From positions 1-35,994 of the forward strand of contig JAENWA010000072.1 of assembly GCA_016650295.1 (NCBI GenBank): 35,994 nt of DNA, given 5' to 3'. The position numbers were made by a program, and so were the translations under genes. This stretch comes from Desulfuromonadales bacterium (GTDB lineage: Bacteria; Desulfobacterota; Desulfuromonadia; Geobacterales; Pseudopelobacteraceae). This document shows, one piece after another, positions 1 through 35,994 of this stretch (position 1 is the first letter of the stretch; each line of letters opens with the position of its first letter). Below the pieces are notes generated by a model. It worked only from the letters and a program-made list of their open reading frames with translations. It searched no databases and was not told where the DNA came from.

Positions 1-586
1 GCCTCGAACATGCGCAGCATGTCCAGGTGATTGGTGCCGTTGACCGGGTCGCCGCCGATGCCGACGCAGGTGGACTGGCCCAGACCCAGGCAGGTCAGCT
101 GCCAGACCGCTTCGTAGGTCAGGGTGCCGGAGCGCGATATTACGCCGACCTTGCCCGGTTTATGGATGTAGCCCGGCATGATGCCGATCTTGCACTGGCC
201 GGGGGTGATGACGCCCGGGCAGTTGGGGCCGACCAGGCGGGTCTTCTTGCCCTTCATGTACTGTTTGACCTTGACCATGTCCAGCACCGGAATCCCCTCG
301 GTGATGCAGCAGACCAGTTCGATGCCGGCGTCGACCGCTTCCATGATGGAGTCAGCGGCAAAGGGGGGCGGGACGTAGATGACCGAGGCGGTGGCGCCGG
401 TCTTTTCGACGGCGTCCTTGACGGTGTCGAATACCGGAAAGCCGTCGATGACCGTGCCGCCTTTGCCGGGGGTGACGCCGCCCACCATCAGGGTGCCGTA
501 GTCTCTGGCCCCCTGGGCGTGGAACAGTCCGGTTGCGCCGGTGATGCCCTGGGTGATGACTCTTGTGTCTTTATTGATCAGGATGC

Positions 587-590
<4 letters not shown>
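1..590 (-). CDS. sucD: Succinyl-CoA ligase alpha subunit, 3'-truncated by window edge
   Basis: Alpha subunit of succinyl-CoA synthetase, a TCA-cycle enzyme interconverting succinyl-CoA and succinate with NTP formation. Translating the minus strand from the ATG at 590 gives about 196 residues beginning [15 protein letters not shown], followed by the CoA-binding Rossmann region ([14 protein letters not shown], then [10 protein letters not shown]) and the family motif [11 protein letters not shown]. The gene runs off the left edge, so the C-terminal part with the catalytic histidine is not visible. Its ATG overlaps the sucC stop as ATGA (587-590), so the two are translationally coupled. The start is certain from this overlap and the alignment to the family N-terminus. 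Confidence 0.95.
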
Positions 591-1759
<1,169 letters not shown>

Positions 1760-1821
1760 CAAATTCTCCTCAAATGCAGATCATTAACTAATGTTCGGAG
1801 ATGCCGGGTACTGCAATGAAC

Positions 1822-1859
1822 AAAAAAACAGGGGCTTTTCTCGGACGAGAAAACCCCCT
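1822..1859 (-). terminator. Rho-independent terminator downstream of the acylating dehydrogenase
   Basis: Read on the minus strand, a stem of about 14 bp (arms 1846-1859 and 1830-1843, one C/C mismatch) is followed closely by seven T residues (A-run 1822-1828 on the plus strand). The orientation fits termination of the 2155-3501 transcript before sucC. Confidence 0.7.
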
Positions 1860-1898
1860 TGCATCCCCCCTTAAACAAGTTAAGGGGGGATGCAAGGG
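1856..1898. repeat. 19-bp perfect inverted repeat
   Basis: Arms 1856-1874 and 1880-1898 are exact reverse complements around a 5-base loop (ACAAG). The core of the arm is TGCATCCCCCCTTAA. It abuts the terminator, sharing its outermost bases, so the two hairpins are mutually exclusive at the boundary. Possibly a second terminator stem or a repeat element. Confidence 0.8.
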
Positions 1899-2055
1899 CG
1901 TTTCTCCTTTCCAGCCCTGATAATCAGGATAGTGAGTCAGTCAAAATATTTTCTGCCGGTGTATCGCAGATACTATTTTGCAACTTACTAAGGGGAGGCT
2001 CTGCCGTTTCCGGCAGAACCCCATGGATCGATGACCATGAGAGAGATCTCTTTTT

Positions 2056-2111
2056 AGTATGTTAGAAGTAATTTTCTGCACTCCGGCAGAAAATTACTTC
2101 GTTAACATACT
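2056..2111. repeat. Dispersed palindromic repeat, copy 1
   Basis: Imperfect inverted repeat: the arm around GAAGTAATTTTCTGC is repeated in reverse complement, with a 2-base insertion between the GTATGTTA end and the inner arm. A 22-base stretch of its right arm (read on minus) recurs with one mismatch at 30339-30360, so this is a dispersed element. It has no T-run on the minus strand and is unlikely to terminate the neighbouring gene. Confidence 0.65.
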
Positions 2112-2154
2112 TATCCAGATTCTCTGGTAGGCGCAGCGACTCGGAGATGTAGTT

Positions 2155-3501
2155 TTAGTTGTTGGCGGAATTCCTTCGTGCCAAGCGCTTGATGTTGAGC
2201 AGGTTCTTGTAGCCGACGTTCTCGGTGGTGATGTTGCCGCCCATGGCGCCGCATCCCAGGGTCAGCGAGGGGACCAGGGAGTTGTACAGGGCGCCGATGG
2301 TGCCGTGTACGGAGGGCTGGTTCCAGACCACACGATTGGCGTGCACTTTCAGTGCAAACTCATGCGCCACAGCTTCGTCCTCGGTGAAGACAACAGCCGA
2401 GTGCCCGGCGCCGCCGAATTCAAGCTGTGTTACGGCAGCGTCGATGGCCTCTTCCTTGGTGTCCACGATGAACCAGCCCAGTACCGGCGAGAGCTTCTCG
2501 CGACTCATCCAGTCATCACCGTGGGTGGTGGTCAGGGGTACCATCAGTAGTTTCCGGTCAGCAGGGATGGTGAAGCCGGCCAGTTCGGCAATCACCTGCG
2601 GGCTCTTGCCTACGATAGCCATATCGGGCACGCCACGCACTTTGTCGAACATGACGGATTCCAGCTTGTTCCTTTCTGCTTCGGTGCAGAGGTAGGCGCC
2701 GCTTCTCTCGAAGAGGATCAGGGCCTTTTCGGCGATGTTGCGATCGTCGAAGATTACCGACTGGTCCGACGAGCAGATGGTGCCGTTATCGAAGGTCTTG
2801 GAGGCGATGACGTCGTCCACGGCCATACGCAGGTTGGCGGTCTTTTCAATGAAGACCGGCACGCCGCCCGGTCCGACTCCCAGGGCAGGGTGGCCGGAAC
2901 TGTAAGCGGCCTTGACCATGGCGCCGCCGCCGGTGGCGATGACGATGGCTACGTCGGGGTGTTTCATCAGCGCATCGGTGGCTTCGATGGAAGGCTGGGT
3001 CACCCACTGGATACAGTTGGCAGGGGCGCCGGCGGCGACAGCGGCGTCCAGCATGATCTGGGCGGCGGCGGCGCTGCACTTCTGGGCGCGGGGATGGAAG
3101 GCCAGAATGATCACGTTGCGTCCCTTGAGTGCGATCAGGGATTTGAACATGGTGGTGGAGGTCGGGTTGGTGGTCGGTGTAACAGCAGCAACGATACCGA
3201 ATGGTTCGGCGATGGAGATAATTCCGTCTGTTTCATCGATAACGCCGACCGATTTTCCGTCTTTCATGTAGTCATAGACCACCTGTGTGCCGAAGTGATT
3301 CTTGATGACCTTGTCTTCCACGTTGCCGATGCCGGTCTCTTCGACCGCAAACTCGGCCAGATAGCGCTCGTTGGCAACACCGGCCGCGGTCATGGCCTCA
3401 GTGATCTTGTCGACCTGCTCTTGGGTGAAGCCCCTGAATTCCTCTAACGCCTTGACTGCATTTGCTGCCATCCGATCGATTGCCTGTGCCGCTGTTGTCA
3501 T
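2155..3501 (-). CDS. CoA-acylating aldehyde (acetaldehyde) dehydrogenase
   Basis: Predicted to oxidise acetaldehyde, or another short aldehyde, with CoA and NAD+ to acyl-CoA in the cytoplasm, like EutE or the N-terminal half of AdhE. The 448-residue protein has the aldehyde dehydrogenase fold: EPFGIVAAVTPTTNPTST (about 99-116), glycine-rich IATGGGAMVKAA and the nucleophile region FDNGTICSSDQ with Cys243. The family usually reads CSSEQ/CASEQ, so D replaces E. The ATG at 3501 is preceded by AAAGGAG; a longer frame to 3597 would begin inside the sigma-54 promoter and is rejected. It is transcribed from that promoter (3582-3596) and divergent from the activator at 3900. Together with the Fe-ADHs it would complete alcohol to acyl-CoA. 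Substrate length is not determinable here. Confidence 0.9.
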   Translation of the reverse strand: MTTAAQAIDRMAANAVKALEEFRGFTQEQVDKITEAMTAAGVANERYLAEFAVEETGIGNVEDKVIKNHFGTQVVYDYMKDGKSVGVIDETDGIISIAEPFGIVAAVTPTTNPTSTTMFKSLIALKGRNVIILAFHPRAQKCSAAAAQIMLDAAVAAGAPANCIQWVTQPSIEATDALMKHPDVAIVIATGGGAMVKAAYSSGHPALGVGPGGVPVFIEKTANLRMAVDDVIASKTFDNGTICSSDQSVIFDDRNIAEKALILFERSGAYLCTEAERNKLESVMFDKVRGVPDMAIVGKSPQVIAELAGFTIPADRKLLMVPLTTTHGDDWMSREKLSPVLGWFIVDTKEEAIDAAVTQLEFGGAGHSAVVFTEDEAVAHEFALKVHANRVVWNQPSVHGTIGALYNSLVPSLTLGCGAMGGNITTENVGYKNLLNIKRLARRNSANN

Positions 3502-3581
3502 GACTTTTGCTCCTTTGTGTGTGATGGGGTGTTTGATTACCCTTTGAAATACTGAATTCGGTTTGAACAACCAGATAGAGA

Positions 3582-3596
3582 GCAGTGTGTGTGCCA
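3582..3596 (-). promoter_or_regulatory. Sigma-54 (-24/-12) promoter of the acylating dehydrogenase
   Basis: On the minus strand the sequence is TGGCACACACACTGC, matching TGGCAC-N5-TTGC with one mismatch and exact GG-N10-GC spacing. The predicted start is near 3571, giving a leader of about 70 bases to the ATG at 3501. Confidence 0.72.
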
Positions 3597-3749
3597 AAGA
3601 ATAAAACCACTTTATAAATATCTATGTCAGAATGGTCGGCATTTATTTTTTCTACGGTTTTCCGTATGGTTGGCGATGAAGTCAGGCAGGCAAAAAAATA
3701 TCAAACAGGTTTTTAATGGGCAATTAACAGAGAGATACTCGCGGAGATG

Positions 3750-3797
3750 TGTTCCATCATGTAACATACGCCGCATGAGGTGTTCCGGAATGGAACA
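3750..3797. promoter_or_regulatory. Pair of 17-bp dyads, likely activator-binding (UAS) sites
   Basis: TGTTCCATCATGTAACA (3750-3766) and TGTTCCGGAATGGAACA (3781-3797) share the pattern TGTTCC-N5-GGAACA; the first has one arm mismatch. Their centres are 31 bp apart, about three helical turns. They lie about 190-220 bp upstream of the dehydrogenase start and directly upstream of the regulator's own -24/-12 element, as expected for enhancer sites of the AcoR-type activator. Binding is inferred. Confidence 0.65.
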
Positions 3798-3812
3798 GCT
3801 AACGCTGTTTTG

Positions 3813-3828
3813 TGGCATAGAAATAGCA
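3813..3828 (+). promoter_or_regulatory. Sigma-54-like promoter of the activator gene
   Basis: TGGCATAGAAATAGCA has GG at 3814-3815 and GC at 3826-3827 with N10 between. The -24 block is TGGCAT and the -12 block TAGC, weaker than its divergent partner. It would start transcription near 3839, 61 bases before the ATG at 3900, and suggests autoregulation. Confidence 0.5.
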
Positions 3829-3899
3829 TATTACAGTTCCGTATACGTTGTCAGCAGAACAAACGGCTGGAACAGGCCGGATTGTTACGGAGGAATACT

Positions 3900-5870
3900 A
3901 TGGGAAGTTTGGCACTCGATAGGCTCAATTGTATCCGGAAGGCCCGTGAGGACTTTCTGTCAAACGGCATAATCCCGACGGGAGTGGTGAATGACACCAT
4001 TGTCCGTTCATGGCAAAGATCTGCGACACGCGGGATCGGCATGGAGCGGGGCGAGACCCGCTGTACCCCCCGCTACGACCTGATGCAGCGCCGGGATATG
4101 AACAATGTTCTGCTGCTTCGCTCACAGCCGGTTATGGAAAACCTGTATCATGAGATCTGCGGGACATCCAGCATGGTGCTGCTGGCTGACCGCGAGGGGG
4201 TTGTGCTCCATTCCATCGGCGATCCCGATTTTGTGGACCAGGCCCAGAAAGTCTACCTGAAGCCGGGCGGTATCTGGTCGGAAGGTGTCAACGGCACCAA
4301 CGCCATCGGCACCGCGCTGGAAGAGCAGGCCGCGGTTCACGTTCACAGCAGTGAGCATTTCATCGACAAGAACCGTTTTCTCAGCTGTTCGGCTACGCCG
4401 ATCTTTGATCCGCGGGGTGCGATTCTGGGTGCGCTGGATGTGTCCGGTGATTACCGCGTCCATCAGCAGCATACGATGGCCCTGGTGCGTTTGTCGGCAC
4501 AGATTATCGAGAATCAGATGTTTGCCCCGGAATTCCCCAATGACATCGTGATCTGTTTTCACTTCAAGCCGGAATTTATCGGTACCCTCTACGAAGGCAT
4601 CGCGGTATTTTCTCCACATGGGGAATTTATCGCCGCCAATCGAAGCGCTCTGCTGCAGTTCGGGCTGGACAGGTACAGGATGGCGGGACATCGATTCGAT
4701 TCGCTGTTCCGGCTCAGCCTTTCGAAATTGCTGGAACAGGACAGCTTGCAGCATCATCCCGTTCTGAAGCTGCAGCTCCAATCCGGTGCCGAGGTCTACG
4801 GCCGGGTCTGGCCGGGGGCCTCCATCTCGCCTGTTACGTTTCTGCCCATCGCCGCAACGGCGGCAAAAGAAAACAAGGCGCGGACAAACGGGGTCGGAGC
4901 GCCGACCCTGCTGCACGGGCTGGAGTTGGGCGACCGCAAGATGCAGGCCCTGATCGGCAAGGCCCTCAAAGTCGTGGGGCATGACATACCGATCATGATT
5001 GAAGGGGAATCCGGTACCGGCAAGGAATTGCTGGCCCGGGCCCTGCACATGGCGGGACCTCGCAAAAACGGCCCGTTCGTGCCGGTCAACTGCGCCTCGA
5101 TACCTGAGGGATTGATCGAATCCGAGCTCTTCGGCTACCAGGAAGGGGCCTTTACCGGGGCGAAGCGTAAAGGGCATATCGGCAAGATCCGGGAGGCGGA
5201 CAAGGGCACCCTGTTCCTCGATGAAATCGGAGAGATGCCGCTCCAACTCCAGGCACGGCTGCTGAGGGTCCTGCAGGACCGCATGGTCTCCCCGCTGGGA
5301 GGCACCGGGAGTTTCCAGGTCGAGTTGTCGGTGGTCTGTGCCACGAACCGGCGTATGCGGGATGCGGTTGCAGCCGGAACCTTCCGCGAGGATCTCTACT
5401 ATCGTCTCAACGGTCTTCTGCTGACTTTGCCCGGCCTGAAGGAACGGGAGGACAGGGTCCAGCTTGCCCGGAAAATCCTCGACGATCTGGCTGGCGCGGA
5501 GCGAACGGTCATCATCAGCCCCGAGGTTCTGAGAATTTTTGAAAATCATCCCTGGCCCGGCAATATCCGCCAGATGCATAATGTGCTCAGAACCGCACTG
5601 GCGCTGCTTGGTGAAGGTAATGAGATAACTGTGGACGAGCTCTCGGAGGATTTCATCGAGCAGGGCGGCTGCGGCATCAACGGTGGGAACATATGCGAGG
5701 CGCCGTCAATCGGGGCTAGAGGTAATGCGTTGCTGGCAGACGCCGAGGCCAGGTTTATCTCCTCGACACTGGACCGAACCGGCGGGAATATCGCCGCTGC
5801 GGCCAGGATGATGGGAATCGGCAGAAATACGCTTTACAGGAAGCTGCGTGGGCAGTCGCTTGAGCAGTGA
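3900..5870 (+). CDS. AcoR-type sigma-54-dependent transcriptional activator
   Basis: A 656-residue enhancer-binding protein. Residues about 80-205 form a GAF-type sensor region (LKPGGIWSEGVNGTNAIGTA), about 225-300 a PAS-like region, and about 345-570 the AAA+ domain: Walker A GESGTGKE (369-376), canonical sigma-54 contact motif GAFTGA (416-421), Walker B LFLDE. A Fis-type helix-turn-helix ends the protein (AAARMMGIGRNTLYRKLRG). The ATG at 3900 follows GGAGG with good spacing; the frame stays open upstream to 3780 but that would span its own promoter elements. Divergence from the acylating dehydrogenase, with shared dyads between them, makes that gene its probable target. AcoR/AcxR/MimR-type members respond to acetoin, ketones or alcohols; the ligand here is unknown. 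Confidence 0.92.
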   Translation: MGSLALDRLNCIRKAREDFLSNGIIPTGVVNDTIVRSWQRSATRGIGMERGETRCTPRYDLMQRRDMNNVLLLRSQPVMENLYHEICGTSSMVLLADREGVVLHSIGDPDFVDQAQKVYLKPGGIWSEGVNGTNAIGTALEEQAAVHVHSSEHFIDKNRFLSCSATPIFDPRGAILGALDVSGDYRVHQQHTMALVRLSAQIIENQMFAPEFPNDIVICFHFKPEFIGTLYEGIAVFSPHGEFIAANRSALLQFGLDRYRMAGHRFDSLFRLSLSKLLEQDSLQHHPVLKLQLQSGAEVYGRVWPGASISPVTFLPIAATAAKENKARTNGVGAPTLLHGLELGDRKMQALIGKALKVVGHDIPIMIEGESGTGKELLARALHMAGPRKNGPFVPVNCASIPEGLIESELFGYQEGAFTGAKRKGHIGKIREADKGTLFLDEIGEMPLQLQARLLRVLQDRMVSPLGGTGSFQVELSVVCATNRRMRDAVAAGTFREDLYYRLNGLLLTLPGLKEREDRVQLARKILDDLAGAERTVIISPEVLRIFENHPWPGNIRQMHNVLRTALALLGEGNEITVDELSEDFIEQGGCGINGGNICEAPSIGARGNALLADAEARFISSTLDRTGGNIAAAARMMGIGRNTLYRKLRGQSLEQ

Positions 5871-5887
5871 CCAGGAATGACATCAAA

Positions 5888-5922
5888 CAAACCTCCGAGG
5901 TTTCTAAAACCTCGGAGGTTTG
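5888..5922. terminator. 16-bp perfect hairpin after the activator gene
   Basis: Arms 5888-5903 and 5907-5922 are exact complements with a 3-base loop. It lies 17 bases past the activator stop. There is only a short T tract, so it is a likely but not textbook intrinsic terminator. Confidence 0.55.
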
Positions 5923-5966
5923 TATGGCAATAAGGGATGCAGAAACTCCAAAATTACCGTTTTAAT

Positions 5967-6049
5967 GTAGGGGCGAACTGCGTTCGCCATGGTATAAATG
6001 GCCGAGAATATTGATAATTGCAGCAAGGGCGCATGCAATGCGCCCCTAC
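5967..6049. repeat. GTAGGGGCG-bounded 83-bp repeat element
   Basis: The ends are inverted: GTAGGGGCG at 5967-5975 and CGCCCCTAC at 6041-6049. Each end carries an internal short palindrome (GGCGAACTGCGTTCGCC; GGGCGCATGCAATGCGCCC). It resembles small non-autonomous dispersed repeats with GTAGGGGC ends seen in many environmental bacteria. No coding capacity. Confidence 0.6.
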
Positions 6050-6094
6050 TAAATCGGTACATTTGTAAGTTCCAGATCCCTAAGTATTATTCCC

Positions 6095-6618
6095 TCATCC
6101 CCGCAACTGCAGCGATTTCAACTCCAGAAACTCCTCCAGCCCGTACGCCCCCAGTTCCCGCCCGTAACCTGACTGCTTGCACCCGCCAAAGGGCGCCAGC
6201 AGGTTGAAGGCCCCGCCGTTGATATCCACCTGGCCGGCCTTGAGACGACGTGCCACACGTTCAGCCCGCTCCTGATCACCGGACCAGACAGCCGCTGCCA
6301 GACCATAGTTGGTGCTGTTTGCAATAGTTACGGCCTCTTCTTCGTCCCGATAGGTCATGATCGACAGGACCGGACCGAAGATCTCCTCCCTGGCGATGGC
6401 CATATCCGGTGTAACCCTGCCGAAGACGGTCGGACGGACAAAGAAGCCTGTCGTCAGGCCCTCCGGCGGCTCCGCACCGCCTGTCCGGCTTCTACAGAGG
6501 TAGCGGCCGGAACCTTGCCGAAAATTACTTCGGTGGCAGGATTCATGACGTCAAAAAACTGAGTTCCAATCGGTGAGACCCAGTGGCCATTGATGTAGAG
6601 TCGGTCGTGTTCGTGCAT
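6095..6618 (-). pseudogene. Aldehyde dehydrogenase with large internal deletion
   Basis: Remnant of an NAD(P)+-dependent, non-acylating aldehyde dehydrogenase. From the ATG at 6618 the first about 48 codons match an ALDH N-terminus (RLYINGHWVSP, then MNPATE and GKVPAAT). At about 6475-6485 the sequence jumps, with a frame change, to the C-terminal fifth: [50 protein letters not shown], ending at 6095. In the original frame a stop follows at once (VRSRRRA*). Compared with the usual 475-500 residues, about 300 are missing, including the catalytic Cys and Glu and most of the NAD-binding domain. It cannot encode a working enzyme. Confidence 0.88.
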
Positions 6619-6718
6619 ACGTTTCCCCCCTTGTGTACGGTTGCAACAACTCCGGAAATAATTGATAAATCATGCCGCACTATTGGGTTGCCTGCAAGTA
6701 GGTCACGACGAAATTTAC

Positions 6719-6748
6719 AAAAAAAGCCGCCCGGGATTGCGGCGGCTT
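6719..6748 (-). terminator. Rho-independent terminator of the SHOCT-protein gene
   Basis: Read on the minus strand, arms AAGCCGCC (6741-6748) and GGCGGCTT (6724-6731) form an 8-bp GC-rich stem followed by a T-run (A-run 6719-6725 on plus). It lies about 90 bases past the stop at 6837. Confidence 0.75.
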
Positions 6749-6836
6749 GTGAGTTTAAAAAAACAGGAAGTTGCAACCTCCGAAGTTACCGGAACATCGG
6801 TGCTCTGTAACATGACAACTTGAATGCAGCCTGGAA

Positions 6837-7670
6837 TTACAGCTTGTTCATGATCTCCAGCCGCTTGCCGCGATATTCTTCTTCTGTGATGAGCCCTTTT
6901 TCCTTCAGCTCGTTGAGCGTAGTCAGGCGATCCACCGGCTTGCGCGTGTCGATTACCTGCTTCCCTGATTGAACAGGTGCGGCCTCTACCGAAGGAGGAA
7001 CATCCTTGTCAGTAACAGGCAGCTGCGCAACCGGTGCCAGCCACTCGTCGCTGAAAATCATCCAATCCTTCCTGACCAGGTTAGAACCACTCTGGCCGGA
7101 CTGCGGCAGTAGCGTCCACTCTCCCTCCACCGCTTTTTGTCGACTGCCGGGCGTAAATGGTGAAAGACGGCGGTCTTCGCGCTCGTTAACATCTTTCTGA
7201 ACAAGGCCGAAGATGATATTGAGCCGGCCGCCCTTGTAAAATGCGCGCCCCGTGGTCACCTTGGGACTTTTAGTAAATCCGTGCAACGCTTTGTACAGTC
7301 CGATGATAGCGAAGGTTACGTCTTCTCCGGGGGCTGCTTGACGGAATCCCTGCACCATGTGCGGCACAAGCACCTCAAGGGACTGGTTGGTAATGAGTTG
7401 TTCAGGCTTGTCTCCATCAGCAGAACGAACTTCGATGGAAGCAAGAATGGCTGTAAGCCTGTCAGGGGATATTTCATACGGGTGGTCGTTCAAAATCGCA
7501 GCACCGCCCAGGGATGAATCCTGACGCTGCAGAGCTACGAACTGGTCACGACTCTGCCAGAGGCGACGTACATCAGAGGCATGGCAGGTCGCTGACAGCA
7601 TAAGGAGAACCAGCACTGCAGCAACAACAGAACAAAGCCGGTCAGCATCACTACAACGAAACATTTTCAT
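6837..7670 (-). CDS. Secreted protein with C-terminal SHOCT domain, function unknown
   Basis: A 277-residue protein with an N-terminal signal peptide (LCSVVAAVLVLLMLSATCHA, cleavage near residue 29), a middle region I do not recognise, a Pro/Val-rich linker, and a C-terminal SHOCT-type helix pair (LTTLNELKEKGLITEEEYRG). SHOCT motifs commonly end membrane or secreted proteins and are thought to aid oligomerisation. The start at 7670 follows GGAGG; a longer frame to 7823 crosses a terminator and is rejected. It has its own terminator downstream and another upstream (7790-7821), so it is probably a monocistronic unit. It could be an envelope lipoprotein-like factor, but no lipobox is visible. 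Confidence 0.75.
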   Translation of the reverse strand: MKMFRCSDADRLCSVVAAVLVLLMLSATCHASDVRRLWQSRDQFVALQRQDSSLGGAAILNDHPYEISPDRLTAILASIEVRSADGDKPEQLITNQSLEVLVPHMVQGFRQAAPGEDVTFAIIGLYKALHGFTKSPKVTTGRAFYKGGRLNIIFGLVQKDVNEREDRRLSPFTPGSRQKAVEGEWTLLPQSGQSGSNLVRKDWMIFSDEWLAPVAQLPVTDKDVPPSVEAAPVQSGKQVIDTRKPVDRLTTLNELKEKGLITEEEYRGKRLEIMNKL

Positions 7671-7789
7671 ACTTCCTCCGTGTACTGTATGGAATCGTGT
7701 GGTACCCAAACTGTAGCAATAGTACGCAATACTTGAGCCAAAAATAAAAATAATAACACTGTTCGTCTGATTTATAAAATTGACTTTCC

Positions 7790-7821
7790 AAAAAATGAAA
7801 GGAGCGCAAAGCGCCCCTTTC
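7790..7821 (-). terminator. Rho-independent terminator ending the porin operon
   Basis: On the minus strand an 11-bp stem with one mismatch (arms 7811-7821 and 7797-7807, loop TTT) is followed by A then six T residues (plus-strand A-run 7790-7795). It sits about 34 bases past the stop of the 7855-8136 gene. Confidence 0.75.
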
Positions 7822-7854
7822 AAATACCGACCTATATTCGTACACTACTGAATT

Positions 7855-8136
7855 CTACTTGCCGGACGTCTTCCCTTCCATCTTGTCGAGCAGGTCCTGA
7901 GTTTCCTGCTGTTTCTGCTCGAGCTTCTTCAGGTCTTCGGCCGAATACTTTGTGGAGCCTTTTTTTACTTCGGCTTGCAGCTTCTTGATCCTCTTCTGAA
8001 GTAATTCGGCTTTGTTCAGGCAGTTCTGTGCAGCCAGATTGCAGATGACCTTCTCTTCAGGGGTTTGCTGCGAAAATGCAGGTATCGAGGCTGATACCAA
8101 CAATGCTGCGCTTATCATGAGAACAATCTTTTTCAT
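7855..8136 (-). CDS. Small periplasmic coiled-coil protein
   Basis: A 93-residue protein with a clear signal peptide (KKIVLMISAALLVSASIPAFS, cleavage near residue 22). The mature part has two cysteines close together (VICNLAAQNCLNK), which could form a disulfide, followed by a Lys/Glu/Gln-rich coiled coil to the end. The ATG at 8136 follows GGAGGG. It is the last gene of the porin/DUF4242/AmiS-like unit, 44 bases after its neighbour and before the terminator at 7790-7821. I do not recognise a family; a periplasmic chaperone-like or structural role is only a guess. Confidence 0.75.
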   Translation of the reverse strand: MKKIVLMISAALLVSASIPAFSQQTPEEKVICNLAAQNCLNKAELLQKRIKKLQAEVKKGSTKYSAEDLKKLEQKQQETQDLLDKMEGKTSGK

Positions 8137-8180
8137 GTATTCCCTCCGTAATTGAGTAGATATGTGCTGCGTATGTATCT

Positions 8181-8711
8181 TTAGAACGGCAGCTTGCCGT
8201 ACGCCATCAGACCAAAGGCCGGGGTCAGAAGGCAGGTGAAGCTGAGGACAATGAACATAACGGCAGCAACCTTGGGGTTGATCTTGCCATAGGTCACGCC
8301 GGTTACGGTAAAACAGATAACGACGAACGTCAGGTTCATGAATGCCAGATAGGGGGTTACGCCGATAAACGTCTTGCCATCGGGTTTAATGCCGCCACCG
8401 GTGGCAAACAGATAAGCATACACAGCACATACGATACCGACAAGCAGAGCGCCGTTACCGACTGTACGCAGATCTGTCACACCTGTAAGAAGGGCGTGAC
8501 CTGTCTGCAGATACAGGACACCGAATACAAACAGCAGCCCGGCGGTAAAGGGATCGGTAAAGACCGCGGCCTGAATCGTCGCACCAATGACAACCAGGAT
8601 ACCTACAACAGCACTGACAAAACCGGTACTTTTGGCTTCGCCGTAACCCAGGAAAAACATACCAACCGGAACCCACATAATGCTGATTAATACAAGTAGT
8701 GCTAACGTCAT
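8181..8711 (-). CDS. AmiS/UreI-like integral membrane channel
   Basis: A 176-residue, highly hydrophobic protein with about six membrane helices, beginning MTLALLVLISIMWVPVGMFF. Length, helix count and internal features (a GYGEAKSTGF loop, a TDPFTAGLLFVFGVLYLQTGH segment, a Gly-rich loop before the last two helices) fit the AmiS/UreI family of amide/urea channels in the inner membrane. The ATG at 8711 follows GGAGGAT. It lies between the DUF4242 gene and the small periplasmic protein in one operon; with the porin at the head of that operon this suggests passage of a small neutral solute across both membranes. The family assignment comes from pattern recognition only, and the solute (amide, urea or a short alcohol) is unknown. 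Confidence 0.65.
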   Translation of the reverse strand: MTLALLVLISIMWVPVGMFFLGYGEAKSTGFVSAVVGILVVIGATIQAAVFTDPFTAGLLFVFGVLYLQTGHALLTGVTDLRTVGNGALLVGIVCAVYAYLFATGGGIKPDGKTFIGVTPYLAFMNLTFVVICFTVTGVTYGKINPKVAAVMFIVLSFTCLLTPAFGLMAYGKLPF

Positions 8712-8741
8712 GTCATCCTCCTAAATTTAATTACAGTCCCG

Positions 8742-8761
8742 CTCCCGGTTATAACCGGGAG
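8742..8761. other. Intercistronic 20-bp perfect palindrome
   Basis: CTCCCGGTTATAACCGGGAG lies between the DUF4242 and AmiS-like genes. There is no following T-run, so it is more likely an mRNA-stability or processing hairpin, or a protein-binding dyad, than a terminator. Confidence 0.55.
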
Positions 8762-8777
8762 GGGAGCAAAAGATTAC

Positions 8778-9050
8778 TTATTCGGCGGTGGTCGGATCTA
8801 TCATGGTTCTGACTTCAGCAACACTGTTGGCGGGGAACCCGCCCTGTTTGGCATGCTCAAGCACCTGCTCCCTGTTGGGAGCGATGTAGACGCAGTAAAT
8901 CTTGTCGTCGGTCACGTAGCTTTGCACCCACTGTATCTGCGGTCCGAGTCCCTGGAGGACGCTGCAGGATTTCTGCGAAATGGCCTGCAGGTCTGCCGGA
9001 GGAATCTTGCCTGCTCCTGGAATTTCCCGTTCTATAACGTATTTAGGCAT
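8778..9050 (-). CDS. DUF4242 (SCO4226-like) small protein
   Basis: A 90-residue cytoplasmic protein beginning MPKYVIEREIPGAGK, with the core SQKSCSVLQ, WVQSYVTDDKIYCVY and the HAKQGGFPAN segment typical of the DUF4242 family (ferredoxin-like fold; one characterised member, SCO4226, binds nickel). The ATG at 9050 follows GGAG. It is second in the operon behind the porin, 36 bases downstream. A metal-binding or oligomeric scaffold role is possible from the family; the sequence itself does not say which ligand. Confidence 0.8.
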   Translation of the reverse strand: MPKYVIEREIPGAGKIPPADLQAISQKSCSVLQGLGPQIQWVQSYVTDDKIYCVYIAPNREQVLEHAKQGGFPANSVAEVRTMIDPTTAE

Positions 9051-9086
9051 GAGAATCTCCTTCGTTAAAGTGGTGTATTCAGCCGG

Positions 9087-10343
9087 TTACCAGTAGAACA
9101 TGGTGCCAAGCGCAAACTGGTTCGAATGCTGTTTGGCGCTGTCATGCCAGGTGTTCTGGGCATATGTGTACTCAGCAATGAATTGGGTGAACTTGTTGAG
9201 GTTGTAGGTGACCGTGGCAACGGCCGACTCCTGGTTTTTCATCGGGATGAAGCCACCCTCGGTGTCGCTTTTCTCCTGGCGGGACTGGCCGTAGTTGGCG
9301 CCCAGCATGATCGAAGGGGTGATCTTGTAGGTGGCCTGGAGCAGGAAGCCCCAGTAAAGGCGAGTTCTGCCAAGAGCATCCTCAGTTGCAGTTGCTCCGA
9401 GAGTACCACCATCCTGTGCGCTGAGCATTCCCAAACCCCGGCCGCCGTAGCCGGAACCCAGGAGGTTCAGGGGGCCGACGCCGACGCCCAAACCATAGGC
9501 GCCGCCGATGGAGTCTTCGCTTTGACCAGGCCGATTTGCAGCTGTTTTTGAGCGGGTGGCGTTCTGATACAGGCCAGAGACCCAGGAATTTATGGAGACG
9601 GGGCCAAGGACCTGGGCATAGGAGAGCTCAGCTTCAACCCGCGGCGTGTTGGTCTTGCCGGTATTAGCGGTTATCGCGTAAGGCTCGGCGATCTCCAAAG
9701 CCAGCTTGAGGCCGGCCAGGTCAGGGGTGGTGTAGCGGATCTGGGGACCGAATCCGGCGTAGAGATAGCCGGAAGCGATATGTCCCAAGGTCACGGTGTT
9801 AGCACGTCCACCCACCACACCGGCTGTCAGCAGGGTCATGTCGGTCAGGATGTTCTTGCCCTGATACAGGTTGAGGGCGCGACCGGCCAGCAGTTCGCCG
9901 TAGGCGCCCTTGGCGGTGTAGAAAATTTCGCGGAAATCGATGGCGGGGCCAGTGTTAAAGCGATTGGCACCAGTAGTGTTGCCAGAAGTACCTGTGGCAC
10001 CATTACTAATACTTGGATAGATGCCGACCCGGACGGTCGAGTCAATGCCATTGGTGGTGGGCGCCTTGATATTGAAGGCGACAACCGACGGAAGGAGGCC
10101 GACGCCCACGCCGAAGCGCTGGTTGTAATCAGTGTTAGAACCGTTATCGAGCAGGCTCACACCACGATTGCCACTCGGCGCCGGCTGGGTTGAGTGGTAG
10201 TACGAAAACACATCCACAATACCATCCGTGGTGAGCTGCCAGCCGTTCTCTCCACCAACGACAAATGCTGCGCTGCAAGGGTTGCTGACAGTCAATGATA
10301 CTGCCGCACAGATGCCAAGTGTTACTAAGATGCTCTTCTTCAT
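9087..10343 (-). CDS. Outer-membrane porin
   Basis: A 418-residue protein with a signal peptide (KKSILVTLGICAAVSLTVSN, ending ..CSAA) and a long mature part of alternating polar/aromatic strands rich in Gly, Asn and Tyr, ending in an aromatic residue (GTMFYW), as beta-barrel outer-membrane proteins do. It resembles the trimeric Gram-negative porin group. The ATG at 10343 follows AGGGAG. It heads a minus-strand operon with DUF4242, AmiS/UreI-like and small periplasmic genes. The best promoter candidate is a near-consensus sigma-54 element at 10608-10622, which would leave a leader of about 250 bases. The solute is not predictable from sequence. Confidence 0.85.
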   Translation of the reverse strand: MKKSILVTLGICAAVSLTVSNPCSAAFVVGGENGWQLTTDGIVDVFSYYHSTQPAPSGNRGVSLLDNGSNTDYNQRFGVGVGLLPSVVAFNIKAPTTNGIDSTVRVGIYPSISNGATGTSGNTTGANRFNTGPAIDFREIFYTAKGAYGELLAGRALNLYQGKNILTDMTLLTAGVVGGRANTVTLGHIASGYLYAGFGPQIRYTTPDLAGLKLALEIAEPYAITANTGKTNTPRVEAELSYAQVLGPVSINSWVSGLYQNATRSKTAANRPGQSEDSIGGAYGLGVGVGPLNLLGSGYGGRGLGMLSAQDGGTLGATATEDALGRTRLYWGFLLQATYKITPSIMLGANYGQSRQEKSDTEGGFIPMKNQESAVATVTYNLNKFTQFIAEYTYAQNTWHDSAKQHSNQFALGTMFYW

Positions 10344-10607
10344 AAGTAGTCTCCCTCTTTCAATAAATTTAAATCCTTACAAAAAATACCCATTGAACCG
10401 TGAACCAGTTAAAAATGTTTCGACAAACTACTTTCCAGTAAGACTGTCCCGCCTCTCCTTTCTTTAGATGATGTATATTTCTGTTGATACAGTCGTCTAT
10501 ATGGTGGTCAATTAATAACGGGTTCTCTTCTCGTAAAAGCCGCCCTTTGAGCCCCCACTCATAAAAGCAGCCGATGTCGGACCTCACACGTGGACAATCC
10601 ACCTTGT

Positions 10608-10622
10608 GCAACCACGGTGCCA
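10608..10622 (-). promoter_or_regulatory. Sigma-54 promoter, consensus match, facing the porin operon
   Basis: On the minus strand TGGCACCGTGGTTGC matches TGGCAC-N5-TTGC at every defined position. Predicted start near 10596. The next minus-strand gene is the porin at 10343, so the transcript would carry a leader of about 250 bases, or an unseen small gene lies between. Confidence 0.72.
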
Positions 10623-10681
10623 AAAATAAAACAATGGTTTTGTTCTTTAATATCGAGGTGTTATGGATGTACGCCCAGTGG

Positions 10682-10703
10682 ACACGTTGTTACAGGAACG
10701 TGT
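10682..10703. promoter_or_regulatory. Dyad between divergent sigma-54 promoters
   Basis: ACACGTT (10682-10688) and AACGTGT (10697-10703) are perfect inverted arms around 8 bases. A further ACACGTT half-site occurs near 10928. It lies about 75 bp upstream of the minus promoter and about 190 bp upstream of the plus promoter, positions suited to an enhancer for the NtrC-type regulator at 13387. The assignment is inferred. Confidence 0.5.
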
Positions 10704-10894
10704 AGACAATCGGGACATATTTTATAACATACCGTAATTATTATGTGATATGCTAATGAGGAAGAGTTCTACACCGTAGAGAATAGTCCCAAACTTCTCC
10801 GATCGGACGGATTAGGTGGGTGCAACAGCAGGTAAAATAAAAATAATTGCAGGAGAGCAAAAAAATGATAAAATATAAAACCTGGTTTTGTATT

Positions 10895-10910
10895 AGGCAC
10901 GGGCATTGCT
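10895..10910 (+). promoter_or_regulatory. Sigma-54 promoter of the ADH-kinase-regulator operon
   Basis: AGGCACGGGCATTGCT matches TGGCAC-N5-TTGC except the first base, with GG (10896-10897) and GC (10908-10909) ten bases apart. Predicted start near 10921, 95 bases before the ATG at 11016. Confidence 0.75.
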
Positions 10911-10951
10911 TGTATTTGTATACAATGACACGTTGATGCCCCCACATCAGC

Positions 10952-11001
10952 GAGAATTGCGAGAATTGCGAGAAGTTGATTCGTCGAGAAGTTGATTCGT
11001 C
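10952..11001 (+). repeat. Back-to-back tandem duplications in the ADH leader
   Basis: GAGAATTGC is repeated twice (10952-10960, 10961-10969), followed directly by two copies of GAGAAGTTGATTCGTC (10970-10985, 10986-11001). The array ends just before the likely ribosome-binding site (GAAAGG, about 11003-11008). Confidence 0.8.
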
Positions 11002-11015
11002 AAGAAAGGCATCTA

Positions 11016-12182
11016 ATGGAAAAGCATCAGGACAACACTTTACATAATTATAAATTTGAAGTGCCTGAGATCATTTTCGGCAGAGGTATGTTGAGTCAGG
11101 TGGGGGCCTGCGCCCGCAGGCTCGGCGGTAAAAAAATCTTTCTGGTCAGCGACAAGGGGCTGTTTCATGCCGGCTGGGTCGATCAGGCCATGCGCAGCCT
11201 GCTGGATGCCGGATTGGAATTTGTCTATTTTGACGGAGTAACTCCCAATCCCAAAGATCACGAGATCGATGAAGGTGTTAAGGAGTATCTGCGGCATGGC
11301 GCCGATGTGATAGTCGGCCTGGGTGGCGGCAGTTCCATGGATGCGGCCAAGGCCATCGCCATTCTTGTATCCAACGGAGGAAAGATCCGCGACTTTGAAG
11401 GGCCGGACCGGATCATTCGTCCCTTGCCTCCGCTGGTTCTCTGTCCGACAACCTGCGGCACCGGTTCGGATGTCTCGCAATTTGCAATAATCAGTGATAC
11501 CGAGCACCTTCGCAAGATCTGCATCATGAGCCGCTGTGTTGCGCCGGATATCAGCCTGACAGACCCGGATACCCTGGCAACCCTTCCGGATGAATTTGTC
11601 GGCACCACCGCTACCGATGCCCTCAGTCATGCCATGGAGGCTTTCTTTTCGATTGCTTCCACGACCCTCACCGATGTCCACGCCATCAAGGCACTGCGCC
11701 TGCTGTCAGGCAGCCTGGCGGACGCTGTTCACGAACGGAGGCCGGAAGACATGGAGAATCTGGCTCGGGCCAGTCTGCACGCCGGAATGGCATTTTCCAA
11801 TTCCATGCTGGGCATCGTCCATGCCCTGGCGCATCCGATCGGCGGCCTCTATGATGCAAACCACGGCAGCATCAATGCGATACTGCTGCCGGAGGTAATC
11901 CGTTACGACATTCCGGTTGTTACCGAAAAACTCCAGGAGCTGGCCTGGGGATTCGGACACCGTGCCAACGGCGATATCAGCTCTGCCAGTGAAAAGGTTC
12001 AGGAGACACTCGACTCACTTCTGGAGGCCAGCGGAGCCCCGCGCAGCCTGCGCAGTATCGGAGTCCTGCGCAAGGATCTGCCGGAACTGGCGCGACAGGC
12101 GCTCAAGGACGTCTGCATCGTTACTTCTCCGCGTGTAGCAGATGAAGAGGATCTTCTGCGAATTCTGGAAAGGGCTTACTGA
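11016..12182 (+). CDS. Iron-type (group III) alcohol dehydrogenase, first copy
   Basis: A 388-residue NAD(P)-dependent alcohol dehydrogenase predicted to interconvert a primary alcohol or diol and its aldehyde. The cofactor region has the family signatures GVTPNPKDHE and GLGGGSSMDAAKA. Metal ligands by family position are D201, H205 (TDALSHAMEA), H269 and H283 (GIVHALAHPIGGLYDANHG), all present. The frame is open to 10992, but the ATG at 11016 has the better-placed GAAAGG. It is expressed from the sigma-54 promoter at 10895, and its stop overlaps the next start (TGATG), so enzyme and sensor kinase are translationally coupled. It is only distantly similar to the second ADH at 16657. The substrate (ethanol, propanol, diol) cannot be told from sequence. 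Confidence 0.92.
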   Translation: MEKHQDNTLHNYKFEVPEIIFGRGMLSQVGACARRLGGKKIFLVSDKGLFHAGWVDQAMRSLLDAGLEFVYFDGVTPNPKDHEIDEGVKEYLRHGADVIVGLGGGSSMDAAKAIAILVSNGGKIRDFEGPDRIIRPLPPLVLCPTTCGTGSDVSQFAIISDTEHLRKICIMSRCVAPDISLTDPDTLATLPDEFVGTTATDALSHAMEAFFSIASTTLTDVHAIKALRLLSGSLADAVHERRPEDMENLARASLHAGMAFSNSMLGIVHALAHPIGGLYDANHGSINAILLPEVIRYDIPVVTEKLQELAWGFGHRANGDISSASEKVQETLDSLLEASGAPRSLRSIGVLRKDLPELARQALKDVCIVTSPRVADEEDLLRILERAY

Positions 12183-13399
12183 TGGACAAGGTTGCCGTTC
12201 GCACAAAGATGGATGAATCATCGCTTGAGCGGTTGCTTGGTTTGGACAACTCCAAGATCGGATTCTATGCCGAGGTTAAACAGAAGATTCACGAACTGGA
12301 AGCGGCCAATCAAGGGTTGCGCAGCAAGAGCAGTGAACTTCAGGCCATGTTTGACTCCATCAGTGACGGGGTTATCGTGTATGACTACGACGGCATGGTG
12401 CAGCATCGCAACCACGTCTGTCCTCAGTATTTCCCCCAGGAAACCCTTCCCGGCTGTTCCTGTCGCGAGATGTTTCATCCGGAGCGGGAATCAGCCCCCC
12501 ATGATTGTCCCGTAGAGCGGGCTCTGGCTGGTGAACGTGTAGAAATATCGATCAGTTCGCTTCCGTCCGACGGCAAGTCACGTTATTTTGATATTACCGC
12601 CACACCGATTGAGGACAGTAAGGCCGGGCAGAACCGTGCGCTCCTTTTTCTGCGTGATGTTACAGAAAAACGCCTCCAGGAATTGCAGCTGATGCAGGCT
12701 GAAAAGCTTTCCAGTATCGGTGTTCTGGCTGCCGGTGTTGCCCACGAGATTAATAACCCGCTTTCATCGGTGGCCGGTTATGCAGAGGCCTTGCTCAGGC
12801 GCTTCAAAGAGGAAAATTCGCTGGTTGAAGATCCACGGCTGGATGTTTTTCCACAATATCTGCAGGTGATCATTCGGGAGTCGTACCGCTGCAAAGGGAT
12901 TATTGATTGTCTGCTCTCCTTCAGCCGCAAGTCTGACGGCTCAGTCAGCAACGTAAACATCAACGAGATACTGAACGAGGTTTTGGAGCTTGTCCGCTAC
13001 AAATCCCGCTACGACAAGGTCGAGATACAGACCAACCTGCAGAGCGATCTGCCTGATGTCCTCGCTGATCCGACCGGACTTCGTCAGGTGTGCATGAATC
13101 TCATTATAAACGCCCATCAAGCCATCAGCGGCTCCGGTCTCGTGGAAATAACCACCAGGATGACAAAGCAGTCGCAGGTTGTGTTCCAGATCAAAGATTC
13201 AGGTTGCGGGATTTCCAAGGATACCATCGATCAGATCTGGGATCCGTTTTTCACGACAAAGAATGTCGGTCAGGGCACCGGTCTTGGACTGGCTGTCACG
13301 TACAACATCATTAAACGCCTGGGCGGTGATATCAGTGTAGAAAGCCAGGTTGGCAATGGATCGAAATTTACCGTAAGGATACCGGCATGCCAGAGATAG
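12182..13399 (+). CDS. Soluble PAS sensor histidine kinase with Cys-rich PAS
   Basis: A 405-residue cytoplasmic kinase without membrane segments. It has an N-terminal coiled coil (about 30-55), one PAS domain (about 52-165), HisKA with H188 (AGVAHEINNPLSS) and a HATPase domain (N-box NLIINAHQAI, DSGCGI, GTGLGLAV). The PAS carries C80, C92, C94 and C109 with nearby His residues (FHP, PHDCP), suggesting metal, cluster or redox sensing. The start overlaps the ADH stop by one base, and the end overlaps the regulator start by 13 bases, so the partner is clear. The C-terminal 350 residues are closely related to the kinase at 20846, including the Cys-rich PAS. Confidence 0.9.
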   Translation: MDKVAVRTKMDESSLERLLGLDNSKIGFYAEVKQKIHELEAANQGLRSKSSELQAMFDSISDGVIVYDYDGMVQHRNHVCPQYFPQETLPGCSCREMFHPERESAPHDCPVERALAGERVEISISSLPSDGKSRYFDITATPIEDSKAGQNRALLFLRDVTEKRLQELQLMQAEKLSSIGVLAAGVAHEINNPLSSVAGYAEALLRRFKEENSLVEDPRLDVFPQYLQVIIRESYRCKGIIDCLLSFSRKSDGSVSNVNINEILNEVLELVRYKSRYDKVEIQTNLQSDLPDVLADPTGLRQVCMNLIINAHQAISGSGLVEITTRMTKQSQVVFQIKDSGCGISKDTIDQIWDPFFTTKNVGQGTGLGLAVTYNIIKRLGGDISVESQVGNGSKFTVRIPACQR

Positions 13400-14769
13400 T
13401 TCGAAACGATACGAAGGTTCTTGTTGTAGAGGATGATAAATCGCTCCGCGAACTGCTGCAGATGGAGCTTGCGCGTTCCGGATACAAGGTAACCGCGACA
13501 GCCAGTGGTGAAGAGGGGCTGGCAGTGTATCGTGAAGAGATATTCAACGTGGTGTTGCTGGATGTTCGCATGCCCGGCATGGATGGAATTGAAACGCTCA
13601 AGCTGATGCGGGCCGAATCGACGATTCCGGAAGTCATCATGTTTACCGGCCATGGCACGATTGAAACGGCGGTGGAATGTATCAAGCATGGCGCCTATGA
13701 CTATCTTACCAAGCCGATAAAGCTTGATGAACTGGAAATGCTGATAGACAAGGCCTGTGACAAGAACCGCCTGCGACTGGAAAACATCAATCTCAAGCTT
13801 GAGATAAACCGTTTCGGCAATCACCAGATCATAGGCAGAAGCCAGCCGATACTGAAGGTTCTCGAAACCGTGCAGCGCTGGGGGGCGACCGACGAGCATG
13901 TGCTGATCGCCGGAGAGAGCGGCACCGGCAAGGAATTGATTGCTCGGGCGGTGCACGATGCCAGCCGCCGCAGCAGCAAGTCCTTTGTGACGGTCAACTG
14001 CGGCAGGTTTGATGCAAATACGGCTGAGAGCGAGCTGTTCGGTCACATGCAGGGGGCTTTCACCAGCGCGAACAAAAGCCGTGCCGGTCTGTTCGAACTG
14101 GCCGACACCGGAACCCTGTTCATGGATGAGATATCGGAGATGCCGCTTGACGTCCAGGTCAAGCTCCTCCGTATCCTCGAAACCAGTACGTTTAAACGTA
14201 TGGGGGGCAATCACGATATCCGTGTCAATGTGCGCTTTGTCTTTGCCTCCAACAAGATCCTGGCTGACTGCGTCAGTCGCGGTGAATTCAGGGAAGACCT
14301 GTATCACCGGATCAATCTGCTGCCGATCCCGGTGCCGCCGCTGCGGCAGCGCCCCGAAGACATAGTTCCTTTAGCCTGGTACTTTATCCAGCAGTGCAAT
14401 GAAAATGATTCTCGAAGCTGGGAAATCACCAATGATGCCATGGCATCACTCTGCGCATACCAGTGGCCGGGCAATGTCAGGGAGTTGCGCAACACCATGC
14501 GCCGGGCCTGCATTCTGGCCAACGAGCCGATTATCACCCCGGACCTGTTTCCGTTTGCGCCTCAAAAAGCGGCCTATTCGCCGGCAGTAAATATAACGCG
14601 CACCGAGAACGCCTCCTTCACGGCATCGCCGCTCTGGGCTGTCGAGCGCGAACATATCCAGAAGGTTCTTGAGCTGGTGGACCAGAATAAGAGTCAGGCC
14701 GCCAAGCTGCTGGAAATCGACCGTAAAACCCTGTACAGCAAACTTGAACGTTATGGTCTGGAAGCCTGA
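13387..14769 (+). CDS. NtrC-type sigma-54 response regulator with GAFTSA variant
   Basis: A 460-residue regulator: receiver domain (acidic pocket EDD, phosphoacceptor D59 in LLDVRMPGMDG, K109), AAA+ domain with GESGTGKE (176-183) and LFMDE (244-248), and a C-terminal Fis-type helix-turn-helix (KSQAAKLLEIDRKTLYSKLE). The sigma-54 contact loop reads GAFTSA (223-228) instead of GAFTGA. The ATG overlaps the kinase gene by 13 bases. Expected targets are the sigma-54 promoters nearby (10608, 10895, 16431, 18002). Because its own operon has such a promoter, autoregulation is likely. Confidence 0.93.
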   Translation: MPEIVRNDTKVLVVEDDKSLRELLQMELARSGYKVTATASGEEGLAVYREEIFNVVLLDVRMPGMDGIETLKLMRAESTIPEVIMFTGHGTIETAVECIKHGAYDYLTKPIKLDELEMLIDKACDKNRLRLENINLKLEINRFGNHQIIGRSQPILKVLETVQRWGATDEHVLIAGESGTGKELIARAVHDASRRSSKSFVTVNCGRFDANTAESELFGHMQGAFTSANKSRAGLFELADTGTLFMDEISEMPLDVQVKLLRILETSTFKRMGGNHDIRVNVRFVFASNKILADCVSRGEFREDLYHRINLLPIPVPPLRQRPEDIVPLAWYFIQQCNENDSRSWEITNDAMASLCAYQWPGNVRELRNTMRRACILANEPIITPDLFPFAPQKAAYSPAVNITRTENASFTASPLWAVEREHIQKVLELVDQNKSQAAKLLEIDRKTLYSKLERYGLEA

Positions 14770-15093
14770 TGCAGCGATAATGTTGCTTCTCGATCCCCGC
14801 AGGGTTCTTCTGTACGAGGGGCTTACAGGAATCTCTCGCACTTACCGGAAGCAATTGTGGCTTTTTTACACACCTCCGAATTCCCGCCCTTTGAAATAAA
14901 CCCTGCAGCCCCGATCCAGGCACCTCCATTGTTCCTGAAACAGGCTTAGATGCTGTATTGCTATGCATTGAAACTGTGTTCTATGATTATGTGTATTATC
15001 TCTACAGTGTGGAAATAATACGCATTGATGGCAGGGAATCGCTGCCACTGATGACATGCAAAAAAAAGTGTCGTATCGATCGTACCTAAAGAA
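14770..15093. other. Intergenic stretch before the radical SAM gene
   Basis: 324 bases without a credible gene. Two inverted repeats are visible: GTATTAT/ATAATAC (14993-15021) and TGGCAG/CTGCCA (15029-15047). A degenerate sigma-54-like element AGGCACCTCCATTGT lies at 14918-14932, but its -12 reads GT instead of GC, so I do not call it a promoter. No clear terminator after the regulator was found. Confidence 0.5.
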
Positions 15094-16209
15094 ATGACAA
15101 CCGTCACATCCATGAAACCGCAAAAACAAGACATATTGAGGCCTCCTAAAACGCTGACCATTGCCGTCACCGGCGCCTGCAACCTGGCCTGTCGTCACTG
15201 TTGGGTTGAATCAGGCGTATCGTCAGCACCTGGTCATGTAGCAGTGCGGACACTTTATCGGCTTCTGGAAGAGTTCGCTGCTCTGGGTGGTGAGGGGGTC
15301 AGATTCACCGGAGGCGAGCCGCTCTGTCATCCGGAATGGCTTGAGCTCATGCGATTTTCCCGTTCCATCGGTTTTCGTACGCTATCCCTTCAGACAAACG
15401 GCATGCTGTTCAAAGATGAGCATATGGCCGCACTGGGCGAACTGGACTTTTCGGGGCTTTCTATTCAGATCAGCCTGGACGGGGCCACGGCTGCGGCACA
15501 TGACCTGGTACGAGGTCAGGGGGCCTTCGCCGGCACGCTGGATGGAATCCTGAGACTCGTGCAGCAGGGTCTCGCACAGCGGATTTCACTCTTCATGACC
15601 GAGATGCGCCACAATCTGGATGATATCCCGGCGATACTTGAATTTGCCGAGAGAATGGGTATTCCCTCTTTCAGCAGCGGCGCCCTGGTCCTCTGCGGAC
15701 GTGCGGCTGAGGAATCTGCCGTTGCCCCGCCCGACACTGAACAGTATCTGCGGCTGCTGGAGCGTTACGATGCCGATCCCCGCTTTCGGGAACTCTACCG
15801 GAAGATCGGCAGGGTTGCGGCGCTGGAGTGGCGGTCAGGTTGCGATCCCCGTTCGGAAGGCTGTACATTTGTCGAAAATCCGTACCTCACGGCTGCCGGC
15901 ACCCTGTATCCCTGTGTGCTCTGCCATGCGGACAGTTACGCAGTGCAGGGCGTTTTTCAAAAGGACCTTGCCGCCGCACTCGCCGAAGGCGCTCCGCTCT
16001 GGACGGAGCTTGCGCGCATCAGCCGGGAGCGAGACAACCGGCTCTCAGCCTGTCAGCACTGCCCCGGACGGCAAATATGTGCCGGCGGATGCATGGGGCG
16101 CGCCTGGGGAAGTTGCGGAGATTTACTGACGCCTGATGACCGGTGTGAGACGCGGCGGGCCATTTATCAGCAGGACCCGGTGTCTGACGCCAAATCTTTT
16201 CTGAAATAA
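15094..16209 (+). CDS. Radical SAM/SPASM-domain maturase-like enzyme
   Basis: A 371-residue enzyme with the radical SAM CxxxCxxC motif (C29, C33, C36 in CNLACRHCW), FTGGEPL for SAM binding, and a Cys-rich C-terminal SPASM region (C250, C257, C274, C277, C320, C323, C329, C333, C341, C351) able to hold auxiliary 4Fe-4S clusters. SPASM enzymes typically modify peptides or proteins (PqqE, MftC, anSME types) or mature enzymes. No RRE/PqqD-like domain is fused and none is encoded beside it. The ATG at 15094 has a poor ribosome-binding site; M7 at 15112 is an alternative. It sits alone between the regulator and the second ADH. A target among the ADHs, or the DGVCGGY-tailed protein at 20512, is an inference. 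Confidence 0.88.
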   Translation: MTTVTSMKPQKQDILRPPKTLTIAVTGACNLACRHCWVESGVSSAPGHVAVRTLYRLLEEFAALGGEGVRFTGGEPLCHPEWLELMRFSRSIGFRTLSLQTNGMLFKDEHMAALGELDFSGLSIQISLDGATAAAHDLVRGQGAFAGTLDGILRLVQQGLAQRISLFMTEMRHNLDDIPAILEFAERMGIPSFSSGALVLCGRAAEESAVAPPDTEQYLRLLERYDADPRFRELYRKIGRVAALEWRSGCDPRSEGCTFVENPYLTAAGTLYPCVLCHADSYAVQGVFQKDLAAALAEGAPLWTELARISRERDNRLSACQHCPGRQICAGGCMGRAWGSCGDLLTPDDRCETRRAIYQQDPVSDAKSFLK

Positions 16210-16430
16210 TTACACCCGCCTTTAACATGTACCTGCCAGTTCTTGCCTGCCCCCATCCGGACCGTTGGGTGTAAATTCCCCACTGTAGACAAAATCCCTA
16301 GCGACAAAAGCGGTTATTTGGGGCGAATTTATATAAAACCGTTTCATATCACCCCGCCTTCCTTTTTCATTTCCATGCCGTCATCGAACAAAAAAGCCCT
16401 AACCCACTAATAAAATACAATAAAATAAAT
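16210..16430. other. Upstream region of the second ADH
   Basis: Part of a 447-base gap without a credible gene. It is AT-rich towards its right end and contains only weak partial dyads (for example GCGGTTAT with ATAAAACCG further on). No terminator for the radical SAM gene is obvious. The sigma-54 promoter follows at 16431. Confidence 0.45.
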
Positions 16431-16446
16431 TGGCATTCTACTTGCT
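16431..16446 (+). promoter_or_regulatory. Sigma-54 promoter of the second ADH
   Basis: TGGCATTCTACTTGCT matches TGGCAC-N5-TTGC with one change (C to T at the sixth base) and correct GG-N10-GC spacing. Predicted start near 16457, giving a leader of about 200 bases to the ATG at 16657. Confidence 0.8.
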
Positions 16447-16656
16447 AAAGCTATTGGTAACTCGATCATAATGGGCCACTGATCAGTAATAACCGGCTCT
16501 TTTGCAGGATACAGGGATGATCGTAAAACCAAGTTATGAGGGGGTGATGGCTCAAGCGAGAAGCAGAAAGATGTAAACAGTATCAGTAACAGCAACGGTT
16601 CAATGCAATCAAGTCAGCTCAACCAAAAAAACACACCACACAAGGAGGAAGTACCC

Positions 16657-17862
16657 ATGTCACACAACAAAGACGTCAAACGGACCCTGAAGAATGAAAG
16701 ACTGGAATACCCGATCAAGATGATGCACGCATATCCTTCCGTTAATGTTGGTTGGGGCGCACATACAATGGTTGGCAATGATGCCAAGGCATTGGGTATG
16801 ACCAATGCACTGATCGTAACCACCGGCCTGAAAGGCACCGGCATCGTCGAGACGATCCAGGGCGTGCTTAAGGCTGCCGGGGTTGCTTCCACGGTGTTTA
16901 GCGGAGTTACACCCAACCCGAAAGATCACGAAGTCATGGCAGGCGCAAAGGTTTTGGCAGCCGGCAAATTTGACGGTCTGATCAGCCTCGGCGGCGGCAG
17001 CTCACACGACTGCTGCAAGGCCATCAAACTCGTTCACAGCCATGACGGCCAGGACGTTCGCTCATTTGAAGGCGCTTTCAAGGCTACCAAGGCCAACACG
17101 ATCCCCCAGCTTGCCATCAACACCACATCAGGAACCGGTTCGGAAGTTTCCTGCTTCTCGATCATTAACCATACCGACAAGAAGTACAAGATGGCTCTTT
17201 TTGATCCCAACTGCACACCCAGCAAATCCATCAATGACCCATTGATCCACCAGTGCATGCCTGGCGAGCTGGCTGGCTACACCGGCATGGACGCACTTGC
17301 TCATGGCGTTGAAGCAATCACCTCCCGCCTGGGTGTTATCTCTGCATATGGTCCTGGCCTGAGCGCAATATCCTTGATCTTCGGCAACCTGCGTCAATCG
17401 GCAATGAACAGAAACAACGACAAAGCCGTCGAGGCGATGGTATGGGCTGAAATGGCAGCTGCCTACAGCTTCAACAGCGCCGGTCTCGGCCTGATTCACA
17501 GTATGGCTCATGCCCTGGGCGGCATGTACGATGCTCCTCATGGACTCTGCAACGCCATCGGCCTTGCTCCTGTCATGACCTTCAACCTCCCGGCCTGCCC
17601 GGAGCGCTTCAAGCAGATGGCTATTGCTGCCGGTATCGATGTCAGCGGCATGTCCGATATGAAAGCCGGCCGCGCATTTATCGATGCCTGTGTGGAACTG
17701 AAAGCCGACCTGGGCATCACCAAGACCTTCACGGATCTCGGTCTGCTTGAAAAAGACGTCGAAGGTCTGTCAAAATTCTCTGTTGCCGACATCTGCACAG
17801 AAGGCAACCCAACCGATACCGGTCTGCAGGATATGATCGGCATCTTCCACCAGTGCATGTAG
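16657..17862 (+). CDS. Iron-type (group III) alcohol dehydrogenase, second copy
   Basis: A 401-residue cytoplasmic NAD(P)-dependent alcohol dehydrogenase. Signatures: GVTPNPKDHEV, SLGGGSSHDCCKAI, TTSGTGSEVS. Metal ligands by family position are D212, H216 (GMDALAHGVEA), H281 and H295 (GLIHSMAHALGGMYDAPHG). The ATG at 16657 follows AAGGAGGAAG; an upstream in-frame start at 16603 lacks such a site. Codon use is visibly biased to preferred codons (AAC, AAG, GGC, ATC), stronger than in its neighbours, which suggests high expression. It has its own sigma-54 promoter and a strong terminator, so it is monocistronic. It resembles the methanol/1,3-propanediol dehydrogenase branch more than the first ADH does; substrate is inferred only as a short alcohol. 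Confidence 0.93.
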   Translation: MSHNKDVKRTLKNERLEYPIKMMHAYPSVNVGWGAHTMVGNDAKALGMTNALIVTTGLKGTGIVETIQGVLKAAGVASTVFSGVTPNPKDHEVMAGAKVLAAGKFDGLISLGGGSSHDCCKAIKLVHSHDGQDVRSFEGAFKATKANTIPQLAINTTSGTGSEVSCFSIINHTDKKYKMALFDPNCTPSKSINDPLIHQCMPGELAGYTGMDALAHGVEAITSRLGVISAYGPGLSAISLIFGNLRQSAMNRNNDKAVEAMVWAEMAAAYSFNSAGLGLIHSMAHALGGMYDAPHGLCNAIGLAPVMTFNLPACPERFKQMAIAAGIDVSGMSDMKAGRAFIDACVELKADLGITKTFTDLGLLEKDVEGLSKFSVADICTEGNPTDTGLQDMIGIFHQCM

Positions 17863-17899
17863 GTTGTATCTGATTCATTGTGTGCCTCTGTAATGTTAT

Positions 17900-17953
17900 A
17901 CCGCTGGCCCCGAAGGGATTGATGCCCCTGACCGGGAGCCAGCGGTTTTTTTT
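17900..17953 (+). terminator. Strong rho-independent terminator of the second ADH
   Basis: Arms ACCGCTGGC (17900-17908) and GCCAGCGGT (17938-17946) are followed by eight T residues (17946-17953). The inner region can pair further (CCCGAAGGG, CCCCTGACCGGG). It lies 38 bases past the stop. Confidence 0.88.
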
Positions 17954-18001
17954 GTTGAGTGCCTGACAGGATCAGAAATACCGCACTTAATACCCTCGAA
18001 C

Positions 18002-18017
18002 AGGCGCAAAGATTGCA
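18002..18017 (+). promoter_or_regulatory. Sigma-54-like promoter of the MoxR/VWA operon
   Basis: AGGCGCAAAGATTGCA has a perfect TTGC -12 block and GG (18003-18004) ten bases before GC (18015-18016); the -24 block AGGCGC differs from TGGCAC at two positions. Predicted start near 18028, 65 bases before the ATG at 18093. Confidence 0.6.
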
Positions 18018-18092
18018 AAGAAATGAGTATGCAAAGTGGTGCAGATTTCCTGATTATTTGTAACTGTCTAAATTCAACGATACGAGGCCATT

Positions 18093-18995
18093 ATGATTAC
18101 TGAACAAGGGGTTAAGGATCTTCTCAACACAAGTGGCTACATCGCCGACGATTCCATCGCCACCGCCGTTTTTCTGGCCATCCACATGGAGAAGCCGATC
18201 CTGATCGAGGGCCCTCCCGGTGTTGGAAAGACCGGCCTGGCCAAGGCCCTCTCATCGGCCCTGGATTTCCCCCTGGTGAGATTGCAGTGCTACGAAGGGA
18301 TCGACGAGGGCAAGGCGCTCTACGACTGGGAGTACGGCAAACAGCTGCTCTATACCCAACTGCTGCGTACCCAGCTGGATACCTATCTCTCCGTATCGGC
18401 TGACCTGCGGGAAGCCGTCGAGCGTCTGTCGGCTGAGGAGAGTCTGTTTTTCTCCAAAAATTTCCTGGTTCAGCGCCCGATTCTGCGCAGTTTCCTGTCC
18501 GAAAAACGCTCCCTGCTGCTGATCGATGAGATCGACCGCTCCGACGATGAATTCGAGGCGTTGCTGCTGGAGTGTCTGAGCGATTTCCAGGTTTCGATCC
18601 CGGAACTGGGGGTCATCGAAGCCAAGAGAAAGCCGCTGACGATCCTGACCAGCAACGGCACACGCATGATCTCCGACGCCTTGCGCCGACGCTGCCTGTA
18701 TCTCTATATCGGTTATCCGGAGCTGGATCGGGAAGTGGCAATCGTCTGCGCGAAATTCCCCGACCTCTGCGGGAATCTGGCACAGCAGATGGTGGCATTT
18801 CTGCGCAAGGCCCGCGAACTGAATCTGCGCAAGCCTCCCAGTGTCTCCGAAACCCTGGACTGGGCCCAGGTGCTTTCGATCATGAAGGCGACACAGCTTA
18901 CCCCTGAGGTGGTTGCCAATACCGTCGGGGTGATTGCAAAACACCAGACCGACCTGCAGAAGGTGACGGATCTGGCCGTACAGGAATTGAGCTAG
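18093..18995 (+). CDS. MoxR-family AAA+ ATPase (CoxD-like)
   Basis: A 300-residue AAA+ ATPase with Walker A GPPGVGKT (40-47), Walker B LLLIDEID (141-148) and an arginine-rich sensor stretch (SDALRRRCLY). It resembles CoxD of the CO dehydrogenase cluster, and more broadly NorQ/CbbQ. These MoxR proteins work with a VWA partner as chaperones that insert metals or remodel metalloenzymes. The ATG at 18093 follows GAGG. The VWA gene starts 2 bases after its stop, so they form a pair. No CO dehydrogenase, NO reductase or Rubisco gene is in the window; the nearest metalloenzymes are the two Fe-ADHs, which makes them the natural client candidates. Confidence 0.9.
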   Translation: MITEQGVKDLLNTSGYIADDSIATAVFLAIHMEKPILIEGPPGVGKTGLAKALSSALDFPLVRLQCYEGIDEGKALYDWEYGKQLLYTQLLRTQLDTYLSVSADLREAVERLSAEESLFFSKNFLVQRPILRSFLSEKRSLLLIDEIDRSDDEFEALLLECLSDFQVSIPELGVIEAKRKPLTILTSNGTRMISDALRRRCLYLYIGYPELDREVAIVCAKFPDLCGNLAQQMVAFLRKARELNLRKPPSVSETLDWAQVLSIMKATQLTPEVVANTVGVIAKHQTDLQKVTDLAVQELS

Positions 18996-18997
18996 CC

Positions 18998-20407
18998 ATG
19001 GAACGGATAATCACCCGCTTTGTCGCCGCTCTTCGTGAAAGTGGCATCCGTGTCTCGCCCGGTGAGACCCTGGATGCGGTCCAGGCCCTGGCGCTGGCCG
19101 GAATGGAGCGGCGCAGGTTGACCCGGCGGCTTCTGCGCCTGACACTGGTGAAGAATGTCAATGACATTCCGGTATTCAATGAGGTCTTCAACAGTTTTTT
19201 CAGCCGCTTCCGGTCTGTTGCCCCGGACATCGATATTCCGGATCTCATGAACGCCGCCACCACCAACATGGAGGGGGAATTCAACTACCTGGATCAACTG
19301 CCGGGTGATGACCACGACGACAACGCTCCTCTGCTCAAACTTGACAGCGATATCAATCCGGAAGATTTAGCCGAACTGAAAAGCCTGACGGAGATCGATC
19401 CGGACGATACGGACGGGATAGAAATCGTTGTGCAGATGAAGGGCTACCGCGGGAAGGCGAACAAAGCCCCCCGGCCGACGCGGCGCTATACGCAGAATCC
19501 GCTGACGATCGAACTTAACAAGGGTAACAGTACTGCAATGGGGATTACCTTTACCCCGGAAGAACAGATTGCCATGCAGGATGTAGTCTCACGGATGATG
19601 CTTCGTCTGCGCAAGGATATGAAGCGGATGCAGAACAATCAGAGTCGCGGAAAACTGCATGTCATAAAGACGATCCAGAAAAATTACCGCCATGATATGG
19701 TCCCGTTCGTGGTTGCGCTACGCCGCAAACGGCGGCAAAAGCCCCGATTGGTGGTCCTGTGTGACGTCAGCTTTTCCGTGAGCCATGCCTCCCGCTTCAT
19801 GCTGCTGCTGCTGCATACCCTGCATAATCAGATGCTGGATGTGCGCAGCTTCATCTTCAACCGCGAGGTGGCGGAAATTACCGAAATGCTGGCCAATATG
19901 CCGGTCAACGACCTGATGGAAACCATCGATAAGGGCGATATCGTCGATCTGGATGAAAACAGCAGTTTCGGCCAGGTTTTTCTCTCCTTCAAGAAAAAAT
20001 ATCTGGAAAACCTGAGAGGCCGACCGGCCTTTATTATCCTGGGAGACGCGCGCAACAACTACGACGAGGCCAACGACTGGGTGTTGGACGAGATGCGTGA
20101 GAAGGCCCGCTACATGCTCTGGCTTACTCCGGAAGAACGTGATACCTGGATGCGCGGCGACTGTCTGATGGAAACCTACGGCTCCTATTGCGACAAGGTG
20201 GAGGTCGTGAAGACGGTCGAGGATCTGAGCATGGTCGTGGAAGACCTGCTGCGTGACATCTATGCGGATGTGGCCCATCCGCTTGACAAGAAACGGATGC
20301 GGGAAGCCAAGGCGGCTGAAGTATATGATTCCAAAGATTATTATACCCGTGGCGCGAGCGGCGGCAGTGAGCCAAGTTTTGACCCTGCCGGGCGCAGCCA
20401 GTGGTGA
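18998..20407 (+). CDS. VWA-domain protein, CoxE-like
   Basis: A 469-residue protein whose C-terminal half is a von Willebrand A domain with MIDAS motif D256-x-S-x-S (VVLCDVSFSVS), preceded by a basic stretch (LRRKRRQKPR) and an N-terminal helical region with an acidic linker (about 100-145). It matches the CoxE-like VWA family that partners MoxR ATPases. No signal peptide or membrane helix, so the complex is cytoplasmic. The start at 18998 is fixed by the 2-base spacing from the MoxR stop. Downstream, an array of 7-base repeats (20425-20486) separates it from the Cys-rich protein gene, but no terminator intervenes, so all are probably one transcript. Confidence 0.9.
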   Translation: MERIITRFVAALRESGIRVSPGETLDAVQALALAGMERRRLTRRLLRLTLVKNVNDIPVFNEVFNSFFSRFRSVAPDIDIPDLMNAATTNMEGEFNYLDQLPGDDHDDNAPLLKLDSDINPEDLAELKSLTEIDPDDTDGIEIVVQMKGYRGKANKAPRPTRRYTQNPLTIELNKGNSTAMGITFTPEEQIAMQDVVSRMMLRLRKDMKRMQNNQSRGKLHVIKTIQKNYRHDMVPFVVALRRKRRQKPRLVVLCDVSFSVSHASRFMLLLLHTLHNQMLDVRSFIFNREVAEITEMLANMPVNDLMETIDKGDIVDLDENSSFGQVFLSFKKKYLENLRGRPAFIILGDARNNYDEANDWVLDEMREKARYMLWLTPEERDTWMRGDCLMETYGSYCDKVEVVKTVEDLSMVVEDLLRDIYADVAHPLDKKRMREAKAAEVYDSKDYYTRGASGGSEPSFDPAGRSQW

Positions 20408-20424
20408 GGAATACAGGTTAATAG

Positions 20425-20486
20425 GATGAGGGATGAAGGATGAAGGTTGAAGGTTGAAGGTTGAAGGTTGAAGGTTGAGGGTTGAA
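20425..20486 (+). repeat. Seven-base tandem repeat array, about 9 units
   Basis: Eight full units and one partial unit of GATGARG/GTTGARG: 20425-20431 GATGAGG, two GATGAAG, four GTTGAAG (20446-20473), one GTTGAGG, then GTTGAA. It is intergenic, starting 17 bases after the VWA stop and ending 25 bases before the next ATG. The pure centre suggests recent slippage. Confidence 0.92.
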
Positions 20487-20511
20487 TATCAGCATTTTAA
20501 AAGGAGTACGT

Positions 20512-20823
20512 ATGAGTTGCGACGAAAAAAATCACCAGATGCATATGTGTGCTCTCAAAAAACAGGGACTTGACGAATGTATCGAGAGCCTTTCAGATAA
20601 ACCCACGGTCGAATGCAGACAATGCGGCGCCAAGGCAAACAGCTCAAAAAACCTGTGCGCCGCGCATCTGGGTGATTGGGCGCCCAATGTGGAGGGAGGA
20701 CACGGCAGCGTTGGTCTCGAAGAAGTCGGCAAACCGCACGAGGGTGACGATGTCGAGAAAGAGAAAGAACCGGAGATCGACACCAAACAGGTGCCCATGG
20801 ACGGCGTCTGCGGCGGGTATTGA
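20512..20823 (+). CDS. Cys-rich small protein with MftA-like DGVCGGY tail
   Basis: A 103-residue protein starting MSCDEKNHQMHMCALKK. The ATG at 20512 has a strong site (AAAAGGAG) ahead of it. It contains C3, C13 and C23, then a zinc-ribbon-like cluster C35-x2-C38-x10-C49-x2-H52 (ECRQCGAKANSSKNLCAAH), an acidic linker (about 65-92), and ends PMDGVCGGY. The last eight residues resemble the C-terminus of the mycofactocin precursor MftA (IDGMCGVY), the part modified by the SPASM enzyme MftC; here Gly replaces the penultimate Val. It lies in the MoxR-VWA operon, 22 bases before a kinase gene. It may be a precursor peptide, a metal carrier, or simply a zinc-binding protein; I do not recognise a named family. 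Confidence 0.8.
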   Translation: MSCDEKNHQMHMCALKKQGLDECIESLSDKPTVECRQCGAKANSSKNLCAAHLGDWAPNVEGGHGSVGLEEVGKPHEGDDVEKEKEPEIDTKQVPMDGVCGGY

Positions 20824-20845
20824 GTAACGCAATGAAAGGGTAGTC

Positions 20846-22777
20846 ATGAGCCGAACGCAGCTTCAGCTCCACAGGCATGAATTGGAACAGCAGATCGAAG
20901 AACTGCGCCATGCCAACCAGGAGTTGGAGGCCTCTCGCAATAAATACGCCTTGCTGTACGACTTTGCCCCGGTTGGATATTTTACATTCGATCGAGGTGG
21001 TGGGATCCGGACCGTCAACCTGACCGGAGTCAGCATGCTGGGAGTCGATCGCGGCCTGCTGGCCGACCTGCGTTTCGTACATTTTGTCGCTGAAGCTGAT
21101 CGCTATATCTTTGCTGATTTTCTGCGGAGTGTCTTTCTGGGGCGCGACAAGTTGACCTGCCGGGTTAAACTCTCGATACCAGGCAAGCCGGCGTTGTATG
21201 TGCGAATAGAAGCGATGGCAACGGGCGCGGGCGATGAATGTAACGCAGCGCTCCTGGATATCACGGAACGCAAACGGGCTGAAGAGTTCCTGCGGGAGAG
21301 TGAATACAATCTGGCCAAAGCCCAGTCCATGTCCCATGTCGGCTCCTGGCGCTCGAATCCCCTGACCGGTGAATTGCGGGTATCGGACGAATTGCTCCGC
21401 ATCATGGGCCTCAGTCGCGAGGAGGCCACGCCGGAGGCCCTGGCGGCTCTGATCCATCCCGAGGATCGCAAGTCGGTCATGGCCCTTATGCAACAGGGCA
21501 CCGAGCGGGGCACGAACTACGAGATCGAACATCGCCTGCTGTTGAAGAACGGCAGCTCCAAGTGGGTCTATACGATCGTCGAACCCTCGGTCAATATCGC
21601 CCGCCAGGTGGTGACGCTCTACGGTACGACCCAGGACATAAGCGAGCGCAAGCAGGACGAGGTCCGGTTGCGAAACAAGAAGAACGAGCTGCAGGCCATA
21701 TTTGACGCGGTCAATGATGGTGTCATCGTCTTTGATCATAACGGTGCGATCCAGCATTTGAATCATATCTGTCCGCAGTTATTCTCGCAGGAAGTCCTTT
21801 CCGGAGGGAGTTGTCGGGATGTGTTTCATCCGGACACGGATTTCTCGCCGCATAACTGCCCGGTTGAGCTGGCCCTGCGCGGAGAACGGGTCGAGACATC
21901 CATGGTTTCCGAACGGGAAGGGCACAATACCCGCTATATCGACATCACCGCCAACCCGATCAAGGATGAAATGGGGGAAAAAACCCGGGCGCTGGTGTTT
22001 CTGCGGGACGTGACGCTGAAAAGGCTGCACGAGATGCAGCTGATTCAGACCGAGAAGATGTCCAGCATCGGAGTCCTGGCCACCGGGATCGCCCATGAAA
22101 TCAACAATCCGCTCACCTCGGTAGCGAGCTATGCCGAGGCGCTTCTGCGCCGCTTTAGAGATGAACCCTCGCTGGGTAAGGATATCAGGTTGGATGACTT
22201 TACGAAGTATCTGGAGGTCATTGTCCGCGAGGCATACCACTGCAAGGGGATTATCGGCAATCTGCTCAACTTCGGCAGAAAATCCGACGGCCTGATCGGT
22301 ACCGTAAACCTCACCGGGCTCCTGCTGGAAATCCTTGAACTCTTACGGCACCAGCCGAACTTTAAAGAGATAGAAGTCGTTGCTGATCTGAAGAAAAATA
22401 TTCCTGCCATCCTTGGTGACCCATCCGGTCTGCGCCAGGTTTTCATGAACCTGCTGATAAACGCCTGTCATGCCATCAAGGATGGCGGCCGGGTTGAGAT
22501 ATCAACGAACTACTCGGATAAAGACCAGGCTATTTTTGTCCAGGTTACTGATACGGGCTGCGGTATAGGCCATGATGTCATCGATCGGATCTGGGACCCT
22601 TTTTTCACGACCAAGGAAGTCGGCAAGGGGGTCGGCCTGGGGTTGGCGCTGTCATACAACATCGTCAAGCGTCACGGTGGCGAGATCAGCGTAAAGAGCA
22701 CGGTCGGGGAAGGGTCGCACTTTACGGTGCGGCTGCCGGTTCGTGGTGAGCAGGAGGGAAGGGATGGGGCGGATTAA
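20846..22777 (+). CDS. Soluble triple-PAS sensor histidine kinase
   Basis: A 643-residue cytoplasmic kinase: N-terminal coiled coil, PAS (about 30-145), PAS/PAC (about 150-270), a Cys-containing PAS (about 280-395) and HisKA with H417 (TGIAHEINNPLTS), then HATPase (NLLINACHAI, DTGCGI, GVGLGLAL). The third PAS plus catalytic part is a paralogue of the kinase at 12182. C309, C323 and C338 match C80, C94 and C109 there, while C92 is replaced by Gly. No regulator gene is adjacent, so it may also feed the NtrC-type regulator at 13387. It ends the MoxR operon. Ligand unknown; the shared Cys/His pattern suggests the same signal. Confidence 0.9.
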   Translation: MSRTQLQLHRHELEQQIEELRHANQELEASRNKYALLYDFAPVGYFTFDRGGGIRTVNLTGVSMLGVDRGLLADLRFVHFVAEADRYIFADFLRSVFLGRDKLTCRVKLSIPGKPALYVRIEAMATGAGDECNAALLDITERKRAEEFLRESEYNLAKAQSMSHVGSWRSNPLTGELRVSDELLRIMGLSREEATPEALAALIHPEDRKSVMALMQQGTERGTNYEIEHRLLLKNGSSKWVYTIVEPSVNIARQVVTLYGTTQDISERKQDEVRLRNKKNELQAIFDAVNDGVIVFDHNGAIQHLNHICPQLFSQEVLSGGSCRDVFHPDTDFSPHNCPVELALRGERVETSMVSEREGHNTRYIDITANPIKDEMGEKTRALVFLRDVTLKRLHEMQLIQTEKMSSIGVLATGIAHEINNPLTSVASYAEALLRRFRDEPSLGKDIRLDDFTKYLEVIVREAYHCKGIIGNLLNFGRKSDGLIGTVNLTGLLLEILELLRHQPNFKEIEVVADLKKNIPAILGDPSGLRQVFMNLLINACHAIKDGGRVEISTNYSDKDQAIFVQVTDTGCGIGHDVIDRIWDPFFTTKEVGKGVGLGLALSYNIVKRHGGEISVKSTVGEGSHFTVRLPVRGEQEGRDGAD

Positions 22778-22854
22778 CGGTTTTATGGTGCCGCGGCGTG
22801 GCCGGTCCAGGCGTTTGTCGAAGTCGCAGATACCACACTAGTATTTGGGGGGTG

Positions 22855-23022
22855 TCATTTTTCACCCTGCTTTATGGTGTCTATTCTTTGCCTGCCCCCA
22901 CCCAGAGGGATAAGCCGCCACACATGCCCGCATTCACATTCTTTTATCGGGCTTTCCTTTGACGTATATCCCCGTGCTTCATAGACATCAATCTTCCTGT
23001 TTTGACAATTCGGGCATTTCAT
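22855..23022 (-). CDS. Mini zinc-ribbon protein
   Basis: A 55-residue minus-strand frame starting MKCPNCQNRKIDVYEARGY at 23022 and ending at 22855. It has two metal-knuckle pairs, CPNC (C3, C6) and CECG (C29, C31), the layout of a small zinc ribbon. An AGGGGAAC stretch lies about 10 bases before the ATG. It is short and unsupported by neighbours, but the paired knuckles and the ribosome-binding site make it more likely real than random. Function unknown; such ribbons bind nucleic acid or other proteins. Confidence 0.55.
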   Translation of the reverse strand: MKCPNCQNRKIDVYEARGYTSKESPIKECECGHVWRLIPLGGGRQRIDTIKQGEK

Positions 23023-23116
23023 AGTTCGTAAGTTCCCCTGTCACGTGGACTGTTTTAGAGTAGCTCATCAGGTATAGCCTTTGACCGGTCTGTTGAAGTC
23101 GCTGCATGTCAGCTCG

Positions 23117-23500
23117 TTACATGAGTCTGGCCTTCCCATAGTTCACTTCATTATAGTCACCGCACTGCATCAGTATCCCCGGTGGATCGCGGAAATACAC
23201 CCAGGCGACATATCGTTTGTCTCCCAAGATCACAGCTGTCTCCCTGCGCTCATAGTGACGGGGATGTCCTTCAAATTTATCCAGTGCCGCCAGTGTACCA
23301 TCATCAACTGAATACAATTCTCCTGTAATTGGATATCGAGCTTCTGAACTGGTGACATAAGGGTAACCATTTTTGAGGTACATGGCATAACAGGCTTCGG
23401 TGCTGCCGACACCATAACAATGGGCACCCTTCAAAAGATGATGATTGCAATGTCCGTCACGAAGAGTACCGTACACAAAAACCAGATGTATCGGTTCCAT
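23117..23500 (-). CDS. Gamma-glutamylcyclotransferase-like (AIG2/GGCT fold) protein
   Basis: A 127-residue protein with the family start motif VFVYGTLRDG, ITGELYSVDDGTLAALDKFEG and a YERRETAVIL segment. The glutamate in the DKFEGHP region corresponds to the catalytic acid of gamma-glutamylcyclotransferases, which cleave gamma-glutamyl amino acids or repair gamma-glutamylamines. The ATG at 23500 follows AAGGAG. It ends the long minus-strand signalling cluster, 66 bases after the 1034-residue c-di-GMP protein, and may be cotranscribed with it. The exact substrate is not predictable. Confidence 0.82.
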   Translation of the reverse strand: MEPIHLVFVYGTLRDGHCNHHLLKGAHCYGVGSTEACYAMYLKNGYPYVTSSEARYPITGELYSVDDGTLAALDKFEGHPRHYERRETAVILGDKRYVAWVYFRDPPGILMQCGDYNEVNYGKARLM

Positions 23501-23565
23501 ATCATGTCTCCTTGGGATGACAAATTCAGTTCAACACGGTCCCCTCTTCGAGGCACGCCCAGCTG

Positions 23566-26500
23566 TTACTTTTTCATATTGATCATCTCGTAATGTTTGA
23601 AAGCTCCCCGAATGTCCGCCCGCATCAGATCGTCATCCCACGGCTTGAATAAGAATTTTGAGATGGCACCGTGGTTGATGGCATCGCTCAGCGAGTCCAT
23701 ATCGGCCTTGCCGGAGAGCATGATGCGGACAATGCCGGGGTACATCTCCTTGACTCTGCTCAAAAACTCCGTACCGTTCATTCCGGGCATGCGCAGATCT
23801 GAAACCACGACTCCGATCCGGTTGGTGGCCAGCATCTCAAATCCTTCCACGGCGCTGCACGCGGTAAATATCTTGTAACCATCGCCATCCAGAATACGTT
23901 TCAACGCTGCAATAACATTCTCATCGTCGTCAACCAGCAACAGTGTCCTGTCCTGGCGCCCGTAGCCTTCCTCGGGTAATTCCAGTCGCCGGTTTTCACA
24001 CAGCATCTGTCCGAACTCCCCGGAAGGCACCGGCCGGCTGAACAGGAAACCCTGCATATCATCACAGGAATTGGAGCGAAGATAGCCCAGTTGTCCTTCC
24101 GTTTCAACCCCTTCGGCTATCACCCGGAGATTCATGCTGTGAGCCATGGCAATGATGGCCTTGGCTATTGCCGCGCTGTCGGGGTCAGTCGTAATTTCGC
24201 GTACAAAGGAGATGTCGATCTTTATTTTATCGAACGGAAAGCGCTTCAGGTAGCTCAGGCTGGAATATCCGGTGCCGAAATCATCCATTGCGAGCTGCAC
24301 CCCAAGTCCCTTCAGTTCTCCGAGGATTGTCGAAACCCGTTCCACATCGTGCATGACGAGGCTCTCAACGATCTCGATTTCCAGGAAGCGCGCCTCCAGG
24401 CTGGTATCTTGCAACACTTGGGAGACTCTTTCGACGAGGTTCTCCTGCCGGAACTGGCGGGGTGAGAGGTTGACCGCCACCACCAGCGGAGAGAACCCCG
24501 CATCCTGCCAAGCTCTGTTTTGCGCACAGGAAGTCCTCAACACCCATTCGCCGATGGGAACGATCAGCCCTGTTTCTTCCGCCAAGGGGATGAATCTGTC
24601 CGGCGGGACCAGCCCCAGTTCCGGGCTCTGCCAGCGGATGAGCGCCTCCATTCCGGTGATCCGGCCGGTGGCGAGGTCAACCTGCGGCTGGTAGTGGAGG
24701 ATCAACTCGTCCTTTTCCAGTGCCTGGCGCAGGTACTTTTCCATGGTCAAGCGCACGACGGCCTTGTCGTTCAACTCCGTGGTGTAAAACTGAAAGTTGT
24801 TGCGCCCGAGCTCCTTGGCACGGTACATGGCGGCATCGGCGTTCTTCAGCAGAGTCTGCACGTCCGCGCCGTCCTTTGGGTAGACACTGATGCCTGTACT
24901 GCATGTGATGACGAATTCGTCCTCGCCTGACTTGAAAGGCTGGCCAATGGCTTCCTGAATCCTTCTCGCCGCATCAACCGCGTCAGCGTCCTCTGTCAGG
25001 GTGGGGAGAATTATTACGAATTCATCGTCACCGTATCTCGCAACCGTGTCGATGGCACGGACGCACTGCTCAAGGCGCTCGGCCGTGGACTTCAGCAACT
25101 GGTCCCCAATTTCCTGACCGAGGCTGTCGTTGATGGATTTGAAATGATCGAGGTCAACGAACATGACTGCTGCCAGCTGGCGATAGCGGTCGGCATAGGA
25201 GAGCGTCTGAGCGAGGCGGTCAGCGAGGAGATTCCGGTTGGGAAGACCGGTCAGCCCATCGTGGTTGGACTGAAATTCCAACTGTTCCTCATACTGCTTG
25301 CGTTCGGTTATGTCGTTCAAAATACCCACGAAGTTGGTGACGCGGCCGCTTTTGTCCCGCACGGAAGAGAGGGAGAGTTCGTTCCAGAAGAGGCTCCCGT
25401 CCTTGCGGTAATTGCGCAGTACAGCGCTGCCTTCGCGCTGCTCACGCAGAGCAGCCCGGATGTCTGCCAGCCCCATCTGTTCGTTATCATCCCCTTCGAG
25501 AAATCTGGGGTTGCGTCCATACGCCTCCTCTGTACTGTAACCTGTCATACGCACAAAGGCGGGATTAACGTAGATGATCGGGTTGTCATCCGCATCAGAG
25601 TCGGTGATAATGATGCCATTGCTGCTCGATTCAACGGCCCGCTGGCTCAGCCGCAGGGCATCCTCGGCGCGCCGGCGCTCGATGCTGGAGCGCTGCGACA
25701 GTATGCCGTAGGAGAGGTCGTTGGCCAGTTCGGCAAACAGTTTGAGCTCTTCGGCGCCAAATTGTTCGGGTTCCGCTGAATGGACGTTCAAGGCGCCGTA
25801 AACCTCTCCACGATTCCCCTTCAAGGGCAGTGCGACGGAACCGGCACAGCCATGCGTTGACGCATCGTCGAGCCATGATTCGTAAGGCGGTTCCATGTGG
25901 CGGCCCTGATCATCGGTTGTAATAGAGGCGATTGCCTCGGCAACGGAACAACGAGCCGTCGAAAAACGGCGTCCGGCGGCTCCCGGACAGTCGTATTCAT
26001 GCGCGGCATGGGCCACGGGATATATTCCCCCTTCTTTCACATATCCCACCCATGCGAGACTGTAGCCGCCGACTCTGACGATTTCGCTGCAAATGCTGTT
26101 AAGGAGCTGAGGTTCGCTGGTGGCATGTACCAGGATCTCGTTGCATTCGCTAAAGAGCCGCAGGGAGCGGTTCGACCTCTTCAGCGCCTCTTCCGCCATC
26201 GCCCTCTCGACTATTTCTGCCTCCAGAGTCCTGTTGGCCTCCGCCAGCTCGGCTGTACGCTGTTCCTGCGCCAAATGCGCCAGATGCAACGCCTCGCGGG
26301 CCTGCTGCTTTTCAATAGCCCGCCTGATCTGGAGCATCAGCTGCTCCATTTCATACGGTTTGATCAGATAGGAAAAGGCTCCCCGGTTGGTTGCCTCGAT
26401 GGCCGATTCGAGGGTGGCGTTTCCCGTGAGGATGATCGCCTCCGTGGAGGGGTGCTCGGTCCTGACCCTTGCCAGCACGTCGAGACCCGGAATGTCGGGA

Positions 26501-26670
26501 AGCCCCAAATCGATGAGCACCAGGTTGACGGCCTTTTCACCCAGAAGGGCGAGCCCTTCTCCACCGTTCCCGGCCACCAGGGTTTCGTACCCCTTCACCC
26601 TGAGGATGTCGGCCAGGGTCTTCCTCAGACCCGGATCGTCATCAATGATCAGGATTGTTGTTTTGTCCAT
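23566..26670 (-). CDS. REC-GAF-PAS-GGDEF-EAL-REC c-di-GMP protein
   Basis: A 1034-residue cytoplasmic protein. Order: receiver (D54), coiled coil, GAF (about 175-330), PAS (about 345-465), GGDEF (about 480-640), EAL (about 650-900), second receiver (D959 in VSDLRMPGMNG). The GGDEF signature is GDDEF (548-552), which should weaken or abolish cyclase activity. The EAL motifs are intact (EALIRW 676-681, VNLSPRQ, DDFGTGYSS 797-805, AEGVET), so phosphodiesterase activity is expected. The PAS has a LOV-like GRNPRFLEG where the flavin-binding Cys would be Pro. The ATG at 26670 follows GGCGGG; the frame extends to 26733 without support. It lies 65 bases after the next gene, with which its first receiver is clearly paralogous. 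Confidence 0.9.
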   Translation of the reverse strand: MDKTTILIIDDDPGLRKTLADILRVKGYETLVAGNGGEGLALLGEKAVNLVLIDLGLPDIPGLDVLARVRTEHPSTEAIILTGNATLESAIEATNRGAFSYLIKPYEMEQLMLQIRRAIEKQQAREALHLAHLAQEQRTAELAEANRTLEAEIVERAMAEEALKRSNRSLRLFSECNEILVHATSEPQLLNSICSEIVRVGGYSLAWVGYVKEGGIYPVAHAAHEYDCPGAAGRRFSTARCSVAEAIASITTDDQGRHMEPPYESWLDDASTHGCAGSVALPLKGNRGEVYGALNVHSAEPEQFGAEELKLFAELANDLSYGILSQRSSIERRRAEDALRLSQRAVESSSNGIIITDSDADDNPIIYVNPAFVRMTGYSTEEAYGRNPRFLEGDDNEQMGLADIRAALREQREGSAVLRNYRKDGSLFWNELSLSSVRDKSGRVTNFVGILNDITERKQYEEQLEFQSNHDGLTGLPNRNLLADRLAQTLSYADRYRQLAAVMFVDLDHFKSINDSLGQEIGDQLLKSTAERLEQCVRAIDTVARYGDDEFVIILPTLTEDADAVDAARRIQEAIGQPFKSGEDEFVITCSTGISVYPKDGADVQTLLKNADAAMYRAKELGRNNFQFYTTELNDKAVVRLTMEKYLRQALEKDELILHYQPQVDLATGRITGMEALIRWQSPELGLVPPDRFIPLAEETGLIVPIGEWVLRTSCAQNRAWQDAGFSPLVVAVNLSPRQFRQENLVERVSQVLQDTSLEARFLEIEIVESLVMHDVERVSTILGELKGLGVQLAMDDFGTGYSSLSYLKRFPFDKIKIDISFVREITTDPDSAAIAKAIIAMAHSMNLRVIAEGVETEGQLGYLRSNSCDDMQGFLFSRPVPSGEFGQMLCENRRLELPEEGYGRQDRTLLLVDDDENVIAALKRILDGDGYKIFTACSAVEGFEMLATNRIGVVVSDLRMPGMNGTEFLSRVKEMYPGIVRIMLSGKADMDSLSDAINHGAISKFLFKPWDDDLMRADIRGAFKHYEMINMKK

Positions 26671-26735
26671 TGTCCCGCCTTTTTTGCTGTAAAGAAAACC
26701 ATGAAACGATCCTGATGATTGCATGTCACACAAAT

Positions 26736-28118
26736 TTACTGCTCGACCCTGTTCCTTCCGTTCTCCTTGGCCCGGTAGAGGGCCTCATCAGCCTTTTTGA
26801 TAAGGGTTTCCTTGTCCGGCATGTCATCCGTGTACGAGGCGACACCCAGGCTTATGGTAACGTCGGTCTCCGCTTGCACCGCCATCCTCAGCCTTTCGGC
26901 AACTTCGCACGCCATGATCAGGTCCGTCTCGGGGAGCAGGCAGAGGAATTCCTCCCCGCCGTACCTGAAGACAGAGTCGGCGGTCCTCAATTCCCTCTCC
27001 AAAACTTTCGCAAGACTGACCAGCAGCCGGTCCCCCCCCAGGTGACCTTGTGTGTCGTTGTACCTTTTGAAGTGGTCGATATCCAGCATGATGACCGACA
27101 GTTTCCCCTGGTATCTCTTGGCCGCTTCGAAATTCTTTTCCATCTGGATCTGAAGAAAACGCCTGTTGGCCAGGCCGGTGAGGGGGTCGTGGAGGGAAAA
27201 AGTTTTCGTCTCCTCGTAGAGCCTTGCATTGCTGATGGCGATACCTATCTGGTTTGCCAAGGAAGAGAGGAGCCTGAGCACCTGGTCGCTCACCTCGACA
27301 TCAGGCTGGACGTAGAGAGAGAGAATGCCGACGACCTTGTCGATCGCCTTCAGGGGGATGATGAGGCGCCCGTATGGGGCCATCTCGGGGTCGCATCGGG
27401 GATGTCGCCCATCCTCGATGAAGTTTCGCAAGAACGCGACCTCTCCAGTCGACGCGCAGGAGCCGCAGATGCACTCTCCCATGGAGATATCACTGCACGG
27501 TTTCAGCATCGTTTCGGAGAGGCTGAGGAAGGAGGCAAGACGAAACCCTCCCCCTTCGGCAAGAAAAATCGCACCCTTTATCTCGAATGGAAAGATTCCC
27601 GTTCCGGCAAGGGTCTGCAGGATTTGAGGGAGGAGTTTTTCCAGATCGATGGTACGGCTGATGACAAGTGAGACTTCATTGAGAGCCTTAAGTTCAACAT
27701 TCATCCTCTTCAGTTCGATATGATGCCGGATGATCTCCTCTTCAGCCAGCTGTTTCTCGATTGCGCGCCTGATGTGGTTGATGAGCTGGTCTATTTCATA
27801 CGGCTTGACCAGATAGGAGAAGGCCCCCCTGTTGGTAGCCTCAACGGCCGAATCGATGGTGGCCTGTCCGGTCAGGACTATTACCCCGGTCAGGGGGGAA
27901 TCGGCCTTGATCCTGTCCAGCACCTCCAGCCCGGGAATGCCCGGGAGGCCGAGGTCAAGCAGAATAAGGTTGACACTGTTCTCCAACAGGACGGCCAGAC
28001 CCTTTTCCCCGTCTTCGGCAGTCAGGGTTTCATACCCCTTTATCCTGATAATGTCGGCCAGGGTCTTTCTAAGATTCGGATCATCATCGATGATCAGGAT
28101 GCGAGGTCGCTCCATCAT
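26736..28118 (-). CDS. REC-GAF-GGDEF diguanylate cyclase
   Basis: A 460-residue response regulator predicted to make c-di-GMP. Receiver (D55 in LLDLGLPGIPG), coiled coil, GAF (about 150-300) with a Cys-rich loop (GECICGSCASTGE), then GGDEF domain with intact GGEEF (387-391). The start overlaps the upstream REC-REC stop as ATGA. The receiver is about as similar to that of the neighbouring 1034-residue protein as recent paralogues are (TLADIxRxKGYETL, EATNRGAFSYLxKPYE). A cyclase next to a probable phosphodiesterase, both with the same type of receiver, suggests opposing outputs from one kinase. Confidence 0.92.
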   Translation of the reverse strand: MMERPRILIIDDDPNLRKTLADIIRIKGYETLTAEDGEKGLAVLLENSVNLILLDLGLPGIPGLEVLDRIKADSPLTGVIVLTGQATIDSAVEATNRGAFSYLVKPYEIDQLINHIRRAIEKQLAEEEIIRHHIELKRMNVELKALNEVSLVISRTIDLEKLLPQILQTLAGTGIFPFEIKGAIFLAEGGGFRLASFLSLSETMLKPCSDISMGECICGSCASTGEVAFLRNFIEDGRHPRCDPEMAPYGRLIIPLKAIDKVVGILSLYVQPDVEVSDQVLRLLSSLANQIGIAISNARLYEETKTFSLHDPLTGLANRRFLQIQMEKNFEAAKRYQGKLSVIMLDIDHFKRYNDTQGHLGGDRLLVSLAKVLERELRTADSVFRYGGEEFLCLLPETDLIMACEVAERLRMAVQAETDVTISLGVASYTDDMPDKETLIKKADEALYRAKENGRNRVEQ

Positions 28119-28888
28119 ATCACCCCACTATAGTACGGTTCCCCCAGGAGTGCGTTGCGTTTGCGTCGGCTGATATCCTCGATGATCCTAATCAGATTGT
28201 CTATCTCGAACGGCTTATAGAGGCAGGAGTAGGCCCCCACCTTCATCCCCTGCTCGATGGAGGCCGACATGTCGTTCCGGTAACCGGTTACCAGCACCAC
28301 CGGTTTTCCGGGGTAGTGCGCGCGGACATCCTTGAGGACGTCCAGCCCGTCGGCAGTGCCGAGCTTGAGATCCAGGATGACGGCCAGCTGGTACTGCTGC
28401 TCCAAGTGGCCCAGCACCTTGGCCGGGTCCTCCTCGGTTTTCACATGGTAACCATTCGCCTGGAGGATGTCCTTGAGCGTCCTGGAGAAGGCCGGGTCGT
28501 CATCCACGATGAGAACACTTTCCTCTTTCCGTAATAGCGCGAGAAACGAGAGGATCTGCTGAAAGTCGATCGGCTTGGTGAGGACCGAAGCCGCCCCATG
28601 CAGCCTGGCCTCTTCAGCCTGTTCAAAGCTGGCGTTGGCGCTCATCATCACCACCGGGGTGCCGGAAGATACGCCCTTGATCATCTTCAGGGCATCGACA
28701 CCGTTAATTCCCGGCATCTTGATATCCATCAGCACGCAGTCGAACTCTTCCCCATTCACCATCTGCACGGCCTCTTCGCCGCTGTAGGCCGGCAGGGTCT
28801 CATACCCCTTGACCCGCAGGATGTCGCAGATGGTCTTGACCATCCGACGGTCGTCATCCACCACCAGAATCTTCGGCTTATCACTCAT
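28115..28888 (-). CDS. Tandem-receiver (REC-REC) response regulator
   Basis: A 257-residue protein of two CheY-like receivers: D55 (VLMDIKMPGING) and D173 (VILDLKLGTADG), each with acidic pocket (VDDD) and conserved Lys. It has no output domain, so it probably shuttles phosphate or acts by protein contact. The ATG at 28888 follows AGGAG and overlaps the kinase stop (ATGA); a longer frame to 28942 intrudes into the kinase gene and is rejected. It is coupled to the downstream cyclase by a further ATGA overlap, giving a kinase, REC-REC, cyclase phosphorelay unit. Confidence 0.92.
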   Translation of the reverse strand: MSDKPKILVVDDDRRMVKTICDILRVKGYETLPAYSGEEAVQMVNGEEFDCVLMDIKMPGINGVDALKMIKGVSSGTPVVMMSANASFEQAEEARLHGAASVLTKPIDFQQILSFLALLRKEESVLIVDDDPAFSRTLKDILQANGYHVKTEEDPAKVLGHLEQQYQLAVILDLKLGTADGLDVLKDVRAHYPGKPVVLVTGYRNDMSASIEQGMKVGAYSCLYKPFEIDNLIRIIEDISRRKRNALLGEPYYSGVI

Positions 28889-30297
28889 ATTTTTCTCCTC
28901 TCTATCGGCAGCAGCACCGTAAAGGTCGTTCCCTTCCCCCATTCACTCTCCACCTCGATCCGCCCGCCGGTGGTCTCCACCAGGTTTTTGCAGACCACCA
29001 GCCCCAGCCCGATCCCCTTGACCTTGGTGGTAAAGAGCGGCTGAAAGAGCTTCTTCATGTTCTCCGGCGCTATCCCATAGCCGGTGTCGGTGACGGAGAT
29101 TTCAATGAAGCTGGTATCAGGGATCGGGAATCGGGGATCGGTTGTTGGTGCTTTTCCTGATCCCTGTTCCTTTAGGCCCGATGTTTGGGTCCCGGTCCCT
29201 AGTTCCTGGTTTCTGTTTCCTGTTCCCTGCGCACATCGTGCGCTGAGCCGCAGTGCACCGCCGTCGGGCATGGCCTGGACGGCGTTTGTGATAAAATTCG
29301 TAAGCACCTGTATCATCTGCGACGGGTCTACCCTGAGCAGGGGAAGGTCGTCCGGTATTTCGATTTGAAGATCGATATTTTCCGCAATCACGCACCGGCC
29401 CAGGCTTTCATCTGCAAGCTGACGGGCTGTCACCACTTTTGTCTGCGGAGCCTTCGTCCGGGCGAAATCGAGCAGGTCGGTGATGATCTTCAGGGAGTTG
29501 GCGATCTCGCTCTCGATTATTCCCAGGTATTCCATTACCGTCTCATCCGACTGCGCCAGGACCAGCTTCAGGAAGTAGACGGCGTTGCTCATCACCCCCA
29601 GGGGGTTTCGCAACTCGTGCCCGACGCTCCCGGAGAGCTGGCCGAGGATGGCAAGCTTTCCCTGGCGCACCAGTTCCTCTTGGGCCTCCAGGAGCTGCCG
29701 GGTCCTCTCCTCCACTTTTTGCTCCAGCTCCCCGTGCAACCGTCGAATCTCCTTTTCCGCCTCCCTGCGATCGGTTATGTCCTTGAATACCACAACCGCG
29801 CCTGTCAGCTTCCCGTCTTTCCAGATGGGAGTGCTGGTGTATTCGACGGGGAAGCTGGCGCCGTCCTTTTTCCAGAACACCTCGTTATCCACATGGTGCG
29901 TCGTACCTGTCTTGAAGGCCGCGTAGATCGGACATTCCTCTTTTGGATACGGGGTGCCGTCAGGCCTTGTATGGTGAAGTATCGCGTGCTGAAGTTTTCC
30001 GATGATATCCTCGGGTTCATACCCGATCATCCTTGTACCGGCAGGATTGGTGAAGGTTGTTTTCCCTTCCAGGTCCAGACCGTATATCCCTTCGCCCGCC
30101 GATTCGAGAATCATCCTGTTTTGGAGGAGAAGTTCTTTTATCTCCTCCTCGGCGCGGCTGCGTTCGGCGATTTCCCCGTACAGCTTGTCCGCCTGTTCGA
30201 CAACGCTGTTCTCGTAAACCTCGAGAAGCTGCTCCAGGGCGGCAATCCGCGAGTGGAGGATCTGAATGCCGGCTACGTCCTGTTTTTCTTCCGCCAT
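28885..30297 (-). CDS. PAS histidine kinase with repeat insertion in ATPase domain
   Basis: A 470-residue cytoplasmic kinase: coiled coil (about 10-60), PAS/PAC (about 60-180), coiled coil, HisKA with H227 (GSVGHELRNPLGVMSN), HATPase with N-box (TNFITNAVQAM), G1 DTGYG (404-408) and GIGLGLVV. Between the strand after the N-box and G1 lies a low-complexity insert of about 41 residues (357-397) encoded by a DNA repeat. The insert keeps frame and sits in a surface loop, so activity may survive. The ATG at 30297 follows GGAGGAAGG. It heads the ATGA-coupled relay with REC-REC and the cyclase. HisKA and HATPase are close to those of the kinases at 32082 and 35692. Confidence 0.9.
   Translation of the reverse strand: MAEEKQDVAGIQILHSRIAALEQLLEVYENSVVEQADKLYGEIAERSRAEEEIKELLLQNRMILESAGEGIYGLDLEGKTTFTNPAGTRMIGYEPEDIIGKLQHAILHHTRPDGTPYPKEECPIYAAFKTGTTHHVDNEVFWKKDGASFPVEYTSTPIWKDGKLTGAVVVFKDITDRREAEKEIRRLHGELEQKVEERTRQLLEAQEELVRQGKLAILGQLSGSVGHELRNPLGVMSNAVYFLKLVLAQSDETVMEYLGIIESEIANSLKIITDLLDFARTKAPQTKVVTARQLADESLGRCVIAENIDLQIEIPDDLPLLRVDPSQMIQVLTNFITNAVQAMPDGGALRLSARCAQGTGNRNQELGTGTQTSGLKEQGSGKAPTTDPRFPIPDTSFIEISVTDTGYGIAPENMKKLFQPLFTTKVKGIGLGLVVCKNLVETTGGRIEVESEWGKGTTFTVLLPIERRKI
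29107..29229 (-). repeat. In-frame repeat inside kinase gene, copy A
   Basis: About 123 bases of degenerate direct repeats (units like GGATCGGGAATCGG and TTCCTGTTCCCTG on the plus strand) encoding a Gly/Thr/Pro/Gln-rich segment (GTGTQTSGLKEQGSGK, then TTDPRFPIPD). It matches copies at 32313 and 35904. Confidence 0.85.
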
Positions 30298-30338
30298 GAT
30301 TTACCTTCCTCCCCTCGCCCTGAAAACAGGATAAGTGC

Positions 30339-30395
30339 GTTAACGAAGTCATTTTCTGCCAGAACAGCGCATAAAATAACTTCTGACTTACTAAC
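30339..30395. repeat. Dispersed palindromic repeat, copy 2
   Basis: GTTAACGAAGTCATTTTCTG begins a 22-base arm that matches the minus strand of the 2056-2111 element with one mismatch. The second arm (ATAAAATAACTTCTGAC) is an imperfect complement. It sits between the kinase and the 30423-31169 gene. Confidence 0.6.
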
Positions 30396-30422
30396 CCGGA
30401 GGGTGGGGGCATCTGTGTTGCT

Positions 30423-31169
30423 TCAGGAGAAAACCGCCCCATCGAAGGGGAGGACCGCCATCTTAACGCTCAGCGAAATTGTCTTGAAGAGATTTGCTGT
30501 TTCCCTCGAAACCGGGACCTTGAAAAACATGATAACCGCGAACATCTCCCCTGATGGGAGCAGGCCTCCGAATCCCAGGACGGAACGTATGCCGCAGGGG
30601 GTCACAAATTCCTGTTGTGCGGGGATGTAGGGGCTGCCGAGCGCTTCCGGCACATGGAAAACGTTGTATGTCTTCTGCTCCATGTCCAAAAGGAGTTCAG
30701 GTTCCGGCCGTAATACCATTCCCAGGGGGATTCCGAGCTGGGTAATAAGGTTGCTCACCATCGGCGCCTGATTCACCGCCTCCTCGCTTGGTAGGGGGAT
30801 CGCCTGGTGCCCTCGTGATATCTTTCTGCTGTTCCATTCAGTCTTGTCACCGGCCGTTGCCAGGAGAACCAGGCACTTCATGTCGGATGAAGGTGGCTCG
30901 CCACCCAGCAGTACCCGTGCAAAACCCTGAAGCTCAATGTCGAGATCGTGAAAGGGGTGGGTCTTGTAAAATCTGACCAGGGCGGCGGCCCGCTCCCCAT
31001 CCGCATCGACCAGGCCGTCATAGAAGTGCCGGACAATCCTGCCGGACGTCTCCTCCATGCTTGCGGAACCGTCGCCCATGGCACGCATGGCCTTACCGCT
31101 TTCGGACATCTCCCGAATGGTAAAATTTGTAATGTCATAGGTTGCCCGGTTGCAACTATTTTCACTCAT
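30423..31169 (-). CDS. Conserved-type signalling-associated protein, function unknown
   Basis: A 248-residue soluble protein beginning MSENSCNRATYDITNFTIRE. It has no transmembrane segment and no recognised catalytic motif. Its second half (PSEEAVNQAPMVSNLITQLG, FHVPEALGSPYIPAQQEF, RSVLGFGGLLPSGEMFAVI) looks like a compact sensory fold, perhaps GAF/PAS-like. Similar proteins, as I recall, accompany histidine kinases in other signalling-rich bacteria. The ATG at 31169 follows AGAGGA. It lies upstream of the kinase relay, with 125 bases between that include a dispersed repeat. A sensor or accessory input to the kinase is plausible; this is inference from position. Confidence 0.65.
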   Translation of the reverse strand: MSENSCNRATYDITNFTIREMSESGKAMRAMGDGSASMEETSGRIVRHFYDGLVDADGERAAALVRFYKTHPFHDLDIELQGFARVLLGGEPPSSDMKCLVLLATAGDKTEWNSRKISRGHQAIPLPSEEAVNQAPMVSNLITQLGIPLGMVLRPEPELLLDMEQKTYNVFHVPEALGSPYIPAQQEFVTPCGIRSVLGFGGLLPSGEMFAVIMFFKVPVSRETANLFKTISLSVKMAVLPFDGAVFS

Positions 31170-31238
31170 ATTTAGGTCCTCTCAACCGGCAGCACTCGGA
31201 AAGCAAATTCGAGTGTCAAACCGCTTTTTGTTTTGTCG

Positions 31239-31268
31239 TTGAGTTAGCAGCCCCATAATTGCTATATT
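31239..31268 (+). promoter_or_regulatory. Candidate sigma-70 promoter of the cupin-like gene
   Basis: TTGAGT (31239-31244), an 18-base spacer and TATATT (31263-31268) approximate TTGACA/TATAAT, about 60 bases before the ATG at 31328. Confidence 0.4.
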
Positions 31269-31327
31269 ATCGTAGAATCCGGGTGACGTATTGATCGGGC
31301 ACATCATGATGAAAAAGGAGAACAGCT

Positions 31328-32047
31328 ATGACCACACGATGGAATCTCGCGATTGCTGCCCGTGTTCTCGTTTCGGCTTGCGTACTTGCTGCAACGGTGT
31401 CGTATGCCCGGGCGCAAGAAGCGGTTGTGCCGGTAAATACCGAACCCAGACATCTGATAAAACTTGACTCTGCCAAGTATCGGGTTTACGACGTTCTGGT
31501 TGAGCCGGGTGAATCCACCCTGTTTCACACACATACGGCCGATATTTTCGCCATTTTGCTCACTCATGCAGAGGTGATAAATGAACCACTGGGAGGCCCG
31601 AAGGCCGAGATCCGCACACAGCCGGGCATCGTACTTTTCTCCGCATACTCTCCCTCCAGGCCGTTCGTCCACCGCATTTCTACGAAAGGTAACACCCCAT
31701 TCCGAAACATCACCATTGAGCTGTTGCAGAGCGGAGGTTCATCAAGCGCTGCTCAACTGTCTGAACAAACAGACCCGGCCCTCAAATTGGTGAGGGAGTC
31801 CCCGAGAGGAAAAGCCTACCGGCTGGACCTGGAACCGGGACAGTCCGCCAGGTTGTTGCCCGGCAGTACGGATCTGTTTGTTATATGTCTTTCCGATGGT
31901 CGCGTTGTCGATCAGCCGGAAAAGCAAACGCCCGTGAGTTGGGATTGCAAGGCCGGTGACTTCCGTTTGTTCGAGCATCCACAAAATCACCTGTTCAAGA
32001 ATGGGTCGACATCCCGCGCAGAGCTTGTAATTATAGGTATTAAGTAG
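31328..32047 (+). CDS. Periplasmic cupin-like protein
   Basis: A 239-residue exported protein: signal peptide (LAIAARVLVSACVLAATVSY, ending ARAQ, cleavage near residue 30), then two similar halves, each with a cupin-type pattern (YRVYDVLVEPGESTLFHTHT; YRLDLEPGQSARLLPGSTD). The first half has the metal-binding-type HTHT with a following Glu-rich strand; the second lacks the histidines. The ATG at 31328 follows AAGGAG. It is the only plus-strand gene among the minus-strand signalling genes and is probably monocistronic. Role unknown; a small-molecule binding or oxygenase/isomerase-like activity cannot be separated by sequence. Confidence 0.75.
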   Translation: MTTRWNLAIAARVLVSACVLAATVSYARAQEAVVPVNTEPRHLIKLDSAKYRVYDVLVEPGESTLFHTHTADIFAILLTHAEVINEPLGGPKAEIRTQPGIVLFSAYSPSRPFVHRISTKGNTPFRNITIELLQSGGSSSAAQLSEQTDPALKLVRESPRGKAYRLDLEPGQSARLLPGSTDLFVICLSDGRVVDQPEKQTPVSWDCKAGDFRLFEHPQNHLFKNGSTSRAELVIIGIK

Positions 32048-32081
32048 TTATTAATACAACGCACCCGTTTTTATTGAAAGT

Positions 32082-33626
32082 TTAAATTATTCCTTTCTCA
32101 TCTTTTTCAACTGGCAGCGCCACCGTGAAGGTCGTTCCCTCACCCGGCTCGCTTTTCACCTCGATCCGGCCGCCATTCGCCTCAACCAGGTTTTTGCAGA
32201 CCACCAGCCCAAGTCCGATCCCCTTGGCCTTGGTGGTGAAGAGCGGCTGGAAGAGCTTCTTCATGTTCTCCGGCGCTACCCCCTCGCCGGTGTCGGTGAC
32301 GGAGATTTCTACGAAACCGGGATCGGAAGTCGGAAACCTGGGATCGGGGATCGGGGATCTGGGATCGGGAATCGGTTGTTGGTATTTTTCCTGTTCCCTG
32401 TTCCCTGGTCCCTGCGCACGTCGTGCGCTGACCCGCAACTTGCCGCCGTCAGGCATGGCCTGGACGGCGTTGGTGATAAAGTTCGTAAGCACCTGTTCCA
32501 TCTGTAGCGGATCTACCCTGAGAAGGGGAAGGTTGTCCGGGATTTCGGTCTGAAGATTGACGATGTCTGGGATCACGCACCGGCCCAGGCTTTCATCGGT
32601 CAACTCACGGGCCGTCACCGCTTTTATCTGCGGGGGCCGGGTTCGGGCGAAGTCGAGCAGGTCGGTGATGATCCGCAGGGAGTTGTCGATTTCATTCTTG
32701 ATGATATCCAGGTACTCCTTCGTGGTTTCGTCTGCGCCCGTCAGTACCATCTTCAGGAAATAGACGGCGTTACTCATTACCCCCAGGGGGTTTCTCAGTT
32801 CGTGCCCCACACTCCCGGAAAGCTGGCCGAGGATGGCGAGTTTCTCATTGCGCACCAGCTCCTCCTGGGCGTCAAGGAGCTCCCTCGTCCTTGCCCCGAG
32901 GTCTTCGGCCATCCGATTGAAGCTGTCGATCAGCATCCGTATCTCCCCGCCCCCCCTGGGCTCCACCTTTGTGGAGAGATCGCCCCTGGCGAGCCGGGTA
33001 GTGGCCTCTGCAAGGTCTGTGATCGGATTGAAAATTATTCTTTTGAAAGCAACGTAAAGCACCACGCCGAGCGCGAACATTACCGCCAGATTAAGTGCAA
33101 GTATGAATGTTATGGTCTTTGTGATTTCCTGATTGATTGTGTATTCCGACATCCCCATGGAAACTTTTCCGATGACGTCAGTGCCTGCCAGGATGGGGAC
33201 GGAAATGGTGGAAATAACCTCCTTCTTCTGAATGGCTTCCATGATATCCGGAAGCTCGCTATTTTTAGGCAAGCCCGAGAGCAGCGTTTTCAATCTGGGT
33301 GAGCGATAGTTGACGCTGGCATATTGTGAAGTAAACATCTTGCCCCGGACGTCCTGAATTACCGCATACATGATGTCATCATCCTTATTTGCCTCACTGA
33401 CGATTGCATCCAGTTGCACGTAGTCTTTCATTATCAAAGGGTCCTGACTCAGTTTGGCAATGTAGGACGCGAGACCTTGCCCCTTGCTTCTCAAAGTGCG
33501 CTTCAACATTCCCTGTTCGTTAATCCCTATCATGATGCTTATGACAGCGGTGCTGACAAGAAGAATCCCCGAGATAATGGCAAGGAATCTGAAGCTGATG
33601 CTGTCTTTCACCCTTTTGTCGAACAT
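32082..33626 (-). CDS. Transmembrane HAMP histidine kinase with repeat insertion
   Basis: A 514-residue membrane kinase. TM1 (about 13-34), periplasmic sensor (about 35-170), TM2 (about 171-193), HAMP (about 194-246, GDLSTKVEPRGGGEI), HisKA with H275 (GSVGHELRNPLGVMSN), HATPase with N-box, DTGEG and GIGLGLVV. An insert of about 34 low-complexity residues (405-438; QQPIPDPRSPIPDPRF) lies before G1, at the same point as in the kinase at 28885. The ATG at 33626 follows AAAGGCGG. It lies 12 bases downstream of an orphan substrate-binding protein gene, so the binding protein may present ligand to its periplasmic domain. Confidence 0.92.
   Translation of the reverse strand: MFDKRVKDSISFRFLAIISGILLVSTAVISIMIGINEQGMLKRTLRSKGQGLASYIAKLSQDPLIMKDYVQLDAIVSEANKDDDIMYAVIQDVRGKMFTSQYASVNYRSPRLKTLLSGLPKNSELPDIMEAIQKKEVISTISVPILAGTDVIGKVSMGMSEYTINQEITKTITFILALNLAVMFALGVVLYVAFKRIIFNPITDLAEATTRLARGDLSTKVEPRGGGEIRMLIDSFNRMAEDLGARTRELLDAQEELVRNEKLAILGQLSGSVGHELRNPLGVMSNAVYFLKMVLTGADETTKEYLDIIKNEIDNSLRIITDLLDFARTRPPQIKAVTARELTDESLGRCVIPDIVNLQTEIPDNLPLLRVDPLQMEQVLTNFITNAVQAMPDGGKLRVSARRAQGPGNREQEKYQQPIPDPRSPIPDPRFPTSDPGFVEISVTDTGEGVAPENMKKLFQPLFTTKAKGIGLGLVVCKNLVEANGGRIEVKSEPGEGTTFTVALPVEKDEKGII
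32313..32414 (-). repeat. In-frame repeat inside kinase gene, copy B
   Basis: About 102 bases of GGATCGGGAATCGG-type units plus CCTGTTCCCTGTTCCCTGG. It encodes a Pro/Asp/Arg-rich stretch. It is shorter than copy A and lacks the GTGTQT segment. Confidence 0.85.
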
Positions 33627-33638
33627 ATACCGCCTTTC

Positions 33639-34601
33639 TTATTCGATAACCTTTGTCACCGATTTCATGAATGAGGGAGAAACCTGAAATCTTCCCGCTT
33701 TTACCGTCTTCATGTTCAGCATCACGTCATGCCTGCCCAGGGATTCTATGGGGATCGATGACGGCTTCGCACCCTTCAGTACCTTTACTGCCTTTGCCCC
33801 CGCCAGCCGGCCTACGAGGTAGGGGTCCGCGGCTACGCCGAGCAGTACCCCCTGCTTTGCCAGTTCAGCGCGGTGGGTGATGGTAATTACATTTGCCTTT
33901 GTCGCCATATCCACGATCGTGGCGACCTTGTTGCCAACAATACTGCTGCCGGATAGATAGATCGCATCAACTGTGGGCACAATCACCGACAGGGACTGAA
34001 CTACCTCCTCTTCCCCGGATAGGATGACCGGGAAAACCTTGATCCGGGAACCTGCCAGGACATTTTGCAACTCTTTGAGCAGCGCCTCCGAATTTTTCTC
34101 GCCGGGCGTATAGAGCACCGCAAGCCTCGTTACCGGAGCAAACTCCTGCAGGCAGTTCACGAGTTTTGACAAGCTGACCCTGGAACTCGCGCCGGTGGTG
34201 TTATTGCCGGAATTTCCCCATTTCCTTGCTATCCCGCTCTCCACCGGGTCATAGACGTAGGCGAAGACCAAAGGCGCGTCCTTGATCTCCCTGGCAGCGG
34301 CCAGGGTCGCGGTGGTGCCTATGGAGACAATCATATCCATTTTAGCCGCGGCGAATCTGCGCGCCATTTCCGCTAGTTTTGACTTTCCCCCGCGAGCGTT
34401 TTCCACGGTGAACTTCACCTCAGGGCCTCCGAATCCCTCTTTCTTGAGCTGGTCCATGACCCCTTTCGAGACCTCGTAGTATTCCACCTCTTCGCTCCAC
34501 ATGAGCACGCCGATTTTCTTCTCCGGTCTTGCTGCTCCGGCAGGCGTTCCGATGGTGGAGACCAGCACAATCAAGAAAAATATCATCAGGATACGTTTCA
34601 T
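33639..34601 (-). CDS. ABC-type substrate-binding protein, orphan (second of pair)
   Basis: A 320-residue exported protein: signal peptide (KRILMIFFLIVLVSTIGTPA, ending AGAA), then a two-lobed periplasmic-binding fold of the ABC_sub_bind (TrpX-like, PF04392) family with KIGVLMWSEE, IVSIGTTATLAA, NTTGAS and the LSGSSIVGN segment. The ATG at 34601 follows GAGAGGG; the frame runs on to 34658 but signal peptide and ribosome-binding site fix this start. It is a paralogue of the next gene. No permease or ATPase gene is adjacent; kinases flank the pair, so sensing rather than transport is suggested. Ligand unknown. Confidence 0.88.
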   Translation of the reverse strand: MKRILMIFFLIVLVSTIGTPAGAARPEKKIGVLMWSEEVEYYEVSKGVMDQLKKEGFGGPEVKFTVENARGGKSKLAEMARRFAAAKMDMIVSIGTTATLAAAREIKDAPLVFAYVYDPVESGIARKWGNSGNNTTGASSRVSLSKLVNCLQEFAPVTRLAVLYTPGEKNSEALLKELQNVLAGSRIKVFPVILSGEEEVVQSLSVIVPTVDAIYLSGSSIVGNKVATIVDMATKANVITITHRAELAKQGVLLGVAADPYLVGRLAGAKAVKVLKGAKPSSIPIESLGRHDVMLNMKTVKAGRFQVSPSFMKSVTKVIE

Positions 34602-34654
34602 TTTTTCCCTCTCCCTGCTTGATGAGATCTGCGCCGGCGCAGATTTCCGGCAAA

Positions 34655-35644
34655 TCAATCAATGGTTTTTGTCACCTTCTTCATAAAGGATGGCGGAATG
34701 CGGAATCCCCCTTTGTTTACCGTTTTCATATTGAGGATCAGCTCCAGTTGCTTAAGCGGCAGCGTCTCGTAGGGAATCGCCGACGGCTTTGTCCCCTTGA
34801 GGATCTGTGCCCCCTTTTTTCCTGCCAGGAGGCCCATCTTATACACGTTTACCGCCATGCTCAGAAGCGCCCCACCTTCCGCCAGATCGTCGAGATGAGT
34901 CAAAGTGACGACTTTTTTCTTCGTTGCCATATCAACGATCTTCAACAGATTTTTGCCGACGATTCCGGTGCCGGTCAGATAGATCGCATCCGTTGCACGC
35001 AAGACCTCCGGCAGCAGCTCGGTTATTTCCTCCTCTTTTGTCAATGGAACCGGGATGATCCTGATCGGGAACTTGTCCTGCAGCCCCACCAACTCCTTAA
35101 GTACGGCCTCGGAGTTCTTTTCATAGGGAGTGTACAGCACCCCAAGCTTATTAACCGGCGCCAGCTCCTTTAAACTGCTCAAAAGTTTTGATAGGGGGAA
35201 TTTAGGGCTCACGCCGGTCGTGTTATTTCCCGAACTCTTCCAGTCAAGGGCCAAGCCGGATGCCACCGGATCATAAACCCCGCATACCACCGGCACGTCC
35301 TTTATCTCGGTGGCGACTGCCAAGGCAGCGCTGGTGCCGAAGGCAAAGATCAGATCCAGCTTCAAAGTTGCGAACTTTCGCGCCAGTTCCGCCGCCTTAA
35401 CTTTGCTTCCCCCGGCATTTTCAATGAAAAAATTCACTCCAGGCTCCCTGAATCCTTCTTTTGCAAGCTGTTCCAGGGCGCCTCTGTGCAGCTCGGCGTA
35501 TCTGGCATCCTTTCCAAACCACAAAACACCTACTCTTTTCTCACCTTTCGCCTCAGCGCACATCGACTCTAGCGTAAAAAGCACAGCAATAAGCACGAAC
35601 AATCCGGCTAAAAATCCTGACTTGATACTTTTAATGGCGGGCAT
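34655..35644 (-). CDS. ABC-type substrate-binding protein, orphan (first of pair)
   Basis: A 329-residue exported protein with a signal peptide (FLAGLFVLIAVLFTLESMCA) and the same PF04392-type fold as its neighbour: RVGVLWFGKD, IFAFGTSAALAV, NNTTGVSPKF, LTGTGIVGKN, and a shared C-terminus (PPSFMKKVTKTID here, SPSFMKSVTKVIE there). The ATG at 35644 follows AAGGAG. It lies 47 bases downstream of the truncated kinase and 53 bases before its paralogue. The pair arose by tandem duplication and has diverged well past half its positions, so two ligands are possible. Confidence 0.9.
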   Translation of the reverse strand: MPAIKSIKSGFLAGLFVLIAVLFTLESMCAEAKGEKRVGVLWFGKDARYAELHRGALEQLAKEGFREPGVNFFIENAGGSKVKAAELARKFATLKLDLIFAFGTSAALAVATEIKDVPVVCGVYDPVASGLALDWKSSGNNTTGVSPKFPLSKLLSSLKELAPVNKLGVLYTPYEKNSEAVLKELVGLQDKFPIRIIPVPLTKEEEITELLPEVLRATDAIYLTGTGIVGKNLLKIVDMATKKKVVTLTHLDDLAEGGALLSMAVNVYKMGLLAGKKGAQILKGTKPSAIPYETLPLKQLELILNMKTVNKGGFRIPPSFMKKVTKTID

Positions 35645-35691
35645 CGGTACGCTCCTTGTTACGCTGTTATGGGACTTGGTTCACTTCACAG

Positions 35692-35994
35692 TCATTCCAC
35701 CGGCAGCAGTACCGTAAATGTCGTCCCCCTCCCCAACTCGCTCTCCACCTCGATCCGCCCGCCGTTGGCCTCCACCAGGTTTTTGCAGACCACCAGTCCC
35801 AGCCCGATCCCCTTGGGCTTGGTGGTAAAGAGCGGCTGGAAGAGTTTTCTCAGATTCTTCGGTGGGATCCCCACGCCGGTGTCGGTGATGGAAATTTCAA
35901 TGAAACCGGGATCGGTGATCGGTGATCGGGAATCGGTTGTTGGTATTTTTCCTGTTCCCTGTTCCTTTAGGCCCGCTGTTTGGGTCCCGGTCCC
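35692..35994 (-). CDS. Histidine kinase C-terminus (5' end outside window)
   Basis: Only the last about 100 residues are in the window: a repeat-encoded low-complexity stretch (GTGTQTAGLKEQGTGK, then TTDSRSPITDPGF) followed by the G1/G2 part of a HATPase domain (IEISITDTGVGIP, LFQPLFTT, GIGLGLVVCKNLVEANGG) ending LLPVE. It is almost identical in this part to the kinases at 28885 and 32082. Downstream lie the two substrate-binding protein genes, which it probably precedes in one operon. Confidence 0.9.
   Translation of the reverse strand, partial: GTGTQTAGLKEQGTGKIPTTDSRSPITDPGFIEISITDTGVGIPPKNLRKLFQPLFTTKPKGIGLGLVVCKNLVEANGGRIEVESELGRGTTFTVLLPVE
35904..35994 (-). repeat. In-frame repeat inside kinase gene, copy C (cut by window edge)
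   Basis: GGATCGGTGATCGG-type units and CCTGTTCCCTGTTCC followed by a TTTAGGCCCG block that also occurs in copy A. It continues past the window. Confidence 0.85.

Follow-up and report, generated by a model that had tools for sequence, protein, structure and literature searches.

An MftA-like C-terminal tail on unrelated proteins of iron-dependent alcohol dehydrogenase operons in genomes with mycofactocin genes

Why should a small protein encoded in an alcohol dehydrogenase operon end in much the same residues as MftA, the precursor of mycofactocin? The protein belongs to the 35,994-nt stretch of DNA analysed here (the window), which is the whole of contig G000:C72, and its gene is confirmed as it had been called in an original prediction made from the window: running from ATG at 20512 to TGA at 20823 on the forward strand, it encodes 103 aa, whose C-terminus, QVPMDGVCGGY, contains the predicted end MDGVCGGY (C-terminal sequence, ...KEPEIDTKQVPMDGVCGGY). 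Our best explanation, to which we assign a probability of about 0.45, is that the last about 16 residues may be a portable MftA-type recognition tail of an operon for an iron-dependent alcohol dehydrogenase (Fe-ADH) and a MadB/MadC-like pair (MadBC), and that this tail may be read by MftB/MftC. In the open-access literature, with subscription papers lying mostly outside this search, we found no account of proteins other than MftA that bear such a tail.

The tail gene, its operon and its protein

Same-strand genes follow one another in the order Fe-ADH (10992), sensor kinase (12182), sigma-54 response regulator (13387) and SPASM enzyme (15094) and then, still on that strand, second Fe-ADH (16603), MadB-like (18093), MadC-like (18998), tail gene (20512) and second sensor kinase (20846). 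The features that bear on the argument are:

15094..16209, + strand: radical SAM/SPASM enzyme with CxxxCxxC and C-x2-C-x5-C-x3-C (motifs, profile search)
16431..16446, + strand: sigma-54-like -24/-12 site, one mismatch, upstream of the second Fe-ADH gene (motif search)
16603..17862, + strand: Fe-dependent alcohol dehydrogenase, nearest in NCBIfam to the model for NDMA-dependent methanol dehydrogenase (298 bits, under the cut-off of 625)
18093..18995, + strand: MoxR-type AAA ATPase, MadB-like (NF047784, 297 bits, under the cut-off of 475)
18998..20407, + strand: VWA/CoxE protein, MadC-like (NF047783, 153 bits, under the cut-off of 600)
20512..20823, + strand: 103-aa tail-bearing protein made up of Cys/His-rich N-domain, linker and MftA-like tail (homologues, alignment)
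20512..20667, + strand: N-terminal Cys/His-rich domain, aa 1-52 (alignment of 18 sequences)
20773..20820, + strand: 16-residue MftA-like tail, EIDTKQVPMDGVCGGY (alignment with MftA)
20846..22777, + strand: PAS sensor histidine kinase, next gene after the tail gene

Gene spacing together with conserved order suggests how these genes group into operons, and the site at 16431..16446 is the putative start of the one containing the tail gene; sigma-54-like sites number five in the window versus 1.55 expected. For the MadB and MadC families of NCBIfam nothing relevant was found in the open-access literature. The tail gene has GGAG 5 nt 5' of its ATG. Two side observations concern the intergenic DNA: divergent sigma-54-like sites at 10607-10622 (-), a perfect match, and 10895-10910 (+) lie between an outer-membrane-protein gene and the first Fe-ADH gene, and just 5' of the tail gene (20423-20486) the 7-bp repeat AGGTTGA stands in nine copies.

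Within the N-domain of the tail protein, C3, H8, H11, C13, C35, C38, C49 and H52 are invariant in 18 aligned sequences, and a profile search of PDB sequences with this domain returned two matches only (E 0.05 and 0.48). The window's protein reached no Pfam family at cut-off, nor did any NCBIfam family match it. In the AlphaFold model, which has a mean pLDDT of 63 and was judged too poor for a fold search, the tail is predicted to be without secondary structure (pLDDT about 45-51). Related genomes hold seven full-length homologues (103 aa) at 61-79% identity, and the tail-less Cys/His relatives end at or just past GKPHxG, the point where the extension starts in tailed ones. The N-terminal Cys/His domain was matched in 77 of 97 relatives and has further weak matches in the same genome, at G000:C3:91608 (E 1e-7, internal stop) and G000:C59:47774 (3e-5).

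Likeness of the tail to MftA

The resemblance to the end of MftA that had been predicted extends, in an ungapped C-terminal alignment of 24 MftA with 24 tails (the G060 remnant described below and L214 included), over 16 columns. From -16 to -1, MftA reads E, I/F, x, V/I, E, E, L, A, I, D, G, I, C, G, V, Y. Among the tails, 20 show E or Q at -16, 23 show I at -15 and 18 show V/I at -13 (six have Thr there, the window's own among them); V/L/I stands at -10 in all 24, 21 have D at -7 and 23 have C at -4, and G-6, G-3 and Y-1 are present in every one. Taken alone, the upstream nine columns of the tails fit MftA more closely than they do when their order is permuted (p = 0.003). When only the 22 genes that we count as tailed are considered, all keep MftA's G-6, C-4, G-3 and Y-1 and 19 keep D-7 too. 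D-G-x-C-G-x-Y, in the form D-G-[VI]-C-G-x-Y-COOH, thus stands at the very C-terminus of 19, including the window's; the other three end in GSCGGY without the Asp, and most tails have MftA's hydrophobic register, E-I-x-[VI]-x-x-[LV], ahead of this end.

Differences from MftA are equally regular. Val is replaced by Gly at -2 (once by Ala), E-E by mostly K/R-Q at -12/-11 and Ala by Pro at -9 in most tails, and CGGY or CGAY is found in all 22 tailed genes, MftA's CGVY in none. CGVY occurs in 24/24 MftA of the order, which were collected with that very pattern, and the last four residues of MftA, Cys-Gly-Val-Tyr including Val at -2, are described as invariant in the accessible text of an earlier report (PMC3023750). 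Since Gly at -2 has no beta-carbon, the Val-Tyr ring cannot form on the tail, a reservation of the original prediction that stands and limits what the tail can become. Further points count against an MftA-type reading, namely the Thr at -13 in the window's tail, where MftA has Val/Ile, and the loss of Asp from three tails. The tail is, moreover, unlike MftA in being mostly fused to larger proteins and in lying in a dehydrogenase operon: canonical mftA adjoins mftB/mftC, tail genes do not. As for size, five of the 22 tailed proteins fall within 30-80 aa (55-72 aa, in four genomes, which is itself an MftA-like trait) and the other carriers have at least 101 aa. The MftA models TIGR03969 and NF040489 returned no family at E up to 10 for the window's protein and two bare tail peptides, NCBIfam models matched none of these three, and two further carriers were scanned with family models at E 1e-5.

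A CGY-type likeness to the glycyl-radical motif was set aside in favour of MftA, which these genomes also encode and which the tail matches over a longer stretch. RiPP precursors have portable leader and core segments, and the tail is likewise a short carrier-independent segment kept by selection. Unlike in those precursors, a thiol peroxidase and a peptidase-like protein are among its carriers, and modification of the tail is hypothetical here.

A conserved tail on different carriers

Across nine tail-bearing sequences (the window's included) mean column identity and pN/pS are 0.85 and 0.18 for the last eight residues, 0.82 and 0.25 for the N-terminal domain and 0.57 and 0.51 for linker residues 76-86. 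For the whole tail pN/pS is 0.23, and pS is about 0.7 in all regions, i.e. synonymous sites are strongly diverged. Because pN/pS is low and identity high in the last eight residues compared with the linker, the tail is, as judged from these alignments, held by selection under a constraint equal to that of the N-domain. Conservation of the C-terminus among homologues had been anticipated and does hold in this sense, but not in the stronger one that the last eight residues are the most conserved part, as at least eight other 8-residue windows of the protein score higher (best 0.96).

The tail is also specific. The pattern DGxCG[GA]Y-stop (GAYGGNNNNTGYGGNGSNTAYTRR) occurs at 19 places in 18 of the 141 genomes of one order that make up our survey set, all of them tail genes on inspection, and since its reversed control gave four places, these occurrences are, by pattern count, not chance. 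Over 84,980 species a stricter pattern gave 21 stretches: 17 are on contigs equal in length to ones already seen, two are additional tail genes of this kind and two look like chance. A looser pattern, GxCGGY-stop (GGNNNNTGYGGNGGNTAYTRR), is unspecific by itself (37 places vs 28 for the reversed control), and only the 21 places in the alcohol dehydrogenase operon type were counted as tail genes. The other 16 are outside that operon type; among their loci that were read, the sole open frame of at least 25 aa with such an end is in G116, places without a read locus being judged by position only.

Altogether, 22 genes in 21 of the 141 genomes end in DGxCG[GA]Y or GSCGGY, and they represent four kinds of carrier. 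The Cys/His-rich protein bears the tail in eight genomes and, as a variant, in G133. A bare peptide of 55-72 aa without a recognised domain accounts for five genes in four genomes, a thiol peroxidase for four genomes (the G026 protein reaches 217.5 bits vs a cut-off of 123 with NF001808) and an M24-peptidase-like protein for two (that of G058 matches PF00557), with variant tails in G038 and G053. Two more peroxidase carriers, one copy frameshifted in its record, came from the search of 84,980 species. Its place on the ends of several unrelated proteins suggests that the tail may be a portable handle read by cofactor-making machinery. Cargo tags, too, sit at the C-termini of unrelated proteins, and a general sorting or encapsulation tag might be considered. 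We hold this to be highly improbable: several tailed genes per genome would be expected of a sorting tag, and there is one each in 20 of the 21 genomes (G126 has two, on separate contigs) and one operon type.

On a tree of MadC from 40 loci (39 genomes), the carrier or no-tail label needs 15 changes on the best tree, tail gains and losses both included, compared with a shuffled mean of 20.3. The label 'none' (18/40 loci) stands for no tail by motif searches, which could miss diverged tails; a relaxed search of the available sequence 3' of madC in these loci turned up canonical MftA in five but no additional tail, and G072, which ends at madC, and G125, with 0.7 kb beyond madC, cannot be judged. 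G053 and G133 are sister rows in this tree (100/100 support). Their carriers are M24 and Cys/His proteins, respectively, and their tails (EIAIQEVRETGSCGGY and EIATQEVPAAGSCGGY) are alike in 12/16 residues and 42/60 nt, both ending in GSCGGY. For this similar, lineage-specific tail on different carriers, transfer would be the simplest reading, resting on two sequences. A separate case is G060 (L178, G060:C167), where at 9879-10214 the thiol peroxidase and the glycerol-dehydrogenase-like gene that comes next have both suffered internal deletions, each keeping its ends in frame; the remnant keeps the tail end with Arg for Cys, was left out of the 22 and is included as a peroxidase-type row in the MadC tree and in the tail column counts. 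As regards spread of the tail by phages or viruses, a search of viral_contigs gave no match.

As to position, 21 of the 22 tail genes are encoded 3' of madC and on its strand, the 22nd (G087) being on a 3-kb contig without madC; usually the tail gene comes directly after madC or after a Cys/His gene without a tail, whereas it is the sensor kinase gene that it follows in G065 and G079. Seen by genome, MadC accompanies 17 of 18 strict tails (DGxCG[GA]Y), the 18th having its tail gene on that short contig. Some MoxR/VWA pairs, such as CbbQ/CbbO with Rubisco, act on the C-terminal tails of client enzymes, and most tails contain Asp-Gly, which a VWA MIDAS site could bind. All this would suit a tail that is a handle for a MadB/MadC machine, either recruiting MadBC to the carrier or docking the carrier on the dehydrogenase, with a merely convergent likeness to MftA. 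To our minds, however, such a handle is rather unlikely. MadBC gives no reason for a G-x-C-G-x-Y end in all 22 tails, extended by Asp in 19, many MadC loci have no detected tail (the 18/40 above, G072 and G125 not being judgeable), and tails occur with very diverged MadC (54-58% identity, G079 and G065).

Mycofactocin genes and candidate partners of the tail

None of MftA, MftB, MftC and MftF is encoded within the window, and all are on contig C85 of the same genome; the absence of MftB and MftF noted in the original prediction therefore holds for the window and not for the genome. On C85, MftA, ending …EEIQVEELAIDGICGVY, scores 44.0 bits with TIGR03969 (cut-off 25) and 47.5 with NF040489 (cut-off 30), and bits vs cut-off are 63.8/33 for MftB, 350/265 for MftC, 363/280 for MftF and 973/793 for OYE2.

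MftC was found in 38 of the 141 genomes of the order (37 over cut-off), and before any rescue of broken clusters it was present in 15/18 strict-tail genomes vs 23/123 others (p = 1.2e-7), the MftC of one of these 15 (G087) being partial and below cut-off. In G001, G042 and G135 the mycofactocin cluster is broken at contig ends: all three have MftF, the MftC gene of G042 and of G135 runs off its contig, and G001 shows MftB and an MftA-pattern match at its contig end. G057 and G107, in which no MftC was seen, were counted as mycofactocin genomes on MftF and cluster neighbours. After this rescue 43 of the 141 genomes have a mycofactocin cluster, and these take in all 21 tail genomes (Fisher p = 1.9e-13, a value that leans towards the claim, as only tail or MadC genomes without an MftC match were re-examined). 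The cluster is thus found in 18/18 strict-tail genomes (15 by MftC, three by broken clusters) and in 21/21 once the genomes with variant tails are added, and within the order searched the tail is present in mycofactocin genomes only. In 11/21 tail genomes (eight strict, three variant) the tail gene is on the same contig as the mft cluster, about 1 to 70 kb from it. No tail was detected in 22/43 mycofactocin genomes, and the tail is therefore dispensable. MadC genomes likewise have a mycofactocin cluster after rescue (39/39), and since MadC shares the distribution of mycofactocin, co-occurrence alone cannot tell an MftB/MftC partner from a MadBC partner.

Could the operon's own SPASM enzyme, 15094, modify the tail, by a different cross-link or by a change at Cys, Gly or Tyr? 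It lies in the same gene cluster of the window and, like MftC, has the exact C-x2-C-x5-C-x3-C motif, which the accessible text of PMC3023750 reports for Rv0693/MftC. It is not MftC itself (99.9 bits with TIGR03962, cut-off 265, vs 350 bits for the true MftC on C85), nor did it reach a curated cut-off among the models shown. Over all 141 genomes its homologues are enriched with the strict tail (13/18 vs 25/123 others, p = 2e-5), yet the enrichment is gone once mycofactocin is given (16/21 mycofactocin genomes with a tail vs 18/22 without, p = 0.72). The tie between tail and enzyme that had been put forward from the window does not hold up either, with five of the 21 tail genomes lacking a 15094 homologue (E 1e-50), three of which (G065, G068, G079) are 95-100% complete and two 66-76%. 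In three other tail genomes (G009, G030, G042) the homologue and the tail operon are on different contigs, and four genomes have it without any mycofactocin match. It adjoins an Fe-ADH gene, tail present or not, in 24 of 30 loci read (38 found), which makes the dehydrogenase system its likelier target. By distribution and gene neighbourhood, then, 15094 appears to go with the dehydrogenase more closely than with the tail, and its action on the tail strikes us as unlikely.

This brings us back to MftB/MftC as the preferred readers of the tail. MftB binds MftA and assists MftC, which first removes the carboxyl group of the C-terminal Tyr and then links this residue to Val-2, as far as the accessible text of PMC5264612 and PMC9012708 describes. 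By analogy, MftB may bind the hydrophobic E-I-x-[VI]-x-x-[LV] strand of the tail, carried by whichever neighbouring protein of the operon it is fused to, and MftC may act on the C-terminal Tyr as it does on that of MftA, with the second step (the Val-Tyr ring) blocked by Gly at -2. The tail keeps most MftA-conserved residues outside the product and loses the one whose beta-carbon enters the ring, as one would expect of a recognised but non-cyclising partner. It counts against this reading that a Gly-Tyr end would be expected to undergo decarboxylation only and to give no redox product. Two outcomes are likely on this mechanism: either a decarboxylated tail would stay on its carrier, or a non-cyclising mimic would occupy MftB/MftC and so couple cofactor synthesis to expression of the dehydrogenase operon. 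On the other hand, MftB may not bind the tail, because the charged residues differ (E-E of MftA vs K/R-Q in most tails).

An unmodified tail might also act as a mimic of precursor or cofactor that docks in the mycofactocin site of the Fe-ADH, or of another user enzyme, and regulates it. The closest models of the dehydrogenase with which it shares an operon include NDMA-dependent methanol dehydrogenase, and Fe-dependent dehydrogenases have been linked to mycofactocin in Geobacter (PMC3023750, accessible text). Nothing but the terminal Val-Tyr goes into the cofactor, however, according to what is accessible of PMC11778925, and this would leave conservation of the upstream G, C and G unexplained; docking of this kind seems very unlikely to us.

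A bolder extension of the MftB/MftC reading, framed for a lineage without MftE/MftD found, is that whole proteins (thiol peroxidase, Cys/His-rich, M24-like) are modified at their C-termini by the enzymes that make the cofactor, giving a covalently tethered mycofactocin-related end group that would work with the alcohol dehydrogenase. In the 13 genomes of the order that were scanned, of which 12 carry a mycofactocin cluster, the MftE and MftD models did not reach cut-off, so that an end group made on the tail might stay on its carrier; sub-cut-off creatininase-family homologues occur in 9/13, including G003, where no MftC was found. We consider this bolder extension improbable. What may be at stake more generally is a second, non-cyclisable version of the MftA end, kept under selection on proteins that are unrelated to one another and differ between relatives. 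Either mycofactocin enzymes can accept whole proteins as substrates or bacteria control cofactor synthesis by a precursor mimic, and either outcome would, to our knowledge, be new for the mycofactocin pathway.

The dehydrogenase operon and the mycofactocin cluster also meet where no tail was found: in five loci with no tail detected (L160, L166, L168, L169, L173), canonical mftA follows madC at a distance of less than 6 kb, and this proximity ties the one to the other. In the genome studied here, the mycofactocin cluster (L078, G000:C85, 2136-14339) comprises MftA, B, C, F, OYE2, EtfA/B-like and FixC-like proteins, together with an aldehyde-ferredoxin-oxidoreductase-like protein (10622), a 196-aa protein without assignment (12616) and a ThiF-like protein (13428).
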